Origin: Actinomycetota bacterium
Lineage (GTDB): Bacteria > Actinomycetota > Acidimicrobiia > Acidimicrobiales > Iamiaceae
DNA: 64,000 bases
NCBI GenBank assembly: GCA_019639075.1
Contig: JAHBSO010000003.1
Coordinates: forward strand, 124,001 to 188,000
Direction of reading: 5' to 3'
The notes under the pieces are model-generated. The model made no database searches. It was not told where the DNA came from and was given only the letters and a program-made list of their open reading frames with translations. This document shows, piece by piece, positions 1 through 64,000 of this stretch (positions are counted from its first letter, which is position 1; every line of letters starts with the position of its first letter). Position numbers and translations under genes: made by a program.

Positions 1-106
1 GGCGACCAGCCCATGGCCCGTTGTCTACCCCGTGCCGGCCCGCGGACCGGCGAACGCCCGACGGGTGACTGGGTGGGCCGCCCGGGGTGCGTGGCACCAT
101 GAGCGG

Positions 107-1255
<1,149 letters not shown>

Positions 1256-1273
1256 GCCCGCGCGGCCCGATGG

Positions 1274-4021
1274 TCAGGGCCGCTTCGGCGCGGGTGGCAG
1301 CTTGCCGGTGGGGCGGGTGCGGAGCCACACGACGGCCTGCGCCACCCAGCCGGCCGGGCGCACGAGCAGCCGCCAGCGGCCCGGCACCGAGACCCGCAGG
1401 ACCTTCGCACCGTCGCCGACGGCATGCACCATCGTGCGGCGGATCTCCTTGCTGCCCGGGCGGGTGAGGTCCTCGAGGCCGGTGGCGTAGGCCGCCCGGG
1501 CGTCCGGTGCCACGCCGCACGCCGTGGCCACCTGGTCCTGGCGTCGGGCGACGAGGGCCCGCACGACGTCGTCCCGGGACGCGTCGGCCGGGACGCCGGC
1601 CAGGGTGCACAGCTCGGCGGGGAACGACACCGTCCCGTCGTCGCCGACGGACCGGGCCGAGTCGACGAGGAGGCGCACCAGCCCCGACGTGGCGTCCAGG
1701 CGACCCCACATCCAGTCGTTGCGTCGCCAGCCGTCGTCGAGGAACGCCGAGAAGTTGGACAGCTCGTTGCCGGCCAGCTTCACGTCCGGCCGGAGCAGGT
1801 CCTCGGAGCGGTCGCCGGGCCTCGCGGGCGGTGCTCCGAGCTCGTCGGACCGGGTGCGCAGCGTCGAGAACTCGGCGGCCAGCGGGCACGGCGCAGCCGC
1901 GGAGATCCGGTAGAAGTCGATGGGGATGGTCGGCGTCGCCCCGGCGAGGTGCTCGGCCAGCGACAGGATCTCGAGCGCGACCAGGCGGGCGCCGACGTCG
2001 CCCCAGCCGAACCGCAGCACCCGGTCGGCCAACGCGCCGGGATGGTCGTCGGGGAACCGGCCCTGCGGCCCACCACCGGGCGCCGAGGAGTCCGCGTCGG
2101 CGGCCGCCGGCGGGAGGTCGATGAGCGATCGGGTGACCTCGACGAGCGCGTCGACGATCGGCCCGCGGGCGTCGACGGTTCCCGGTTCGATCGCCGCCGC
2201 GGCGAAGCCCGAGGCCGCGAAGGCGTCGAGTCGGGGACCCGCTTCGTCGAGGTAGGGCCGGGCGGTCGGGGCCGGGCGGGCCAGCGCCGCCGCGGCATCG
2301 GGCGACACCATCAGCAGGTGGTCGACCGCGTCGACGGCCCGGACCGCCCACGCATCGGGTGCGACCGACGCGAGCGCGCCCGGGGCGGGCGCCTCGTGGC
2401 CCGCCAGGGTCACCCAGCCCATGCGTCGGGTGCGTTCGAGGACGGCGACGGAGGAGCGCAGGTCGTAGAGGCGGCGCTTGGCGTCGCCGATGACACCGGT
2501 CGCCGCGTCGTCGGCGGGCCGCAGGTACCGGCACCACTCGATCACGAGGTCGATCGACCGGCGGAGGGCCGACAGGCCGACCCGCAGCACCGCACCGCTC
2601 GGTGAGCCGACCCCGGGCGTCTGGTCGAGCGCGTCGGCGAAGACCGAGGACAGCGCGGTGTCGAGGTCCTCCCGGTTCTGCCGGTCCCACCGGGCGATCG
2701 GGGCCCGCCAGACGTCGTCGCCGGCGGCGTCGACGGGGAACGGGTCGTCGCCGAGGAACCCGAGCGGGTCGTCGAGCAGGTGGCGGAGCCGGGTCGCGTC
2801 GGCCGCCGACCGCTGGACCACGTAGGCCTGCCAGTGGATCTCGGTCGGCCGCACCACGGGGGTGCCGTCGTCACCCGGTTCGGTGGGCAGGAAGCGCACG
2901 GTGGAGCGTCGCAGCATCTGCCCGACGCGGATCGACGCGTTGAACCGCTCGAGCTGATCGAGGTCGCGGTCGATCGTCTCGCCCTGGACCTTGGCGCGGA
3001 CCATGCCCTCCAGCACCGCCCGGGCCGCACGGCGGTCGCGGCCGGGGTCCGCCGATCCCGGCCCGCTCGGCTCCCGCCTCGGCACCGGCGGACCGGTCGG
3101 GTGCAGGTAGACCACGACCCGTCGGGTCGGGCCGTCGGCCGCCGCGGCGGCCACCGCGTCGAGGGCTCGGCCGATCGGGATGTTGTCGACGATCCCGCCG
3201 TCGGCGACCACGAAGTCGTCGGCGCCCGGGCCGGCGGCCTCGCTGAACATCCCTCGGCAGTCGACCGGCGAGGCGTGCGGGTCCGGCGATGCCGTGTCGG
3301 CGAACGAGCTCGGGCGGGACGACCGGACGAGCGCCGCCTCGAACGCCACCGGGAACGACGCGGTGGCCCGGGCCGCCGCCGCGAGCCGCCGGATGGCGAC
3401 GTCGCCGTCGAGGTCGGTGCGGGGCGCGGCACCGGTGCGGTCGTGGCGGAAGTGGAAGCCGGCCTCCGACCGGGTGCGGGTCAGCAGCTCGTCGGACGGG
3501 CTGACCGCCGCGGTGACGATCGGCTCGACCAGCGTCGCCGACAGGCGGAGGTCGACCGGTTGGGGCTCGTCCTCCCCCGGTGCTCCGGCGACCAGCGCCG
3601 CCAACCGGGCCTCGATCACGTCGAGGAAGCCACGATCACCGTCGAGCACCGACGACCACGGCGGACCGGTCCGCCGCAGCTTCGACAACGACGCCACCTC
3701 CTCCCAGATCGGGAGCAGCTCGCCCATGCGGAACCCGTGGCGGATCGCCGCCGCGAACAGCACGCCGTTGAGCCCGCCGGCGCTGGCCCCCGACATCACG
3801 TCGACCCGCACCCGCGAGAACCCGCACGCCCGGCGGAGGTCGGCCCAGAACGGGTCGGCGTCGTCGTCACGGTCGGACCGGCGGAGCTCGTCGATCTCGG
3901 CGCACGCCCCGCCGATCCACACCGCGAGGCTCACCCCGCCCCGCATGGCCAGCGCGAGGCGCAGCTCTCGCTCCTCGCCCGGTTCCGACACCTGCTCTCC
4001 TCGACCGACCATGTCGTCCAC
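1274..4021 (-). CDS. patatin-related protein (DUF3376 type)
   Basis: Predicted acyl hydrolase of 915 residues. An N-terminal patatin domain carries the glycine-rich oxyanion loop (MRGGVSLAVWIGG, residues 26-38), the nucleophile elbow G-A-S-A-G-G with Ser80, and the dyad aspartate in DGG (Asp274). This is the Ser-Asp catalytic dyad of patatin lipases. The long C-terminal half fits the patatin-related/DUF3376 family found in actinomycetes. No signal peptide or membrane segment is evident, so it is probably cytosolic or membrane-peripheral. It follows the HAD gene on the same strand after 46 bases and may be the last gene of that operon or have its own promoter (a TAACCT box lies upstream). The substrate is unknown. 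ATG 4021 is the first start; ATG 4012 is an alternative. Confidence 0.88.
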   Translation of the reverse strand: MDDMVGRGEQVSEPGEERELRLALAMRGGVSLAVWIGGACAEIDELRRSDRDDDADPFWADLRRACGFSRVRVDVMSGASAGGLNGVLFAAAIRHGFRMGELLPIWEEVASLSKLRRTGPPWSSVLDGDRGFLDVIEARLAALVAGAPGEDEPQPVDLRLSATLVEPIVTAAVSPSDELLTRTRSEAGFHFRHDRTGAAPRTDLDGDVAIRRLAAAARATASFPVAFEAALVRSSRPSSFADTASPDPHASPVDCRGMFSEAAGPGADDFVVADGGIVDNIPIGRALDAVAAAAADGPTRRVVVYLHPTGPPVPRREPSGPGSADPGRDRRAARAVLEGMVRAKVQGETIDRDLDQLERFNASIRVGQMLRRSTVRFLPTEPGDDGTPVVRPTEIHWQAYVVQRSAADATRLRHLLDDPLGFLGDDPFPVDAAGDDVWRAPIARWDRQNREDLDTALSSVFADALDQTPGVGSPSGAVLRVGLSALRRSIDLVIEWCRYLRPADDAATGVIGDAKRRLYDLRSSVAVLERTRRMGWVTLAGHEAPAPGALASVAPDAWAVRAVDAVDHLLMVSPDAAAALARPAPTARPYLDEAGPRLDAFAASGFAAAAIEPGTVDARGPIVDALVEVTRSLIDLPPAAADADSSAPGGGPQGRFPDDHPGALADRVLRFGWGDVGARLVALEILSLAEHLAGATPTIPIDFYRISAAAPCPLAAEFSTLRTRSDELGAPPARPGDRSEDLLRPDVKLAGNELSNFSAFLDDGWRRNDWMWGRLDATSGLVRLLVDSARSVGDDGTVSFPAELCTLAGVPADASRDDVVRALVARRQDQVATACGVAPDARAAYATGLEDLTRPGSKEIRRTMVHAVGDGAKVLRVSVPGRWRLLVRPAGWVAQAVVWLRTRPTGKLPPAPKRP

Positions 4022-4067
4022 CCGTTCGTCGCCGCCGGGTCGAGGTTACGGGTCCCGGCCGGGGCCG

Positions 4068-4979
4068 TCAGGCACCGGCGAACACGGTCTCCCAGTCGTT
4101 CGCCATGCTCACGACGGTCCAGCCCAGGCGGGCGGCGACGTCGAGGATCGGCTCGGCGTCGGCGAAGGTGGCGGCCTCGCTCGCGTAGGCGAACTCGCGC
4201 TCGGCGTCGTCGTGGTCGACGAGCACCGCCAGGCCGCCGAAGCGGTGGGCCTGCGCCCACTCGAGCATCTCCCGGTCGCCGCCGCTGTTGCCGATCCCGA
4301 TCAGCGGGGGTCGGCCGAGATGGGACTGGATGTGCGCGACCTTGGCGCCGCCCTCGTTGGCCGGCCCGGTGAGCGCGGCCGAGCGGTGGAGCACGGGTCG
4401 GTCGTCGCCGTCCCGGGCGAACTCGTAGCCGATGAGGGTGCCGACCACCAGGCCGGGGTCGACGTCGTAGAGCGGCAGGCTCACCCGACGCACGAACTCG
4501 GTCCCGCCGCCGGTGATCACGCCGACGGTGACGTCGTGGGCCCGCAGCTCGCCGAGCAGTTCGAGCATCGGCCGGTAGACGATGCCCGCCAGCGGCGCAC
4601 CGCTGATCGGGTGGCGGTAGCGCGACGCGAAGTCGTCCACCGCGGCGCCGAACTCGTCGGGCGTCCAGCCGTCGAACAGTGCGGCGAGGGCGCCGGCCAC
4701 GTCCGCGATCCCGATGCGGCCGATCGCCTCCATGTCGCCGGTGAGGACCGCGGCGAAGGCCGGCTCGTCGGCGAGGTGCGGGTGGTGCTCGACGTTGGTG
4801 CGCAGCGCATCGACGAAGAAGTCGAACTGCACGTAGGTCGGCTTCTCGCACCAGAGCGTGCCGTCGTTGTCGATGTACGCCACCCGTTCGTCCACCGGCA
4901 CGCGATCGATGTCGTCGAGGAAGGCGAGGATGGCGTCGCGCGTCGGTCCCGGTCGCCAGGAAGGAAGTCGGTCGGTCAC
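4068..4979 (-). CDS. HAD-superfamily phosphatase
   Basis: Haloacid-dehalogenase-fold hydrolase of 303 residues. Motif I is D-N-D-G-T with nucleophile Asp37, motif II is the TGGGT stretch, and motif III/IV is GIGNSGGDREML, close to the GNSxGD form of phosphoserine-phosphatase-like members. This predicts a small-molecule phosphatase; the substrate cannot be assigned. The GTG start at 4979 overlaps the TGA of the upstream methyltransferase gene (shared GTGA), with GGAGGAAAGG just upstream in the end of that gene, so translation is probably coupled. It is the third gene of an arylsulfatase-methyltransferase-HAD operon. Confidence 0.88.
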   Translation of the reverse strand: MTDRLPSWRPGPTRDAILAFLDDIDRVPVDERVAYIDNDGTLWCEKPTYVQFDFFVDALRTNVEHHPHLADEPAFAAVLTGDMEAIGRIGIADVAGALAALFDGWTPDEFGAAVDDFASRYRHPISGAPLAGIVYRPMLELLGELRAHDVTVGVITGGGTEFVRRVSLPLYDVDPGLVVGTLIGYEFARDGDDRPVLHRSAALTGPANEGGAKVAHIQSHLGRPPLIGIGNSGGDREMLEWAQAHRFGGLAVLVDHDDAEREFAYASEAATFADAEPILDVAARLGWTVVSMANDWETVFAGA

Positions 4980-6178
4980 ATCGGGTCCTTTCCTCCGGTG
5001 GCGTCGACCACGACGAGGTCGTGGCGCCACAGTCGTTCGACGAAGCGGGCCCCATCTTCGCCCAGGTCGGCAACGGTGCGGGCGCCGTCCATCGACCGGA
5101 ACCGCTCGAGGTGCGGCCGGTCGACGAACAGCACGAGGTCGGTGTCGACGTGGGCCCGGTTGAGCAGCGCGGCGGCCGCGCCGGGCGGGAGTCGCTCCTC
5201 GACCGCGAGGGCGGTGGGCACGACGATGGGCGCCCAGCCCGCCGCATCGAGGGCCGCGAAGTCCAGATCGTGCCGTCCGTCGTCGTCGGCCGCTGCGGCG
5301 ATCACGGTGTGGCGGGCCATCGTGCCCCGCCACAGCTCGACCAACGCGTGCTGCTCGCGTGGGGACACCGCCGCGATGCGCGCCGCGTGGGGCGTCTCGC
5401 TGATCGAGCCGCAGTCGGGCAGGTACGGCGCCTGTCGTTCCCAGCGGAGGAACCGGAGCCCGGCCCGGTCGAGGAGGTCGTGGACGTCGTCGGTCGTGTA
5501 GGAGCGCTCCCGCGGGTTGCACAGCGCGTCCGCGAGGGCGTCGTCGTCGGCGAAGTCGCGGGTCTCGCGCAGCAGCCGTCCGAGCGGGTGGCCGACCGGC
5601 AGCTCCCGCAGGGTCGCGACGAGGTCGGCCATCTCGGCGGGTGACGTCCCGAGCCCGAGCCGACGACCGTACTCCTGGAGCATGTCGACGCCGATGCGGC
5701 CGTAGCGGGCGTAGACCATGAGCGTGATCGCACCACCGGGCGCGAGCACGTTCCGCAGGGCCCCCAGCCCGACGTCGGGGTCGGCGAGGTGGTGCAGGAC
5801 GCCGGTGCACACGACGTGGTCGAAGGCCTCGTCGAGCGTCGCCACGTCCTCGATCGGGAGCCGGTGGAGCTCCAGGTTCGCGACGCCGTGGTGCGCGGCC
5901 AGCGCCCGGGAGCTCTCGATCGCCGCCGAGCTGACGTCGATGCCGATCACCCTGGCCCCGGGGTCGCGGAGCGCGTGGCGCACGGCCTGGCTCGTGCCGC
6001 ACCCCGCCACCAGGACCGACTGCACCGACCCGAGCGGTCGGTGCGGCCAGATCAGGTGGTGCGCGACGCGCCGGGTCCGGTCGTCGGCCGCGACGCGGGC
6101 CGCTGGTCCGAGGTCGTCGACCGCGGGAGGGTACGGGTGGCGCTCGTAGAACCCCGCGATCGGATCGACGTCGGACAC
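4976..6178 (-). CDS. class I SAM-dependent methyltransferase
   Basis: Methyltransferase of 400 residues. The Rossmann motif I reads VLVAGCGTSQA (about residues 50-60). It is followed by the acidic GIDVSS strand and the VVCTGVLHHLADP post-motif typical of Methyltransf_11/25 proteins. The N-terminal FYERHPYPP stretch is common in this subgroup. The C-terminal half, about 200 residues, has no motif I recognise and may be a substrate-binding or regulatory extension. The GTG start at 6178 begins VSDVDPIAGFYE and lies 23 bases after the arylsulfatase stop; no strong ribosome binding site is visible, so the exact start is uncertain. The 3' end overlaps the HAD gene by 4 bases. Methyl acceptor unknown. 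Confidence 0.85.
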   Translation of the reverse strand: MSDVDPIAGFYERHPYPPAVDDLGPAARVAADDRTRRVAHHLIWPHRPLGSVQSVLVAGCGTSQAVRHALRDPGARVIGIDVSSAAIESSRALAAHHGVANLELHRLPIEDVATLDEAFDHVVCTGVLHHLADPDVGLGALRNVLAPGGAITLMVYARYGRIGVDMLQEYGRRLGLGTSPAEMADLVATLRELPVGHPLGRLLRETRDFADDDALADALCNPRERSYTTDDVHDLLDRAGLRFLRWERQAPYLPDCGSISETPHAARIAAVSPREQHALVELWRGTMARHTVIAAAADDDGRHDLDFAALDAAGWAPIVVPTALAVEERLPPGAAAALLNRAHVDTDLVLFVDRPHLERFRSMDGARTVADLGEDGARFVERLWRHDLVVVDATGGKDPM

Positions 6179-6201
6179 GGCGATCGACGACGGAGGCCAG
6201 C

Positions 6202-7704
6202 TCAGCTGGCGGCCGCGGTGAAGTTCTCGATCTTCTCGATGATCTGGCTGAGGTTGAACGACGCCGGTTCGTGGCGCTGCGGGAACTCCTGGAGCGTCTG
6301 GAGGAGCTCGGCCGCGTACATCTGCGCCGGAACGACCAGGTACACGCGGTCGAGCATCCACTCGTAGTACGAGTTCGAGGTGATGTCGGCCCGTTCGAAC
6401 GGGTCCGTACGCAGGTTGAAGATCTTCGGGACGCGCAGCTCGACGAACGGCTCGGCCCAGACCTGCAACGTGCCCGGGGCGCGCTGCTCGAGGAACACCA
6501 GCTTCCAGTTGTCGTACCGCATCGCCGTGAGATCGCCGTCGTCGGAGCAGTAGAAGAAGTAGGGCCGCGGGCTGGTCTCGGTCTCGCCCGTGATGTAGTC
6601 GAGCTGGTTGAAGCCGTCGAGGTGCACCTTGTAGTTCGTGCCGCCGAGGTCGGTGCCGGCCTTGAGCTGCTCGGCGATGTCGGGGTTGCCCGCCGCGGCG
6701 AGCAGCGTCACGAACCAGTCGTTGTGGCTCACGATGTCGTTCAGGACGGTGCCGGGGGCGATCTTGCCGGGCCAGCGCACCACGCAGGGGACGCGGTAGG
6801 CGCCCTCCCAGTTGGAGTTCTTCTCGTTCCGGAACGGGGTCATGCCGGCGTCGGGCCACGAGTTCATGTGCGGCCCGTTGTCGGTGGAGTACATCACGAT
6901 CGTGTTGTCGGCGATGCCCAGCGCGTCGAGCTCGTCGAGCACCTGGCCGACGATCTCGTCGTGGTACACCATCGTGTCGTGGTAGGGCGACTGCCACCGA
7001 CCGGCCCGGCCCAGGTCCTCGTCGCGCGTGTGCGTCTTGAAATGCATGTGGGTGGTGTTGAACCAGACGAAGAACGGCGTGTCCGCCTCGGTCTGGCGCC
7101 GCATGAAGTCGATCGTGGCGTCGCGGAACTCCTCGTCGCAGGTCTTCATGCGCTCCTTGGTGAGGGGCCCCGTGTCCTCGATGCGCTGGGTGCCGTCGCC
7201 GTTGGCCCACGACTTCATGACGCCCCGGGGTCCGAACCGCTCCCGGAAGTGGGGGAATTCCTCCGGCTTCGGGTAGTCCGGGTGCTCCGGCTCCTCCTCG
7301 GCGTTGAGGTGGTACAGGTTCCCGAAGAACTCGTCGAAGCCGTGCATCGTCGGCAGGTACTCGTCACGGTCGCCGAAGTGGTTCTTGCCGAACTGCCCGG
7401 TGGCGTACCCCTCGGCCTTGAGCGCGGTGGCGATGGTCGGGTCCTCGTCGGCGTAGCCGATCGGGGCACCCGGGAGACCGACCTTGGTGAGGCCCGTCCG
7501 GTAGGGGTTCTGACCGCTGATGAAGGCGGCGCGGCCGGCGGTGCAGCTCTGCTCGCCGTAGTAGTCGGTGAAGCGCACGCCCTCGTTGGCGATCCGGTCG
7601 ATGTTCGGCGTCCGGTAGCCCATCAGCCCGTCGCTGTAACAGCTCAGGTTCGAGATGCCGATGTCGTCACCCCAGATGATCAAGATGTTCGGTTTGTCAG
7701 CCAT
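6202..7704 (-). CDS. arylsulfatase with C-T-A-G-R formylglycine motif
   Basis: Sulfatase-family (alkaline phosphatase superfamily) enzyme of 500 residues that hydrolyses sulfate esters. The N-terminal metal-binding GDDIG stretch (residues 12-16) replaces the usual DDxG. The formylglycine site is Cys54 in C-T-A-G-R, where Ala stands at the position usually taken by Pro. FGKNHFG and the STDNGPHMNSWPDAG segment supply further active-site residues. There is no signal peptide, so it is likely cytoplasmic unless exported by another route. ATG 7704 is preceded by GAAGGAG at good spacing. It heads the arylsulfatase-methyltransferase-HAD operon. No formylglycine-generating enzyme gene is in the window, so maturation depends on a gene elsewhere. 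Confidence 0.93.
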   Translation of the reverse strand: MADKPNILIIWGDDIGISNLSCYSDGLMGYRTPNIDRIANEGVRFTDYYGEQSCTAGRAAFISGQNPYRTGLTKVGLPGAPIGYADEDPTIATALKAEGYATGQFGKNHFGDRDEYLPTMHGFDEFFGNLYHLNAEEEPEHPDYPKPEEFPHFRERFGPRGVMKSWANGDGTQRIEDTGPLTKERMKTCDEEFRDATIDFMRRQTEADTPFFVWFNTTHMHFKTHTRDEDLGRAGRWQSPYHDTMVYHDEIVGQVLDELDALGIADNTIVMYSTDNGPHMNSWPDAGMTPFRNEKNSNWEGAYRVPCVVRWPGKIAPGTVLNDIVSHNDWFVTLLAAAGNPDIAEQLKAGTDLGGTNYKVHLDGFNQLDYITGETETSPRPYFFYCSDDGDLTAMRYDNWKLVFLEQRAPGTLQVWAEPFVELRVPKIFNLRTDPFERADITSNSYYEWMLDRVYLVVPAQMYAAELLQTLQEFPQRHEPASFNLSQIIEKIENFTAAAS

Positions 7705-7766
7705 GGGAGACTCCTTCGACGGCGAATCGACCGGAATGGGCGAGTCAGCGCGGAGCGTAGACCGGA

Positions 7767-8963
7767 TCAACCGGCGTAGCTGGCGGACCCGGGCACGGCC
7801 TCGGCGCCGGCGGCCGACGGGGTCGGGTCGGTGCCCCCGCCGGTCGGCGCGGTCGTGTCGACCGAGGGTGGCACCGTGGTCACCGGCACCGCATCGCCGC
7901 ACAGGTCCGCCCGCCCGTCGTCGTTCTGGTCCGACGACGCGTAGGTCACCAACCCGGCCAGCATCGTGCGGACGTTGGCGGCGAGGTAGTCGGGGTCGAG
8001 CGTCTCGGGCGTGTCGCCGACGGTGTGGTAGTTGGGGTTCCGGAAGTTGGCGGTGTCGGTGGCCATGAGCGCCGGGAACCCCTGGCTGAGGAACGCCGCG
8101 TGGTCCGAGCGCAGGATGTCGCCCAGCACCGCGGGGTCGATCACCGCGCCGAACGCCGGATGCTCGGGCGTGTAGCGGAACGCCGCGGCCCCGAAGGTCC
8201 GGGCCAGCACCGCCGAGGAGGGATCGGCCACCATCGCCAGGTAGTCGTTCGGGAGCCCGGTGAGCGCATCGGTGCCCTCGGCCGTGTAGCCGAGCATCTC
8301 GAGGCTGACCGCACCGACGACGTCGGCGTCCTCGTCGGCCAGCGTGGTGGCCATCTCGAACGCGCCGAGCAGGCCGACCTCCTCGTAGGACCACGACGCG
8401 AACCTCACCGTGATCGGGAGCGGGTGGTCGCGCAGGGCACGGGCGAGCTCGAGCATGCCGGCCACGCCGGTGGCGTTGTCGTCGGCACCCGCGCCCTCGG
8501 GGTGCGCCGAGTCGTAGTGGCCGCCGATCACGAACACCCGCGACGGGCAGTCGGTGCCCGCCAGCTCGGCGTACAGGTTCGGCGAGTCGACACCGTTCCG
8601 GACGACCGACTGCAGGACCGGTTCGTAGCCCGCGTCGGTCAACCCCGCGGCGACGAGATCCCGGGCCTCCTGCCGGGCCGACTCGGGGCCGGCCGCGGTG
8701 CGGGGGAAGGCCAGCGACTCGACGAACGCCATCGCCCGGTCCCGATCGATCGAGCCCAGGAGCGGCGTCGGGTCGACCACCACCTTCGACGGATCCATGC
8801 CGAACTGGTCCGGGTAGACGACCGTCGAGGCCAGCGGGCCGGTGATGTCGTCGAACCGGTCGTCGGCCGGATCGGCGCTGCCGACCCCGGCCACGCCCGC
8901 CACCAGTGCCACCGCGACCGCGCCGCCCGCGACCGCCCGGCGGATCCCCTTGCTCCCCGTCAT
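7767..8963 (-). CDS. secreted M28-family zinc aminopeptidase
   Basis: Exported metallopeptidase of 398 residues. A signal peptide (residues about 7-31, ending in A-D-P) leads into a mature M28 domain. Zinc ligands are visible as GGHYDSAHPEG, ADDNATG, the EE pair in SYEEVGLLGAF and the late NYHTVGDT histidine. These match Aap/PgcP-type aminopeptidases. After the catalytic domain come about 45 residues rich in Thr, Pro and Gly, ending V-P-G-S-A-S-Y-A-G. This tail closely resembles the end of the neighbouring GH5 protein. ATG 8963 is chosen over an upstream in-frame codon at 9008 because it starts the signal peptide and because a TAGGTT box ends 7 bases before it. It is flanked upstream by paired palindromes. 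Confidence 0.9.
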   Translation of the reverse strand: MTGSKGIRRAVAGGAVAVALVAGVAGVGSADPADDRFDDITGPLASTVVYPDQFGMDPSKVVVDPTPLLGSIDRDRAMAFVESLAFPRTAAGPESARQEARDLVAAGLTDAGYEPVLQSVVRNGVDSPNLYAELAGTDCPSRVFVIGGHYDSAHPEGAGADDNATGVAGMLELARALRDHPLPITVRFASWSYEEVGLLGAFEMATTLADEDADVVGAVSLEMLGYTAEGTDALTGLPNDYLAMVADPSSAVLARTFGAAAFRYTPEHPAFGAVIDPAVLGDILRSDHAAFLSQGFPALMATDTANFRNPNYHTVGDTPETLDPDYLAANVRTMLAGLVTYASSDQNDDGRADLCGDAVPVTTVPPSVDTTAPTGGGTDPTPSAAGAEAVPGSASYAG

Positions 8964-9005
8964 GGCGCCGAACCTACCCGTCCGCCACGACCTCCACGAG
9001 GACGT

Positions 9006-9093
9006 CACGGTCGGGGTCGGATCCCGACCGTGATCCGCCCGACCGCCCAGGACCCGCGACGACGAGCACGGTCGGGATCCGACCCCGACCGTG
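9006..9093. repeat. inverted pair of 27-bp hairpin repeats
   Basis: Two 27-base units at 9006-9032 and 9067-9093 are exact reverse complements of each other. Each unit is itself a hairpin: CACGGTCGGG and CCCGACCGTG arms of 10 bases around a 7-base centre. They lie between the GH5 stop (9097) and the M28 promoter (-10 at 8971-8976), so they could act as a terminator for the GH5 transcript. The duplicated inverted arrangement is more like a BIME/REP-type element. No other copy was seen in the window. Confidence 0.85.
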
Positions 9094-9096
9094 ACC

Positions 9097-10692
9097 TCAG
9101 CCGGTGTAGCTGCCGGTGCCTCCGACGGGGGTGGCGGGGGTGGCCGTCGGGGTGGTCGTCGAGTCGGTCGGGTCGGTGGTGTCGGTGGCGTCGACGGCCG
9201 CGCACGCCGCGGTGGTGCCCTCCGGCTGCACGCAGATCACGTGGTCGCCGCCGGTGTCGGGGGTCGTCACCGACAGCACGCCGGTCGCCGGGTCGTAGCT
9301 CTGCGACCAGTCGGCGTCGAGGTCGGACGTGTCGACCGTCCAGCCGCCGGGGAACGACCGGCCGGCGTTCAGGTAGATGTCGGTGGTGCCGGTGGCCCCG
9401 TTGTCGGCGAACCGCACGGTGAGCACCTTCGTGTCCGGGTCCCAGCGGGTCGAGGTCGGCGCGCCGGCGATCGCCCGGGCGTACGGCTGGAAGATCTGCC
9501 CGATCGCGGGCCGGTCGTTGCCGGCGGCGTCGAGCGGGCAGTACCCGCTGCCCATGCACCAGTTGAAGACCGACCAACCCGAGGTGACCCGGTCGAGCGT
9601 CTCGAGGCTGTCGGCGACGAACGCGTCCATGCCCGGCACCTCGGGTCGAGCGATGCCCCACTCGCCGACGAGCATCGGCACCGGGTACGAGTCGGTGTAG
9701 GTCGTGATGGCGTCGGCCCACTTCGAGAAGAACGCCGGGTCGTACTCGATCACGCCCCCCGGCGTGTAGGTGGCCGACTCGATGTTGCTGTCGTACATGT
9801 GCGGGTAGAGCGCGACCTTCGGCCCGTCGACGCGACCGAGCGACGTCGCCACGCCGAGCGACGCCAGGTTCGGCGGCTCGATGAACACCCAGTGGTCGGG
9901 GTCGATGGCCGAGATCGCGTCGGTGAGCCGCTGGTACATCGGGGTGAGCTGCTCGCGCTCGACCCGCGCCGCCGCCGAGAGCAGGTCCTCGCCGGACCGG
10001 ATCTTGCCGAACGGCTCGTTGAGGAGGTCGTAGCCGAGGAGCGCCGGATGGTCCGAGAACCGCTGGACCACCTCGGTCCACGCCTCGATCTGCTGGGCCC
10101 GGAGGTCGGCGTCCTCGTAGAGGTGCTCGAACGCGTTCTGCACGGCCGGCTCGAGGTAGTTGAGGAGCCACACGTCGTGGAGCGTGTACGGGACGCCGTC
10201 GTCGCGGGTGGCCCAGTCGGGGATGCCGGCGCCGCCGAACCTGGCGCCGTACACGTCCTGGTGCATGTCGAGGATCACCCGGATGCCGTGGGCCTCGGCC
10301 CGGTCCATCGCGGCGCGGACCCGGTCGAAGTAGGCCTCGTCCCAGACGTCCTGCGTGGGCTCGAAGCGGTCCCAGTAGATGGCGAGACGCACGTGGTCCA
10401 TGCCCCGCTCGGCGGCCGCCGCGAGCAGCGCGTCGGTGAGGGTCGCCGGGTCGTCGGTCTTGTGGTTGAACCCGTGGAACTGGAGCGCGCGCCCGTTCGC
10501 GTCGGCGATGTACACCCGACCGTCGGTGCCGATGGCGGTGGACCAGTCGGCCACGTCGCCGGTGGGCGTCGGCGCCCCCGTCGCGGGCGACGGGGCGACC
10601 GTGGCGACCGCCAGGAGGGCGAGCGCGACCACGAGGGCGAGGCGGCGGGGCGACCGCACCGTCGGGGTGGATGAGGCGGAGTCGGCGGACAT
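9097..10692 (-). CDS. secreted glycoside hydrolase family 5 (endoglycoceramidase-like)
   Basis: Secreted glycosidase of 531 residues. After a basic N-terminus, a hydrophobic signal segment (about residues 17-39) ends near A-T-G-A. The GH5 barrel follows, with acid/base Glu226 in LLNEPFG and nucleophile Glu344 in VGEWG. HGFNHKTDD, IRVILDMHQDVYG and WGIARPE resemble endoglycoceramidases more than cellulases, and a GH5 C-terminal beta domain (about 400-490) fits that subgroup. The enzyme would cleave glycan from a lipid or other aglycone; the substrate is inferred only from similarity. A Thr/Pro tail ends V-G-G-T-G-S-Y-T-G, matching the adjacent M28 peptidase. ATG 10692 has a TAGGGT box ending 8 bases upstream, indicating a leaderless mRNA. 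Confidence 0.9.
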   Translation of the reverse strand: MSADSASSTPTVRSPRRLALVVALALLAVATVAPSPATGAPTPTGDVADWSTAIGTDGRVYIADANGRALQFHGFNHKTDDPATLTDALLAAAAERGMDHVRLAIYWDRFEPTQDVWDEAYFDRVRAAMDRAEAHGIRVILDMHQDVYGARFGGAGIPDWATRDDGVPYTLHDVWLLNYLEPAVQNAFEHLYEDADLRAQQIEAWTEVVQRFSDHPALLGYDLLNEPFGKIRSGEDLLSAAARVEREQLTPMYQRLTDAISAIDPDHWVFIEPPNLASLGVATSLGRVDGPKVALYPHMYDSNIESATYTPGGVIEYDPAFFSKWADAITTYTDSYPVPMLVGEWGIARPEVPGMDAFVADSLETLDRVTSGWSVFNWCMGSGYCPLDAAGNDRPAIGQIFQPYARAIAGAPTSTRWDPDTKVLTVRFADNGATGTTDIYLNAGRSFPGGWTVDTSDLDADWSQSYDPATGVLSVTTPDTGGDHVICVQPEGTTAACAAVDATDTTDPTDSTTTPTATPATPVGGTGSYTG

Positions 10693-10732
10693 GGGGCCGG
10701 ACCCTAGGCCAGTCCGCCCGCCGCCCTCCCGG

Positions 10733-11188
10733 TCACGTCGGCGGCACCACCGGACGATCCGAGATCGGCGTCGAGAACACGAGCGACGTGGTGGTCGGGC
10801 CGTACTTGCCGAACCGGCCCACGATCGTCTCGAGGTCGCGCATCGCCGCGACGGCGACCCGGATCACCCAGCAGTCCTCCCCCGTCACGTGCCGGGCCTC
10901 CAGCACCTCGGGATGGTCGCCCAGGACCTTCTCGATCCGACCGCTGTTGTCCCGGACGCGCACGATCGCCTCGATCGGCAGGCCCACGGCTTCGAGGTCG
11001 ACGACCGCCCGGTAGCCGGTGATGATCCCCTGGGCCTCCAGGCGGCGGACCCGCTCGGTGACCGCCGGGGCCGACAGCCCGACCCTTCGACCCAGCTCGC
11101 TGAACGACACCCGCCCGTCGGCCTGCAGCTCGCCCAGGATGGCCCGATCCACGTCGTCGAACCGCTCAGCCATCGAACTCGTGCTCAT
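10733..11188 (-). CDS. Lrp/AsnC-family transcriptional regulator
   Basis: Regulator of 151 residues. It has an N-terminal winged helix-turn-helix (RAILGELQADGRVSFSELGRRVGLSAPAVTERVRRLE, about residues 15-50) and a C-terminal RAM/ligand-binding beta-alpha domain containing the EARHVTGEDCWVIRV stretch. Lrp/AsnC proteins bind DNA as dimers or octamers and respond to amino acids. It is transcribed divergently from the rhodanese gene with 93 bases between them, so it most likely controls that gene and itself. ATG 11188 has a TAGGTT box ending 6 bases before it, which supports this start over the internal ATG at 11173. Confidence 0.93.
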   Translation of the reverse strand: MSTSSMAERFDDVDRAILGELQADGRVSFSELGRRVGLSAPAVTERVRRLEAQGIITGYRAVVDLEAVGLPIEAIVRVRDNSGRIEKVLGDHPEVLEARHVTGEDCWVIRVAVAAMRDLETIVGRFGKYGPTTTSLVFSTPISDRPVVPPT

Positions 11189-11281
11189 GGGTCGAACCTA
11201 CCGTGGATCTCACGGCCGAACGCCGCTTCTTCCGTGGAACGGCCATTCACCTGCGCCCGCTCCGTCCGTACCGTGACGGAC
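11189..11281. promoter_or_regulatory. divergent promoter region, Lrp regulator / rhodanese
   Basis: This 93-base intergenic region holds two outward-facing -10 boxes: TAGGTT on the minus strand (11195-11200, six bases before the regulator start) and TACCGT on the plus strand (11269-11274, seven bases before the rhodanese start). Neither gene has a Shine-Dalgarno sequence. The Lrp-type regulator probably binds between the boxes, but I cannot identify its operator with confidence. Confidence 0.65.
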
Positions 11282-11767
11282 ATGGACGCCATCGCCCCCA
11301 CCACCCCGATCCACCCCGCGCCGACGCCGCTGCGCTCGGACCTCGTCCCGGCCGCGTCGCCGCCGCTCGCCGCCCGCCACTTCCTGGCCAAGCTGTCCTT
11401 CGAGACCGACCCGTCCGACCTCGCCGCCGACCTCGCGGCCGGCGCGGGTGTCGACGGTCGGATCGTCGTGGTCGACACGCGGCGACCCGAGGCCCACCGC
11501 CTCGCGCACGTCGCCGGTGCGATCAACCTCCCGCACCAGGAGATCGATGAGCGGACCACGGCCGACCTCGACCGTGGCGCGCTCTACGTCGCCTACTGCT
11601 GGGGGCCGGCCTGCAACGCGTCGACCCGCGGCGCGGCCAACCTCGCCGCGCTCGGGTTCCGGGTGAAGGAGCTGATCGGCGGGCTGTCGGCCTGGCAGGC
11701 CGAGGGCTTCCCGGTCGAGGGCGACGCGGTCGACCGCCCGATCCGCGAGGTCGACTGCGCCTGCTGA
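11282..11767 (+). CDS. rhodanese-like domain protein
   Basis: Single-domain rhodanese of 161 residues, predicted sulfurtransferase. The rhodanese fold is shown by VVVDTRRPEAHRLAHVAGAINLPHQEI and a catalytic loop C-W-G-P-A-C-N with the likely persulfide-forming Cys106. It ends with GGLSAWQAEGFPV and a short Cys-rich tail (DCAC). The roughly 45-residue N-terminal extension is not part of the fold. It is probably cytosolic. It is divergent from the Lrp/AsnC gene, which suggests amino-acid or sulfur-responsive expression. ATG 11282 lies seven bases after a TACCGT box. Confidence 0.9.
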   Translation: MDAIAPTTPIHPAPTPLRSDLVPAASPPLAARHFLAKLSFETDPSDLAADLAAGAGVDGRIVVVDTRRPEAHRLAHVAGAINLPHQEIDERTTADLDRGALYVAYCWGPACNASTRGAANLAALGFRVKELIGGLSAWQAEGFPVEGDAVDRPIREVDCAC

Positions 11768-11770
11768 CGG

Positions 11771-13519
11771 TCAGGCGGCCCGGGGACCCCGCACGAGCCG
11801 ACCGGGACGGGCGCCGGTGTCGGCGTCCTGCTCGCGGGTGACGGTGCCGGCGACGAGCGTGGCGAGGTAGCCCGAGGCGCCCTGCAGGATCCGTGAGGCC
11901 CCGGTCGGGAGGTCGGCCCGCACCTCGGGTTCGAGGATGTGGAGCCGCTCGAAGTCGATCACGTTCAGGTCGGCCCGGCGGCCCGGCGCGAGCACGCCCC
12001 GGTCGTCCAGGCTGTAGAGCGATGCGTTGGCCCCGGTCTGCTTGTGGACCAACAGCTCGATCGGGAGCTGGTCGCGGGACCGGTCGCGTGCCCAGTGGGT
12101 GATCTGGAACGTGGGGGCCGAGCAGTCCGAGATGAAGTTCACGTGGGCACCGGCGTCGCCCAGGCCGCTGACCGTGTTGGGGTCGAGGAGCATCTCCCGG
12201 CACGCGTCGAGCGAGCCGCCGACGTAGTTGGAGCCGAGCACGGCGAAGAAGCGACGGCCGCCGTCCTCCAGCAGCCGGTCGTACATGTGGGCCACGGGGT
12301 CGATCCCCTGGGCCATCGCCTGCGCGAACACCGAGTCGCCGAGCTCGGGCTCGTAGCGCAGCGGCGCCTCGAGCGAGAACGTGATCGGCAGCGCGGCCTG
12401 GAACAGCTGCACGAACTGACCGGGGCCGCCCTTCGCCCGCTGCTCCGACAGGATCGCGTCGCGCACCTCGGGCTGCTGCATGCGGGCCACCCGCTCGGGC
12501 AGCGGGAGGTGGGCGATGGCCTCGTAGCTCGGCCGACCCTCGAACAGGTGGTACGTGTCGAGGCTCGACATGACCGTGACCGAGCGGGAGATCACCTGCG
12601 GGTGGAGGCGGGCACCGGCCCGGTTGGCCTCGGCGGCGGCGTCGAGCACCAGCCGCCAGTGGGTCGGGTCCTCGAAGAGCTGGGCGACCGTGAACGTCGA
12701 CCGGCACCTGCCGCGGGTGGACACCTCGGCCAGCAGCGGGAGCTCCTGGAGCGGCGTGGCCTGCTCGCCGCCGAGCATCGGCAGGGCCCCGATGGTGCCC
12801 GCGAGGATGGCCTCGAAGACGCCGTGGCCGGCATCGGCGATGGCGTCGGCCAGCGCCCGCAGCTCGTCGGCCGGCGCGAAGGTCCCGGGGACGGGCTCAC
12901 CCGAGATCGACCGGTGGCCGATCGTGCGCGAGGTGGACACGCCGAGCGCGCCGGCCCGGAGCGCGTCGGTGGTGATGCGGACCATCGCCTCGAGGTCCTC
13001 CGCCGTGGCGTCCTCGTTGGCGACGCCCCGCTCGCCCATCACGTAGTACCGGAGCGCGCCGTGGGCCAGGTGGGTGCCGACGTCGACGGCGTAGGACCGC
13101 TCGTCGAGCACGTCGAGGTACTCGCCGAACGACTCCCAACGACCCCACGGCATGCCGTCGCTCAGCGCGGCGCCGGGGATGTCCTCGACGCCCTCCATGA
13201 GGTCGATCAGCCCGGCCTCGTCGCCGGGGCGGACCGGCGCGAAGCCCACGCCGCAGTTGCCCATGACGACGGTGGTGACGCCGTTGGACGCCGAGGGTTC
13301 GAGCGCGTCGTCCCACGTGACCTGGCCGTCGTAGTGGGTGTGGACGTCGACCCAACCGGGCGTGACCACGGCGCCGTCGGCGTCGATCGTGCGGCGGGCC
13401 CCGCCGTCGACCTCGCCGACCGCGACGATGCGGTCGCCGTCGATCGCCACGTCGCCGGTGACCGGCGGCGCGCCGGTCCCGTCCACGATCGTGCCCCCTC
13501 GGATGATGACGTCGTACAT
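11771..13519 (-). CDS. N-acyl-D-amino-acid deacylase / amidohydrolase
   Basis: Amidohydrolase-superfamily enzyme of 582 residues of the D-aminoacylase type, expected to release D-amino acids from N-acyl derivatives. It starts with the typical MYDVIIRGGTIVDGTG beta-sandwich strand and has the metal-binding VDVHTHYDG motif near residue 65, then MGNCGVG. Later features are the GLGDAGAHVNFISDCSAP segment and a C-terminal PGRRADLNVIDF sandwich closure. These describe the COG3653 group. ATG 13519 gives the correct N-terminus, though reading frame upstream stays open by chance. Its 3' end is 3 bases from the convergent rhodanese stop. Preferred amino acid unknown. Confidence 0.9.
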   Translation of the reverse strand: MYDVIIRGGTIVDGTGAPPVTGDVAIDGDRIVAVGEVDGGARRTIDADGAVVTPGWVDVHTHYDGQVTWDDALEPSASNGVTTVVMGNCGVGFAPVRPGDEAGLIDLMEGVEDIPGAALSDGMPWGRWESFGEYLDVLDERSYAVDVGTHLAHGALRYYVMGERGVANEDATAEDLEAMVRITTDALRAGALGVSTSRTIGHRSISGEPVPGTFAPADELRALADAIADAGHGVFEAILAGTIGALPMLGGEQATPLQELPLLAEVSTRGRCRSTFTVAQLFEDPTHWRLVLDAAAEANRAGARLHPQVISRSVTVMSSLDTYHLFEGRPSYEAIAHLPLPERVARMQQPEVRDAILSEQRAKGGPGQFVQLFQAALPITFSLEAPLRYEPELGDSVFAQAMAQGIDPVAHMYDRLLEDGGRRFFAVLGSNYVGGSLDACREMLLDPNTVSGLGDAGAHVNFISDCSAPTFQITHWARDRSRDQLPIELLVHKQTGANASLYSLDDRGVLAPGRRADLNVIDFERLHILEPEVRADLPTGASRILQGASGYLATLVAGTVTREQDADTGARPGRLVRGPRAA

Positions 13520-13581
13520 GTCGGGCCTCCCCTGATGGCCTTCGTGCTGGCGAACCGTCGACCTTCCTACCCCAGGTTTCG

Positions 13582-13700
13582 GTTCTTCGGGGCGATCGCC
13601 TCCTTGACGGTGCAGATTCCCCCGAAGAACGGTCTCGCCGATCGGGCTCCCGATTCTTCGGGGCGATCTGCGGGCTGAGCCGGCAGATCTCCCCGAAGAA
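13582..13700. repeat. two copies of a 47-49 bp palindromic repeat
   Basis: Copy 1 (13582-13630) has GTTCTTCGGGG and CCCCGAAGAAC arms around a divergent centre. Copy 2 (13654-13700) has longer arms, TTCTTCGGGGCGATCTGC paired to its complement with one mismatch, and a GGCT/AGCC tip. Copy 2 is identical over 47 bases to copy 3 at 14090-14136. Copies 2 and 3 thus flank the small membrane-protein gene. Copies 1 and 2 lie between divergent genes, so they are not simple terminators. Confidence 0.88.
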
Positions 13701-13735
13701 CCGATGCGTCGGGAAGTGTGGCAGGCTCCCGCTCC

Positions 13736-14074
13736 GTGCAAGCCGACGGCGGTGAGGCCGCGCTCCTCCTGCTCCTGGCGCTCGTCCCGATGGGACTGGT
13801 CCTCGTCCTGGCCGTCGCGATCGCGCGGTCCACGAGCGGACGCGGGTGGGTTGCGTTCCTGGCGATGGCCGTGGGCGTGGTCGTCGCGGTCACGTTGCGA
13901 CGGTGGGTCCGGCTCGAAGGGACGACTGCGGTGACGATCGGGTTCGGCGCCGCGATCGCGCTCGCCACGACCGCCCGCGCCGTGCTTCCGCCGCCCCGTC
14001 CTCGATCCACCAGACGCGGATCGCACGCGAAGGCGCCTCGGGCTCCTGCCCGTGACGACGACCTCGCCCCTTAG
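13736..14074 (+). CDS. small membrane protein, unknown function
   Basis: Hypothetical protein of 112 residues with three hydrophobic segments: about residues 8-28 (ALLLLLALVPMGLVLVLAV), 36-52 and 62-80. A basic, Pro/Arg-rich tail follows and ends in acidic residues. The sequence predicts an inner-membrane protein and nothing more specific. GTG 13736 is preferred because a CAGGCT box ends eight bases before it; GTG 13718 would add six residues. The gene sits alone between two identical copies of the TTCTTCGGGG palindrome, so it may travel with them. No relative is recognised. Confidence 0.5.
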   Translation: MQADGGEAALLLLLALVPMGLVLVLAVAIARSTSGRGWVAFLAMAVGVVVAVTLRRWVRLEGTTAVTIGFGAAIALATTARAVLPPPRPRSTRRGSHAKAPRAPARDDDLAP

Positions 14075-14089
14075 CCGATCCCGCGCGAG

Positions 14090-14136
14090 TTCTTCGGGGC
14101 GATCTGCGGGCTGAGCCGGCAGATCTCCCCGAAGAA
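14090..14136. repeat. third copy of the TTCTTCGGGG palindrome
   Basis: Identical over 47 bases to the copy at 13654-13700, and the similarity continues about 12 bases beyond the right edge (CCG-TGCGTCGG). It lies between convergent genes (small membrane protein and acyl-CoA dehydrogenase), where the hairpin could also serve as a bidirectional terminator. Confidence 0.88.
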
Positions 14137-14152
14137 CCGCTGCGTCGGACCG

Positions 14153-15400
14153 CTAGCGGCGGAGGAGGTCCTTGGCGATGTGGGTGATCTGGATCTCGTC
14201 GGTGCCGGCGTAGATCTGGAGGACCTTCGCGTCGCGGGCGAGCTGCTCGACCCGGAACTCGCTCATGTAGCCGTTGCCGCCGAGGATCTGGACGGCCTCG
14301 AGGGCGACCTCGGTGGCGGCCCGGGCCGAGTAGAGCTTCATGGCCGACGCCTCGGCGAGGGTCATGCTGCGCCCGGCCGCCGACATCTCGACGGTGCGGA
14401 ACACGAGGTTCTCGACGTTGAGGCGGGCGACCTCCATGCGGGCGAGCTTGTCCTGGATGAGCTGGAACTCACCGATGGGCTGGCCGAACTGCACGCGGTC
14501 CTTGGCGTACTGCACCGAGATGTCGAGGCACTCCTCGATGATGCCGAGCGACATGGCGGCGACGCCGGAGCGCTCCTGCATGAACGTGGCCTTGGCACCC
14601 TCGCGGCCGCCGGCGGCGACGTCCTCGGTCTCGCCGACGAGACGGTCGATGCCGACCCGCACGTCGGTGAGGAAGAGCTCGCCGGTGGGCGAGCTGTGCA
14701 TGCCCATCTTGCGCAGCGGCTTGGACTGCTCCAGGCCGGGCATCCCCGAGTCGAGGACGAACGACAGGATCTTGCGCTCCTCGGGCGGGTTGCCCTCGTC
14801 GAGCTTGCAGATGAACACGATCGTGTCGGCGTAGGGGCCGTTGGTGATGAAGGTCTTGGAGCCGTTGAGGACGTACTCGTCGCCGTCGCGCCGGGCCGTC
14901 GACTTCATCGAGCCGAAGGCGTCCGAGCCGGAGTTGGGCTCGGTGATGGCCCAGGCGCCGACCTTCTCGAGCGTGAGCAGCTCGGGCGCCCACCGCTCCT
15001 TCTGGGCGATCGTGCCCTTGGACAGGATGGCGGCCGAGGTGAGGCCCATCGACACGCCCATGGCGGTGACCATGCCCGGGCACACCCGGCACAGCTCGAT
15101 GATCGGGATGAGGGTGAGCGACGACGAGCCGCCGTCGCCCTCGCTGTCGCGCTTGGGCTTCTCCGGCGGGGTCTCGCCGGCCTCGACCGCCGCGGCGACC
15201 TCCTTCTCGAAGGCGATCTGCTTGGCGAAGCGGTCGCGGGCGGCCACGTCCATGCCGAAGTCCCGGAAGAGCTTGCGGAGGACGTCGTAGGGCGGCGTGT
15301 CGCCGTGCTCGAACTCCTCGATCCGCGGCCGGATCTCCTTGTCGATGAACTGCCGGACGGCGGTGCGCACCATCTCCTGCTCGTCGGTCCACTGGAACAC
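14153..15400 (-). CDS. acyl-CoA dehydrogenase family protein
   Basis: Flavin-dependent acyl-CoA dehydrogenase of 415 residues. The middle-domain signatures WAITEPNSGSDAF and NGSKTFITNGPYAD are present. The C-terminal domain has ILGGNGYM and IYAGTDEIQ, with Ala at the YxG position where medium-chain enzymes have the catalytic Glu. A Glu in FMQERSG may take that role. An unusual insertion of about 35 residues rich in Glu, Pro, Ser and Gly (about 65-95) separates the first helices. The start is GTG 15400, preceded by AGGAGG at ideal spacing. A perfect 32-base palindrome lies 56-87 bases upstream and probably controls it. Substrate not predictable. Confidence 0.9.
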   Translation of the reverse strand: MFQWTDEQEMVRTAVRQFIDKEIRPRIEEFEHGDTPPYDVLRKLFRDFGMDVAARDRFAKQIAFEKEVAAAVEAGETPPEKPKRDSEGDGGSSSLTLIPIIELCRVCPGMVTAMGVSMGLTSAAILSKGTIAQKERWAPELLTLEKVGAWAITEPNSGSDAFGSMKSTARRDGDEYVLNGSKTFITNGPYADTIVFICKLDEGNPPEERKILSFVLDSGMPGLEQSKPLRKMGMHSSPTGELFLTDVRVGIDRLVGETEDVAAGGREGAKATFMQERSGVAAMSLGIIEECLDISVQYAKDRVQFGQPIGEFQLIQDKLARMEVARLNVENLVFRTVEMSAAGRSMTLAEASAMKLYSARAATEVALEAVQILGGNGYMSEFRVEQLARDAKVLQIYAGTDEIQITHIAKDLLRR

Positions 15401-15455
15401 GGCAACCTCCTGGGGGGCGCGGGCCGCTTCGGCCCATCGATCGTCGCTCCACGCT

Positions 15456-15487
15456 CGCTCAACTTGACCGCTCGGTCAAGTTGAGCG
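15456..15487. promoter_or_regulatory. 32-bp palindromic operator, TetR type
   Basis: CGCTCAACTTGACCG and its exact complement CGGTCAAGTTGAGCG (15-base arms) surround a 2-base centre. It lies between the divergent acyl-CoA dehydrogenase gene and the dimethylformamidase-like gene and overlaps the -35 region of the latter. Symmetry and position fit a TetR-family repressor site. A degenerate copy of the core lies at 42342-42361 before the MFS gene. Confidence 0.75.
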
Positions 15488-15518
15488 GCCGACCGGGTCC
15501 GGCTGCCACGATGGCCCC

Positions 15519-17048
15519 ATGACGCACCCCGGGGACCTGGACGCGCCCGACGGCACCACCGTCTGGTCCTACTGCTGGCCCTTGAGCGTCGACGGCGGCG
15601 AGCCCGTGGCCCTCCACTGCTCCTCCCCCGTGCCCGACGTCGTCGTCGAGGTGGCCCGGGTCGGGGCCGGACGCGACGTGGTGTGGACGGCAGCGGCGAC
15701 CGTCGACGACCTGGCGATGCCGCCCGACGCCGACACCCACGGGTGCGACTGGCCGGCCACGCTCACGATCCCCACCGACCCCTCGTGGCGGTCCGGGTTC
15801 TACGAGGTGGTGACGCAGCCGGCGGCCGGCGGCGGCTCGGAGCACGACCGGGCGTTCTTCGTCGTCCGACCGCCGGCCGACCACCGGGCCCCGATCGTGC
15901 TCGCGCTCGGCACCAACACCTGGAACGCGTACAACGACGTCGGTGGGGGCAACACCTACACGGGCAACACGCAGGCGTCGTTCCGCCGACCGATCGTGCG
16001 CGGCCTGCTCCACAAGCCCGAGGGCCCCGGCCGCCGGGTGCCGGTGATCGGCGACCCGGATCCGACGATGACGGACCACGTCACCTACGTGCTCACCAAC
16101 CTCGTCAGCCAGTGGTCGGGCTCGGCGGGGTGGCCCAACTACGAGCAGCCGTTCCTCGCCTGGGCCGAGGCCGCGGGATACGAGATCGACGTCGTGCTCA
16201 ACCACGACCTCGCCCGTCCCGGCGCGCTCGACGGCCACCGCCTGCTCCTCTCGGTCGGCCACGACGAGTACTGGACCTGGGAGATGCGCGACGCCGTCGA
16301 GGCGTTCACCGACCGCGGCGGGAACGTGGCGTTCCTGTCGGGCAACACCGCCTACTGGCAGGTGCGCATCGTCGACGACGGCGCCACGATGCTCGCCTAC
16401 AAGCAGGACTTCGAGCAGGACCCGGTGTTCGGCACCGACCAGCAGCACCTGCTCACGTCGATCTGGTCGGACCACCTGATCGGGCGGCCCGAGAACCACA
16501 TGACGGGCGTGTCGTTCACCCGCGGCGGCTACCACCGCATCGGCCTCCGGGCGCCGAGGGGCGCCGGCGGGTACACGGTGCAGCGGCCGGAGCACTGGCT
16601 CCTCGACGGGACCGGTCTCGAGTACGGCGACCTCCTCGGCGCCGAGGGCACCGCGGTCGGCTACGAGTGCGACGGCTGCGCGCTCCGCTACGGCGCCGAC
16701 GGTCGGCCCGAGCCCACCGGCGAGGACGGCACCCCGACCGACATGGAGATCGTGGCGATCGCTCCGGCTGCGCCGTTCGACCACCGCACCGCGGTCCGTC
16801 CCGTCGGCGACGACGAGCTGTCGGAGGGCCAGTTCGACGTGTGGCGCGTGTTCGGCTCGCCCGATGCCCCCGAGGGTGCGCCGCTGTGGCACGGCAACGC
16901 GGTCCTCGGGTGCTTCACCCGCGGCGGCACCGTCGTCACGACGGGATGCACGGAGTGGGCCGCGGCCCTCGACGCCGGCGATCCGCTCGTCGAGCGCGTC
17001 ACCCGCACGATCCTCGACCGCCTCGCCGGGCCGCCCGCCGAGGGGTGA
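15519..17048 (+). CDS. N,N-dimethylformamidase beta-subunit-like protein
   Basis: Protein of 509 residues matching the large-subunit C-terminal domain family of N,N-dimethylformamidase. The N-terminal region is a beta-rich domain (about residues 1-115). The core begins with PIVLALGTNTWNAYNDVGG and contains SVGHDEYWTWEMRDAVE with a conserved Tyr, the FLSGNTAYWQVR strand and a late GTVVTTGCTEWAAAL segment. In the characterised enzyme Tyr and Glu residues of this domain bind a mononuclear iron. No small alpha-subunit gene is adjacent, so subunit make-up and substrate remain open. ATG 15519 follows a CACGAT box by six bases. It is divergent from the acyl-CoA dehydrogenase across the shared palindrome. 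Confidence 0.82.
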   Translation: MTHPGDLDAPDGTTVWSYCWPLSVDGGEPVALHCSSPVPDVVVEVARVGAGRDVVWTAAATVDDLAMPPDADTHGCDWPATLTIPTDPSWRSGFYEVVTQPAAGGGSEHDRAFFVVRPPADHRAPIVLALGTNTWNAYNDVGGGNTYTGNTQASFRRPIVRGLLHKPEGPGRRVPVIGDPDPTMTDHVTYVLTNLVSQWSGSAGWPNYEQPFLAWAEAAGYEIDVVLNHDLARPGALDGHRLLLSVGHDEYWTWEMRDAVEAFTDRGGNVAFLSGNTAYWQVRIVDDGATMLAYKQDFEQDPVFGTDQQHLLTSIWSDHLIGRPENHMTGVSFTRGGYHRIGLRAPRGAGGYTVQRPEHWLLDGTGLEYGDLLGAEGTAVGYECDGCALRYGADGRPEPTGEDGTPTDMEIVAIAPAAPFDHRTAVRPVGDDELSEGQFDVWRVFGSPDAPEGAPLWHGNAVLGCFTRGGTVVTTGCTEWAAALDAGDPLVERVTRTILDRLAGPPAEG

Positions 17049-17052
17049 ACGG

Positions 17053-18318
17053 TCAGGCGGGCCGGTCCGTGCCGGCCCAGGCGAGGGCGGCGAGGACGAG
17101 CGCCTCGACACCGGTGCGGATCGTCGGGTCCTGGACGGGCGCGAACCGCGGCGAGTGGTTGTAGGGGACCTCCTCGGCCAGCCGGTTCTCGGCGAACGCC
17201 TTCAACCAGTGGTCGGGCTCGTGGCCGCCCACGAACCAGAAGACCGACGGGCAACCCGCCGCGGTGGCGAAGGCGCCGAAGTCCTCGCTGCCGAGCGCCT
17301 GGGGGCCCTCGTGGCTGCGGCCCGCCCCGAAGTGCTCCGCGAACACCTCGGTGACCCGCGCCGTGGCCTCGGGGTCGTTGACCAGCGCGGGGAACGCGGA
17401 CGTCGTCTCGATGTCGGGGTCCCGGGGCGAGCCGCAGGAGTGGGACTCGCCGTGGGCGATCCGCTCGATCGACGACAGCACGTCCTCGCGGACCCGCTCG
17501 GAGAAGGTGCGGATGTTGATGCCCAGCTCGGCCTTCTCGGAGATCACGTTCTCCTTCGTCCCGACCCGGACGGTGCCCACCGTGACCACCGCGAGATCGG
17601 CCGCGGCCTTCTCCCGCGAGGTGATCGTCTGGAGCTTCATGATCGTCGACGCGGCGAGGACCGCCGGGTCGACGGTGAACTCGGGGGTCGACCCGTGGCC
17701 GCCCCGGCCGTGCAGCGTGAGCTTCAGGGAGTCGGTCGCGGCCATCGTCGGCCCGCCCCGCGTGAGCACCCACCCGGCCGGCGCCGGCGCCAGGTGCTGC
17801 CCGAGGCAGATGTCGGGCGTGCCGAACCGCTCGAAGAAGTCGTCGGCCAGCATGGCCTCGGCGCCCTCGCCGAGCTCCTCGGCCGGCTGGACCACGAGCA
17901 CCAGGCGGCCCGACCACCCACCCCGGTCCTCGGCCAGCACCGAGGCCGCACCGATGAGCCAGGTGACGTGCATGTCGTGGCCGCACGCGTGGGCGACCCC
18001 GACGGTCTGCCCGTCCGGGTCGGTGCCGACGACGGTCGACGCGTAGGGGAGGCCGGTCTCCTCGGTGACGGGGAGCGCGTCCATGTCGGCTCGCAACAGC
18101 ACGGTGGGTCCGGGGCCGTTCTCGAGCACGGCGACGACGCCGGTCCGACCGACGCCCTCGGTCACCTCGAAGCCCAGCGCCCGAAGCCGCTCCGCGGCGA
18201 TGGCGGGCGTGCGTTCCTCCTGGAAGGACAGCTCGGGGTTGGCGTGGAGATCCTCGTACAGCGCGGCCAGGTCCTCCAGCAGCGGGCCCACCTGGTCGAC
18301 CAGGACGTCGTTCGACAC
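17053..18318 (-). CDS. M20-family amidohydrolase
   Basis: Metal-dependent amidohydrolase of 421 residues, of the hippurate hydrolase/IAA-amino-acid hydrolase type. It would cleave N-acyl amino acids or related amides. Visible motifs are LLRADMDALPV, HACGHDMH (metal ligands Cys and His), QPAEELGEGA with the catalytic Glu pair, and the GRGGHGSTP dimerisation-domain loop. GTG 18318 (VSNDVLV) is chosen because a GAGGGG ribosome binding site lies nine bases upstream and a TAGGGT -10 box about 35 bases further up; GTG 18327 is an alternative. No signal peptide. It is convergent with the dimethylformamidase-like gene, 4 bases between stops. Confidence 0.9.
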   Translation of the reverse strand: MSNDVLVDQVGPLLEDLAALYEDLHANPELSFQEERTPAIAAERLRALGFEVTEGVGRTGVVAVLENGPGPTVLLRADMDALPVTEETGLPYASTVVGTDPDGQTVGVAHACGHDMHVTWLIGAASVLAEDRGGWSGRLVLVVQPAEELGEGAEAMLADDFFERFGTPDICLGQHLAPAPAGWVLTRGGPTMAATDSLKLTLHGRGGHGSTPEFTVDPAVLAASTIMKLQTITSREKAAADLAVVTVGTVRVGTKENVISEKAELGINIRTFSERVREDVLSSIERIAHGESHSCGSPRDPDIETTSAFPALVNDPEATARVTEVFAEHFGAGRSHEGPQALGSEDFGAFATAAGCPSVFWFVGGHEPDHWLKAFAENRLAEEVPYNHSPRFAPVQDPTIRTGVEALVLAALAWAGTDRPA

Positions 18319-18565
18319 CTTTCGCACCCCCTCGTCGGTGTTCGTTCCGGGTCGGACCCTACGCGACCGGGACGGATCGACCAGCAACCGCAGGCCTCAA
18401 CTCCCTGCCCGTCCTGCCGATCAGGACGCCCGGACGACCCGCGTCGTCCCGCCGGACGTCGGGGTCCGCGGCCGTCGGACGCCCGCTCCCTACGATCGCC
18501 AGGACATGCGGGCGCCGACGTTCGAGCGGACCACCGCGCGCAGCACACCAGGGAGAGCAGACGCG

Positions 18566-18988
18566 ATGAGCAACGATCCGAACAATCCGAGCTGGCCGCC
18601 GTCGGAGGGCCAACCCCCGGGCGGGACGCCCTGGCAGCAGCCACCCGGCTACGGGCCGCCACCGGGCCCCGGCGCACCCTACGGCGGGGGCCCGGGCTAC
18701 ACCGGCCCCGGTGGCTACGGCTCACCGCAGCCTCCTCCCCACAAGCCGGACTCGTACATGGTGTGGGCCATCCTCACCACCCTGTTCTGCTGCCTCCCGT
18801 TCGGCATCGTGTCGATCATCAACGCGTCGAAGGTCGACAGCATGTACTCGGCCGGCGACTACGGCGGTGCCCGGATCGCCTCGGATTCGGCGAAGAAGTG
18901 GGCCACCTGGGCCGCGATCGCCGGACTCATCGTCACCGGCGGGTACATCCTCCTCGCCGTGGTCGCGGCGTCGAACTCCACGACCTGA
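18566..18988 (+). CDS. CD225/dispanin-family membrane protein
   Basis: Small membrane protein of 140 residues. About 65 N-terminal residues are Pro/Gly/Gln/Tyr-rich (PPGYGPPPGPGAPYGGG). Two membrane helices follow, near residues 65-87 and 111-133, joined by the conserved loop ASKVDSMYSAGDYGGARIAS...AKKWA. This loop defines the CD225/dispanin family. Function in bacteria is not established. A TACGAT -10 box at about 18491 and AGGGAG before ATG 18566 support a short leader and this start; an in-frame ATG at 18506 is possible. The DUF2752 gene follows after 8 bases, and the two are likely an operon. Confidence 0.88.
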   Translation: MSNDPNNPSWPPSEGQPPGGTPWQQPPGYGPPPGPGAPYGGGPGYTGPGGYGSPQPPPHKPDSYMVWAILTTLFCCLPFGIVSIINASKVDSMYSAGDYGGARIASDSAKKWATWAAIAGLIVTGGYILLAVVAASNSTT

Positions 18989-18996
18989 CCACCGCC

Positions 18997-19437
18997 GTGC
19001 ACGTCCACGACGACCGGCGTCCCGCGGTGGAGCTGCACCGCGGGGCGCCGGCCCGGTGGGCACCGATCGCCACGGGCGCGGCCATGGCGGCGGGTGCCGC
19101 CGTCGTGTTCCTCCGAGACCCGTCGCAACCCGGGCACTACCCGACCTGTCCGCTCAAGGCCCTGACCGGCCTCGACTGCACCGGCTGCGGCTCGCTGCGC
19201 GGGACCCACGCGCTCCTGCACGGCGACCTGTTCGGCGCCGTCGGCCACAACGCCCTCCTGGTGCCGGGCGCCGTACTCGTCCTGTGGCTCTGGGCGGCGT
19301 GGATGTCGTCGACCTTCGGACGGGGGCGGGTCCCCACCCTCCGCCCCACGCCGCTCGTCGCGGGGTCGTTGATCGCGATCGCGGTCGGCTTCGCCGTGGT
19401 GCGCAACCTCCCCGGGTTCGAGGCCCTGCGGTCGTGA
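18997..19437 (+). CDS. DUF2752 membrane protein
   Basis: Protein of 146 residues with the DUF2752 signature CPLKALTGLDCTGCGSLRGTHALLHGD in its middle, including the conserved Cys residues. Three hydrophobic helices surround it (about residues 22-40, 85-106 and 120-138). It is a predicted integral membrane protein of unknown function. GTG 18997 is the start, eight bases after the CD225-gene stop. Genes of these two families are often neighbours in actinomycetes, which suggests a shared membrane role, but nothing in the sequence says which. Confidence 0.85.
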   Translation: MHVHDDRRPAVELHRGAPARWAPIATGAAMAAGAAVVFLRDPSQPGHYPTCPLKALTGLDCTGCGSLRGTHALLHGDLFGAVGHNALLVPGAVLVLWLWAAWMSSTFGRGRVPTLRPTPLVAGSLIAIAVGFAVVRNLPGFEALRS

Positions 19438-19496
19438 CCGGGCCCGACCGACCGCGAGCCTTGGCCCGCTCCCGGGACCGTCCCTAGGGTTGGTCC

Positions 19497-20561
19497 ATGC
19501 GCAATCCGAAGGACTTCTTCCGCCCCCTCGCCGCCGGCGCCCCGGAGCCGGTGCGGGAGGTCCCGTTCCGGCCGTCGCGGATGATCCACTTCTTCGACCC
19601 GAGCAACGAGAAGATGGCGGCGAAGGTGCCGGACATCGCCGCCAAGGTCGACATCATCCTCGGCAACCTCGAGGACGCCATCAAGGCCGAGAACAAGGAA
19701 GCGGCCCGCCAGGGTCTCGTGAAGATCGCCCGCAGCACCGACTTCGGTGACACCCAGCTTTGGACCCGGGTGAACAGCCTCGACTCCCCGTGGGTGCTCG
19801 ACGACCTCACCACGCTCGTGACCGAGATCGGCGACAAGCTCGACGTGATCATGATCCCGAAGGTCGAGGGCCCCGAGGACATCCACTACGTCGACCGGAT
19901 CCTCGCCCAGCTCGAGGCCCGCGCCGGCCTGACCCGCCCGATCCTGGTGCACGCCATCCTCGAGACCGCCCGCGGCGTCGCCAACGTCGAGGAGATCTGC
20001 GCCGCCAGCCCCCGCATGCAGGGCCTGTCGCTCGGCCCGGCCGACCTCGCCGCCAACCGGCGCATGAAGACCACCCGCGTCGGCGGCGGCCACCCCGGCT
20101 ACCTGGTGCGGCAGGACCCGGTCGACGGCGACGTCGACGGCGAACGCGCCACCTACCAGCAGGACCTCTGGCACTACACGATCGCCCGCATGGTCGACGC
20201 CTGCGTCGCCAACGGCATCTACGCCTTCTACGGGCCCTTCGGCGACATCAAGGACACCGTCGCCTGCGAGGACCAGTTCCGCAACGCGTTCCTGCTCGGC
20301 TGCGTCGGCGCCTGGAGCCTCCACCCCGTGCAGATCGACATCGCCAAGCGGGTCTTCTCGCCGGATCCGGCCGACGTCGCCCACGCCCTCCACGTGATCG
20401 AGGAGATGGGTGACGGCACCGGCGCCGTCATGATCGACGGGAAGATGGAGGACGACGCCTCCGTCAAGCAGTGCCACGTCATGGTCGACCTCGCCAAGCA
20501 GCTGTCGGCCCGCGACCCCGAGGTCGCCGAGCTGTACCGCGGCGTGGGCCTGGAGGTCTGA
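19497..20561 (+). CDS. HpcH/HpaI aldolase / CitE-like lyase (malyl-CoA lyase-like)
   Basis: TIM-barrel lyase of 354 residues of the citrate lyase beta/HpcH family. Motifs include the acidic metal-site strand [43 protein letters not shown] and [14 protein letters not shown]. The C-terminal [18 protein letters not shown] lid resembles L-malyl-CoA/beta-methylmalyl-CoA lyases. It would cleave or form 3-hydroxyacyl-CoA thioesters with Mg2+. ATG 19497 lies six bases after a TAGGGT box, so the message is probably leaderless. It is two bases before a second, shorter CitE paralogue. Confidence 0.87.
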
Positions 20562-20563
20562 AC

Positions 20564-21436
20564 GTGAGCGACCAGATCCTCCCCCGCCGGTCCGTCCTCT
20601 ACATGCCGGGCGCCAACGAGCGGGCCCTGGAGAAGGCGAAGACCATCCCCGCCGACGCCCTGATCCTCGACCTCGAGGACGCCGTCGCGCCCGACGCCAA
20701 GGAGGAGGCCCGTGACCGGGTCTGCGCCGCGGCATCCTCGGGCGAGTACGGCGCCAAGGAGGTCACGATCCGGGTCAACGGGCTCGACACCCAGTGGCAC
20801 GCCGCCGACCTCGCCGCCGCGGCGAAGGCCGGCCCGGCGGCCGTGGTGGTGCCGAAGGTGAACTCGGTCGACGACGTCCGGGCGATCGAGGCCGGGCTCG
20901 AGGCGGGCGGCGCGCCCGACCACACGAAGATCTGGGCCATGGTCGAGACGCCGGTGGCGATGCTGCACGCCGAGGCCATCGCCGCGGCGTCCGAGCGCCT
21001 GACCGTGCTCGTCATGGGCACCAACGACCTGGCCAAGGAGCTCCACGCCACCCACGTGCCCGGCCGTCAGCCCCTGCTCACCGGCCTCGGCCTGTGCCTT
21101 CTGGCCGCCCGGGCCACCGGCAAGGAGATCCTCGACGGCGTCTACAACGACGTGAAGGACCCCGAGGGGTTCGCCGCCGAGGCCCGCCAGGGCTTCGAGA
21201 TGGGTTTCGACGGCAAGACGCTGATCCATCCGAGCCAGGTCGACCCGACGAACGAGATCTGGGCCCCGTCGGCCGACGCCGTCGACGACGCCCGCACCCT
21301 CATCGCCACGTTCGAGGCCGCGATCGCCGAGGGCAAGGGCGTGGTCACCCACAACGGCCGGATGATCGAGAACCTCCACGTCGACAACGCCCGCCGCGTG
21401 CTCGCGGTGGCCGCGGCCATCGAGGCCCGCAGCTGA
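20564..21436 (+). CDS. CitE-like CoA ester lyase
   Basis: Second CitE/HpcH family protein, 290 residues, the usual CitE length. It shows RSVLYMPGANERALEKA (CoA-binding N-terminus), LILDLEDAVAPDAKEEAR with the metal-binding acidic residues, VVPKVNS, MVETPVAMLHA and the GKTLIHPSQVDPTNE motif. GTG 20564 starts two bases after the upstream stop, with GGAGGT just before, so the two lyases are translated as a unit. A malyl-CoA lyase plus thioesterase-like partner is a known arrangement in the ethylmalonyl-CoA pathway. Assigning that here would be speculation. Probably cytosolic. Confidence 0.87.
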   Translation: MSDQILPRRSVLYMPGANERALEKAKTIPADALILDLEDAVAPDAKEEARDRVCAAASSGEYGAKEVTIRVNGLDTQWHAADLAAAAKAGPAAVVVPKVNSVDDVRAIEAGLEAGGAPDHTKIWAMVETPVAMLHAEAIAAASERLTVLVMGTNDLAKELHATHVPGRQPLLTGLGLCLLAARATGKEILDGVYNDVKDPEGFAAEARQGFEMGFDGKTLIHPSQVDPTNEIWAPSADAVDDARTLIATFEAAIAEGKGVVTHNGRMIENLHVDNARRVLAVAAAIEARS

Positions 21437-21437
21437 G

Positions 21438-22358
21438 TCAGCTCCCGGCCGCGGTGAAGAGGCGCATCTTCGTCCAGAGGAAGTCGCCGATGTGGTCGGT
21501 CCAGTTGGTCGAGTTCGCCGACAACGACACCGTGTGGCCGGTGCCCTCGTTCAGCACGAACTCACAGGTGACACCGACGTCGATGAGCCCCTGGCAGGTG
21601 CGGTAGGCGTACTCGGCGGTCGCGCCCGTCGTGCTGTCGGTCTCGTAGTGGAACATCAGGGCCGGCGCGTCGGTCGGCTCGAAGGTGACGACGCCGAGGT
21701 CGACGCCGGGCGTGAGGTGGGCGCCGGTGGACACCGCGGCAGCGATCGAGTGCGAGTACGCGGCGAGCGGACCGCCGGGCGTCGGGTCGTCGGCGATCCC
21801 CACCCCGAGGGCGATCGCCCCGCCGGCGGACGATCCGAGCATGGCGATCCGCTCCGTGTCGATGCGGTAGGTGGCGGCGTTGGCCCGCAGCCACCGGACC
21901 GACTCCATGCCGTCGTCGATGGCGTTCTGCGCGGCGGCCAGGTACCGCAGCTGGTTCGTGCTCGCCCCCGGGTCGAGCCGGTAGCCCAGCGACACGGCGA
22001 CGAAACCCCGACGGGCGTAGCTCATGGCCGCGGAGGCCATCGACGACTTGTCACCGTTGGCGAACCCGCCGCCGTGGACGAGCACGACGGTCGGCAACGG
22101 GCCGACGCCGTCGTCCGGCGGCAGGTACACGTCGAGCTTCAGGTCGACCGTCGTGCCCTGGTGGTCCACGGCCGAGCCGTACACGAGGTCGAGCGTCGAG
22201 GTGATCTGCCCGGCGGTGTACCGGATGGTCGAGTACCGACCCTCCTCGGGCATGTCGCACCCGGCCAGCGCCGTCGCGACGAGCGCGGCGACCCCCACGA
22301 CCAGGGCGATCATCGGACGGCGGCGCGAGCGGACGACGACAGGTTCCACGTTCCCCAT
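21438..22358 (-). CDS. lipoprotein alpha/beta hydrolase (esterase)
   Basis: Secreted lipoprotein of 306 residues. A basic N-terminus and hydrophobic segment end in the lipobox L-A-G-C, giving a lipid-anchored mature enzyme. The mature part is an alpha/beta hydrolase of the hormone-sensitive-lipase group: oxyanion motif HGGGFANGD, nucleophile elbow GSSAGG, and a late histidine in EGTGHTVSL. Expected activity is hydrolysis of small esters. ATG 22358 is preferred over the first in-frame codon at 22397 because it places the signal peptide correctly. It is convergent with the second CitE gene, one base between stop codons. Confidence 0.88.
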   Translation of the reverse strand: MGNVEPVVVRSRRRPMIALVVGVAALVATALAGCDMPEEGRYSTIRYTAGQITSTLDLVYGSAVDHQGTTVDLKLDVYLPPDDGVGPLPTVVLVHGGGFANGDKSSMASAAMSYARRGFVAVSLGYRLDPGASTNQLRYLAAAQNAIDDGMESVRWLRANAATYRIDTERIAMLGSSAGGAIALGVGIADDPTPGGPLAAYSHSIAAAVSTGAHLTPGVDLGVVTFEPTDAPALMFHYETDSTTGATAEYAYRTCQGLIDVGVTCEFVLNEGTGHTVSLSANSTNWTDHIGDFLWTKMRLFTAAGS

Positions 22359-22431
22359 CGCCACAAGGTGTCCCACCCGACGGGATCGTGCAAGCACCTC
22401 GGGACCTCGTCGATCGTGGGAGGCTGCCGCC

Positions 22432-23556
22432 GTGCGCTACCGCCGGATGCCCATCGAGGTCGAGTCGCCCGAGCAGCTCGGGTACTCGACGATCACGAAC
22501 AACCTGTCGGAGAGCTCGGTCGCCGACCGCCGGCTGTCCGACCTCGGGCTCGACCTCGACCTCGACGGCCTGGTGCTGCAGTACGGCGATCACCTCGGCG
22601 ACCCCACGCTCCGCGCCGCGGTCGCGGCCGGCGGGGCGGGTCTCGACCTCGACCACGTCACCGTGTTCCCGGGTGCCGCCGCCGCGCTCTTCGCCGTCGC
22701 CACCAGCCAGCTCGACCGGGGCGACCACGCGGTCGTCGTGCGCACCAACTACGCCACCAACCTCGAGACCCCGCGCACCATCGGTGCCGACCTCGACACC
22801 GTCGACCTGCGGTGGGAGGACGGCTGGCAGCTCGACGTCGACGCCGTCGCCGACCTCGTCCGACCCGGCACCACGCGGCTGATCAGCATCACCTGCCCCC
22901 ACAACCCGACCGGCACGATGCTCGACGAGCGGGACCTGCGCCGGCTGGTCGGCCTGGCCGAACGGGCCGAGGCGGTCCTCCTGGTCGACGAGACCTACCG
23001 GGACCTCACCCACACCGGCGAGCGCATCCCGCTCGCCGCCACGTTGTCCCCGTTCGTCGTCAGCATCAGCTCCATGTCGAAGGCCTACGGCCTGCCCGGG
23101 CTGCGGGTGGGCTGGGCCGTCACCACCGATCCGCTCCTCGCGGAGACGCTGCTGGCCGCGAAGGAACAGATGGTCATCTGCGGTTCGACGATCGACGAGC
23201 ACATCGCCGGTCGGGTGCTGGCGGACCGCAAGCGGGTCCTGCCCCCGATCGTCGCCGAGGTGCGCGAGCGCCTGGCGATCACCGAGGCGTGGTTCGCCGA
23301 CCAGCACACCTTCGAGTGGATCCGCCCGAGCGGCGGTGTCGTCGGCCTGGTCCGGTTCCGTGACGAGGTCGCCGTCGACGAGGCCGCGTTCCACCGCGTG
23401 CTCCTGGCCGACCACGGCACCTACGTCGGCCCCGGCCACTGGTTCGAGCTGAGCGACCGGTACTTCCGCCTCGGCTTCGGCTGGCCCACCGAGGACGAGC
23501 TCCGGGCCGGCCTCGACGCCCTCCTCGCCGCGGCTGCCACCACCACCACCACCTGA
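22432..23556 (+). CDS. class I/II aminotransferase
   Basis: PLP-dependent fold-type I aminotransferase of 374 residues. Visible are the substrate-binding QYGDHLGDPTLR region, CPHNPTGTM, LVDETYRDL and the Schiff-base lysine in SSMSKAYGLPGLRVGWA. A C-terminal small domain follows with RLGFGWP. The amino donor cannot be predicted. The chain ends in a run of Thr residues just before a palindromic repeat. GTG 22432 is used because GGGAGG lies seven bases upstream; ATG 22447 is an alternative. The gene stands alone, divergent from the lipoprotein esterase. Confidence 0.88.
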   Translation: MRYRRMPIEVESPEQLGYSTITNNLSESSVADRRLSDLGLDLDLDGLVLQYGDHLGDPTLRAAVAAGGAGLDLDHVTVFPGAAAALFAVATSQLDRGDHAVVVRTNYATNLETPRTIGADLDTVDLRWEDGWQLDVDAVADLVRPGTTRLISITCPHNPTGTMLDERDLRRLVGLAERAEAVLLVDETYRDLTHTGERIPLAATLSPFVVSISSMSKAYGLPGLRVGWAVTTDPLLAETLLAAKEQMVICGSTIDEHIAGRVLADRKRVLPPIVAEVRERLAITEAWFADQHTFEWIRPSGGVVGLVRFRDEVAVDEAAFHRVLLADHGTYVGPGHWFELSDRYFRLGFGWPTEDELRAGLDALLAAAATTTTT

Positions 23557-23609
23557 CCCCGCTGACCCCCCTGCCCCCGCTGCCCCCCTGACCCCGCTGA
23601 CCCCTCGAA

Positions 23610-23652
23610 CTGGCGTAGGTGGTGGTGGGTCGGCCACCACCACCTACGCCAG
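23610..23652. repeat. palindromic repeat GGCGTAGGTGGTGG, copy 1
   Basis: Perfect hairpin with 19-base arms (CTGGCGTAGGTGGTGGTGG and complement) and a 5-base loop. It lies between the convergent aminotransferase and alkyl sulfatase genes. A second copy with 22-base arms is at 25673-25721, on the other side of the alkyl sulfatase. Confidence 0.92.
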
Positions 23653-23670
23653 AACGCAACCGCGGTGAGG

Positions 23671-25635
23671 TCAGGGGGTGACGATCGGGAACATCAGCGA
23701 GAAGCGGTCGCACGCCGTCAGGAGCGCGAGGAGCGCGGTGCGGCCGCGGAGGACCTCGACGGTGCCCGCGTCCTCGAGGTCGGACAGCTCGGCCGCACCG
23801 AACACGAGCGCTCCGAACGACGCGTGGTCGGCCCGCAGCACCACGTCGTCGGTCCCTGCGCTTCGACTGCGCTCCGCTGGCGCTCCACTCCGCTCAACGA
23901 ACGAAGGGGGGAGGTGGTGGATCGCCCCGTTGCTGACACCGAACCGCAGGTGCTCGGCCCGGTCGGTGATCGTGACGTCGACCGTCCAGGTGCGGGTGGC
24001 CGCGACGAGCCCGTCGAGACGGACCCCGAGGGCGTCGACGAGCTGGTCGCTGCTGATGGCGGCGACGGTCTCGGCCGACGGGCCGTGCCCCGGCGTCGAC
24101 GGCGGGTGGCCGTGGCGCAGCTCCTGGGCTCCGGTCAGGTAGAAGTCCCGCCACGGAGCGCTCTCGGCCTGGTAGCCGAGCTGCTCGAACGCGTCGGCCT
24201 GCAGCGCCCGGGCCGCCATGTGCTCCGGGTGGGCGAACACCACGTGGCCCACCACCTCGGCCACCCACCGGTAGTCGCCCTCGTCGAAGCTCACCCGGGC
24301 CCGGCGCAGCACCTCGTCGGCCCCGCCCATGTACTCGACGTAGCGCCCGGCGGCCACGGCCGGCGGGTGGGGCTGGAGGTGGGCGGGGTTGCCGTCGAAC
24401 CAACCCAGGTAGCGCTGGTACACGGCCTTGGCGTTGTGGCTGATCGTGCCGTAGTAGCCGCGGAGCGACGGGTCGTCCTCGAGCCCGGCCGGCAACCGGA
24501 GCTGCTCGGCGATCTCGTCCATCGTCAGGCCGTGGTTCGCCAGGCGCAGCACCTGGTCGTGGAGGAACCGGTAGGCGTCGCGCTGGCGGGCCAGGTGGCC
24601 GGCGATGTCGACCGCGCCCCAGCGCGGCCAGTGGTGGCTGGCGAAGGCCACGTCGGTGTCGTCGAGGTAGAGGTCGATCGCCTCCTGGAGGTAGCGGCTC
24701 CAGGCCAGCGAGTCCCGCACCGGTGCGCCCCGAGGCGTGTACACGTTGTGGAGCGTGCAGGTGCAGTTCTCGGCCAGGCACAGCACCCGGTGGTCCGGGA
24801 AGTGGAAGTTCATCTCGGCCGGCGCCTCGGTGTCGGGCGTGACCTGGAAGACCATGCGCACGCCGTCGACGATCAGCTCGGTGCCCGTCTCGGCGATGTC
24901 GACCGTCGGCGCGATCAGACTCTGGTCGGCCAGCAGGGGGATCCCCTTGCCCAGCCCGGCGTCGACGTGACCCCGCGGCCCCTTCGGCAGCAGCGCGCCG
25001 TACATGTAGGACGCCCGCCTGGTCATGGCCACCCCGGCCACGACGTTCTCGCTCACCGCCGCGGCCAGGAAGCCCGCGGGCGCGATCACCGGCACGCGGC
25101 CGGCCACCACGTCGGCCTCGTCGACGATGCCCCGGACGCCGGCGAAGTGGTCGACGTGGCTGTGCGTGTATATCACCGCGGTGACCGGCCGCTCGCCGAG
25201 GTGGTGGTTCACCAGCGCGAGCGCGGCGGCGGCCGTCTGGTTCGAGGTCAACGGATCGATCACGATCCAGCCCTCGGCGCCCGAGACCACGGTCAGGTTG
25301 GCCAGGTCGAACCCCCGGACCTGCCAGAACCCGGGCGCCACCTCGAACAGCCCCGCCTCGGTGTTGCGACGGGCCTGCTCCCACAGCGAGGGGTGCACCT
25401 CCGGCGGCGCGGTCCCATCCCCCTCGTCGAGGAAGGCGTAGGCGCCGTGGTCCCAGACCGGCCAGCCCCCGGGATGGTCGATCGTCGGGAGGTCCGGTCC
25501 GGCGATGCGGCCCCGCCGGGCCCGTTCCCGCTCGTCGTCGGTCAGCGCGAAGTGCGGCGATCGGGCGGCCTGCGCGTTGCGACGGGCGGTCGCGTCGGTC
25601 GCGGCCTTCGGGGAGAGGTCGGGGGCGGCATCCAT
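23671..25635 (-). CDS. alkyl/aryl sulfatase, metallo-beta-lactamase type (SdsA1-like)
   Basis: Alkyl sulfatase of 654 residues. The N-terminal two-thirds is a metallo-beta-lactamase fold with the zinc motif THSHVDHFAG and further ligands in AENCTCTLHN. A helical dimerisation region follows, then a C-terminal SCP2-like lipid-binding domain. The enzyme hydrolyses primary or secondary alkyl sulfates such as SDS. No signal peptide is obvious. In the C-terminal domain a repeat element reads in frame as VERSGAPAERSRSAG (residues 580-594), inserted in a loop after LRFGVSNGAIHHLPPSF. ATG 25635 is preceded by a CAGAAT box at six bases; an in-frame start at 25671 would add 12 residues. Confidence 0.92.
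   Translation of the reverse strand: MDAAPDLSPKAATDATARRNAQAARSPHFALTDDERERARRGRIAGPDLPTIDHPGGWPVWDHGAYAFLDEGDGTAPPEVHPSLWEQARRNTEAGLFEVAPGFWQVRGFDLANLTVVSGAEGWIVIDPLTSNQTAAAALALVNHHLGERPVTAVIYTHSHVDHFAGVRGIVDEADVVAGRVPVIAPAGFLAAAVSENVVAGVAMTRRASYMYGALLPKGPRGHVDAGLGKGIPLLADQSLIAPTVDIAETGTELIVDGVRMVFQVTPDTEAPAEMNFHFPDHRVLCLAENCTCTLHNVYTPRGAPVRDSLAWSRYLQEAIDLYLDDTDVAFASHHWPRWGAVDIAGHLARQRDAYRFLHDQVLRLANHGLTMDEIAEQLRLPAGLEDDPSLRGYYGTISHNAKAVYQRYLGWFDGNPAHLQPHPPAVAAGRYVEYMGGADEVLRRARVSFDEGDYRWVAEVVGHVVFAHPEHMAARALQADAFEQLGYQAESAPWRDFYLTGAQELRHGHPPSTPGHGPSAETVAAISSDQLVDALGVRLDGLVAATRTWTVDVTITDRAEHLRFGVSNGAIHHLPPSFVERSGAPAERSRSAGTDDVVLRADHASFGALVFGAAELSDLEDAGTVEVLRGRTALLALLTACDRFSLMFPIVTP
23861..23900. 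repeat. dispersed GAGCGGAG-type repeat inside a coding region
   Basis: This 40-base segment of the alkyl sulfatase gene is nearly identical to the intergenic repeat at 37589-37624: on the minus strand TTGAGCGGAG-GGAGCGC-AGCGGAGCGCAGTCGAA with two differences. Here it is translated in frame. All other members found in the window lie between genes. Confidence 0.85.
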
Positions 25636-25672
25636 GTCCGGATTCTGCCCGCACTTCAACCCCCACTTCACC

Positions 25673-25721
25673 GTTCTGGCGTAGGTGGTGGTGGGCCAGC
25701 CACCACCACCTACGCCAGAAC
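25673..25721. repeat. palindromic repeat GGCGTAGGTGGTGG, copy 2
   Basis: Perfect hairpin with 22-base arms and a 5-base loop; the inner 19 bases of each arm equal copy 1 at 23610-23652. It lies between the divergent alkyl sulfatase and metal-dependent hydrolase genes, so a terminator role is unlikely. The two copies bracket the alkyl sulfatase gene. Confidence 0.92.
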
Positions 25722-25808
25722 CGTTGGGGGACGGGGGGGACGGGGAGACGGGGGGGGATTCGGGTGGCAGGCCTTGTGTCGGGGCCGATGTTGCCGATCG
25801 GTGACGAC

Positions 25809-26636
25809 ATGACGACGTCGACGCTGCCGCCCATCCGGCGGGTCAGGTTCGCCTGGCCCGAGGAGGTCGACCCACGGTGGACGCCGAACGTGCCCGAGCT
25901 GGCGCTGGCCGCCAACGCGGTGTCGCTGATGATGCCGCACGTCGAGCCCTACTTCGTCGCCACCGTCCGGGCCGCGGCCGCCGACATCGACGACCCGGAC
26001 CTCGCCGCCCGAGCCCGCGCGTACGCGGCCCAGGAGGCCCAGCACCACGGCCAGCACCGTCGCTACAACGACCACCTCATCGCGCACTACCCCGGGCTCC
26101 GACGGGTGGACCGGTGGTTCGCCGCCCTGTTCCGGTTCATGCGCACGCGGAGCACCCGCTTCGGGTTGGCCTTCGCGGCCGGCGGCGAGTCGATCGCCTT
26201 CATCGCGGCCCGCTGGGTCGACGCCAACCTCGGCCTCTTCCGCAACGCCGAACCGACCGCGGCGACCCTCTTCCTCTGGCACCTGGCCGAGGAGGTGGAG
26301 CACAAGGAGGTCGCCTGGGACGTGTACGAGGGCACCGGCGGCGGGCGGGTCCGCTACGCGTTCGGGGTCTGGGCCGCCGCGCTCGTCCTCGCCGCCTGCA
26401 CGTTCGTCGGCACCGTCGCGATGCTGCGCGGCGACGGCCGGCTGTTCTCCCCCGTCGCCCACCTCCGCCTGCTGCGTTGGACGCTGAGCTTCGTGTTCGT
26501 CGCCGTCCCGGTGATGGTGGTGTCGACGTTGCCGGGGCACCACCCGTCGCAGCTCACCGATCCCGCCGGGTTCGACCACTGGCTCGAGCAGCTCGACCCG
26601 GCGACCTCGACGGTGCCGGAGTGGGCCCTCCCCTAG
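25809..26636 (+). CDS. predicted metal-dependent hydrolase (PF10118-like)
   Basis: Protein of 275 residues with ferritin-like helices carrying two carboxylate/His sets, EAQHHGQH and EEVEHKEVAWDVY, as in the COG3687/PF10118 family. The C-terminal part has hydrophobic helices near residues 190-210 and 225-245, so the protein is probably membrane-associated. The family is named from its motif; the reaction is not established. ATG 25809 (MTTSTLPPIRRVRF) is chosen; ATG 25788 would add seven residues. The 3' end overlaps the convergent asparagine-synthetase-like gene by 4 bases. Confidence 0.82.
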   Translation: MTTSTLPPIRRVRFAWPEEVDPRWTPNVPELALAANAVSLMMPHVEPYFVATVRAAAADIDDPDLAARARAYAAQEAQHHGQHRRYNDHLIAHYPGLRRVDRWFAALFRFMRTRSTRFGLAFAAGGESIAFIAARWVDANLGLFRNAEPTAATLFLWHLAEEVEHKEVAWDVYEGTGGGRVRYAFGVWAAALVLAACTFVGTVAMLRGDGRLFSPVAHLRLLRWTLSFVFVAVPVMVVSTLPGHHPSQLTDPAGFDHWLEQLDPATSTVPEWALP

Positions 26637-28615
26637 CCCGGGGGTCGCCCCTTGGCGGGCCGCGGGTTGGGGACCCACACGTCGATCTTCTCGTCCTGGT
26701 GGGTGAGCCACATGGCCACCGTGACCGCGTCGTGCACCTGACCCCGACCCCGGGTCGGGAGGTACTCCATGTCGTCGAGCGCGGCCAACGTCCGCTTCCG
26801 GTCGAACAGGTCCCAGGTGGCGTGGCCCACCGGGAGGTCGAGGAACTGGCGCAGGATCGGCCGCTTCTTGTCGAACTCGGCCATGCGACGGGCCTCGGCC
26901 GCGGCCATCCCCCGCCGCCGCGGCTTCGGCGTGCCGCTCCCGCTCTGGCGGGCCTTCCGAGCGAGCCGTCGGGCCTCGGTGGGCGGTCGCCACGGCGTGC
27001 GCGGCTCCTGGGACGGGTACTGGTCGCCGTCGGGGAGCCCGGCGAGCAGCTCGGCCGGCCACCCCTTGCCCTCGAAGGGCAGGCGGGCCAGACCGGGCGC
27101 AAGGGTCTCGATGATCCTGAACGGAAGCGTTTCGTTGCGGCGGGCCTCGCTCCCGATCGCGAAGGCGGCGCGGTAGGCCGCGAGGTCGTACAGCGGGAAC
27201 AGTCGGTTCCGCCCGTCGAGCTCCTGGCGCATCCCGACCCAGCGACGGAGCCGCTGGCGCTGGAAGTAGCCGTCGACCGCCTCGTGGAGGTCGCCGCTCT
27301 CGGGCATCTCCTGGAGGATCAGCCGTTCGAGCAGGTCGTTGGCGTGCACGGCGGCGTCGTCGGTGAGCAATCCGGCCGCGTTCCAGTTGAAGTTGCCCTC
27401 GTCGATGAACGGGCGCAGGTGGTCGACGGTCTCGAGGCTGTTGGTCTTCGGGTACGTGGTGCGCATCACCTCGCCGAACAGGCCGCACAGGGAGACGTTG
27501 GGCGACTGCGGCCACGGGACGGGCATGCGGTCCCACAGGCTGACCGACCCGCTCGCCATCCAGAGGTTCTGGCGCAGCTTCTCCTCGGTCGACAACGGGC
27601 GCACCTTCCAGAGCGGGCGCTCGTGCGGTGCGCCGAAGACCCGGGGCTGGCTGCGCCCCTCGACGATGGTGGTGCCGTCGGCGATGTAGGTCAGGTCGTA
27701 GTGCCGCGCCAGGGCGGTCGCCGCCTGGACGTCGGGCACCTGCGGCCCGCCCCAGGTGTGGAACCGGAACTCCTCGGCCACGCCCGCGCCGAGCAGCATC
27801 GCCAACACGATCCTCGAGTCCTTGCCGCCGGTGAGCTCGCAGCTCGGCCAGTAGGTGGGGAGCGACGCGATCAGGCGGGCCCGCTCCCGCAACCCCTCGA
27901 TGGCGGCCTGCACCGCCGCCTCGGGATCCGCGCACGCCGCCTCGTCGTACCAGTGCCGGCGCGACCACTGGTGCACGACGGGCTCTTCGTGGGGCCGCAG
28001 GCGCACGATCGACGCGGAGGGGATGAGCCGCACCGCCTCGAAGCCGGTGCGATCCTCGAGCAGGGCTCCGGCCGCGCCCATCATCAGCATCGCCTCGACG
28101 TCGCGGGCGGCCTGCCCTCCCGGCGGGGTCGTCACCGCGGACACCAGCGCCACGCGGTTGCCGAACACGACGACGTCGTCGGTCTCGGCGCGCGACACCA
28201 TCGCCGAACCGTTGGGGTCGGCGGTGATCCACCCCGACCCGTCGGCGCGGAGGTGGAACAGGGTGAACACGCCGTGGAGGCGTTCCACGTCCTCGTCGAT
28301 CGGCCGCGTGCGGTAGCGGTCGCCGAGCTGCTCGGCCCACGTGGAGCGCTCCGACCAGGCCGAGGTGCCGACCCAGACGTGGCCGCTGAAGCCGGTGGCG
28401 GCGTCGGGTCGACGGTCCCAGTACGACCCGATGCGCAGCGACCACGCGCCGACGGACCAGCCGGCGGCCTGGACCCGCCCGTCGTCGCTCGACCACCGGT
28501 CGTGCGCGGCCGGTGGGAAGAAGAGGTCGTGCGGCTGCGGGTCGTCGAGCAGCTCCACCACGTGGGGTGGAACGGTGCGGCCGGGCTTCGCCACGACGAT
28601 CAGCCAGGAGTGCAT
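26633..28615 (-). CDS. asparagine-synthetase-like amidotransferase, unknown substrate
   Basis: Protein of 660 residues with an asparagine-synthase-type ATP-pyrophosphatase domain. The P-loop reads ELTGGKDSRIVLAMLLG in the middle of the chain, and adenylation of a carboxylate is the expected chemistry. The N-terminal region resembles the class II glutaminase fold (GVFTLFHLRADGSGW, FGNRVALV) but residue 2 is His, not the catalytic Cys, so glutamine hydrolysis is unlikely. A Lys/Arg-rich linker is near residues 545-585. Such enzymes act in natural-product and envelope-polymer modification. It lies 45 bases downstream of a 75-residue protein gene. A TAGGAAGGG stretch before ATG 28615 can be read as a -10 box or a ribosome binding site. 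Confidence 0.8.
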   Translation of the reverse strand: MHSWLIVVAKPGRTVPPHVVELLDDPQPHDLFFPPAAHDRWSSDDGRVQAAGWSVGAWSLRIGSYWDRRPDAATGFSGHVWVGTSAWSERSTWAEQLGDRYRTRPIDEDVERLHGVFTLFHLRADGSGWITADPNGSAMVSRAETDDVVVFGNRVALVSAVTTPPGGQAARDVEAMLMMGAAGALLEDRTGFEAVRLIPSASIVRLRPHEEPVVHQWSRRHWYDEAACADPEAAVQAAIEGLRERARLIASLPTYWPSCELTGGKDSRIVLAMLLGAGVAEEFRFHTWGGPQVPDVQAATALARHYDLTYIADGTTIVEGRSQPRVFGAPHERPLWKVRPLSTEEKLRQNLWMASGSVSLWDRMPVPWPQSPNVSLCGLFGEVMRTTYPKTNSLETVDHLRPFIDEGNFNWNAAGLLTDDAAVHANDLLERLILQEMPESGDLHEAVDGYFQRQRLRRWVGMRQELDGRNRLFPLYDLAAYRAAFAIGSEARRNETLPFRIIETLAPGLARLPFEGKGWPAELLAGLPDGDQYPSQEPRTPWRPPTEARRLARKARQSGSGTPKPRRRGMAAAEARRMAEFDKKRPILRQFLDLPVGHATWDLFDRKRTLAALDDMEYLPTRGRGQVHDAVTVAMWLTHQDEKIDVWVPNPRPAKGRPPG

Positions 28616-28660
28616 GTCGCCCTTCCTAGCCCGCCTGCACCAGCCCCGCTCCCGCGACGG

Positions 28661-28888
28661 TCACCACTGCTCCTCGTCCTCGAACATCGCCTTGGGCAGC
28701 TCGACGCGCAGCAGCTTCTCCAGCTCCTTCATGGCCTTCGGTTCGCTGACGGTGCACGTGGCGCCGCTGCGCATCGTCAACAGGGCCCACGGCGGCTCGG
28801 GCTCGGCGTTGACGTCGACCCGCTCGATGAGCGCCGGTTGCACCCACGACCACTCACCGGCGTGGGTCGGATCGACCTGGATCCACAT
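28661..28888 (-). CDS. small hypothetical protein, FlbD-like
   Basis: Protein of 75 residues beginning MWIQVDPTHAGEWSWVQP and ending EDEEQW. The centre (ALIERVDVN...ALLTMRSGATCTVSEP) is a short beta-rich module that recalls FlbD-type small proteins, though I would not assign that function. There is no signal peptide or membrane helix. ATG 28888 is preceded by GGAAGGA. It is the first gene before the asparagine-synthetase-like enzyme, so a partner or regulatory role is plausible. No RiPP-precursor features such as a leader-core boundary are visible. Confidence 0.7.
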   Translation of the reverse strand: MWIQVDPTHAGEWSWVQPALIERVDVNAEPEPPWALLTMRSGATCTVSEPKAMKELEKLLRVELPKAMFEDEEQW

Positions 28889-29048
28889 GCTGGGTTCCTT
28901 CCCGTTCGCACTCGCTGACCTGCGTCCGCCCCCTCGCCGGAGGGTACCGGACGGGGCCACACCCACCGGGCCACCGATAGGCTCCGGCGTTCGTCGAGAC
29001 GGGACGGAGCTCCAAACCACCACCGACCTCGCGCACGGACTGCAGCGC

Positions 29049-30275
29049 ATGACCGGCCGGGACCCCGACGAGGCCCATCGTGCCGCCACGCCCCTCGAGC
29101 TGCTGTTCGACCTGGCGTTCGTGGTCGCGTTCGGCGCGGCGGGCACCGAACTGGCCCACACCTACGCCGAGAACCACGTCGGGGCGGGCCTCGCCGCCTT
29201 CGGCCTGTCGGTGTTCGCCATCTGCTGGGCGTGGATCAACATGGCCTGGTTCGCGTCGGCCTTCGACACCGACGACTGGGCCTACCGCCTACTGACCATG
29301 GTCCAGATGGCCGGCGTGATCATCGTGGCCCTCGGCCTCCCGCCGCTCTTCGCCTCGGTGGTCGCGGGCGGCGACATCGACAACGCCACGATGGTCGCCG
29401 GCTACGTCGTGATGCGGGTGCCGATGGTGTTCCACTGGCTCCGGGCCGCGAAGGGCCACCCCGACCGGCGGAAGGCGTGCACCACCTACGCCGTCACGAT
29501 CGTCGTCGCCCAGGTGCTGTGGTGCCTGCTCGTGGTGGTCGACCTCTCCGTCGCCGCCTTCTACACCCTGGCGATCGTGCCGTTCCTCGTCGAGTTGGCC
29601 GGCCCGATCGTCGCCGAGTTCCACCACGGCGGCACCCCGTGGCACGCCCACCACATCGCCGAGCGCTACGGCCTGCTCGCCATCATCACGCTCGGCGAAG
29701 GGATCATCGGCACGGTGGCCGCGATGTCGGCGTTCGTGAACCCACCGGGTCCGGGATGGACGTCGGACGCGATCACGCTCCTCGCGTCGGGCGTGGTGCT
29801 GACGTTCGGCATGTGGTGGGTGTACTTCGCCATGCCGTGGGCCGACCTGCTCACCTACCACCGGGAGCGGTCGTTCTTCTGGGGCTACGGCCACATGGTC
29901 GTGTTCGGCAGCATCGCCGCGGTGGGCGCCGGACTCCACGCCGTGCAGTACTTCATCGAGCACCACTCGAAGCTGACGGCCACCGAGACGCTGCTGACCG
30001 TCGCGGTGCCGACGGCGCTGTTCATCGTGATGATCTACCTGATGTACGACGTGAGCATGCGGGCCTTCGACCCGTTCCACGTGGTCCTGCTGGCGATCAC
30101 CGCGATCGTCCTCGTCGCCGCCGTCGCCGGGGTGGTTGCCGGCTGGCACGTGACGACCGGCCTCGTGCTGGTCGCGCTGGCCCCGGTGGTCACCGTGGTC
30201 GGCTACGAGACGGTCGGCCACCGCCACGGACGCGAGCACCTCGAACGGCTCCGGGCCACCGCCCGGTCGGCGTGA
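29049..30275 (+). CDS. low temperature requirement protein A (LtrA) family
   Basis: Integral membrane protein of 408 residues with about ten or eleven hydrophobic helices. LtrA-family motifs are ATPLELLFDLAFVVAFGAAG at the N-terminus, and HHIAERYGLLAIITLGEGIIGT in the middle. Named from a Listeria cold-growth mutant, the biochemical function of LtrA is not established. ATG 29049 is the first good start. A TAGGCT box at 28978-28983 would give a leader of about 60 bases. The gene ends before a dispersed repeat and is divergent from the 75-residue protein gene. Confidence 0.9.
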   Translation: MTGRDPDEAHRAATPLELLFDLAFVVAFGAAGTELAHTYAENHVGAGLAAFGLSVFAICWAWINMAWFASAFDTDDWAYRLLTMVQMAGVIIVALGLPPLFASVVAGGDIDNATMVAGYVVMRVPMVFHWLRAAKGHPDRRKACTTYAVTIVVAQVLWCLLVVVDLSVAAFYTLAIVPFLVELAGPIVAEFHHGGTPWHAHHIAERYGLLAIITLGEGIIGTVAAMSAFVNPPGPGWTSDAITLLASGVVLTFGMWWVYFAMPWADLLTYHRERSFFWGYGHMVVFGSIAAVGAGLHAVQYFIEHHSKLTATETLLTVAVPTALFIVMIYLMYDVSMRAFDPFHVVLLAITAIVLVAAVAGVVAGWHVTTGLVLVALAPVVTVVGYETVGHRHGREHLERLRATARSA

Positions 30276-30283
30276 CTCGGGCG

Positions 30284-30314
30284 CCTTTCGACTCGCTTCG
30301 CTCGCTCAAGGAGC
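30284..30314. repeat. dispersed repeat (TTGAGCGAGCGAAGCGAGTC family)
   Basis: On the minus strand this reads GCTCCTTGAGCGAGCGAAGC followed by GAGTCGAAAGG, identical to 51471-51501 and differing by two bases from copies at 31804, 33868 and 33919. It sits between convergent LtrA and CAP-protein genes. Confidence 0.85.
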
Positions 30315-30320
30315 AGGGGG

Positions 30321-30809
30321 TCAGCAGGTGCGGATGAACACCTGGACGACGAAGACCCGGTCGCCCCGCTTGGCGACGCCGACGCCGGCACCGTTCCAGC
30401 TCGTGTTCAAGATGTTGGCCCGGTGGGGGGCCGACCGCATGAAGTTCTCGTTGACGGCCTTGCGGCTGCCGGCGTAGCCGACGTTCTCGGCCAGGCCGCA
30501 CCAGCGCACGCCGATGCCGCTGGCCAGGGTCGAGTGGTAGAGGGTGTTCTCGCGGGCCAGGCGCTCGGCCCAGGCCTGGGCCTTCATCTGGGCGTCGTAC
30601 TGGGCGCCGAGGCGGGCGCGGCCGTGCGCGGCGCGCGAGTCGTTCATGTTGTCCATGGCGCCGGCCTGCGTCGTGGTCTGGAAGCAACCGGTCATGACGA
30701 GCGCGGCGACGGCGGCGATGGCGAGGAGGACGAGCGGCCTCCGACGTCGCGACACGTTCGGGGTCGGAGTGGAAACGTGACTCTCGGATGCGGGCGTGCT
30801 GGTGGTCAT
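30321..30809 (-). CDS. CAP-domain (SCP-like) lipoprotein
   Basis: Exported protein of 162 residues. A basic N-terminus and hydrophobic segment end in the lipobox V-M-T-G-C, so the mature part is probably lipid-anchored. The mature protein is a compact CAP domain: NDSRAAHGRARLGAQYDAQMKAQAWAERLA, a YHSTLASG histidine, AENVGYAG with the conserved Glu, and an HRANILNTSWNGAGVGVA motif. The biochemical role of bacterial CAP proteins is generally unclear. A TACGGT box upstream gives a leader of about 35 bases before ATG 30809. Confidence 0.9.
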   Translation of the reverse strand: MTTSTPASESHVSTPTPNVSRRRRPLVLLAIAAVAALVMTGCFQTTTQAGAMDNMNDSRAAHGRARLGAQYDAQMKAQAWAERLARENTLYHSTLASGIGVRWCGLAENVGYAGSRKAVNENFMRSAPHRANILNTSWNGAGVGVAKRGDRVFVVQVFIRTC

Positions 30810-30930
30810 GGGGGTGTGACTCCGGGCAGCGGACGGGGTGTCTGAAACGACCGTAGCGGATCGCGCGCCTCCGTTACGGTTCCGTGACGAACGTGACCCT
30901 CACATGACGGCGCTTGGCAGGATCGTCGCC

Positions 30931-31725
30931 ATGGGCGACACCTACACCCACGGTCATCACGAGTCGGTGCTGCGGAGCCACACCTGGCGCACGGCCGCGA
31001 ACTCGGCGGCCCACCTCCTCCCCCACCTCGCCCCTGGTCAGCGGCTGCTCGACGTGGGCTGCGGCCCGGGCACGATCACCGTCGACCTCGCCGACCGGGT
31101 CGCGCCGGGCGCGGTGCTCGGCGTCGACGCGTCCGCCGACGTGATCGCGCAGGCCGCCGGCATCGTGGGCGAACGGTCGAACGTCACGTTCGCGGTCGCC
31201 GACGTCTACGCGCTCGACCACCCGGACGCGTCGTTCGACGTCGTCCACGCGCACCAGGTGCTCCAGCACCTCACCGATCCCGTCGCCGCCCTGCGGGAGA
31301 TGCGCCGCGTCCTCGCCCCCGGCGGCGTGCTCGCGGCCCGGGACTCGAACTACGCGGCGTTCTGGTGGTCACCCGACGAGCCGAGGCTCGACCGGTGGCT
31401 CTCGCTGTACCACGCCGTGACCGAGGCGAACCGGGCCGACGCCGACGCCGGACGCCACCTCCTCGCCTGGGCCCACGCCGCCGGGTTCACCGACGTCGCG
31501 TACTCGTCGTCGACCTGGACCGTCGCCACCCCCGAGGACCGGGCGTGGTGGGGCGGGCTGTGGGCCGACCGGGTCACGTCGTCGTCGTTCGCCACCCAGG
31601 CCGTCGACTACGGCCTGGCCACCACCGACGAGCTGGCCGACCTCGCGGTCGGCTTCCGCACCTGGGCCACGTCACCCGACGCCATCTTCGTCATCCCCCA
31701 CGGCGAGATCCTCGCCCGCGCCTGA
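30931..31725 (+). CDS. class I SAM-dependent methyltransferase (UbiE/ArsM-like)
   Basis: Methyltransferase of 264 residues with a textbook SAM site: LLDVGCGPGTITVDLA (motif I), GVDASADVIAQA (acidic strand), VVHAHQVLQHLTDP and LAPGGVLAARD. This pattern is typical of small-molecule or quinone methylating Methyltransf_11/25 proteins. ATG 30931 follows a CAGGAT box by seven bases. An in-frame GTG at 30838 exists but lies within the promoter region of the divergent CAP gene. The methyl acceptor is not predictable. The gene ends before a repeat cluster. Confidence 0.88.
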   Translation: MGDTYTHGHHESVLRSHTWRTAANSAAHLLPHLAPGQRLLDVGCGPGTITVDLADRVAPGAVLGVDASADVIAQAAGIVGERSNVTFAVADVYALDHPDASFDVVHAHQVLQHLTDPVAALREMRRVLAPGGVLAARDSNYAAFWWSPDEPRLDRWLSLYHAVTEANRADADAGRHLLAWAHAAGFTDVAYSSSTWTVATPEDRAWWGGLWADRVTSSSFATQAVDYGLATTDELADLAVGFRTWATSPDAIFVIPHGEILARA

Positions 31726-31727
31726 CG

Positions 31728-31834
31728 CTTCGACCCGCTCCGCGGTTCCTGAGCGAGATCGAGCGCAGCGAGCGAAGTCGAAGGGCGCTCAACCAACACA
31801 CTCGTTCCTTGAGCGAGCGGAGCGAGTCGAAAGG
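31728..31834. repeat. dispersed repeat cluster (two units)
   Basis: 31728-31789 is a composite unit (CTTCGACCCGCTCCGCGGTTCC then GAGCGAGATCGAGCGCAGCGAG...GTCGAAGG); 31804-31834 is a 31-base unit GTTCCTTGAGCGAGCGGAGC plus GAGTCGAAAGG, identical to units at 33868-33898 and 33919-33949. The cluster lies between two plus-strand genes, after the methyltransferase stop. Confidence 0.85.
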
Positions 31835-31882
31835 TGTTCGATCGCGTGCAAGGTTTCGGTCCTCCCGTGACTTGGACCCGTG

Positions 31883-32378
31883 ATGGCCGACCTCGACTTC
31901 GATGACTGGTACCGCACCGAGCGACCACGCGTCGTCAGCGCGATCGCCGCGATCACGGGTCGACCATCGATCGCGCCCGACTGCGCCGACGAGGCGTTCA
32001 CCCGTGCGTTCGAACGGTGGGATCGCGTCTCGGCGCTCGCCTCACCCGGGGGTTGGGTCCACACGACGGCGTTGAACGAAGCTCGGCGACGGTTGCGCCG
32101 TGACGGCCACGAACGCCGCCTGCTCCGTCGAGTCGCCGTGGATCGCCCCGCGGAGGCCGCACCACCGGAGGCCCATCGAGACCTGGGATGCACTCCGATC
32201 CCTGCCGACGAGGGAACGCGAGGCCATGGTCCTGCGCCACGTCGCCGACCTGAGCACCGCGGAGGTGGCCCGCGCCATGGGCGTCGCGGAGGGCACCGTC
32301 GCCGCCCACCTGCACCGGGCGCGAGCACGACTTCGCGCCGAGCCCGACACCGCCACGAACGGGGAGGTCCGATCGTGA
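31883..32378 (+). pseudogene. ECF-type sigma-70 factor, frameshifted between regions 2 and 4
   Basis: Region 2 (DWYRTERPRVVSAIAAITGR...ADEAFTRAFERWDRV...GGWVHTTALNEARRRLRR) is in the frame of ATG 31883. Region 4 (LRSLPTREREAMVLRHVADLSTAEVARAMGVAEGTVAAHLHRARARLR) is in the +1 frame and ends at 32378. The switch point is near 32185 (GACCTG/GGATGCACTC); two missing bases or one extra base there would explain it. An intact protein would be about 165 residues. Without a shift, translation continues through the downstream gene. The region-4 frame overlaps the next gene by GTGA. The break may be a mutation, an assembly error or, less likely, programmed frameshifting. Confidence 0.72.
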
Positions 32379-33823
32379 CGACCGATCTCGACCGCCAGCT
32401 CACGGTGCTGCCCCCGGCCGCCGACCACGACCCCGGGGTCACCGAGATCCGCCGACGGGCCATTGCCCGCCGCGATCGGGCCCGCCGACGCCGGTCGTCG
32501 GCGGGGCTGGCCGCGGTCGCCGTGGTCGTCGCGGCGGTCGCCGCGCTGACCGCCACCGGGCCGGATCCCGACGGCCCTCCGACGACCGAACTGCCACGGA
32601 TCCAGGTCGAGCACCTCCGGACCACCGGGACCACCGGCCTCGTTCGCACGTACGGTCTCGGCCTTGGGTTCCAGGAGGACGCGATCGGCCGCCTCACCAC
32701 CGACGATGGCACGGTGCAGCTCGTCGCCGGCACTGTGTGGCCGGGCAACGACGTACCAGCGAAGTGGAGTGGCGACGACGGACTGACCTGGCAGCCCGTC
32801 GAGCTCCCGGCCGGAGCGGCCGTCGACCAGAGCTCGACGACCGTGTTCGTGTCCGACACGCTCGCCGTGATCATCTCCGGCTCGACGGTGTGGACCTCCG
32901 ACGACGCCGCCCGGCCCTTCGTCGAGGCGACCGTCACCGGAGACGTCCCCGGTACCGCCGACCAGCCCGGGACCTTGGCGATGCAGGTGTTCGGGTTCGC
33001 TCCCGGATCGACCGAGGGCGCCCACGTCATGTTCGGGCGGGTCGGCGACACCGCGGTCCGGTTCGTGTCGAACGACGGCCGCGACTGGTCGGTCGAGCCC
33101 GTCGAGTTCCTCGGCACCGTGGCCGACCCGTACGCGCTCGATCGGGTCGTCGCCGTCGGCGACCGGTACGTGGTCGCGTCGTCCCAGGTGCTCGCATCCG
33201 ATGACGGCGGTCGGACGTGGGCTCACCTGGTCGTTCCCGAGCTCGAGGTCGGGCCCGGCACCCGACAGTTCCTCCACGTGGTGGACGGCACGGCGTACCT
33301 ATCGAACGCCGAGCAGACCTGGTCCAGCGTCGACGGCGTCACGTGGACGCCGCTCATCACGCCACCCCTCCCCGCACCCCCCGACGGGATGGTCGGCGAG
33401 ATGGGGGTCACCATCCTGGCGGCCGACGGCGACCGGATGGCGTCGAAGACCGGGACCGACATCGGTGCCGCGTACGGGCGCGCCGACCTCTGGTGGTCCG
33501 ACGACGGAGGAGCGACGTGGCGACCGTCGGACGGCGTGCGCCAGTGCCCGGTGCTCGACGACGGCGACGTGCACGGCTGGGTCACGGGCGCCACCGAGCT
33601 GGGCGACGGCAGCCTGCTCGTCACCTGGGCGTGCAACGGTGAGGTGCGCGTCCTGCGGACCACCGACGTCGGCCGCACCTGGACGACCGTGTCCGGTTCC
33701 GTCTCCGGAGGTGTGTGGTCGGCCCCGATCCCCGTGGAGGGTGGGGCCGCCGTGGTGATCGGCGGCGCCGGCGCCGACCAACCATCGGCCCCCTACCTGC
33801 GCATCGAACCCGTCGGCGACTGA
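32375..33823 (+). CDS. membrane-anchored beta-propeller protein, candidate anti-sigma partner
   Basis: Protein of 482 residues. The first 37 residues are cytoplasmic and charged (RRRAIARRDRARRRRSS). One membrane helix follows (about 40-58, AAVAVVVAAVAALTATG), then a large outside domain. That domain has six Asp-box-like motifs of the form S-x-D-G-x-T-W (for example SDDGGRTW, SDDGGATW), typical of sialidase/BNR propellers. GTG 32375 overlaps the stop of sigma region 4 (GTGA), the usual layout for an ECF sigma and its anti-sigma. The short N-terminus lacks a clear zinc anti-sigma motif, so that role is inferred from position. Confidence 0.72.
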   Translation: MTTDLDRQLTVLPPAADHDPGVTEIRRRAIARRDRARRRRSSAGLAAVAVVVAAVAALTATGPDPDGPPTTELPRIQVEHLRTTGTTGLVRTYGLGLGFQEDAIGRLTTDDGTVQLVAGTVWPGNDVPAKWSGDDGLTWQPVELPAGAAVDQSSTTVFVSDTLAVIISGSTVWTSDDAARPFVEATVTGDVPGTADQPGTLAMQVFGFAPGSTEGAHVMFGRVGDTAVRFVSNDGRDWSVEPVEFLGTVADPYALDRVVAVGDRYVVASSQVLASDDGGRTWAHLVVPELEVGPGTRQFLHVVDGTAYLSNAEQTWSSVDGVTWTPLITPPLPAPPDGMVGEMGVTILAADGDRMASKTGTDIGAAYGRADLWWSDDGGATWRPSDGVRQCPVLDDGDVHGWVTGATELGDGSLLVTWACNGEVRVLRTTDVGRTWTTVSGSVSGGVWSAPIPVEGGAAVVIGGAGADQPSAPYLRIEPVGD

Positions 33824-33830
33824 CCCAACG

Positions 33831-33949
33831 TCTCGACTCGCTCCGCGGTTCCTGAGCGAACCCATTCGTTCCTTGAGCGAGCGGAGCGAGTCGAAAGGTG
33901 CTCAACGAACAGATCTTCGTTCCTTGAGCGAGCGGAGCGAGTCGAAAGG
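33831..33949. repeat. dispersed repeat cluster (three units)
   Basis: A partial unit at 33831-33857 (TCTCGACTCGCTCCGCGG then TTCCTGAGC) is followed by two identical 31-base units at 33868-33898 and 33919-33949 (GTTCCTTGAGCGAGCGGAGC plus GAGTCGAAAGG). The cluster fills the gap between convergent genes and ends three bases before the ankyrin gene stop. Confidence 0.88.
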
Positions 33950-33952
33950 CCG

Positions 33953-34360
33953 TCAGCGGTCGAGGAGGGCGAGGAGGTCCTGGCGGTCGAACATGGTCGC
34001 GGCGACCCGCGCCGACGGGGTGCCGGCGTCGGGGTCGGCGCCGTTGGCGACGAGCACCCGCACCACGTCGACGAACCCCTTGAACACCGCGCCGCCGAGC
34101 GGCGTCTGGCCCTTGGCGTTGGGGAGGTTCGGGTCCGCCCCGCGGTCGAGCAGCGCCTGCACGACCTCGGGGTGCCCGTGGTACGCGGCGAGCATCACGA
34201 AGGTGTCGCCGGCCTCGCCGACGAGGTCGACGGGCACGCCGGCGTCGACGTAGGTGGTGAGCGTGGCGGCGTCGCCAGAGCGGGCCGCGTCCTGGAGCCG
34301 CTGAGACAGCGCGACGGCACCGTCGGCGGCGTCGGGAGCGGGGGCGGCCGGGTCGGTCAC
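33953..34360 (-). CDS. small ankyrin-repeat protein
   Basis: Protein of 135 residues made mostly of ankyrin repeats: LQDAARSGDAATLTTYVDAGVPVDL, GDTFVMLAAYHGHPEVVQALLDRGADPNLPN, GQTPLGGAVFKGFVDVVRVLVANGADPD and a degenerate fourth. This predicts a cytosolic protein-protein interaction module; no catalytic domain is present. GTG 34360 is preceded at eight bases by a TAGGTT box, indicating a leaderless message and fixing the start. It is divergent from the APH-like kinase gene. The partner is unknown. Confidence 0.88.
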   Translation of the reverse strand: MTDPAAPAPDAADGAVALSQRLQDAARSGDAATLTTYVDAGVPVDLVGEAGDTFVMLAAYHGHPEVVQALLDRGADPNLPNAKGQTPLGGAVFKGFVDVVRVLVANGADPDAGTPSARVAATMFDRQDLLALLDR

Positions 34361-34411
34361 GGCCGACAAACCTACCGAGGCGGCGCCGCGTTTCCGTGCC
34401 ACGCTGGCCCG

Positions 34412-35215
34412 GTGGAGCTGGCCCACATCCCCACCGATCCCGTCCCGGTGCCGCCGCCGCTGCGGACGGTGCTCGGGGCCGACGAGGCGCTCCCCGTCTG
34501 GCGGAACCAGATGGGGAACCTCACCTTCCCCGTCGGCGCCCCCGAGCCGACCGCCTACGTGAAGTGGGTGCCGGCCGGGAGCCCGTTCGACCTGGCTGCC
34601 GAGGCCGTCCGGATGCGCTGGGCCGCGTCGTTCACGCCGGTCCCCGAGGTCGTCGAGGTCGGCGGCGACGACTCCGGGAGCTGGCTGATCACCCGCGCGC
34701 TCCCCGGGGAGACCGCGGTGTCGGCCCGCTGGACCGCGGAGCCGGCCCGGGCGGTCGCGGCGATCGGCGCCGGGCTGCGGGCCTTCCACGACGCGGTCCC
34801 CGTCGACGGTTGCCCGTTCGTCGTCGACGCCGACGCCCGCCTGGCCACGGCCCGGGCCCGGCTCGACCTCCCGATCGAGCCCCGCCGATTTCCGCCGGAA
34901 CTGCAGACGTGGCGCGTCGCGGAGCTCCGCGCCGTGCTCGACGACCCGCCGCCGACGCGCCCCGACGACGTCGTGGTCGGCCACGGCGACGGCTGCGCGC
35001 CCAACACGATCGTCGGCGACGACGGCCGTTGCGTCGGCCACGTCGACCTGGGCGCGCTCGGCGTCACCGACCGCTGGGCCGACCTCGCGGTGGCGTCGTG
35101 GAGCCTCGGGTGGAACTACCAGGGCGACTGGGAGCAGGCGTTCTACGACGCCTACGGGATCGACCCCGACCCCGACCGCATCCGCTACCAGCGCATCCTC
35201 TGGACCCTCACCTGA
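34412..35215 (+). CDS. aminoglycoside 3'-phosphotransferase-like kinase
   Basis: Small-molecule kinase of 267 residues of the APH(3') type. The catalytic loop reads VVGHGDGCAPNTIVGD with the base Asp and the metal-binding Asn, followed by VGHVDLGALGVTDRWADLAVA, whose pattern matches APH(3') enzymes (DLG in place of the usual DxG). An N-terminal Lys (AYVKW) and the LITRALPG hinge are also in place. Aminoglycoside resistance is one possible role; relatives phosphorylate other compounds. GTG 34412 follows a CACGCT box by six bases. The 3' end overlaps the convergent methyltransferase gene by 8 bases. Confidence 0.82.
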   Translation: MELAHIPTDPVPVPPPLRTVLGADEALPVWRNQMGNLTFPVGAPEPTAYVKWVPAGSPFDLAAEAVRMRWAASFTPVPEVVEVGGDDSGSWLITRALPGETAVSARWTAEPARAVAAIGAGLRAFHDAVPVDGCPFVVDADARLATARARLDLPIEPRRFPPELQTWRVAELRAVLDDPPPTRPDDVVVGHGDGCAPNTIVGDDGRCVGHVDLGALGVTDRWADLAVASWSLGWNYQGDWEQAFYDAYGIDPDPDRIRYQRILWTLT

Positions 35216-35912
35216 TGGGCAGGGTGAGGCTCCGGACGAAGTAGAGGGCATCCTCGCCGCGGACCGGAACCGTGCGCTCGGCGACGGTCTCGGATTCGAA
35301 CCCCGCGGCCGCGGCGCGGGCGTCGAGGTGGGCGACGTCGCCGCTGCTCCCGTAGAAGACGAGCACCTCGCCGCTGGGTCGCAGACGACCGGGCGCTTCG
35401 GCGAGGAACCTCCGGAGCGTCCGGAAGCCCTCGTCGGTGACGGCCCGCGCCAGCATCGACCTGGCCGGGAACCACCGGAACGGCGGGTCGATGAGCATGA
35501 CGTCGAAGGTCCCGTCGACCCCGTCGAACAGGTCGCTCACGACGAAGGTCGTCCGGTCGGCCACCCCGTTGGCCTCGGCGTTCGCCCGAGAGGCCTCGAC
35601 CGATGCCGGGTTCACGTCGACCCCGACGACCTCGGCCCCGTTCTTCGCGGCGAGGACCGCGTTCGCACCGGCACCGCACCCGACGTCGAGCACGCGCTGG
35701 CCGGGCCGGACCCGTTCGATCACCACCCGGCCGAGGACGTCCGACACCGGCGTCGGTGGGAACACCCCGGCCGGCACGTGCAGCCGCAGACCGAGGTACT
35801 CGACGTCCTCGTGGTCGCGGGCCGAGAGGATGTCGAGCACGTCCTCGTGCCAACGCAGCAGCTCCTCGGCCCGCTCGGCCGAGACCGTCGGCTCGTACGG
35901 CTCGTCGGTCAA
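35208..35912 (-). CDS. class I methyltransferase, PrmC/RsmC-like
   Basis: Methyltransferase of 234 residues with VLDVGCGAGANAVLAA (motif I), GVDVNPASVEASRANAE and the D-P-P-F motif (VMLIDPPFRW). This corresponds to the NPPY/DPPF loop of enzymes that methylate amide or amino nitrogens such as PrmC and RsmC. The target is unknown. The TTG start at 35912 lies only three bases after the stop of the upstream metallo-beta-lactamase gene, so the two are co-transcribed and probably under the same TetR operator. No better start is available in frame. Confidence 0.83.
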   Translation of the reverse strand: MTDEPYEPTVSAERAEELLRWHEDVLDILSARDHEDVEYLGLRLHVPAGVFPPTPVSDVLGRVVIERVRPGQRVLDVGCGAGANAVLAAKNGAEVVGVDVNPASVEASRANAEANGVADRTTFVVSDLFDGVDGTFDVMLIDPPFRWFPARSMLARAVTDEGFRTLRRFLAEAPGRLRPSGEVLVFYGSSGDVAHLDARAAAAGFESETVAERTVPVRGEDALYFVRSLTLPIR

Positions 35913-35915
35913 CGA

Positions 35916-36812
35916 TCAGGCCCCGCCGTCGCTGCCGGCCGAGGGAGCGGCGACCTCGACCCGGTGGAGGTCGTCGCCGACCTCGATGGGGCCGTCGAAG
36001 TGGGGGCGGGCGAGCTCGCGCCACGGTTCGCCCTCGCCCGGCGGGTGGGCCGGCACGTAGTGGGTGAACACGAGCGTGCCCACGCCGGCCCGGGCCGCGG
36101 TGCCCGCGGCCTCCTCGGGCGACGAGTGGTAGTCGCAGGTGTCCTGGAACCGCTGGATCGGCAGACCGGCGATCAGGTCCTTGCGCAGCACGGTGTGGAC
36201 CAGGGCGCCGGCACCGGCCGCGAGGCGGTCGAGCCCCTCGCACGGGACGGTGTCGCCGGCGACGACGACCGATGCGCCGTCGAGGTCGAACCGGTAGGCG
36301 ACGCTCGGCTCGACCGGCTTGTGGTCGGTGGCCTCGCAGGTGATGGCGACGGTGCCGGGCACCGGGACCTCGCCCGGACCGTCGGTGCCCGGACCGACCT
36401 CGACCACCTCGACGGCGGGGGGTTCGACGAGGTCCTCGTGGTGCGCGATCCGGTAGGAGATGTCGTGCGCCAGCGACGCGAGCAGGTGGTCGACGACCTC
36501 CTTGGTCCCGGGCGGGCCGGCGATCACCAGCGGCTCGGCCGGGAAGCCCATGACCCAGCGCGTGGTGATCACGTCGTTGAGGTCGGTGAGGTGATCGCTG
36601 TGCAGGTGGGTCAGCAGGACCGACGTGATCATCCCCGGCCCGACGCCCGCCGCGGCCAGGCGCATGAGGACACCTCGGCCCGCGTCGACGAGGTGGTGCT
36701 CACCCGCCCCCGACACCAGGGTCGCCGGGCCGGCCCGGTTCGGGTCCGGTAGCGGGCTGCCGGTGCCGAGCAGCGTGATGGTGAGCACGGTCTGGTTGGA
36801 CGGGTCCGACAC
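35916..36812 (-). CDS. metallo-beta-lactamase-fold hydrolase, RNase Z-like
   Basis: MBL-fold protein of 298 residues. The start [25 protein letters not shown] and the zinc motif [11 protein letters not shown] match RNase Z/arylsulfatase-like members. [14 protein letters not shown] and VFTHYVP give later metal ligands. Likely a hydrolase of esters or phosphodiesters, not a beta-lactamase. GTG 36812 is preceded by an AGGGGGAA ribosome binding site. A perfect 27-base palindrome 30 bases upstream, shared with the divergent TetR gene, should make it repressor-controlled. It is followed by the methyltransferase gene in the same operon. Confidence 0.88.
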
Positions 36813-36841
36813 GCTCGTTCCCCCTGTGGTGAGGTGACAGT

Positions 36842-36868
36842 GATTCTGAGAGTAACACTCTCAGAATC
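36842..36868. promoter_or_regulatory. TetR operator palindrome
   Basis: GATTCTGAGAGT and its exact complement ACTCTCAGAATC (12-base arms) surround the 3-base centre AAC. It lies in the 95-base region between the divergent MBL-fold and TetR genes. A plus-strand -10 box TACGGT (36896-36901) stands six bases before the TetR ATG. This is the usual arrangement for a TetR repressor controlling itself and its neighbour. Confidence 0.85.
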
Positions 36869-36907
36869 GCAGCGCCCGGGCTGCCCTCACGAGGGTACGG
36901 TGTCCGG

Positions 36908-37519
36908 ATGGCGCAGACCCCGAACGTGGTTCCCCTCGACGGACGTCGGGCGAGGGTCCAGCGCGGGCGCGAGGCGGTGCTCGACGCCATGCTCGAGCTC
37001 GTGGTCGAGGGCCGGGGCCAGCCCACGGCGGCCGACGTCGCCGAGCGGGCCGGCGTCTCCACTGCGAGCGTCTTCCGCTACTTCGACTCGCTCGCCGACC
37101 TCGAGCAGCAGATGGCGGTCCGCTACTTCCAGGCCCACGCCGACCTGTTCGAGCTCGACCGCGAGGGCGAGGGACCGCTCCCCCAGCGCATCGACCGACT
37201 GGTGAAGGCCCGGGTGCGCCTCTACGGGACCATCGCCCCGCTGGCCCGCCTGGGCCGCAGCCGCGCCGTCGACAACGACGCGCTCGACGTGGAGCTGCGC
37301 CGCTCCCGCCGCGGCCTCGCCGATCAGGTCCGCCGCCACTTCGGCCCCGAGCTGACCCATCTGGGCCGGGCCGAGCGCGACGACCTCGCGGCCGTCCTGT
37401 CGGCCACCGTGTCGATCGAGGCGTGGGACCACCTCCGCCTCATCCACGACCGCACCGACACCCAGATCGCCCGGGCGTGGAAGCACGCCCTCCGCACCCT
37501 CGTCCCCCCTGCCGGTTGA
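36908..37519 (+). CDS. TetR-family transcriptional repressor
   Basis: Regulator of 203 residues. The N-terminal helix-turn-helix (PTAADVAERAGVSTASVFRYFDSLADLEQQM, about residues 38-68) is typical TetR, followed by an all-alpha ligand-binding domain with no recognisable ligand signature. It is divergent from the MBL-fold/methyltransferase operon with the perfect palindrome between, so autoregulation and control of that operon are likely. ATG 36908 follows TACGGT by six bases, indicating a leaderless mRNA. Upstream it begins MAQTPNVVPLDGRRARVQRGR, a basic arm that may contact DNA. Confidence 0.93.
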   Translation: MAQTPNVVPLDGRRARVQRGREAVLDAMLELVVEGRGQPTAADVAERAGVSTASVFRYFDSLADLEQQMAVRYFQAHADLFELDREGEGPLPQRIDRLVKARVRLYGTIAPLARLGRSRAVDNDALDVELRRSRRGLADQVRRHFGPELTHLGRAERDDLAAVLSATVSIEAWDHLRLIHDRTDTQIARAWKHALRTLVPPAG

Positions 37520-37522
37520 GCG

Positions 37523-37626
37523 GACCGAGCGCAGTCACCCCCGCTGCTGGTTGAGCGGAGCGAGCGCCAGACTCCGCCCCCCTGTTGGTTGAGCGGAGCG
37601 GAGCGCTAGCGGAGCGCAGTCGAAAC
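37523..37626. repeat. dispersed repeat cluster, GAGCGGAG family (three units)
   Basis: Three units start with GGTTGAGCGGA at about 37523, 37552 and 37587. The last (37589-37624) is a full palindromic unit nearly identical to the copy embedded in the alkyl sulfatase gene at 23861-23900. The cluster separates the TetR gene from the SOS-controlled HNH gene. Confidence 0.82.
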
Positions 37627-37667
37627 CCCGACCTCGCCCAGCGATTGCTCGAACTTCCCTGTTTCGA

Positions 37668-37683
37668 TCGAACACGTGTTCGG
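37668..37683 (+). promoter_or_regulatory. LexA-type SOS box
   Basis: TCGAACACGTGTTCGG matches the actinobacterial LexA site TCGAAC-N4-GTTCGA at 15 of its symmetric positions and includes a perfect CGAACACGTGTTCG palindrome. It directly abuts the -10 box TAGACT (37684-37689), seven bases before the ATG of the HNH gene, so LexA binding would block the promoter. Confidence 0.82.
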
Positions 37684-37696
37684 TAGACTGGTGCAC

Positions 37697-39017
37697 ATGA
37701 CGGCGGACGTCAGCGGTGCACCATCCGAGTTCAGCGACCCAGCGGGCACGTTCGCGTCCCTGGCCGCACAGCTCACCGACCTGGCTCCCCTGCTCGACGG
37801 CGCGCTGGCCAACTCGACCCCGGGCGAACGTCAGCACGCGGTCGTCACCCTGTGCGCGGCACTCGACCGCATCGAGGCCGCCGCCGCGACGGTCGCCGGC
37901 GTCTCGGAGGACCGGCTCGACCACCTGCTCGACGGCGCCCGGTCCATGGCCACCTGGATCTGCGCCCGCACCGAGACCGCCCGTCCCCGAGCGCACAGTC
38001 TCCTCGGGTTGCACGGTGCGGTGGAGCGCTTCGATGCCATCGCCGCCGCGTGGCGCACCGGGGTGATCGGCACCGCCAAGGTGAAAGCCATGCTCAAGGC
38101 CGGCTCGGGCCTCGAACCCGAACTGGAACGCGACCAACAGGCCCTGATCGACCACATCGCCCCGCTACGGGTCCTGTCCGCCCAAGCCGTCCTGCGCAAG
38201 TGGCGCCACGCCGTCCTGGCCGACCGCGACCAGTCCCCCGACGACCCGCGACCCACCGACCAACCCGTCAACAGCATCCGGATCGGCTCCGGCGTGAGCG
38301 ACGAGACCATCGCCACCACGATCCTCGACCCGCTCCACGCCGCCGAGTACCGCTCGCTGATCGACGCCGAGATCGACCGACTCTTCCGCACCGGCCACTA
38401 CACCAGCGACGACGGCATGACCCTCGAGGAACGCCGCCTCGACGCCCAACTCGAGCTCATGCGCCGCGGCGCGCTGGTACAGATGGGGTCAGACCCCAAC
38501 TGTGCCGTCGTCGATCCGGGCGAGACTCTCGACGTGCGCACAGTTGGGGTCTGACCCCATCTGTACGAGGCCCTGCGGCACCACCGACGGCACCCCGCTC
38601 GCCCGACAGGACGTCCTCGACACGCTCGCCAACGACCCGGCCGTCACCGCCGTCCTCGGCTTCTACGGCATCACCGGACGCTTCCGACCCGTCGGCGAGA
38701 TCACCACCAACCGCATCGCCTCCGCGCCACAACGCCGCATGCTCAAAGCCAGGGACAACGGCTGCATGTGGCCCGGCTGCGACACCCCCGCCACCCGCAC
38801 CCGAGCCCACCACGAACCCCCGTACGAACAGACGCGGCGAACCACCACCGACCAGCTCGTCTCGCTCTGCCACCACCACCACCGATGTCGCCACGACCAC
38901 GGCTTCACCATCGACCTCACCCCCAACGGCGACCTCACCGTGAAACGACCCGACGGCACACCCCTCCCCACCGAACCACCCGGCCGAAAGCTCCCCCGCC
39001 CGAGACCCGATCGCTAG
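37697..39017 (+). pseudogene. DUF222/13E12-type HNH endonuclease, interrupted by a palindromic element
   Basis: The 5' part (37697-38554) encodes the DUF222 helical domain with AAAATVAGVSEDRLDHLLDG and VKAMLKAGSGLEPELERDQQ. The 3' part, in the +1 frame, encodes the nuclease domain: RMLKARDNGCMWPGCDTPATRTRAHHE and LVSLCHHHHRCRHDHGF (HNH with Cys ligands). Between them lies a 90-base inverted-repeat element (38477-38566) that supplies a TGA in the first frame. The normal linker of this family looks partly lost. The gene is preceded by a LexA box and a TAGACT -10 box, like the DNA-damage-inducible 13E12 genes of mycobacteria. As it stands, the nuclease domain is cut off from the start. Confidence 0.83.
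38477..38566. mobile_element. 90-bp palindromic insertion element (MITE/REP-like)
   Basis: Two exact 29-base inverted arms, 38477-38505 and 38538-38566, begin GTACAGATGGGGTCAGACCC and surround a 32-base centre. Each arm contains the smaller palindrome GGGGTCAGACCCC. The element interrupts the HNH gene and introduces its stop codon. GGGGTCAGACCCC hairpins are characteristic of REP elements mobilised by TnpA-REP (RAYT) transposases; no such transposase gene is in this window. Confidence 0.83.
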
Positions 39018-39030
39018 GGTGCGGGTCGCC

Positions 39031-40575
39031 ATGGAGTCCCCAGATCGGACGGGTTCGGCGGGCGGGCCCAACGGGAGCACCTGGGTTCGTCGCGAGCCCA
39101 CGCCGTCGGCGGTCGGCTTCGTCGATCCCGACGTGATGGCCGCCATCGTCGGCGCGACCGTCGAGGCGACCGCGACCGACGGAGCGCTCACGGACGCGCA
39201 GACACTGGTGGTCCAGGCGGTCGCCTCGATGCTGGTCGGTCACGAGATGCCGACCGCCGACTGCCCACCGGTCGCGCCCGACCGCCTCGCCGCGGTCGCC
39301 GACCAGCACGGGCTCACCGGATCGATGCGCATCGCGATCGTGAAGTACCAGGCACTCTCGGCCCTGCTGCTCGACCCGGTTCCCCCGGCGACCATCCGAC
39401 GCATCGAGGAGACGGCCAGCGCCCTGGGCGTCGACCAGACGTTGGCGGCGGCATCGCTGCGCCCGGTCGACGATGGCTTCGCCGATGCCGCCCTGCTCGA
39501 CTTCGCCCGCAACGGCTACGCCCGCAGCTTCTTCGCGTCGGGCGAAGCCGCCGCGCTGCACGCCGACGTCGACCCGAGCGACGGCTGGCGGACCGACGAC
39601 CACGACCGGAACCTCGCCGAACGGTGGCAACGGCTCGGCGAGCTCGCCCACGGCACCCTCGGCCGCGGCGTGTGGGACTTCTACCGGTCGCGGGCGTTCA
39701 CCTTCCCCGGCACGCCCGACTCGGCGTCGCCGCTGCTCGCCCAGCACGACTGGATCCACGTGCTCGCCGACTACGGCACCCGGTTGGAGAGCGAGCTCGA
39801 GGTGTTCGCGATGATCGCCGAGTCCGACGACGATCCCCACGGCTTCAGCCTGCTCGCCATGGTGATCGGACTGTTCGAGACGGGCGCGGTGCCGAGCGCC
39901 GCGGGCATCTTCGAGGCCGACACCGGCCACCTCGACACCCCGGGGATGCCCGAGCGGCTGGCCGATGCCCTCCGCCGCGGGTCGCTGGTGACGAAGCCCG
40001 ACGGTTCGCGGGACGGCGGCCTGCTGGCCACCGACTGGTTCGCCCACGCCCACCGACCCATCGACGAGGTCCGGGAGGCGTGCGGCATCGTGGCGAAGGC
40101 GCCGGCGGCGATCATGGCGGGGAGCGCCGGCACATGGGACGTCGCCGGCCTGTCGGACTTTCAGGTCGCGCACTGCGACCTCACGATCCTCGACTCGTAC
40201 CACCACCCCCACACGCCGGAGGCACCCCAAGTGGACAACGACGACATCGATCCGACCGTCCCGCCGAGCGGCACCGGCTGCGTGGAGTGCGACCGGACCG
40301 GCGGGTGGTGGGTGCACCTGCGCCGCTGCGCGGCCTGCGGTCACATCGGCTGCTGCGACACGTCACCGAGCCAGCACGCCTCCCACCACGCGCAGGACAC
40401 GGGCCACCCGGTGATCCAGTCGTTCGAGCCGGGCGAGGACTGGTTCTACGACTACCGCTCCGGCGACTTCGTCGATGGACCCACGCTCGCACCGCCGACG
40501 AGCCACCCCGCCGACCAGGCCGTACCGGGTCCGGCCGACCGGGTCCCACCGGACTGGCGCTCGCTCATCCACTGA
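39031..40575 (+). CDS. TerB-like / Coq4-like / UBP-zinc-finger fusion protein
   Basis: Protein of 514 residues with three recognisable parts. Residues about 25-135 are all-alpha with two repeats of the TerB kind (DGALTDAQTLVVQAVASMLVG). Residues about 200-270 contain the Coq4-like metal motif HDWIH-x11-E (His239 to Glu255) within GRGVWDFYRSRAFTF...QHDWIHVLADYG. Residues 417-480 form a UBP-type zinc finger: CVEC, CAACGHIGCC, HASHH and a late GH. Coq4 acts in quinone biosynthesis; bacterial UBP fingers are unassigned. The combined function is unknown. ATG 39031 follows a TAGGGT box whose TAG is the stop codon of the HNH gene; GTG 39019 is an alternative. Confidence 0.78.
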   Translation: MESPDRTGSAGGPNGSTWVRREPTPSAVGFVDPDVMAAIVGATVEATATDGALTDAQTLVVQAVASMLVGHEMPTADCPPVAPDRLAAVADQHGLTGSMRIAIVKYQALSALLLDPVPPATIRRIEETASALGVDQTLAAASLRPVDDGFADAALLDFARNGYARSFFASGEAAALHADVDPSDGWRTDDHDRNLAERWQRLGELAHGTLGRGVWDFYRSRAFTFPGTPDSASPLLAQHDWIHVLADYGTRLESELEVFAMIAESDDDPHGFSLLAMVIGLFETGAVPSAAGIFEADTGHLDTPGMPERLADALRRGSLVTKPDGSRDGGLLATDWFAHAHRPIDEVREACGIVAKAPAAIMAGSAGTWDVAGLSDFQVAHCDLTILDSYHHPHTPEAPQVDNDDIDPTVPPSGTGCVECDRTGGWWVHLRRCAACGHIGCCDTSPSQHASHHAQDTGHPVIQSFEPGEDWFYDYRSGDFVDGPTLAPPTSHPADQAVPGPADRVPPDWRSLIH

Positions 40576-40585
40576 GCGCGAGATC

Positions 40586-40662
40586 TGGTGGGCGTAACAG
40601 GATTCGAACCTGTGACCTCTGCCGTGTGAAGGCAGCGCTCTAACCAACTGAGCCATACGCCC
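40586..40662 (-). tRNA. tRNA-Val (CAC)
   Basis: A 77-base cloverleaf on the minus strand: GGGCGTA acceptor, GCTC D-stem, anticodon stem CTGCC/GGCAG with loop TTCACAC (anticodon CAC, reading GTG), T-arm ACAGG-TTCGAAT-CCTGT, and a genome-encoded CCA. It lies between the Coq4-like gene and the DnaJ-domain gene. Confidence 0.95.
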
Positions 40663-40710
40663 TTGCGGGCCGCCGACCTTAGCAACCAGCCCTCCGGGGG
40701 CCGACATCGT

Positions 40711-41373
40711 CTAGGGGATCGCGAGGCAGTCGAAGGTGGTGTCGGTGCCGAGGCGCCGGGCCTCGGACTCGGGCGGACAGTCCGCGGCCGACGAGACCTG
40801 ACCCACCACCTGGAACTCGTACGGCCCGGAGCACGAGACGATGGTGGTGGAGGTGCCGGTCGGGACGTCGAGGCAGTCCCCCACCTGGGCCTGGCGGGCC
40901 GTCGAACCCGTGCTGGTCCCGGTCCGGGCATCGTGGTTGGCGTAGGCGGTCATCACGAAGATCCCCAGGAACACGACCGCGATCGCCACCCACGGCAGGT
41001 GCCGGAACAGGCCGGCCTGGAGGTCGGTCATCGGCGGCAGCACGTCGACGAGGTCGTCGTCCCCGAGGTGCTCCCCCGCCGGCGCGACGGCGGTGCGGGC
41101 CGGCCGGTCGGCGGCACCGGCCGGTCGACCGCGGAGGCGGCGCTCCTCGTCGTAGCGGCGGCGCAGCTCGGGGTCGCGGAGGATCCGCCAGGCCTCGTTG
41201 ACCTCGCGGGTGCGGCGCTCGGCGAAGGCCCGATCGGCCGGCGACGTGTCCAGGGCACGATCGGGGTGCAGCCGGGCGACCAGCTCGCGGTACGCCTGGC
41301 GGATCTCCCCGGTCGATGCCGCCGGCGTGACGCCCAGGCGCTGGTAGAGGCTGGGCTCGTCCTCGGCCGTCAC
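40711..41373 (-). CDS. DnaJ-domain membrane protein
   Basis: Protein of 220 residues. An N-terminal J domain (about 8-75) contains the essential H-P-D motif (VARLHPDRAL) and RILRDPELRRRYDEE, so it should stimulate a DnaK partner. One transmembrane helix follows (about 128-146, WVAIAVVFLGIFVMTAY). The outer C-terminal domain begins VGDCLDVPTGTSTTIVSC and resembles the septum-formation-type domain of actinomycete membrane proteins. This puts an Hsp70 co-chaperone at the membrane with an exported sensor-like domain. ATG 41373 is the start. It lies 22 bases after the hydroxyacid dehydrogenase gene, likely the same transcript. Confidence 0.87.
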   Translation of the reverse strand: MTAEDEPSLYQRLGVTPAASTGEIRQAYRELVARLHPDRALDTSPADRAFAERRTREVNEAWRILRDPELRRRYDEERRLRGRPAGAADRPARTAVAPAGEHLGDDDLVDVLPPMTDLQAGLFRHLPWVAIAVVFLGIFVMTAYANHDARTGTSTGSTARQAQVGDCLDVPTGTSTTIVSCSGPYEFQVVGQVSSAADCPPESEARRLGTDTTFDCLAIP

Positions 41374-41395
41374 GTCACCACACCCACGCCCGCCA

Positions 41396-42316
41396 TCAGT
41401 AGCCGAGGTCGAGGTCGACCACGCCGACGAGCGGTTCGCCGGCGCCGTACCGCCGGACGTTCTCGGCGATGCGGGCCCCGAGCAGCGGCTTGGCCATCTC
41501 CCGGGTGTTGCCGCAGTGCGGGGTGATGATCACCGACGGGATCGACCAGAGCGGGTGGCCGTCGGGCAGCGGTTCCGGGTCGGTGACGTCGAGTCCGGCG
41601 CCGCCGAGCTGCCCCGACTCCAGCGCCTCGACCAGCGCGTCGGTGTCGACGTGGCGACCGCGGGCGACGTTGACGAGGTGGGCGCCGGGGGCCAGCAGTG
41701 CCAGCTCCTCGGCTCCGATCAGGCCGATCGTCGACGGCAGGAGCGGCAGGGCGAGCACCACGGCCTCGGCGTCGCGCAGGCCCTCGTGCAGGTCACCCTC
41801 GCCGAGGACCCGGGAGACGCCGGCCATCGGAACGGCGGTGCGACGGACGACCGTGACCTCGCAGCGGTAGGGAGCGAGCAGGTCGACCAGCACCTTGGCG
41901 ATGCCGCCCCCGCCGAGGATCGTCACCCGGGCACCGAACAGGTTGCGGCCCTCGCCGCGGGTCCAGGTGTCAGCCCGGGCGTAGCGGTCGAGCCGCCGGA
42001 ACCCGGCCAGCAGGAGCGCGTGGGCCAGCTCGGCGACCGGGTCGGCGTAGACCTCCTTCGCGTTGGTCCAGGTACGACCGGGATCGAGCACCTCCAGGTA
42101 GGGCTCGATGCCGGCCCACGGGAGCTGCACCCAGTCGAGCTGCGGGTGGTCGGCCACCGCCGAGGCCAGGTCCTCCGGGGCCGACGAGTGGGTCCACACC
42201 ATCGCGGTGGCGTCGGCCGGCTCCACCAGGCGACCGCCGCCGGCGACGACGGCGGCGTCGATCCAGTCGGCGGATCGGGGCTGCACCGTGATCGCGGGAC
42301 CGGGTTCGTTCGCCAT
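41396..42316 (-). CDS. D-isomer-specific 2-hydroxyacid dehydrogenase
   Basis: NAD(P)-dependent oxidoreductase of 306 residues, interconverting 2-oxo and D-2-hydroxy acids. The Rossmann fold has ILGGGGIAKVLVDLL. Later signatures are LLPSTIGLIGAEELALLAPGAHLVNVARG with the substrate-binding Arg, LDVTDPEPLPDGHPLW with the Glu, and ITPHCGN with the catalytic His. It is shorter than glycerate dehydrogenases and close to the GhrA type. It is transcribed ahead of the DnaJ-domain gene and divergent from the MFS gene. Substrate uncertain. Confidence 0.9.
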   Translation of the reverse strand: MANEPGPAITVQPRSADWIDAAVVAGGGRLVEPADATAMVWTHSSAPEDLASAVADHPQLDWVQLPWAGIEPYLEVLDPGRTWTNAKEVYADPVAELAHALLLAGFRRLDRYARADTWTRGEGRNLFGARVTILGGGGIAKVLVDLLAPYRCEVTVVRRTAVPMAGVSRVLGEGDLHEGLRDAEAVVLALPLLPSTIGLIGAEELALLAPGAHLVNVARGRHVDTDALVEALESGQLGGAGLDVTDPEPLPDGHPLWSIPSVIITPHCGNTREMAKPLLGARIAENVRRYGAGEPLVGVVDLDLGY

Positions 42317-42341
42317 CGCGACGACGGTATCGGCGAATCCG

Positions 42342-42361
42342 ACTTGACCGCAGGGTCAGGT
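42342..42361. promoter_or_regulatory. candidate operator, TTGACCG...GGTCA type
   Basis: ACTTGACCGCAGGGTCAGGT is an imperfect palindrome matching the core of the perfect operator at 15456-15487 (ACTTGACCGCTCGGTCAAGT) at 17 of 20 positions. It lies 9-28 bases upstream of the TAGGGT -10 box of the MFS gene, over its -35 region. Confidence 0.55.
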
Positions 42362-42383
42362 GCCGGGCCTAGGGTGCACGGCG

Positions 42384-43706
42384 ATGTCCGCGACCGCCCC
42401 CGACGACGCCTCCGAGGACGACCTCCTCGACCGCGACGCCTACGCGGCCGACGTCGAGGACGCCTACGTCGACGGGGACCGCACGTACACGCCGGGAACG
42501 GCCCGCTCGGCGTTCCAGCACCGCACGTTCCGCACGATCTACCTGGGCGCCTTCGCCTCCAACATCGGCACCTGGATGCAGAACGTCGTGCTCGGCGCGC
42601 TGGCGTGGCAGCTCACCCACTCCGAGGTGTTCGTCGGGGTGATGATCGCGGCCCAACTCGGGCCGCTGCTCGTGTTCTCGGTGGTCGGCGGGATGCTGGC
42701 CGACAACTTCGACCGCAAGAAGGTGCTGGTCGTCCTCAGCATCCAGCAGGCGGTGTTCTCGATCGTGCTCGCCGCGGTGACCGCGCCCGACGACCCGAAC
42801 CGGGTGGCCATGGTGCTGACGGTCCTGTGCATCGGCATCGGCAACGCCTTGTACGCACCGATCTTCAGCGCGGTCGTACCGATCCTCGTCCCCCGCCGCG
42901 ACATCGCCGGGGCGATCTCGCTCAACTCCGTGCAGATGAACGCGTCGCGGGTCGTCGGCCCGATCATCGGCACGACGATCTACTCGCAGGTCGGCCCGAG
43001 CGCGGTGTTCATCCTCAACGCCGTGAGCTTCGGGTTCGTGATCGTCAGCCTGCTCCGGGTCGAGCTGCCGAACCCACCGTCCACCGGCGGCCACGGCCTG
43101 CACCGCCTGCTCGAGGGCGTCGCCGTGGCCAAGCGCGACCGGGTGGTCCGCCAGAGCCTGCTCGTGATCTTCACGTTCTCGTTCTTCAGCCTCTCGTTCA
43201 TCACCCAGATGCCCACGATCGCCAGCCAGCACCTCGGCATCGAGGCCAAGAGCACGGCCTACGGGGCGCTGTACGCGTGCTTCGGCATCGGTGCGGTCAT
43301 CGGGGCGCTGTCGATCGGCACGGTCTTCGCGGCCACCTCGAAGGCGATCATGACCCGCCGCTGCCTCGTCGGCTTCGCCGCGATGCTGGCGCTCTTCGGT
43401 TCGCTCCGGTCCTCCGCGCCCGCGTACCTCACGATCCTCGTGCTCGGTGCCGTGTACTTCGCGGTGATCACGTCGTTGTCGACGGTGCTGCAGGAGGACC
43501 TCGACGACGCCAACCGCGGCAGCGTGATGGCGCTGTGGATCATGGGCTTCGGCGGCACCGTCCCCTTCGGTGGCCTGGCCGGGGGCAAGGCGATGGAGCT
43601 GTTCGGGATCTTCCCGGTGCTCGCCGCCGGCGCGGTCGTCGCACTCGTGCTGGCCGGCATGGCCGACCTCCGGCCGGACCCCGAACCGGTGGCCACCGCC
43701 GGGTAG
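42384..43706 (+). CDS. MFS transporter, EntS-type exporter
   Basis: Major facilitator protein of 440 residues of the MFS_3/enterobactin-exporter group. About 35 acidic N-terminal residues precede twelve predicted helices. The first, TIYLGAFASNIGTWMQNVVLG, matches the family signature. GGMLADNFDRKKVL is the MFS loop 2-3 motif. It is likely a proton-driven drug or siderophore exporter. ATG 42384 follows TAGGGT by eight bases; the -35 area overlaps a candidate TetR operator. The RNB ribonuclease gene follows after 28 bases with its own box. The substrate is not predictable. Confidence 0.9.
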   Translation: MSATAPDDASEDDLLDRDAYAADVEDAYVDGDRTYTPGTARSAFQHRTFRTIYLGAFASNIGTWMQNVVLGALAWQLTHSEVFVGVMIAAQLGPLLVFSVVGGMLADNFDRKKVLVVLSIQQAVFSIVLAAVTAPDDPNRVAMVLTVLCIGIGNALYAPIFSAVVPILVPRRDIAGAISLNSVQMNASRVVGPIIGTTIYSQVGPSAVFILNAVSFGFVIVSLLRVELPNPPSTGGHGLHRLLEGVAVAKRDRVVRQSLLVIFTFSFFSLSFITQMPTIASQHLGIEAKSTAYGALYACFGIGAVIGALSIGTVFAATSKAIMTRRCLVGFAAMLALFGSLRSSAPAYLTILVLGAVYFAVITSLSTVLQEDLDDANRGSVMALWIMGFGGTVPFGGLAGGKAMELFGIFPVLAAGAVVALVLAGMADLRPDPEPVATAG

Positions 43707-43734
43707 CGGCGCCCCCACCGGGTAGAACGGCCCG

Positions 43735-45153
43735 GTGCCGCACCGCGTCAGAACCCGCGAGCCCCTCGCCCCCGACCTGGACTTCGGCGCGATCCGCGCC
43801 GAGCTCGGCGTCCCGGGCGCGTTTCCGCCGGAGGTGCTCGACGCCGCGGCCGATGCCGTCCGCTCCCCCGAGCTCCCCGACCACGACCGCACCGACCTCG
43901 ACCTGGTCACGATCGACCCGGCCGGGTCGACCGACCTCGACCAGGCGATCGCCGTCGAGCGCCGCGGCGACGGCTGGCGCGTCCACTACGCGATCGCCGA
44001 CGTCGCGGCCTTCGTCCGCCCCGGCGACCCGGTCGACCGGGAGGCCCGCCGTCGCACGCAGACCTACTACGCCCCCGACGAGCGGGCGCCCCTGCACCCG
44101 GAGGCCATCGGTGAGGCCGCCGGCTCGCTCCTGCCCGACGGGCCCCGACCCGCGGCGCTCTGGACGATCGACGTGGCCGGGGACGGGAGCACCGACGCGG
44201 TCGACGTCCGCCGAGCCATGGTTCGCAGCCGGGCCCAGCTCACCTACGCGGGCGTCCAGGCCACGCTCGACCGGGGCGACCCGCCCGCCTCCCTCCGCAG
44301 CCTCCCCGAGCTGGGCGCCGCGCTCCTCGCCGACGCCCGGCGCCGCAGGGCCATCGATCTCGGCCTGCCCGAGCAGGAGGTCGAGCGGGGCGCGGATGGT
44401 CGCTGGACCGTGGCGCTGCGCCGCGACCTGCCGGTGGAGACCTGGAACGCGCACGTGTCGCTCCTCACCGGGCGGGCCGCCGCCGAACTGATGATCGCCC
44501 ACGGCGTCGGCATCCTGCGCACCCTCCCGCCGCCGGACCCCGACGTCGAACCGCGGCTGCGGGCCGCGGCCGCCAACCTCTCGATCGACTGGCCGGCCGA
44601 CGTCGACGCCGGCGCGATCCTCTCGACGCTCGACCACGGCGACCCCCGGGCCATGGCCTTCGCCGACCTCGCGGCCGAACTGCTCCGTGGCGCGGCGTAC
44701 ACCGCCTTCCACGGACCGGTGCCCACCGACCCCGGCCACGCGGGGGTCGGCGGCCGGTACGCGCACGCCACCGCGCCGCTCCGCAGACTGGTCGACCGGT
44801 TCACCACCGAGATCTGCCTGGCCGTCAGCGCCGGCCGGTCGGTGCCCGACTGGGTCCTCGAGGCGTTCGACGAGATCCCGGCCCTCATGGCCGACGGCGA
44901 CCGCCTGGCGAAGAAGCTCGACCGGGCCGTGATCGACGCCGCCGAGGCGTTCGTGCTGTCGGGCCGGGTCGGGGAGGTCTTCCCGGCCGAGGTCGTCGAG
45001 ACCGGGAGGTCCTACGGGACGATCGTGCTCGACGATCCACCGGTGTGGGCCCGCTGCGATGCCAAGGACCTCCCGCTCGGCGGGGCCGTGCACGTCCGCC
45101 TGGTCGAGGCCGACGTGACCGAACGATCGGTCCGCTTCGAGCGCGTCTCCTGA
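43735..45153 (+). CDS. RNB-domain ribonuclease (RNase II/R family)
   Basis: Exoribonuclease-like protein of 472 residues. The RNB catalytic core begins LVTIDPAGSTDLDQAI with the Asp cluster that binds Mg2+, continues through HYAIADVAAFVRPGDPVD and ends YAHATAPLRRLVDRF. This is the short actinomycete form: no cold-shock domains ahead of the RNB core, and a degenerate C-terminal S1-like region. It should degrade RNA 3' to 5'. GTG 43735 follows a TAGAAC box by six bases, so a leaderless start is likely. It stands downstream of the MFS gene. Confidence 0.9.
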   Translation: MPHRVRTREPLAPDLDFGAIRAELGVPGAFPPEVLDAAADAVRSPELPDHDRTDLDLVTIDPAGSTDLDQAIAVERRGDGWRVHYAIADVAAFVRPGDPVDREARRRTQTYYAPDERAPLHPEAIGEAAGSLLPDGPRPAALWTIDVAGDGSTDAVDVRRAMVRSRAQLTYAGVQATLDRGDPPASLRSLPELGAALLADARRRRAIDLGLPEQEVERGADGRWTVALRRDLPVETWNAHVSLLTGRAAAELMIAHGVGILRTLPPPDPDVEPRLRAAAANLSIDWPADVDAGAILSTLDHGDPRAMAFADLAAELLRGAAYTAFHGPVPTDPGHAGVGGRYAHATAPLRRLVDRFTTEICLAVSAGRSVPDWVLEAFDEIPALMADGDRLAKKLDRAVIDAAEAFVLSGRVGEVFPAEVVETGRSYGTIVLDDPPVWARCDAKDLPLGGAVHVRLVEADVTERSVRFERVS

Positions 45154-45252
45154 GCCACCGGGTCGCGGGACCGCGCCGGGGTGCCCGTCCGGAGCGGCGG
45201 ACGACCTCTAGCGTTGTCGTGCTGCGTCGACCCCCGGCGCGCAGGAGCACTC

Positions 45253-45279
45253 GTGACCCCCAGCCACCCCCTCCCGTGA
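45253..45279 (+). CDS. eight-codon leader ORF ahead of the FHA gene
   Basis: GTG 45253 is preceded by CAGGAG at five bases and opens a frame of eight codons (V-T-P-S-H-P-L-P) ending TGA at 45277-45279. The stop overlaps the GTG start of the FHA gene by GTGA. A TAGCGT -10 box lies about 50 bases upstream. Since the FHA gene has no ribosome binding site of its own, ribosomes may reach it by termination-reinitiation on this leader. It could also be chance. Confidence 0.4.
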   Translation: MTPSHPLP

Positions 45280-46157
45280 TCCAGGTCCTCGTCCTCGCCC
45301 TCGGCGTCGGGCTCGGGTTCGTCGGTTCCCGCGCGCTCCGGCGACCCCAGAACGCTGCCGCGGCGGCGTCGGTGGCCCGCAACGTCAGCGGTTCGCTCGG
45401 ACGCCGGCGCGGCCTCACCGCACCCGAACTGCAGCGGGCCTGCTTCTCCGAGATGGTCCGCCACGTCCAGGTCGACCGCGACGGCCGCACCCACGCGCCG
45501 GGCCGGTACGTCCTGCACCTGCACCCCGACGACATCGACCTGATCGACGAGTCCCCCCGCTGGTTCACCGATGGCCTGGTCGCCGCCCTCGGCGACGCGG
45601 CCCGCGAGCACGGTTGGTCCGTCGACGGCGCGGTGTCGATCGCGTACGAGGCCGACCCGTCGCGCCGGCCGGGCGTGCCGACGGCGCTGGCCGTCCCGCC
45701 CACCGACCCCCGGGCCGCCCCGGCCGCGGCCCCCGCCCCGAAGCGCGACCGCACCGGGACCGTGGATGGCCGCACCCTCGCCGTCGAGCGCTCCGACACC
45801 GGTGAGCGGATCGTGCTCGACGGCTCGATCCTCACCCTCGGCCGCAGCCGCGACCGCGACATCACCGTCGACGACAACCGGGTCAGCCGCGCCCACCTGC
45901 GCTTCGAACGGCAGCAACGGGGCTGGGTCGTGGTGGACGAGGGGTCGGCCAACGGCACGCTCGTCCGCAACGAGCGGGTCGAGCCGGGACGGCCGACGCC
46001 GATCCGGCCCGGCGACGTCGTGTCGGTCGGTCCGGTCGACCTGCGGGTGGTCGCCGGTGCGACGGGCAACGGCGAGGCCGGCACCCGGGCGCTCGACGAC
46101 AGCGACCGCAACCGCATCTCCCGCGAGTTCCTGCCCCCGCACGGGACGGCTCGGTGA
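45276..46157 (+). CDS. FhaA-like protein: DUF3662 plus FHA domain
   Basis: Protein of 293 residues. An N-terminal hydrophobic segment (IQVLVLALGVGLGFVGSRAL) precedes a DUF3662-like domain (about 45-130, with YVLHLHPDDIDLID). A Pro/Ala linker leads to a C-terminal FHA domain (LTLGRSRDRDITVDDNRVSRAHLRFE, SANGTLVRNE) that binds phosphothreonine. This is the FhaA layout linked to Ser/Thr kinase signalling in envelope biosynthesis, but no kinase gene is adjacent. GTG 45276 overlaps a leader stop. The LCP gene follows with a GTGA overlap, so the products may act together at the membrane. Confidence 0.85.
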   Translation: MIQVLVLALGVGLGFVGSRALRRPQNAAAAASVARNVSGSLGRRRGLTAPELQRACFSEMVRHVQVDRDGRTHAPGRYVLHLHPDDIDLIDESPRWFTDGLVAALGDAAREHGWSVDGAVSIAYEADPSRRPGVPTALAVPPTDPRAAPAAAPAPKRDRTGTVDGRTLAVERSDTGERIVLDGSILTLGRSRDRDITVDDNRVSRAHLRFERQQRGWVVVDEGSANGTLVRNERVEPGRPTPIRPGDVVSVGPVDLRVVAGATGNGEAGTRALDDSDRNRISREFLPPHGTAR

Positions 46158-47176
46158 TCGCGCTCCTCGTCATCTTCCTCATCGGCATCACGGCGGGCGC
46201 CCTCGTCGAGCGCGCGCTCGCCCGCCGATCCGAGCGGGGGCAGGACCTCGCCGGCCGCCCGCGCCGGAAGCGCCACGTCCTGCGCTGGGTGGTGCTGGCC
46301 GTCGTCCTCGCCACCATCGGCCTCGCCGTCGGCGGCTACCTGTGGGCCAACTCGGTCTTCGACAAGATCGAGAAGGTCGACACCGCCGACAACCTGTCCC
46401 ACGGCTCTGCCGGCACGAACTACCTGCTCGTCGGGGCCGACAACGGCCAGGACGGCACCGGCCGCGCAGGCGTCGAGGGCGTGCGCAGCGACACGATCCT
46501 CGTGCTCAACATCGACGGCTCCAAGGCCCGGATGATGTCGCTCAACCGCGACCTGTGGGTGACCAACCCGGCCACCGGGCAGGAGGGCCGGCTGAACGGC
46601 ACCTACAACCAGGGCCCGGCCAACCTCGTCCGGGCCGTCACCGACAACTTCGGCATCCCGATCGACCGCTACATCGAGATCGACTTCACCTCCTTCGCCG
46701 GCATGGTCGACGCCTTCGGCGGCATCGACGTCGAGTTCGCCAACCCGGCCATCGACCGCGCCTCGGGCCTCGTCGTCCCGACCGCCGGCGTCGTCCACCT
46801 CGACGGTGAGCAGGCGCTGGCCTACGTGCGGTCCCGCCACTACACCGAGATCATCGACGGCCAGGAGGTGCCCGAGGGGGGCCTTCCCGACGTCAACCGG
46901 ACCCAACGCCAGCAGACCTTCCTCCGGGCCGTGATGGACAAGGCCAGCTCCAGCCGCAACCCGCTCACGCTCATGCGGGCCGCCGACGACATGAGCGGGG
47001 GCCTGCGGGTCGACGACGAGATGCGCATGCTCGACGCCGCCCGCTTCGCGTGGAGCCTGGGCCGCCTCGACCCCGAGACCGTGATCCTGCCGGTCGTGCC
47101 CCGCACCACGAGCGGGGGCGCCGAGGTCCTGGAGCTGGGCGACGGCGCCGAGGAGATCCTCGCCACCTTCCGCTGA
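46154..47176 (+). CDS. LytR-CpsA-Psr (LCP) family protein
   Basis: Membrane-anchored LCP protein of 340 residues. Hydrophobic segments at residues 1-20 and about 42-62 place the rest outside. The LCP domain starts NYLLVGADNG and includes VRSDTILVLNIDG, MSLNRDLWV, YNQGPANLV, the IDFTSFAGMVDAFGGIDV core and LAYVRSRHY with the lipid-binding Arg. These enzymes transfer glycopolymers from lipid carriers to peptidoglycan. GTG 46154 overlaps the FHA gene stop (GTGA), so the two are coupled. The next gene, convergent, encodes an M15 peptidase; its stop directly follows. Confidence 0.92.
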   Translation: MIALLVIFLIGITAGALVERALARRSERGQDLAGRPRRKRHVLRWVVLAVVLATIGLAVGGYLWANSVFDKIEKVDTADNLSHGSAGTNYLLVGADNGQDGTGRAGVEGVRSDTILVLNIDGSKARMMSLNRDLWVTNPATGQEGRLNGTYNQGPANLVRAVTDNFGIPIDRYIEIDFTSFAGMVDAFGGIDVEFANPAIDRASGLVVPTAGVVHLDGEQALAYVRSRHYTEIIDGQEVPEGGLPDVNRTQRQQTFLRAVMDKASSSRNPLTLMRAADDMSGGLRVDDEMRMLDAARFAWSLGRLDPETVILPVVPRTTSGGAEVLELGDGAEEILATFR

Positions 47177-47869
47177 TCAGCGGTTGCGGTACGAGAGGTG
47201 CTGGTAGTCCTTGACCGAGCTCCAGCGGCCGCCCCAGTACCAGCCGATCTCGGCGAAGGCGTCGTCGACGGCCCCGCCGGCGTGGATCATGCCCGGCACC
47301 CGCAGCGACCGGTCGGCCCAGATCACGCCGGACGGCGGAAGGACCGTGCCACCCCGGACGTAGGGGTTCTGCACCGGGTTCAGGTCGATCGCCCAGCCGT
47401 AGGAGTGCTCCGAGTACGACGTGCCACCGGTGACCCGACGGCAGTTGAACGCCGAGGTGTTGTTGGCCGCCATCGACCGGTCGTCGCTCGCCCCGTAGGT
47501 GGTGACCGGGGTGATCCGCTCGATCTGGAACCGGGCCGCGTAGAGCCGGCCGAACGCCTGGCGGACGTCGGCGGCGACCTTGCGGTGCACGATCAGCGTG
47601 CCGGTCCGGCGGGCACCGTCGTAGCCCCAGTAGGCGACGGTGACCGCCCGCAGGTCGACCGCGCCGACGGGACATCCCGACGACCAGCTGGTGCCGAGCT
47701 CGGCCCGGGTGACGGTGCGGGTCGAGGTCGTGTAGGCGGGGACCGTGGCCCCGACCGCGGGCGGACGCCCGGTGGTCGGGTCGCACGCGGTGAGGGGCCC
47801 CAGCACCGTGAGCGCTGCGACGAGGCCGACCGCGACCATGGATCTCCGGGGGCGGAGGGTGGAGGTCAT
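47177..47869 (-). CDS. M15-family peptidoglycan peptidase lipoprotein
   Basis: Exported protein of 230 residues. The signal segment ends P-L-T-A-C, a lipobox, so the product is probably lipid-anchored. The mature part is an M15 metallopeptidase of the L-Ala-D-Glu/VanY kind: TSYSEHSYGWAIDLNP supplies the His and Asp zinc ligands and KDYQHLSYRN the last His. It would trim peptidoglycan stem peptides. ATG 47869 follows a TACCCT box by six bases. Its stop abuts the LCP stop, so two envelope genes end head-on. It is divergent from the HerA-like gene, 60 bases apart. Confidence 0.9.
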   Translation of the reverse strand: MTSTLRPRRSMVAVGLVAALTVLGPLTACDPTTGRPPAVGATVPAYTTSTRTVTRAELGTSWSSGCPVGAVDLRAVTVAYWGYDGARRTGTLIVHRKVAADVRQAFGRLYAARFQIERITPVTTYGASDDRSMAANNTSAFNCRRVTGGTSYSEHSYGWAIDLNPVQNPYVRGGTVLPPSGVIWADRSLRVPGMIHAGGAVDDAFAEIGWYWGGRWSSVKDYQHLSYRNR

Positions 47870-47929
47870 CCCCCGAGGGTACGCACCGTTCGTCGGCCGG
47901 ACGCGGGCGCGACGGTAGGTTCGTGGCCC

Positions 47930-49499
<1,570 letters not shown>

Positions 49500-49516
<17 letters not shown>

Positions 49517-50405
49517 CCTCGGCCGCGGTCGGCATCGCCGGGACCGTCCCCTCGCGGGTCGTCGAGCGCGCCGCCGCCCGGTTCGCCCGGGCCACCGCCT
49601 CCTCGAGGGCCGTGTCGTCGGCCAGGCCCGCAGCCAGGACCCCGGCGAAGCAGTCGCCGGCACCCGTGGTGTCGACCACATCGACCGCCACCCCCGCCAC
49701 CTCGACCCCCACCGTCGACCCCGGGCCGACCGCGACCGCGCCTTCGGCACCGAGCGTGACCACGACGACCTGACCCGCAAGGGCGATCCGCCGGGCCAGG
49801 TCGAGCGCGCCGGCCGGGCCCGGCCCCGTCGACGGCGTGCCGGCCAGCTCGGTGGCCTCGGCCCGGTTCAGGACCACGACGTCGGCGGCGGCCACCAGCG
49901 ACCGGTCCTGGCCCACCGGCGACGGGTTCAGCACCGTCCGGGCCCCGGCCGCCCTCGCTGCGGCGAATGCGGCGGCGACCGCCGCGGTGGGGACCTCGAG
50001 TTGGGCCACCACCACGTCGTCGGCCCGCAGGGCCAACGCGTCGCCGTCGACCTCCAACGCGCGGTTCGCCCCCGGCGCGACCGTGACGGTGTTCGACCCG
50101 TCGTCGGCCACGACGATCAGCGCCGCGCCGGTGGGTGCGTCGGCGTCGACCACCACCGCGTCGGTGTCGAGACCCTCGACGGCGGCCACGCCGAGCAGGA
50201 AGCGCCCGTCGCCGTCGGCACCGACCCGCCCGACCATCCGCACGTCCGCCCCCATCCGGGCCGCGGCGACCGCCTGGTTCAGGCCCTTGCCGCCCGGACC
50301 GGGCGAGAGCACCGCACCGAACACCGTCTCGCCCACCGCCGGATGTCGGGCCACGCGCCAGGTGCGGTCCACGTTGAGGCTGCCGACGACCACCACCCGT
50401 CCCAT
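49500..50405 (-). CDS. ribokinase-like carbohydrate kinase
   Basis: PfkB-family kinase of 301 residues. It starts GRVVVVGSLNVDRTWRV and contains GGKGLNQAVAAARMGADV (sugar-binding di-glycine region), NRAEATEL and the anion-hole/base motif DTTGAGDCFAGVLAAGL. These are ribokinase signatures, giving ribose 5-phosphate from ribose and ATP. It is divergent from the inosine-uridine nucleoside hydrolase gene, which would supply the ribose. ATG 50405 is the conservative start; ATGs at 50414 and 50417 add three or four residues. Its 3' end overlaps the HerA-like gene. Confidence 0.88.
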
Positions 50406-50437
50406 CGACCCCATCATGGCCGGTAGGTTCCGGCGCC

Positions 50438-51397
50438 GTGACGAACCCGCCCACACCGCCACGACCCCGGGTGCTGGTCGACTGCGACCCCGGCCACGAC
50501 GACGCCGTCATGCTCGTCTGCGCCGCCGCCTACGCCGACGTCGTGGCCGTCACCACGGTCAACGGCAACGTCGGTCTCGGTCGGACCACCGCCAACGCGC
50601 TCGCCATCGCCGACCACCTCGGCTGGGACGTGCCCGTCCACGCGGGTGCCGCCCGGCCGCTGCTCGCCGACCCGATCGACGCCCCCGAGGTGCACGGCCA
50701 CTCCGGCATGGACGGCGTGACGCTGCCCGACCCCGACCGCACGGCGCCCGGCGACGCCGTCGAGGTCCTGATCGAGTCGACCCGCGCCGAGGAGGGGATC
50801 TGGCTCGTGCCGACGGGGCCGCTCACCAACGTGGCCCTCGCCCTGCGGGCCGATCCCGGTCTCGACGAGCGCCTGGCCGGGATCTGCCTCATGGGCGGGG
50901 GCGGCTCCGGCGGGAACGTCACCGCCGCGGCGGAGTTCAACGTGTACGCCGACCCCGAGGCCGCAGCGATCACCTTCCGGGCCCGCTGCCCGGTGCGGAT
51001 GTGCGGGCTCGACGTGACCCACCAGGTCACCACCGACGCGACCTTCGCGGCGCGGGTCCGCGGCGTGGGCGGCCCGGCGGCGACGCTCGTGGCCGAGGTG
51101 GTCGAGGCCGGGATCGCCCGGTTCGGCCGGTACGCCACCTCGACGATCGATCCGCCGATGCACGACCCGGTCGCGCTCCTGGCGGTCACGCACCCGCACC
51201 TCGTCGAGGGCACGGTCGCCGCCATCGAGGTCGACACCGGCTTCGGTCCCTCCCGGGGGGCGACGATCGTCGACCGGCGCATCGTCACCCGCGACGGCGT
51301 CGACCCCCGGGTCGGCGTCACCACCGAGTGGGTCCACACCGCGGACGCGCCGGCGATGCTCGACCTCATCGTCGACGCCTGCCGCCGCTGGGCCTGA
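50438..51397 (+). CDS. inosine-uridine-preferring nucleoside hydrolase
   Basis: Nucleoside hydrolase of 319 residues. The calcium-binding N-terminus DCDPGHDDAVML (DxDxxxDD) and the late HDPVALL with active-site His and Asp are both present, with PTGPLTNVALAL and NVYADPEAA in between. The enzyme splits ribonucleosides into base and ribose. GTG 50438 follows a TAGGTT box by eight bases. It is divergent from ribokinase, forming a nucleoside salvage pair. A repeat cluster follows the stop codon. Confidence 0.92.
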   Translation: MTNPPTPPRPRVLVDCDPGHDDAVMLVCAAAYADVVAVTTVNGNVGLGRTTANALAIADHLGWDVPVHAGAARPLLADPIDAPEVHGHSGMDGVTLPDPDRTAPGDAVEVLIESTRAEEGIWLVPTGPLTNVALALRADPGLDERLAGICLMGGGGSGGNVTAAAEFNVYADPEAAAITFRARCPVRMCGLDVTHQVTTDATFAARVRGVGGPAATLVAEVVEAGIARFGRYATSTIDPPMHDPVALLAVTHPHLVEGTVAAIEVDTGFGPSRGATIVDRRIVTRDGVDPRVGVTTEWVHTADAPAMLDLIVDACRRWA

Positions 51398-51400
51398 GGC

Positions 51401-51501
51401 TTCGACTCCGCTCGCTGGCGCTCGCTCCGCTCAACCAGCAGTGCTCCTTGAGTGAGCGTCAACCAGCAGTGCTCCTTGAGCGAGCGAAGCGAGTCGAAAG
51501 G
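51401..51501. repeat. dispersed repeat cluster (both families)
   Basis: 51401-51435 is a GAGCGGAG-type unit (minus strand TTGAGCGGAGCGAGCGCCAG then CGAGCGGAGTCGAAGC). A truncated piece (GTGCTCCTTGAGTGAGCG) and a full 31-base unit at 51471-51501 follow, identical to 30284-30314. AACCAGCAGTGCTCCTTGAG is tandemly repeated within the cluster. It lies just upstream of the WS/DGAT promoter. Confidence 0.85.
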
Positions 51502-51541
51502 CCCGGTACGGTACGGGCATCCCGCCCGGGAGGAACCCCCG

Positions 51542-52957
51542 ATGGACCGACTCAGCCCGCTCGACGCCTCGTTCCTCCACATCGAGGACGGCAACCCCAA
51601 CTGCCAGATGCACGTCGGGTCCATCGGGATCTTCGAGGGCCCGGTCCCGGATCACGACGACGTCCGCACGTTGCTGCGCTCGCGGCTGCACCTCCTCCCC
51701 CGCTACCGCCAGGTCGTGCGCACGGTCCCCGGTGGCATCGGCCGTCCCGTGTGGGTCGACCAGCCCGGGTTCTCGCTCGACTACCACCTGCGGCGCACCG
51801 CGCTCCCGGCCCCCGGCGACGACGACGCCCTGCGCACCCTCGTGGGCCGGATCATGTCGCAGCGCCTCGACCGCACCAAGCCCCTGTGGGAGATCTGGGT
51901 GGTCGAGGGCCTGGCCGACGGCACCTGGGCGATGGTGTCGAAGATCCACCACGCCATGATCGACGGGGTGTCGGGCGCCGAGATGATGGCGATCGTGCTC
52001 GACCTCTCCCCCGAGGTCGCCAGCTACGACGAGGAGCCCTGGGACCCCGACCCGGAGCCGAACGACGTGCAGCTCGTCGCCGACGCGGTCAAGAACCTGG
52101 CCACCAGCACCTACGAGCAGACCCGCGTCCTCGGCCGGACCTTCCGCCGCCGCCACGCCATCGCCGACCAGGCGCGGGAGGTGGCCCGGGGCCTCACCTC
52201 GATGGCGGGCATCGTGGCCCCGGCCGAGCACTGGTCGCTCATCGGCCAGATCAGCGCCCACCGCGAGTGGACCTGGGCGAGCACGACGATGGCAGACGTC
52301 AAGGTGATCCGTGAGCAGTTCGGCGGCAGCGTGAACGACGTCGTCCTCGCCGCGATCACCAACGGGTTCCGCGAGGTGCTGGTGAGCCGGGGCGAGGACG
52401 TCACCGACCACGTCGTCCGGACGCTCGTGCCGGTGTCGGTCCGCGCCACCCGCGACGACGGCGCCGCCACCTCCGACGGGACGATGGACAACAAGGTGTC
52501 GGCCATGTTCGCCAACCTCCCGGTCGGCATCGACGACCCGATCGAGCGGCTCGATGCCATCCGCGAGCAGATGACCGACCTGAAGGAGTCGAAGCAGGCC
52601 GTGGCGGGCGAGGCGCTCACCTCCACCGCCGGCTTCGCCCCACCGGCGATGCTGGCCCTCGCCACGCGGTACGCCGCCCGGTTCGCCGGATCGGTGTCGA
52701 ACCTGCACACGGTGACCACCAACGTCCCCGGCCCGCAGTTCCCGCTGTACTCGCTGGGCCGACGGATGGTCGCCGTCATGCCGTACGTACCGCTCACCGC
52801 GCCGTTGCGCACCGGCGTCGCCATCTTCTCCTACGACGGGAAGGTCACCTTCGGGATCACCGGCGACGTCGGCCACACCGACGACATCGACGTGCTGGCC
52901 CGGGGCATCGAGGGCGGGCTGACCGAGCTGCTGAAGCTCGCATCCTCGCCCACGTGA
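51542..52957 (+). CDS. wax ester synthase / diacylglycerol acyltransferase (WS/DGAT)
   Basis: Acyltransferase of 471 residues. It starts MDRLSPLDASFLHIED and carries the catalytic HHxxxDG motif in KIHHAMIDGVSG. Late conserved segments NVPGPQFPLYSLG and GVAIFSYDGKVTFGI complete the family pattern. It uses acyl-CoA to make triacylglycerol or wax esters, a storage trait frequent in actinomycetes. It is opposite in direction to the acyl-CoA dehydrogenases elsewhere in the window. A TACGGT -10 box and GGGAGGAA ribosome binding site precede ATG 51542. The aminotransferase gene overlaps its stop by 4 bases. Confidence 0.93.
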   Translation: MDRLSPLDASFLHIEDGNPNCQMHVGSIGIFEGPVPDHDDVRTLLRSRLHLLPRYRQVVRTVPGGIGRPVWVDQPGFSLDYHLRRTALPAPGDDDALRTLVGRIMSQRLDRTKPLWEIWVVEGLADGTWAMVSKIHHAMIDGVSGAEMMAIVLDLSPEVASYDEEPWDPDPEPNDVQLVADAVKNLATSTYEQTRVLGRTFRRRHAIADQAREVARGLTSMAGIVAPAEHWSLIGQISAHREWTWASTTMADVKVIREQFGGSVNDVVLAAITNGFREVLVSRGEDVTDHVVRTLVPVSVRATRDDGAATSDGTMDNKVSAMFANLPVGIDDPIERLDAIREQMTDLKESKQAVAGEALTSTAGFAPPAMLALATRYAARFAGSVSNLHTVTTNVPGPQFPLYSLGRRMVAVMPYVPLTAPLRTGVAIFSYDGKVTFGITGDVGHTDDIDVLARGIEGGLTELLKLASSPT

Positions 52958-54135
52958 AGGTCGCCCGGCGGGCGCTGGTGCCGCCCTTCGAGGTCATGGA
53001 GGTCCTCGACCGGGTCTCGCGCCTGCGGGCCGAGGGGCGCGACGTGGTGTCGCTGTGCGCCGGCGAGCCCTCGCAGGGCGCGCCGACCGACGTGCACCGA
53101 CTGGCCGAGGCCCAGCACCGGGACCGACGACCACTCACGTACACGCCCGCACTCGGGTTGCCCGAGCTCCGCGAGGCCATCGCCGGCCACTACCGCCGCT
53201 GGTACGGGCTCGACGTGGCGACCGCCGAGGTGGGGGTCACCACCGGGGCCTCGGGGGCGTTCGTCGCCGTGTTCCTCGCCGCGTTCGACCCCGGCGACCG
53301 GGTCGCGGTGGTGCGTCCCGGCTATCCCGCGTACCGCAACCTGCTGGCCAGCCTCGGGTTGTCGGTGGTGGAGCTGCCGGTCGGTCCCGACACCGGGTTC
53401 CAGCCGACCGTCGAGCACCTGGCTCGGGCCCACGCGGAGGCCCCGCTGCACGGGCTGGTGCTGGCGTCGCCGGCCAACCCCACCGGGTCGATGGTGACCC
53501 GCGACGAGCTCGCCGCCCTGGTCTCCTGGTGCGCCGAACACGACGTCCGCCTGGTCAGCGACGAGATCTACCACGGCATCACCTACCCGCCCGGCGGCGA
53601 CCGGGGCACCTGCGCCTGGGAATTCGACCGGCGCACCGTGGTCGTGTCGAGCTTCTCGAAGTACTGGGGCATGACCGGCTGGCGCCTCGGTTGGGCGCTG
53701 CTGCCCGACGACCTCCGGGGGCCGGTCGACTCGTTCGTGGGCAACGCCGCGCTCTGCCCGCCGACGACCGCCCAGCACCCGGCGATCGGCGCGTTCACCG
53801 ACGCGTCGTACGACGAGTGCGACGCCCGGGTCGCCACCTTCGCCGAGACGCGCGCCCTGCTCCTCGACCGGGTCCCCGCGCTCGGCTGGGGCCCGATCGC
53901 CCCGGCCGACGGCGCCTTCTACCTGTACGCGGGCATCGCCGGACGCCTCGGACCCCACGCCGACGCCACGGCCTGGTGCCGCGCCCTCCTCGAGGACGGC
54001 GGCGTGGCCCTGGTGCCGGGGAGCGACTTCGACGGCGTGGACGGCACCACGTTCGTCCGCCTCTCGTTCGCGGCCGGCACCGCCGCCGTCGCCGAAGCGC
54101 TGGATCGGATCGCGGCGTGGACCCCCGCCGACTAG
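52954..54135 (+). CDS. class I/II aminotransferase (aspartate aminotransferase-like)
   Basis: PLP enzyme of 393 residues. It has YTPALGLPELREAIAGHY, SPANPTGSMV, LVSDEIYHGI and the lysine motif SSFSKYWGMTGWRLGW, followed by FVRLSFA with the carboxylate-binding Arg. This is the pattern of fold-type I aspartate/aromatic aminotransferases. GTG 52954 overlaps the WS/DGAT stop (GTGA), so the two are coupled, though a metabolic link between them is not obvious. Its stop codon TAG forms the first half of the TAGAAC box of the next gene. Substrate not assignable. Confidence 0.88.
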   Translation: MKVARRALVPPFEVMEVLDRVSRLRAEGRDVVSLCAGEPSQGAPTDVHRLAEAQHRDRRPLTYTPALGLPELREAIAGHYRRWYGLDVATAEVGVTTGASGAFVAVFLAAFDPGDRVAVVRPGYPAYRNLLASLGLSVVELPVGPDTGFQPTVEHLARAHAEAPLHGLVLASPANPTGSMVTRDELAALVSWCAEHDVRLVSDEIYHGITYPPGGDRGTCAWEFDRRTVVVSSFSKYWGMTGWRLGWALLPDDLRGPVDSFVGNAALCPPTTAQHPAIGAFTDASYDECDARVATFAETRALLLDRVPALGWGPIAPADGAFYLYAGIAGRLGPHADATAWCRALLEDGGVALVPGSDFDGVDGTTFVRLSFAAGTAAVAEALDRIAAWTPAD

Positions 54136-54145
54136 AACACGCTCC

Positions 54146-56479
54146 ATGACGTCCCAGCAGTCCCCGGCCGCCCCCTACGAAGGCTTCGGTGGCCGGATCG
54201 GTCGGACGATGGCGGGCTCGGAGCACTGGTGGCCGTCCCGCTCGACGCCCGGGCCCGACGCCCCCAACGTGGTGATCGTGCTGGTCGACGACCTCGGGTT
54301 CTCCGACCTCGGGTGCTACGGCTCGGAGATCCCGACCCCCAACCTCGACCGCCTGGCCGCTGGTGGGCTCCAGTTCACCAACTTCCACGTCACCCCGATG
54401 TGCTCGCCGACCCGCGCTGCGCTCCTCACCGGCGTCAACCCCCATCGGGCCGGCGCCGGGGCCGTCGCCAACTCCGATCCCGGGTTCCCGGGCTACGCCG
54501 CCGAGCTGGCCGACGACGTGGCCACCGCGGCCGAGCTGTTCCGCGACGCCGGCTACCACACGATGGCGATCGGCAAGTGGCACCTCACCAAGGACGCCGA
54601 CCTGTCCGATGCCGGCCCCCGACACTCGTGGCCGTGCCAGCGGGGCTTCGACCGCTACTACGGCGTGCTCGACGCGTTCACCAACCTCCACCACCCGCAC
54701 CGCCTCGTCGAGGACAACCACACCGTCGAACGGGACCAGTATCCCGACGGCTACTACGTCACCGACGACCTCACCGACCGGGCGATCTCGATGATCCGCC
54801 AGGCGAAGGCGTCGAACCCGTCCCAGCCGTTCCTCTGCTACTTCGCCCACATCGCGGTCCACGCCCCGCTCCAGTGCAAGGAGTCCGACCGGGACCGCCA
54901 CCGAGGCAACTACGACGTCGGGTGGGACGCGATCCGCGAGGCCCGGCACCGCCGCCAGATCGAGCTGGGTGTGCTGCCGCCCGACACCCGGCTCGCCCCC
55001 CGCAACGCCGAGGAGGGCGACGACGTCCCCCCGTGGGACGACCTCGACGCCGAGGACCGGGCCCTCTACGCCGCGTACATGGAGGTGTACGCGGCCATGG
55101 TCGACAGCATCGACCAGTCGGTCGGTCGCCTCTTCGCCGCGCTGGAGGAGCTGGGCGAGGCCGACAACACCGTGTTCCTGTTCCTCTCCGACAACGGCGC
55201 GTCCCGCGAGGGTGAGGCCCAGGGCACCACCGAGTACTTCCGGAGCCTGGTCTCGAAGAACGCCACCGACATCGAGGACCACGCGTTCGACCTCGACCAC
55301 AGGGACCTGGTCGGCGGCCCGCGGACGCTCGTGCACTACCCGCGGGGCTGGGCCCAGGCGTCGAACACCCCGTTCCGGCTCTACAAGATCAACACCCACG
55401 CCGGCGGCCACACCGTGCCGCTCGTGCTGCACTGGCCGAAGGGCCGGGCCGACGGCCGCCTCGGCGACGGCGGGCGCCGCGACCAGTGGTCCCACGTCAC
55501 CGACATCCTGCCGACGCTCTGCGAGCTGGCCGGCGTCGCCCGCCCCTCCGAACGGGCCGGCCGAGTGCTCCAGCCCCTGGAGGGCACCAGCCTCACCCCG
55601 GTGCTCGACTCCCCCGACGCGCCGCACGACCGCGGCCCGCAGTACCTGGAGATGACCGGCCACCGCGGCCTCTACGACGGTCGGTGGGAGATCGTCACCC
55701 GACACCAGGCGATGACCCCCTTCGGCGACCACGAGTGGGAGCTGTACGACCTGGAGAACGACCGCACCGAGCTCACCGACCTGGCCTCGGAGCAGCCCGA
55801 GCGGGTGGCGGAGATGGCGGCGATGTGGGAGGCCGAGGCCCGCCGCAACCAGGTGTACCCCCTCGACGAGGGCAGCCGGCTCCGCTACGTGGTCCGACCG
55901 CCGTACGAGGAGCCGCTGGCCGAGCCGGTGCGGATCGTCGCCGGCACCCACTCGCTGGAGCGGTTCCGGTCGCTCCAGCTGATCCTGTGGCGGTCGTTCA
56001 CCGTCGACGTCGATCTGGCCTTCACCCCCGGCGACCGCGGCTACCTGTTCGCCCACGGCGACCAGGGCGGCGGCTACGGGCTCTACGTCGACCACGGCGA
56101 CGAGCTGGTCTTCGTGCACAACGGCTACGGGAAGGTGTCCGAGCTCCGCTGCGGCGCGGTCCCCCAGAACGTCCACTCGCTGCGGGTCGAGGTCACCGCG
56201 CCGGGCGGCTGGCGGTGGAACGTCGAGGTGTTCGTCGACGACGAGTCGCGGGGCCGCATCGACGACCTGCTCCTCCTGGGGGCGATGGCGCCGTTCGAGG
56301 GCATCGATGTCGGCATCGACCGGCGATCTCCGGTGTCGTGGGCGATCCACGAGGAGCACGGCACCTATCCGTGGACCGGCGACCTCCGGGCCGTGACCTT
56401 CACCCCCGGCGAGCCCGCTCCCGACGCCGGGAGCAACTTCGTCGACCTGCTGCGGGAGATGGGTTCCCGGTTCGAGTGA
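54146..56479 (+). CDS. sulfatase, large type, C-S-P-T-R formylglycine motif
   Basis: Sulfatase of 777 residues. It has VDDLGFSDLGCYG (metal site), formylglycine Cys86 in C-S-P-T-R, GKWHLTKD and FLSDNGASREGE. This is the canonical CxPxR maturation motif, unlike the arylsulfatase at 6202. The C-terminal 170 residues (about 600-777) form a beta-rich extension seen in long actinobacterial arylsulfatases. No signal peptide. ATG 54146 follows TAGAAC by seven bases. It lies in a plus-strand run from WS/DGAT to the LLM oxidoreductase. Substrate unknown. Confidence 0.93.
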   Translation: MTSQQSPAAPYEGFGGRIGRTMAGSEHWWPSRSTPGPDAPNVVIVLVDDLGFSDLGCYGSEIPTPNLDRLAAGGLQFTNFHVTPMCSPTRAALLTGVNPHRAGAGAVANSDPGFPGYAAELADDVATAAELFRDAGYHTMAIGKWHLTKDADLSDAGPRHSWPCQRGFDRYYGVLDAFTNLHHPHRLVEDNHTVERDQYPDGYYVTDDLTDRAISMIRQAKASNPSQPFLCYFAHIAVHAPLQCKESDRDRHRGNYDVGWDAIREARHRRQIELGVLPPDTRLAPRNAEEGDDVPPWDDLDAEDRALYAAYMEVYAAMVDSIDQSVGRLFAALEELGEADNTVFLFLSDNGASREGEAQGTTEYFRSLVSKNATDIEDHAFDLDHRDLVGGPRTLVHYPRGWAQASNTPFRLYKINTHAGGHTVPLVLHWPKGRADGRLGDGGRRDQWSHVTDILPTLCELAGVARPSERAGRVLQPLEGTSLTPVLDSPDAPHDRGPQYLEMTGHRGLYDGRWEIVTRHQAMTPFGDHEWELYDLENDRTELTDLASEQPERVAEMAAMWEAEARRNQVYPLDEGSRLRYVVRPPYEEPLAEPVRIVAGTHSLERFRSLQLILWRSFTVDVDLAFTPGDRGYLFAHGDQGGGYGLYVDHGDELVFVHNGYGKVSELRCGAVPQNVHSLRVEVTAPGGWRWNVEVFVDDESRGRIDDLLLLGAMAPFEGIDVGIDRRSPVSWAIHEEHGTYPWTGDLRAVTFTPGEPAPDAGSNFVDLLREMGSRFE

Positions 56480-56507
56480 CCACCCGGCGCCGGTAACGTT
56501 CCCGGCC

Positions 56508-57230
56508 ATGCCCGCCGCACGGATCGGCCTGCTCCAGGCCGGCTACGTCCACCCCGACGTCGCCCGCGACCACGGCGACTACCCCGAGCTGTTCGCCGAC
56601 CTGCTCCGACTCGGTGGCCTCGACGCCGAGCTCGTCACCTACGACCTCCAGCGCGACGGCGGCCCGACGACGCTCGACGGCCACGACGGGTGGATCATCT
56701 CCGGCTCGGTCAGCTCCGCGTACGAGGACGAGGACTGGATCCGCGACCTCGAGCGCCTGAGCCTGGCGCTGCTCGACCGGGACGAACCCGTCGTCGGCAT
56801 CTGCTTCGGCCACCAGGTGCTCGCCCGGGCCACCGGAGGACAGGTCGAGAAGGCCGCCGCCGGCTGGGGCGTCGGCGTCCACGACTACCACCTCACCGGC
56901 CCCCACCGAGCCTGGACCGGCGGCCTCGAACCCGATCCGGTTCGCATGGTCGCCAGCCACCAGGACCAGGTCGTCGAGCTGCCCGACGGGGCCGAGCCGT
57001 TCCTCACCAGCCCCTTCTGCCCGAACGCGGGCTTCACGCTCGGGTCCGACGCGATGACGATCCAGGCCCACCCCGAGTTCACGCCCGCCGTGTCCGCCGA
57101 GCTCATCGGCATGCGTCGAGCCGTGCTCGGCGACGACCTCGCCGATGCCGCCACCGCCACCCTCCCCCGGGGCACCGACAACCCGGTCGTGGCCCGCTGG
57201 ATCACGACGTTCCTCGGCGCCGACCGGTGA
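56508..57230 (+). CDS. class I glutamine amidotransferase-like protein
   Basis: Protein of 240 residues with the GATase1 fold of the GuaA-related/YfeJ type. The nucleophile is in VGICFGHQVLA and the His-Glu pair in QAHPEF. WIISGSVSSAYEDEDWI lines the substrate channel. It stands without a synthetase domain. Stand-alone members hydrolyse gamma-glutamyl amides, so that reaction is a reasonable guess. ATG 56508 follows TAACGT by eight bases. The beta-lactamase-like gene overlaps its stop (GTGA). Confidence 0.88.
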   Translation: MPAARIGLLQAGYVHPDVARDHGDYPELFADLLRLGGLDAELVTYDLQRDGGPTTLDGHDGWIISGSVSSAYEDEDWIRDLERLSLALLDRDEPVVGICFGHQVLARATGGQVEKAAAGWGVGVHDYHLTGPHRAWTGGLEPDPVRMVASHQDQVVELPDGAEPFLTSPFCPNAGFTLGSDAMTIQAHPEFTPAVSAELIGMRRAVLGDDLADAATATLPRGTDNPVVARWITTFLGADR

Positions 57231-59068
57231 TCGGGAGCCGGGCCGGGCGCGCCGTCACCGCGCTCGTCGCCGTCCTCGTCGCCACGGCGGGCCTCGTCGT
57301 GGCCACGCCGCCGGTCCCCGCGTCGGCCACCACCGCGTGCAGCGACCCGTTCCCCGCGTCCTACGTCACGGGCCTCGCCCGGCGCTTCCCCGGCGTGCGC
57401 ATCACCGCCGCGTTCGCCGACACCACCACGGGCTGCTGGTACCACCTGAACCCCGGGCTGCGGATCACCACCGCGTCGGTGATGAAGGCCCAGGTCCTGG
57501 GGGTCCTGCTGCTCGACGCCCAACGAGCCGGTCGGTCGCTCACCGCGTGGGAGCAGGCCCGGATCGACCGCATGATCCGGTACTCCTCCAACCCCGACAC
57601 CACCGCGCTCTACCAGCACGTCGGCGGGGTCGCGGCCATGGAGGCCAGCGACGCGGCGTTCGGGGCCACCGCCACCACCCACACCGCCACCTACGGGCTC
57701 ACCCGCTCGACCGCGGCGGACCGCGCCCGGGTCGCGCTCCGGCTCCTGCACACCGGCGGCCCGCTGACCGACGCCTCCCGGGACATCGCCTGGGACTACA
57801 TGAGCACCGTCCACCCGATGCAGGAGTGGGGCATCTCGGCCGGGGTGCCCGACGGCTGGTCGGTCGCCCAGAAGAACGGCTTCTACCCCGCCTCGGGGCT
57901 CGGCTGGCGCATCGGCTCCGCCGGCTTCGTCCGTCGCCCGGACGCCGACGAGGGCTACGCCGGAGCCGTCATGGTCGAGGGCGTCGGCAGCGAGGACCTC
58001 GGCATCCGCATCGTCGAGGAGATCTCGCGCCGGGTCGCCGCTCGCCTCACGGTGGGTGCCGGCACCTCCCGACCCTGGGACCGGCGGCGCTGCACCGCCG
58101 TCCGATCGGGCGAGTCCTGGGCATCGGTCGCCGCCCGGCTCGGCATCGCCGGCCAGGGCGGGTCGGTGCAGCTCGTGGCCGGTGGCAACGGGGCGCCCAT
58201 GAGCGGCCAGCTCGGCTGCAACCCGACCGCCGGCGCCGAGACGATCTCGTCCCGGTCGACGATCAACGGCCGCTACCGGCCCGTGGTGGCCGACCTCGAC
58301 GGCAACGGCCACGACGACATCGTCTGGTACGCGCCCGGTGCCGCCGCCGACCGGATCTGGTGGTCCGGCCCCTCGGGCACCACGTCGCGGGCGGCCACGA
58401 TCGGGCTCGACCGGATCCCGGTGGCCGGCGACTTCGACGGCGACGGTGCCGACGACGTGCTCTGGTACGGGCCGGGGACGAGACCCGACGAGATCTGGTA
58501 CGGCGGACCGAGCATCACCGTCGTGCCGGTCACCATCGACATGGCCGGCGTCCAACCCCTGGCCGGGGACCTCGATGGCGACGGTCGCAGCGACCTGGTC
58601 CTGTACCGGGCCGGCACCCCGTCCGACGCCATCTGGTACGGCCGCCCCGAGCGGGGCCGGTTCGACCCGGTGGCGGTCGGCGTGACCGGCGCCTACCAGC
58701 CGATCGTCGGCGACTTCGCCGGCGACGGCGCCGACGACGTGCTCTGGTACGCGCCCGGCACCGGCGCCGAGCGCCTCTGGTCCGGCCACCCGGGCTCGCG
58801 CATCTTCGGACGGAGCGATCCCGGTGCCGTGTCGGGTCGGTACCGACCGTTCGCGGCCGACGTCGACGGCGACGGGGCCGACGAGGTGATCTGGTACGGC
58901 CCCGGATCGACCGCCGACCGGCGCTGGGACGGCGTCGGCGCGTCGCGGGTGTCCACCGCGCTCACCATCACCGGCGAGTACCAGCCCCTGCCCGGCGACA
59001 CCGACGGCGACCGCACCGACGAGGTGGTCTGGTACGGGGCCGGCGGCCGACCCGAGGCAGCCTGGTAG
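57227..59068 (+). CDS. secreted beta-lactamase-like / LysM-like / FG-GAP propeller protein
   Basis: Exported protein of 613 residues. A signal peptide (about 1-34) precedes a class A beta-lactamase-type serine hydrolase domain: S84-V-M-K87 matches SxxK, S120-S-N122 matches SxN, and K-N-G near residue 216 replaces KTG. Residues about 288-330 look like a divergent LysM unit (CTAVRSGESWASVAARLGI). The last 270 residues contain six FG-GAP/VCBS repeats with the calcium motif D-x-D-G-D-G-x-D-D followed by VLWYGPG. The K-N-G change makes classical beta-lactam hydrolysis uncertain. GTG 57227 overlaps the amidotransferase stop. Confidence 0.85.
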   Translation: MIGSRAGRAVTALVAVLVATAGLVVATPPVPASATTACSDPFPASYVTGLARRFPGVRITAAFADTTTGCWYHLNPGLRITTASVMKAQVLGVLLLDAQRAGRSLTAWEQARIDRMIRYSSNPDTTALYQHVGGVAAMEASDAAFGATATTHTATYGLTRSTAADRARVALRLLHTGGPLTDASRDIAWDYMSTVHPMQEWGISAGVPDGWSVAQKNGFYPASGLGWRIGSAGFVRRPDADEGYAGAVMVEGVGSEDLGIRIVEEISRRVAARLTVGAGTSRPWDRRRCTAVRSGESWASVAARLGIAGQGGSVQLVAGGNGAPMSGQLGCNPTAGAETISSRSTINGRYRPVVADLDGNGHDDIVWYAPGAAADRIWWSGPSGTTSRAATIGLDRIPVAGDFDGDGADDVLWYGPGTRPDEIWYGGPSITVVPVTIDMAGVQPLAGDLDGDGRSDLVLYRAGTPSDAIWYGRPERGRFDPVAVGVTGAYQPIVGDFAGDGADDVLWYAPGTGAERLWSGHPGSRIFGRSDPGAVSGRYRPFAADVDGDGADEVIWYGPGSTADRRWDGVGASRVSTALTITGEYQPLPGDTDGDRTDEVVWYGAGGRPEAAW

Positions 59069-59090
59069 TCGGTTCGGTAGCGTCCGGACC

Positions 59091-60068
59091 ATGACCAAGC
59101 TCGGCTACCAGATCCCCAACTTCACCTACCCGGGCGTCGCCGCCGACGAGCTGTTCCCCAACGTCGTGCGCCAGGCCCAGGAGGCCGACACCAGCGGGTT
59201 CGACACCCTGCTGGTGATGGACCACTTCTACCAACTGCCCATGCTCGGCCCGGTCGAGCTCGAGATGATCGAGTGCTACACGTTGCTCTCGGCGCTGGCC
59301 CAGCACACGAGCAACGTCACGCTCTCCGCCCTCGTCACCGGCAACACGTACCGCAACCCGGCGCTGCTCGCGAAGACCGTCACCGCGCTCGACGTCGTGT
59401 CGGGCGGACGGGGCCAGCTCGGCATCGGCGCCGGCTGGTTCCAGGAGGAGCACGACGCCCTCGGCTTCGAGTTCGGCACGTTCACCGACCGCTTCCAGAA
59501 GCTCGAGGAGGCGCTGGAGATCATCGTCCCGATGCTGCGGGGCGAGCGCCCGACCGTCGACGGGAAGTGGTACCAGGTGCGCGACGCGATCAACTCACCG
59601 CTCCCGCTCTCGAAGGTGCCGATCCTCATCGGCGGCAGTGGCGAGAAGAAGACGATGCGCCTGGTGGCCCGCTACGCCGACGACTCCAACATGACGTGCC
59701 CGATCGAGGAGGTCCCCCGCAAGCTCGAGGCGCTCGCCGCCCACTGCGAGCGCGAGGGCCGCGACCGCTCCACGATCACGGTCACCCATCAGCGGGTGGC
59801 GTGCATCGCACCGACCCACGACCAGGCCGTCGCCGAGCTGGACGTGATGCTGGCCGCCCGGGGCATGGACCCGGCGACCATGGGCGAGGAGGATGCCGCG
59901 GTGATCCGCGGCATGGTCGTGCACGGCGACCCCGACGAGGTGGCCGAGGTGTTCGCCGCCGAGCTGGAGACCGGGATCGACGGGTTCACCGTCAACGCCC
60001 CGGCCAACGGCCACATCGAGGGCCGTGTCGCCCTGCTCGGCGAGACGCTGCGCAAGGTGCTCGCCTGA
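59091..60068 (+). CDS. LLM-class F420-dependent oxidoreductase
   Basis: Luciferase-like monooxygenase-fold protein of 325 residues. Signatures are GYQIPNF, GFDTLLVMDHFYQLP, LSALVTGNTYRNPALLAKTVTALDVVSGGRGQLGIGAGW and VPILIGGSGEKKTMRLVARYAD. This matches actinobacterial F420-binding oxidoreductases (TIGR03560-like). F420 is inferred from family; FMN is possible. ATG 59091 follows TAGCGT by seven bases. It ends the plus-strand run that began with WS/DGAT. Substrate unknown. Confidence 0.9.
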   Translation: MTKLGYQIPNFTYPGVAADELFPNVVRQAQEADTSGFDTLLVMDHFYQLPMLGPVELEMIECYTLLSALAQHTSNVTLSALVTGNTYRNPALLAKTVTALDVVSGGRGQLGIGAGWFQEEHDALGFEFGTFTDRFQKLEEALEIIVPMLRGERPTVDGKWYQVRDAINSPLPLSKVPILIGGSGEKKTMRLVARYADDSNMTCPIEEVPRKLEALAAHCEREGRDRSTITVTHQRVACIAPTHDQAVAELDVMLAARGMDPATMGEEDAAVIRGMVVHGDPDEVAEVFAAELETGIDGFTVNAPANGHIEGRVALLGETLRKVLA

Positions 60069-60184
60069 CACCGGGAACCACCGGACACATCTGACCGGAA
60101 AATCCCTTTCGACACCCAGCATCCGTGCCGACGGAGAGGTGAAGGGGCAGGTCCGCGCCCCGACCGAGTCCTCCGGAGCGCGCA

Positions 60185-60928
60185 TTGGGAGAAGGGTCGA
60201 AGGTCCCCAAGGACACCCGTTGGTCGGTGTTCGCCGTCGGGCTGATCACCGTCGCGCTGCTGGGGCTGTTCGCCACCATCGCCGGCCCCGGCAGCTCGCG
60301 CCACGCCGGCGGGACCGACGTCGCCGCCGGTGCACCCGTGACCGCGCCGGAGACACCGGCCACCACGTCGACGCCGGCCGAGACCACGACCACGGCCACC
60401 CCCACCGCCGAGGTGACGACGTCGACCACCGAGGCCCCGACCACCACCGCCGCCCCGCCGACGACGACCACTCCGCCGGCCACCGTCGCACCGACGACGC
60501 CGACCACACCACCGCCGACCACGGCGGCCCCCCGATCGACCCCGACCACCACGCCGACGCCATCGCCCGCCGAGCGCCAGCGCCTGGCCCGCGACGCCGC
60601 GGTGGTGGCCCACACGACCGGGCTCTCGGTCGACGGGTATGCGTCGGCCGACGTCCTCTTCGCCCCGGCCCTCCGCGCCTCGCTGGACGCGATCACCCGG
60701 TCCGCGGCCTACCGGGCCGCCGGGTGCAACCAGTGGGTGACGGAGGTGGTCGACGGCCCCGCCACCGCCACGACGTTCGGGTTCTCGCTGCGGATCGAGC
60801 GCGCCTGCGCGCGGGTGCCGACCTCGGGGGGCCGCCAGCTCCCACTGGTCACCGGCGCCTACACGACCGTCACGGTCGGACCGTCCGCCGGTGGCTCGTG
60901 GTGGGCGGTCGCCCTCACCTCCGAGTGA
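60185..60928 (+). CDS. membrane-anchored protein with Thr/Pro-rich stalk
   Basis: Protein of 247 residues of unknown function. An N-terminal membrane helix (about 14-34, VFAVGLITVALLGLFATIAG) is followed by a stalk of about 90 residues almost wholly Thr, Pro and Ala, likely glycosylated or extended. A compact outer domain of about 115 residues with two Cys (AAGCNQWV, ERACARV) completes it. TTG 60185 is the only suitable start and has CGGAG seven bases upstream. The preceding 115 bases hold no gene, only a slightly AT-richer stretch. No homologous family is recognised. Confidence 0.75.
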   Translation: MGEGSKVPKDTRWSVFAVGLITVALLGLFATIAGPGSSRHAGGTDVAAGAPVTAPETPATTSTPAETTTTATPTAEVTTSTTEAPTTTAAPPTTTTPPATVAPTTPTTPPPTTAAPRSTPTTTPTPSPAERQRLARDAAVVAHTTGLSVDGYASADVLFAPALRASLDAITRSAAYRAAGCNQWVTEVVDGPATATTFGFSLRIERACARVPTSGGRQLPLVTGAYTTVTVGPSAGGSWWAVALTSE

Positions 60929-60953
60929 CGCCGCCCCGGTACGCTCGCCGCCG

Positions 60954-61787
60954 ATGGCGACCGGACCCCACCGCACCTCGACCGTGCTCGTGACCGGCGC
61001 GAGCGGACTCCTCGGCGGTGCGCTCCTCGCCACCGTTCCCGACGACGTCGAGGCGGTGGCCGTGACCCACCGCTCGCCGGTCACCGGTGACGGGCGCACG
61101 GTGGCGGCCGACCTGCGCGACCCCGCGGCCACGCTCGACGCCGTCGCGGCCGTCCGCCCGTCGGTCGTGATCCACGCCGCGTACACCGTCGACGAGGCCT
61201 CGATCGTCGACGCCACCCGCAACGTCGCCGCCGCGGCCGCCGCCGTCGGCGCGACCGTGGTGCTCACCTCCACCGACGCGGTCTTCGCCGGTGACGGCCG
61301 GCCCCGGACCGAGGACGACGTGCCCGACCCGGTCGCCGACTACGGCCGCTGGAAGGCCGCCGCCGAGCAGCTCGTCACCACGCTCGTGCCCGACGCGGCG
61401 GTCGTGCGGCTCCCGCTGCTGACCTCGGTCGATCCCGAGGACCACGTCGCCCGCCAGATCCGCGCCGCGGTCGACGAGGGCCGCACCACGCCGTGGTTCA
61501 CCGACGAGATCCGCCGTCCGGCCATGGTCGCCGAGGTCGCCGAGGCCCTGTGGCGGATCGTCGCCCTACCGCCCGCCGAGCGGGCCGGCCCGTGGCACCT
61601 CGCCGGTCCGGTCCGCATGAGCCGCTACGAGATCGCCGAGCGCCTGCTCCCCCACCTCGGCCTGCCGGACACGGTCATCGAGGGCAACCCGACCCCGCCG
61701 GGCTCCACCCGCCCGAAGGACCTGGAGCTCACCGACGAGCGCGCCCGGGCAGCGATCGCCTGGAACCCCACCCCGATCCTGCGCTGA
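60954..61787 (+). CDS. RmlD-like NAD(P)-dependent sugar nucleotide reductase
   Basis: Short-chain/extended Rossmann protein of 277 residues related to dTDP-4-dehydrorhamnose reductase. VLVTGASGLLGGALLA binds cofactor, LTSTDAVFAGDG is the catalytic strand, and DYGRWKAAAEQL contains the YxxxK pair. The C-terminal part (AGPVRMSRYEIAE, STRPKDLEL) fits RmlD. It would reduce a deoxyhexose nucleotide for envelope glycans, but no other rml gene is adjacent. ATG 60954 follows TACGCT by eight bases. The last 59 bases overlap the convergent CLC gene. Confidence 0.85.
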   Translation: MATGPHRTSTVLVTGASGLLGGALLATVPDDVEAVAVTHRSPVTGDGRTVAADLRDPAATLDAVAAVRPSVVIHAAYTVDEASIVDATRNVAAAAAAVGATVVLTSTDAVFAGDGRPRTEDDVPDPVADYGRWKAAAEQLVTTLVPDAAVVRLPLLTSVDPEDHVARQIRAAVDEGRTTPWFTDEIRRPAMVAEVAEALWRIVALPPAERAGPWHLAGPVRMSRYEIAERLLPHLGLPDTVIEGNPTPPGSTRPKDLELTDERARAAIAWNPTPILR

Positions 61788-63078
61788 CGTCGAGCGTCCA
61801 CTCGTTCAGGCGGGGGCTGTCGGTCACGGGGTCGGGACCCTTCGAGGTGTCGATCCGCTGGGTCGGGTAGATGCCGCGGTGCGACGACGCGATGTAGGCG
61901 ACCACGCACCCGATGGCGAACGGCACGAGCAGGGCCGACCCGAACACCTCGGCTCCCATGATCGTGCAGGCCAGCGGGGTGTTCGCGGCCCCGGCGAACA
62001 CGGCGACGAACCCGACGGCGGCGAGGACGGGGACGGGCACGCCCAGGATCGGCGCCAGCGCGGCCCCGAGCGTGGCCCCGACGACGAACAACGGGGTGAC
62101 CTCCCCACCAGGGAACGCGCAGCCGAGCGCCACGGCCGTGAACACGATCTTCAGGACCGGCACCGCGAGACCGGTCTCGGTCCCGTCGAGGGCGTGGGTG
62201 ATGAGCGGCAAGGACAGGCCCGTGTAGTCGTACCCGAAGAGGCCGACCAGACCGAGGGTGGCGGCCCCGCCGACGGCGGTGCGCAGCGGCGGCCAACCCA
62301 CCCGGGCGACGGTGTGCCTGACGAGGTGGGTGAGCTCGACGAAGGCCACCGAGGCCAGACCGAAGACCACCCCGGCCACGGCGACCTTGCCGGCCAGCGC
62401 GGCGGTGAGGGTCGCGGTGACGGCCGGCCGGGCCGCGTGGTGGTAGCCGAGCCCGCCGACGACGAGGTCGCCGACCACCGACGCGGTGAGCGCGGGAACC
62501 AGCGCGTCGTAGCGAAGCCGGCCGACCGAGTGGACCTCCAACCCGAACACCGTGCCGGCCATCGGCACCCCGAACACCGCACCGAACCCGCCCGACAGCG
62601 CGGCGATGAGGAGGATCCGCCGGTCGTCGGGTTCCAGCCGGACCGTGCGGGAGAACCAGTCGGTCAGGCTGCCCGACATCTGCAACGCCGTGCCCTCCCG
62701 GCCCACCGAGGCACCGAAGAGGTGGCTGGCCAGCGTGCCCAGCAGGACGAGGGGCGCCATCCGACGCGGCACCCATGCCGTGGGCTCGTGGATCTCGTCG
62801 ATCAGCAGCGCGTTGCCCTGCGCCGCCCGACCGCCGAGGTGGTGGTACACGAGCCCGATCACCAGGCCGCCGATCGGCAGCGCCCACACCAGGCGCTGGT
62901 GATCGAGGCGGAGGTTGGTCACCGCGTCGAGCGCCTCGAGGAACACGTACGAGGACGCCCCGGCGAGGATGCCGGAGATCGCGCCGAGGACCACCCAGCG
63001 GACCAGGTGGGCGGAGATGCGGACCTGGTGGCGCAGGTGCTGGTACCAGGTCGGGGACACGACGTCGGGCTGGGTCAT
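61729..63078 (-). CDS. CLC-family fluoride/proton antiporter (CLC-F)
   Basis: Membrane antiporter of 449 residues with about ten or more hydrophobic helices. The first pore motif is QGNALLIDEIHEPTAWVPRRMAPLVLLGT, the fluoride-type GN-LIxDEIHxP pattern rather than the chloride GSGIP. The gating Glu stretch is GASVGREGTALQM (GREGT rather than GREGP), followed by FGVPMAGTVFG and CAFPGGEVTPLFVVGATLG. These are the marks of CLC-F proteins that export fluoride. A fluoride riboswitch 77 bases upstream on the same strand supports this strongly. ATG 63078 (MTQPDVV) is chosen with CGAGG upstream; an in-frame GTG or ATG further up would intrude into the leader. Confidence 0.9.
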   Translation of the reverse strand: MTQPDVVSPTWYQHLRHQVRISAHLVRWVVLGAISGILAGASSYVFLEALDAVTNLRLDHQRLVWALPIGGLVIGLVYHHLGGRAAQGNALLIDEIHEPTAWVPRRMAPLVLLGTLASHLFGASVGREGTALQMSGSLTDWFSRTVRLEPDDRRILLIAALSGGFGAVFGVPMAGTVFGLEVHSVGRLRYDALVPALTASVVGDLVVGGLGYHHAARPAVTATLTAALAGKVAVAGVVFGLASVAFVELTHLVRHTVARVGWPPLRTAVGGAATLGLVGLFGYDYTGLSLPLITHALDGTETGLAVPVLKIVFTAVALGCAFPGGEVTPLFVVGATLGAALAPILGVPVPVLAAVGFVAVFAGAANTPLACTIMGAEVFGSALLVPFAIGCVVAYIASSHRGIYPTQRIDTSKGPDPVTDSPRLNEWTLDVSAGSGWGSRRSLPGRARR

Positions 63079-63154
63079 GGTGCCTCGGTGCTCGAACGGA
63101 GGACCGGGTACCAGCAGGCGCGCTCCTAGCAACCGATCCGAGAAGGATGTGGTT

Positions 63155-63200
63155 GGTAGGAGCCATCAGCCCGAAGGCGGTTTCGGCTAGCCCCATAGCC
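63155..63200 (-). promoter_or_regulatory. fluoride riboswitch (crcB motif)
   Basis: The minus strand reads GGCTATGGGGCTAGCC, then GAAACCGCCTTCG, then GGCTGATGGCTCCTACC. It fits the fluoride aptamer consensus GGnGAUGGnGUnC-CC, AACCGCC and CUGAUGnCUCCU. The first stem GGCTA/TAGCC is perfect. The aptamer ends 77 bases before the CLC-F start. Between them an imperfect AACC-CATCC/GGAT-GGTT hairpin may be the expression platform. Confidence 0.87.
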
Positions 63201-63208
63201 GTGTGGTG

Positions 63209-63214
63209 AGCATA
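63209..63214 (-). promoter_or_regulatory. -10 box of the riboswitch-CLC-F transcript
   Basis: TATGCT on the minus strand ends eight bases before the first G of the riboswitch, which fits initiation right at the aptamer. The matching -35 would fall inside the 3' half of the tRNA-Val gene (63225-63301). Confidence 0.55.
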
Positions 63215-63224
63215 CCCGCCGGGG

Positions 63225-63301
63225 TGGTGGGCCATGAGGGAATCGAACCCCCGACCTCCTGCGCGTCATGCAGGCGCTCTAGCCAACTGAGCTAATGGCC
63301 C
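63225..63301 (-). tRNA. tRNA-Val (GAC)
   Basis: A 77-base cloverleaf on the minus strand: GGGCCAT acceptor, GCTC D-stem, anticodon stem CCTGC/GCAGG with loop ATGACGC (anticodon GAC), T-arm GGGGG-TTCGATT-CCCTC and an encoded CCA. Position 37 is G, which is less usual. It lies 24 bases upstream of the fluoride riboswitch on the same strand. Confidence 0.9.
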
Positions 63302-63351
63302 CGGGACCGATGACGGTAGCAGCCGTCGCCGGGCCCGCCGAAACCGTTCGA

Positions 63352-64000
63352 TCAGGCGGGGCGGAGCTCGACGACGAGGGCGCCGTAGGGGCCGTCGGGC
63401 CAGGCCAGGGCGTCGTCGACCAGCATCGGGACGGGGGTGTCGGGGCCGCGGCCGGGTGTCCGGTCGACGACCTCCCAGGCGCGACCCCGCAGCGGTTCGG
63501 GCAGCTCGACCCGGGCCGGCGCCTCGGCGGCGTCGTCGGCCGGGAACACCCAGGCGAACACCACCGCCCGCTCCCCCGCCGGGTCCAGGTGGGCCAGGGC
63601 GGCCCGGTCCGAACCGATCGGCGACACCAGGCGGTGCAGGTCGCCGTGCTGCACGAGGTCGCGGATCGCGTGGTCGTCCTCCACCGCCCGGCGACAGACC
63701 GCACGCTCGTCGTCGGTGAGCCGGCGCAGGTCCAGGTCGAACCCGAAGCGGCCGGCCATCGCCACTGCACAGCCGAACGGGATCGGGCGGTTGCCCCAGC
63801 GGGTGACGTGCGCGGCCATGGTCGATGCCGGCAGCAGGTGCGACGCACCCCACTGGATGCGGAGGCGGTCGACCGGGTCGGTGTTGTCCGAGGTCCAGAC
63901 CTCGTGGAACCAGCGCAGCGTCCCGAGCTCGGAGCGGCCGCCGCCCGAGGCGCACAGCATCAGCTCGACGTCGGGGTGGCGGCGGGCGATCTCGTCCATG
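63352..64000 (-). CDS. alpha-galactosidase (GH36-like), C-terminal part
   Basis: Partial gene running off the right edge; 216 residues of the C-terminus are seen. CASGGGRSELG and VWTSDNTDPVDRLRIQWG form the end of the GH36 catalytic barrel, with the acid/base Asp in SDNTD. The C-terminal beta domain follows (VFAWVFPADD, LPEPLRGRAWEVVDRTPG). It would hydrolyse alpha-galactosides in oligosaccharides. The true start lies beyond 64000, and an internal ATG at 63997-63999 is not the start. The tRNA gene follows on the same strand. Confidence 0.85.
   Translation of the reverse strand, partial: MDEIARRHPDVELMLCASGGGRSELGTLRWFHEVWTSDNTDPVDRLRIQWGASHLLPASTMAAHVTRWGNRPIPFGCAVAMAGRFGFDLDLRRLTDDERAVCRRAVEDDHAIRDLVQHGDLHRLVSPIGSDRAALAHLDPAGERAVVFAWVFPADDAAEAPARVELPEPLRGRAWEVVDRTPGRGPDTPVPMLVDDALAWPDGPYGALVVELRPA

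Follow-up and report, generated by a model that had tools for sequence, protein, structure and literature searches.

The window, as we call the whole 64,000-nucleotide stretch of DNA analysed, holds a DUF222-HNH gene that is broken in two by a 90-base palindrome (Table 1). It belongs to a genome, G000 (C1, C7 and so on are its contigs), that is assembled to 2.74 Mb in 28 contigs and is 79% complete. DUF222 and the GC content suggest that it is actinobacterial. The arms of the palindrome pair over 29 nucleotides with zero mismatches around the 32-nucleotide centre. Folded as single-stranded DNA, the palindrome reaches -42.2 kcal/mol, against -14.3 +/- 2.3 kcal/mol for 200 dinucleotide shuffles (z -12.2), none of which was equally stable. 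Pairing and fold bear out the preliminary description, which had claimed two perfect 29-base arms and a 32-base centre. Each arm is a REP hairpin; the two are inverted with respect to each other, share the core GGGGTCAGACCCC and have their cores 61 bp apart. This makes the palindrome a REPIN, the term for non-autonomous mobile elements in which two REP hairpins are joined in inverted orientation. Rfam matched no family at 38477-38566. Elsewhere in the window, a fluoride riboswitch (RF01734, 49.8 bits) lies on the minus strand at 63150-63209, beside a tRNA gene at 63228-63301.

Table 1. The interrupted gene, the palindrome and a second element in the window (positions are those of the window).
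Feature	Position	Strand	Remarks
Left part of the interrupted DUF222-HNH gene	37697-38554	+	ATG at 37697 chosen as start; ORF 37676-38554
Left 29-nt arm, REP hairpin 1	38477-38505	+	outer arm GTACAGAT, core 38485-38497, inner arm AACTGTGC
90 bp in place of 101 bp	38479-38568		comparison with three G000 paralogues and the G005 relative
32-nt centre	38506-38537		same sequence, in reverse orientation, in the REPIN at C1:134391 of G000
Right 29-nt arm, REP hairpin 2, inverted copy	38538-38566	-	core 38546-38558
TGA stop within the right core, terminating the left frame	38552-38554	+	reading-frame analysis
Right part: end of DUF222 and putative HNH-like motif	38569-39017	+	open frame 38502-39017, opening GTG inside the element
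Second REPIN of the same family, GGGGTCGGATCCC sub-type	9005-9094		between genes

The preliminary description had attributed both a frame change and a stop codon to the palindrome, and both are found: the left ORF ends at the TGA in the right core, and the right half of the gene is open in a different frame. It had also placed the palindrome between the DUF222 and HNH halves, which is incorrect. The element lies inside the C-terminal part of DUF222, because the Pfam DUF222 match in intact paralogues spans the site (residues 58-360 in the C1 paralogue). Alone, the two halves (P0001 and P0002) have no Pfam match at E 0.01, and the DUF222 assignment of the broken gene is borrowed from those paralogues, where the match reaches E 9.2e-5 and 0.0017, both under the gathering cut-off; in a same-genus relative it reaches E 3e-8, above the cut-off. 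The HNH assignment is our own reading of a C...GC...HH...LC..HH pattern that has no library match. The DUF222 half had no relative in the genome_contigs collection. Beside the gene, at 37535-37625, lies an intergenic repeat, TTGAGCGGAGCGAGC...GTCGAAAC; similar stretches seem to occur near the REP loci L081, L082 and L085.

The empty site and a sister locus

What did the gene look like before the element entered it? Three paralogues in G000 share 74-82% amino-acid identity with the gene over its DUF222 half, and a same-genus relative shares 58%. In all four relatives examined, the empty site is exactly 101 bp, compared with 90 bp in the window; the REPIN therefore replaced a segment of similar length. 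The right boundary of that segment is ambiguous, because ACGA occurs in the host too. Alignment with intact homologues had been suggested as a way to find the target site and any deletion. It did yield an element-free site, but not a clean insertion: a clean insertion with target duplication was considered and rejected, no such structure being seen. It is rare for a REPIN insertion to have its empty site known, here from four relatives, and this case bears on the open question of REPIN insertion.

A second locus carries the same element. The REPIN at C1:134391 shares the spacer of the window REPIN (score 22.5; the null reached at most 10), and the two copies are 89.6% identical over 115 bp, a likeness that takes in 25 bp of the right-hand host flank common to both. 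Inspected by eye, arms and cores differ symmetrically between the two. The C1:134391 locus is decayed and the left half of the gene is absent there. Since the REPIN and the same host flank occur together at this locus, the insertion must have preceded at least one event that copied the REPIN with its flank, and the sister copy speaks against a recent insertion. The preliminary description had named two findings that would tell against it: the same sequence at this place in other homologues, and a lack of further copies in the genome. On the first point the outcome is divided, as C1:134391 does have the REPIN with host flank but the paralogues are empty; on the second, copies are many.

Did the REPIN jump into this gene at all? 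A gene already interrupted, or a fragment together with its REPIN, might have been copied or converted from another locus, and C1:134391 testifies that such copying of REPIN with 25 bp of host flank happened at least once. Even so, one original insertion into a gene of this kind would still be required, and C1:134391, without the left half of the gene, makes a poorer donor than the copy in the window. Nor do the window halves have an excess of amino-acid changes: codon changes unique to this gene number seven nonsynonymous and 15 synonymous in the DUF222 half, and one and none in the HNH half. This pattern argues for recent insertion or continued selection. We give an origin by copying or conversion a minor but real chance, and prefer an insertion into the gene in an ancestor.

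A REPIN population in the genome

The core GGGGTCWGACCCC occurs nine times per strand in G000 and not once with a reversed-pattern control. A looser pattern of core plus arms matches 30 sites (control 1), a pattern for the sub-type 91 sites (control 0) and the sub-type core GGGGTCGGATCCC 37+39 sites (control 0+1). Most cores read GGGGTCGG. Altogether there are at least 55 REP or REPIN loci of the family, counted as 60 core clusters minus five isolated arm-less matches (C7:51915, C24:40712, C24:103919, C27:58294 and C25:34808); this number is a lower bound, and the site at C1:389403, for example, lies outside it. The genome-wide search that had been proposed for further copies was thus successful, with reversed-pattern controls of 0-1.

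These copies have the anatomy of REPINs, as 43 of the 46 core pairs that lie 57-63 bp apart are inverted doublets; the other three are direct pairs inside triple arrays. In 31 of the 46 pairs, every base of the 8-nucleotide outer arms is complementary; the mean is 7.50 of 8, compared with a mean of 5.63 and a maximum of 6.35 in 10,000 trials with shuffled partners, a shuffle that ignores kinship among copies. Pairing within a single REP is perfect in only 3/46 and 6/46 for the two REPs of a doublet. Because the outer arms match those of their partner far above the shuffle, the long hairpin is what is conserved. The perfectly matched outer arms are of 17 different types, and descent alone hardly explains so many separate matches. 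An earlier study, in the part consulted, describes compensatory changes in its REPINs as common (Bertels and Rainey 2011, PMC3116915).

The family is apparently undescribed in this bacterial order, although the class of element is already known. GGGGTCAGACCCC, GGGGTCTGACCCC and GGGGTCGGACCCC appeared in no paper of the literature searched, and the literature on TIRYT, TIRtron, REPtron, REPIN and palindromes gave no paper on such elements in this order; a 2025 survey of REPs, in its accessible part, tables Acidimicrobium ferrooxidans. A 106-bp query had no match in a plasmid collection. A different palindromic repeat, TTCTGGCGTAGGTGGTGGTGG and its inverse, lies in the window at 23584-23678 and 25670-25724; it occurs at 17+19 places in the genome (control 0), with many copies paired 26 bp apart.

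Where do the copies lie? Outside ORFs in 52 of the 55 loci (88.6% of the examined loci is coding according to a crude codon-usage gene finder), and many loci follow a stop codon at a distance of 0-12 bp, on one flank or on both. The window copy is scored as lying between genes in this count, its own gene being broken; with it included, four of the 55 are intragenic. The other three are in frame, in a membrane-glycosyltransferase-like gene (C22:14949; weak Pfam matches only), an enoyl-CoA hydratase gene (C12:190035) and the tail of an aminotransferase gene (C16:139), and their REPs encode GSDP peptides (ORFs L171 858-2693, L141 1546-2655 and L145 120-1274). The window copy differs from these three: its core spacing of 61 bp is not a multiple of three, so translation meets a TGA in the right core and the gene is split. 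The claim that palindromes in this genome insert into genes stands for the window copy and three further copies, but as the exception in a largely intergenic population. Intragenic REPs have been reported in several other species (PMC3733652, in the portion available). A preference for DUF222-HNH genes was considered and rejected. Two loci, C1:164825 and C28:62209, resembled remnants of such genes (an LCGPHNR tail) without confirmation: tblastn with 22 DUF222-HNH proteins gave a best match of about E 0.02, away from the palindrome, and Pfam gave none.

Y1 transposases across the order

The preliminary description had suggested a search for a TnpA-REP transposase. None turned up in the 79%-complete assembly of G000, in which no Y1 transposase (PF01797) was found; the mobilising enzyme is thus not seen in this assembly. 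Nor was a Y1 gene found in this incomplete assembly from which the ends of an IS200/IS605-derived MITE could derive.

Other genomes of the order link core and enzyme. At least ten forward cores (pattern GGGGTCNGAYCCC) are found in 11 of 198 genomes, G000 among them. PF01797 is present in all ten of the other core-rich genomes and in 35 of the 187 remaining ones (Fisher 1.7e-7, computed on non-independent genomes: five of the ten are from one family, with six families in all). In a first sample of 61 genomes, only G020, G023, G028, G046 and G049 besides G000 exceeded one GGGGTCWGACCCC core, with 14 to 87 copies, and long Y1 genes occur in each of the five. The converse fails, since several genomes with long Y1 genes, such as G153 and G158, are core-poor. 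Genomes whose Y1 matches are short and IS200-like (G038, G042, G055 and G058) have 0-2 cores per strand.

Cores stand on both sides of the transposase gene in G046 and G023. Of the 17 long-type loci examined, these two alone have exact cores at a distance of up to about 1.5 kb from the gene; at other long Y1 genes, the terminal inverted repeats contain GGGGTCAG, GGGGTCAAG or unrelated sequence, or no such repeat was found. The RAYTs of relatives contain NH-x-H and Y...NP motifs, and all five long proteins tested against NF047646 (REP-associated tyrosine transposase) scored 46-66 bits, under the cut-off of 80. Bac_DnaA_C was recognized in one of seven proteins at E 1e-4, with a second only at 0.22. 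The G046 transposase has 219 amino acids and no extension. A phmmer search of solved structures with the G023 transposase gave no match at E 0.01.

Could the palindromes instead be immobile, kept by selection behind genes as terminators or mRNA-stabilizing hairpins, with the copy in the DUF222-HNH gene arising by recombination between repeats? The hairpins are very stable and many stand close behind stop codons, as such a role would predict. Four observations weigh against it. The doublets have identical cores and a fixed spacing specific to each genome (42 bp in G023 and 56-57 bp in G028, at the places listed). Their outer arms covary between the two REPs and not within each hairpin. Their presence tracks that of Y1 transposases across the order, and one REPIN recurs with its spacer at a second locus. 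Immobility is accordingly improbable, and a terminator role could in any case be compatible with mobility. Least credible of all is an assembly artefact in which the 90-bp repeat bridged two distinct DUF222-HNH copies: assemblies are known to go wrong at palindromic repeats, and this one is 79% complete in 28 contigs, but the two halves are complementary parts of one gene in the correct order and strand, and the same REPIN-HNH junction occurs independently at C1:134391.

A proposed mechanism and its relation to known systems

We consider it likely that the REPIN population of G000 is mobilized by a Y1 transposase of the TIRYT kind, and that one member entered the DUF222-HNH gene in an ancestor, at a cost to the gene of about 100 bp. 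Such a REP-associated Y1 (HUH) transposase, characterized by terminal repeats of the GGGGWSAS type, would fold the single-stranded REPIN and copy or move it, usually into intergenic DNA behind stop codons. Hairpin-templated copying would keep the arms matched. Both the movement as a hairpin and the copying of arms are suggested by published work on TnpA-REP (PMC8266576, as far as its text was available) together with the anatomy seen here. When the REPIN entered the gene, the 101 bp may have been lost by an exchange at insertion or by a later deletion beside the palindrome.

A broader proposal is decidedly more tentative: that RAYTs of group 1, or TIRYTs, drive the REPIN populations of an order whose bacteria have high GC and DUF222 genes, with arms kept matched through hairpin copying, to which the symmetric arm differences between the window copy and its sister at C1:134391 would point, and with insertion exchanging a segment of similar length. 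If true, the spacer length modulo three would decide whether an intragenic copy recodes its gene, as with the GSDP peptides, or severs it. The family itself connects the inverted repeats of TIRYT transposases, with their GGGGWSAS motif, to complete REPIN populations whose arms covary, in a bacterial group where such elements seem undescribed so far.

How do these elements compare with known ones? The REPINs of Bertels and Rainey (2011, PMC3116915), as the part consulted describes them, share the inverted REP doublets, the less conserved spacer, the long single-strand hairpin and the mostly extragenic location. They differ in the core, which is GGGGTC-n-GAYCCC here and carries GI-GIII motifs in Pseudomonas; in addition, no RAYT was found in the incomplete G000 and the window copy is intragenic. 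GTAG-tagged REPs and BIMEs, with their RAYTs of groups 2-3, are likewise short palindromes that form doublets and have an HUH transposase as partner (PMC3733652 and PMC8266576, in the sections available), and the former also describes copies within ORFs in several species, as here. Assignment to this GTAG type was rejected, as no GTAG or GTGG was seen at the foot of the hairpin when 60 clusters were inspected by eye. The core had been called typical of RAYT-mobilized REPs. That holds in so far as it is linked across the order to RAYT-like Y1 transposases, but its GGGGTCAG fits GGGGWSAS and not the GTAG REPs.

The elements also resemble TIRYTs and TIRtrons, in which inverted repeats with the GGGGWSAS motif flank a RAYT-like HUH gene and some of them overlap the 3' end of the gene (Di Nocera 2013, PMC3733652, available portion); some TIR families form dimers or clusters (same source). 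The window core has an exact match, GGGGTCAG, to GGGGWSAS; most G000 cores, reading GGGGTCGG, are one base off, and GGGGTCAG or GGGGTCAAG is also present in the TIRs of several related RAYT genes. TIRYTs have, in addition, a C-terminal HTH similar to Bac_DnaA_C, which matched at E 1e-4 in one of the seven proteins, as above. The window motif thus fits the TIRYT type, a subclass proposed here from the motif. According to the available text of Quentin 2018 (PMC6006769), TIRYT probably corresponds to subclass 2.1 of TnpA-REP, the vicinity of subclass 2.1 genes yielded no REP-like sequences, and Actinobacteridae have subclass 1.1 only. Here, in contrast, core palindromes stand on both sides of two such genes, and this core also builds up large populations of doublets. 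Far outside the order, an exact copy of the 25-nucleotide REP pattern lies at 3712-3736 of L182, a single stretch of the genome_contigs collection from the betaproteobacterial MAG contig JAGWPH010000134.1.

Follow-up and report, generated by a model that had tools for sequence, protein, structure and literature searches.

How a Coq4-like domain and a UBP-type zinc finger came to lie in a single bacterial polypeptide, and what such a polypeptide would do, are the questions raised by a gene at positions 39031..40575 (+ strand) of the window, a 64,000-nucleotide stretch of contig JAHBSO010000003.1 from an uncultured Actinomycetota bacterium of the family Iamiaceae. The gene is an end-to-end fusion, in one genome, of two kinds of protein that are kept apart in relatives. 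The preferred reading, on which confidence and doubt are evenly balanced, is that two genes were joined, combining a metal-dependent, Coq4-like enzyme for lipid or quinone head groups with a redox-linked docking finger.

The fused gene and its surroundings

The gene encodes 514 amino acids in an uninterrupted frame with coding-type GC bias at third positions, running from ATG 39031 to a stop codon at 40573-40575; GTG 39019 is a possible alternative start. The 514-residue open reading frame of the first-pass annotation is thus intact at 39031-40575. In the full structural model, three parts are distinguished, namely a TerB-like bundle (residues ~29-150), a Coq4-like fold (~151-362) and a zf-UBP finger (417-484), with residues 368-416 modelled at low confidence. 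A separate AlphaFold model of residues 1-390, built on 53 sequences, has a mean pLDDT of 85 and a pTM of 0.86. The Pfam scan gave no TerB or Coq4 call in the first 390 residues of the window protein, so that both assignments rest on relatives and on fold. NCBIfam and PADLOC scans returned no match for the window protein, and the NCBIfam scan of its relatives returned isolated weak matches only. The three-part order, for which the first-pass annotation knew of no described system, holds as an observation, its first part as a resemblance to the TerB fold; TerB plus Coq4-like is, however, the standard form of a family, and the finger is the one additional part.

A tRNA-Val (40586..40662, - strand) follows the fused gene directly on its downstream side. 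It was considered as an island boundary and rejected, since ten related loci have no tRNA there and no telling repeat was seen. Directly upstream (37676-39017), two overlapping frames resemble one interrupted HNH/13E12-type endonuclease gene, a label that comes from reading the sequence, as neither frame has a Pfam match. The apparent interruption (38474-38569) consists of an inverted repeat of 41 nt around a loop of 14 nt and holds TGGGGTCAGACCCCA and TGGGGTCTGACCCCA. A 98-nt tRNA-His called by ARAGORN at 38096-38193, inside the endonuclease-like frame, is probably a false call.

The Coq4-like domain and its metal site

The Coq4-like domain occupies residues ~151-362 (39481..40116, + strand). 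The model of residues 1-390 matches Coq4 structures over residues 151-355 (6e12, Z 11.8; 3msq, Z 10.5), and the same structures form the top rows of the fold search when both models are considered (6e12, Z 11.8-13.1; 3msq, Z 10.5-11.4), a Z of this size being inconclusive on its own for a helical protein. Foldseek assigns the Coq4 fold with a probability of 1.00 and E 0.003-0.006. Residues 180-300, for which the first-pass annotation had proposed a Coq4 fold, lie within the matched region, and the absence of a match there, named in that annotation as refuting, was not observed. Sequence profiles agree: the profile of the TerB–Coq4-like family picks out 3msq, a Coq4 structure, at E 2.3e-5, the metal motifs of the two being aligned in register, and hhalign against two genuine Coq4 proteins, encoded by a genome within the same order, gives a probability of 97.2% and E 3.7e-11 over 140 columns reaching the EVRxxxGI end. 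Weak matches to Pfam Coq4 (PF05019) are found in 43 of 53 relatives (best E 3.7e-5). The window protein scores below the Pfam gathering score and is therefore classed as a distant relative rather than a member; fold, sequence profile and motif jointly carry its Coq4 assignment.

The metal motif HDWIH-x11-E (39745..39795, + strand) consists of H239, D240 and H243 (HDWIH, residues 239-243) and E255, and aligns with HD..H..E of 3msq. Its chance expectation in a protein of this composition is 0.004. All four residues are present as first described and are invariant in 53/53 aligned sequences, as are D157, R160, Y218 and G285 in these 53 distant relatives, a set that takes in metagenome entries labelled gammaproteobacterial, hyphomicrobial and cyanobacterial. 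In the AlphaFold model, helix 234-245 carries H239, D240 and H243, and the helix that follows it, 252-264, carries E255.

With the Coq4 family (Alr8543, 6E12; Nostoc, 3msq) the protein thus shares a fold over ~200 residues, HDxxH-x11-E, the GTLG and EVRxxxGI neighbourhoods and a homology detectable by profile comparison. It differs in its added N-terminal TerB-like domain, in an identity of 16-19%, in falling under the Pfam cut-off and in its actinobacterial host, in which COQ7 was not detected. In Alr8543, two Mg2+ ions are bound at HDXXH-(X)10-13-E (PMC9774615). Rather than an enzyme, the domain might be a lipid carrier or scaffold whose metal site holds a lipid phosphate or head group, a reading judged rather unlikely. 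Yeast Coq4 was long regarded as the organiser of the CoQ complex (PMC12938788) and oleic acid together with Mg2+ is present in Alr8543 crystals (PMC9774615), both of which suit a carrier; against it, the metal residues are invariant along with D157, R160, Y218 and G285, as in an active site, and COQ4, linked to oxidative decarboxylation, is now reported to have a catalytic role (PMC12938788). A quinone or lipid head-group enzyme, as first proposed, is plausible by analogy. A motif shared with Coq4 is no proof of a shared reaction.

The TerB-like bundle and the TerB–Coq4-like family

The TerB-like helical bundle (residues ~29-150; 39115..39480, + strand) is matched by 2h5n from residue 29 onwards with Z 9.4-9.6 in the residues 1-390 and full models, and the full model yields a further match, at Z 10.3, to the COG3793 tellurite-resistance protein 2ou3. 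Such Z values come readily to helical proteins, so that the TerB label is a statement of fold resemblance. The first-pass annotation had placed TerB-like helices ahead of the Coq4 part, which the fold resemblance would suit, whereas no Pfam or NCBIfam TerB match is found in the window protein or its relatives. A weak profile match links the N-terminus to 3nuf (E 0.0025). The likeness to TerB/COG3793-like domains (2ou3, 2h5n) is that of an all-helical bundle with Z ~9.4-10.3; the differences are an identity of 8-9%, the missing Pfam TerB match and the partner of the bundle, which is a Coq4-like domain and not a ter cluster.

The two-domain form without the finger was found at ~100 loci, mostly in Actinomycetota and mainly in Acidimicrobiia, Nocardia, Catenulispora and Streptacidiphilus. 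No NCBIfam model names this TerB–Coq4-like family, most of its members fall below the Pfam Coq4 cut-off, and the literature search found no paper pairing TerB with Coq4. Proteins above the Coq4 cut-off occur in 0 of 149 sampled Actinomycetota genomes and in only 1 of 41 genomes of near relatives; hence Actinomycetota may have their main Coq4-like protein in this family. It is a more interesting object than the fusion itself.

The gene neighbourhoods of the family hold nothing conserved widely enough to name a substrate, and clusters of conserved neighbours were rejected as a substrate lead, being mostly shadow frames or confined to Nocardia. Some genomes carry more than one copy: at L095, two paralogues (7067-8296 and 12502-13779) lie ~4 kb apart on opposite strands, and G131 and G244 likewise have two copies per contig. 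In two Acidimicrobiia metagenome-assembled genomes (L107, L116), the genes are broken into several frames and represent either decaying copies or sequencing errors.

The UBP zinc finger

Residues 401-514 (40231..40572, + strand) constitute a complete zf-UBP protein module with a PVPGPxxRVPxxW tail. Pfam zf-UBP (PF02148) matches residues 417-484 with E 7.7e-14 and 52.1 bits against a cut-off of 22.7. All ligands of the Cys/His set are present (C417, C420, C433, C436, C441, C442, H449, H453 and H459), in agreement with the first reading, and C417, C420, C436 and H449 align with USP5 ligands. The full model matches the bacterial UBP finger 2ida at Z 6.2. Compared with the commoner bacterial finger, the subclass to which this one belongs is without the first CxH and without the Cys in WCY, and has the PVPGPxxRVPxxW tail. 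Stand-alone UBP proteins match the whole module, tail included, at 61-71% identity in other genomes, and plasmid-borne copies reach 74% over the module. These stand-alone proteins (2ida and those of the Actinomycetota redox operons) thus resemble the module at 61-74% identity, with the tail and the same Cys/His set; they differ in being encoded by a separate gene of 110-120 codons, while here the finger is fused behind a TerB–Coq4-like protein.

The first-pass annotation had suggested that the finger might read protein tails. A finger of this kind would recognise free protein C-termini and bring the enzyme to tagged proteins, for example to those carrying Pup or another tag. The UBP fold itself, the fold matches to the HDAC6 and USP5 fingers and the retention of USP5 W209, Y259 and Y261 as W427, Y473 and Y475 in the phmmer alignment are in keeping with such a role. 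The same alignment, however, places H438 at the position of USP5 R221, the pocket arginine for binding ubiquitin C-termini. No Pup gene was found in the host genome, which is 79% complete, and elsewhere this subclass of finger is found in redox operons, not in proteolysis loci. The suggestion is accordingly unsupported, and recognition of C-termini is very improbable.

Of 12 chromosomal loci with unfused fingers of the same subclass, 3 have the finger gene beside one for a response-regulator/pyridine-nucleotide-disulphide oxidoreductase; at one of these 3, an HATPase protein stands between oxidoreductase and finger. On Tsukamurella and Streptomyces plasmids, an FAD-dependent oxidoreductase, an ATP-binding protein and the UBP finger follow one another with 4-nt gene overlaps, and the Tsukamurella set continues with a mycothiol-dependent dehydrogenase. 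In Rhodococcus, trxA and an FAD oxidoreductase flank a UBP finger of a different type. A set composed of a response-regulator/thioredoxin-reductase-like flavoprotein, a kinase-like ATPase and a stand-alone UBP finger recurs (L175:1329-4836, L176:1353-4836, L153, L160, L161), and this flavoprotein/ATPase/finger set looks like a redox signalling unit. The window genome (79% complete) has no clear counterpart of the response-regulator/oxidoreductase partner, only separate, weaker oxidoreductases. The literature search found no paper on UBP-type fingers together with actinobacteria or with thioredoxin reductase.

Among long UBP frames, 8 of the 10 examined were Na+/H+ exchangers with a C-terminal UBP finger of another type, so that bacterial proteins with a UBP finger added at the C-terminus are not new. 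The likeness to the window protein lies in this add-on; the differences lie in the partner, a membrane antiporter, and in the finger subclass. Exchangers ending in a UBP finger recur in Actinomycetota, some of them with TrkA_N (L163-L166, L168-L170, L172). The context of bacterial UBP fingers is one of redox and ion balance, not of protein tagging.

The junction and its history

The closest relative of the enzyme part, L021 (JAGNEX010000029), is 54% identical, and its stop codon falls 14 residues past the shared AHCDLT, at the equivalent of codon 400 in the window. Residues 363-400 (40117..40230, + strand) thus correspond to the C-terminal tail of the Coq4-like protein plus the linker. Codon 400 of the fused gene is CAA, one transition from TAA. 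Immediately beyond it lies the likely former start of the UBP gene (40218..40233, + strand), composed of GGAGG at 40218-40222, a spacing of 8 nt and an in-frame GTG at 40231-40233. This GTG, codon 401, is apparently the old start of the downstream gene, judging from the sequence and from stand-alone relatives that begin nearby. With a stop at the equivalent of codon 400 in L021 and GGAGG-8-GTG in frame at codon 401, the fused gene is most simply explained as a former operon pair that lost the stop codon between its members.

The same arrangement means that a single wrong base could create the fusion. An accidental origin, by sequencing error, strain variation or recent neutral stop loss, with the parts acting separately and without combined function, is accordingly a serious reading, although it falls short of even probability. 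The fusion is known from one draft genome, in which a sequencing or assembly fault could join two genes, and it is absent from the remaining genomes searched in the family (24), class (395) and phylum (396) and from 77 GTDB loci. One base, CAA or TAA at codon 400, directly ahead of the finger's GTG, decides between one gene and two, and the window gene retains the SD sequence and the GTG. On the other side, the gene lies on a 233-kb contig with the frame open through the junction, and a random misjoin would not bring together a complete C-terminus, an SD sequence and an in-frame start.

Unfused members of the family that adjoin UBP genes also weigh against accident. In L094, a UBP gene on the same strand precedes the enzyme gene by ~18 nt; in G153 (L131), the two genes adjoin divergently; and in G025 (L130), they are 1.4 kb apart. 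By a rough estimate, 0.07-0.25 UBP neighbours would be expected among ~100 loci at 0.2-0.7 UBP genes per Mb. These neighbours are suggestive of a partnership, in a comparison made post hoc and with most loci lacking the link. The rarity of unfused linkage, seen at 1 of 77 GTDB loci, counts against an explanation by joint function.

A possible mechanism

The data show the domain content, the family, the conserved motif, the junction and the redox setting of unfused fingers. For catalysis and substrate, as for the docking role and the internal start, we infer the following scheme under the preferred reading, that of a head-group enzyme fused to a docking finger. The first 390-400 residues make up a TerB–Coq4-like protein in full. 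Its Coq4-like part is, by analogy with Coq4, probably a peripheral-membrane enzyme whose helices enclose a prenyl or acyl lipid. At HDxxH-x11-E (H239, D240, H243, E255), a divalent metal, placed there by analogy with Alr8543, would drive head-group chemistry; on the model of COQ4, a lipid of quinone or phenol type could, for example, undergo (oxidative) decarboxylation. UbiA-type prenyltransferases are present in the window genome, and COQ7 was not found in its 79% complete sequence; if the substrate is a quinone, it is therefore probably not ubiquinone. The TerB-like part may serve as a regulatory or metal/protein-binding module. The finger, comprising the last 114 residues, would tether the enzyme to a flavin/thiol redox partner or tune its activity, and might continue to be produced on its own as well, by initiation at the internal GTG.

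A broader proposal extends this scheme to the unnamed TerB plus Coq4-like family as a whole, which would work on head groups of lipids or quinones other than ubiquinone in partnership with UBP-finger/flavoprotein redox systems, the window protein being their Rosetta-stone fusion. This proposal is considered unlikely.

Significance

The combination is a fusion of two known protein kinds in one genome. Coq4 has been studied in ubiquinone-making organisms, and its chemistry was unclear until recently. Distant relatives that form a large family, share its metal site and occur in a host where COQ7 was not found could show what the Coq4 fold does outside the ubiquinone pathway. For bacterial UBP fingers, the fusion provides a testable lead, one that points to the company of flavin/thiol redox genes rather than to protein tagging.
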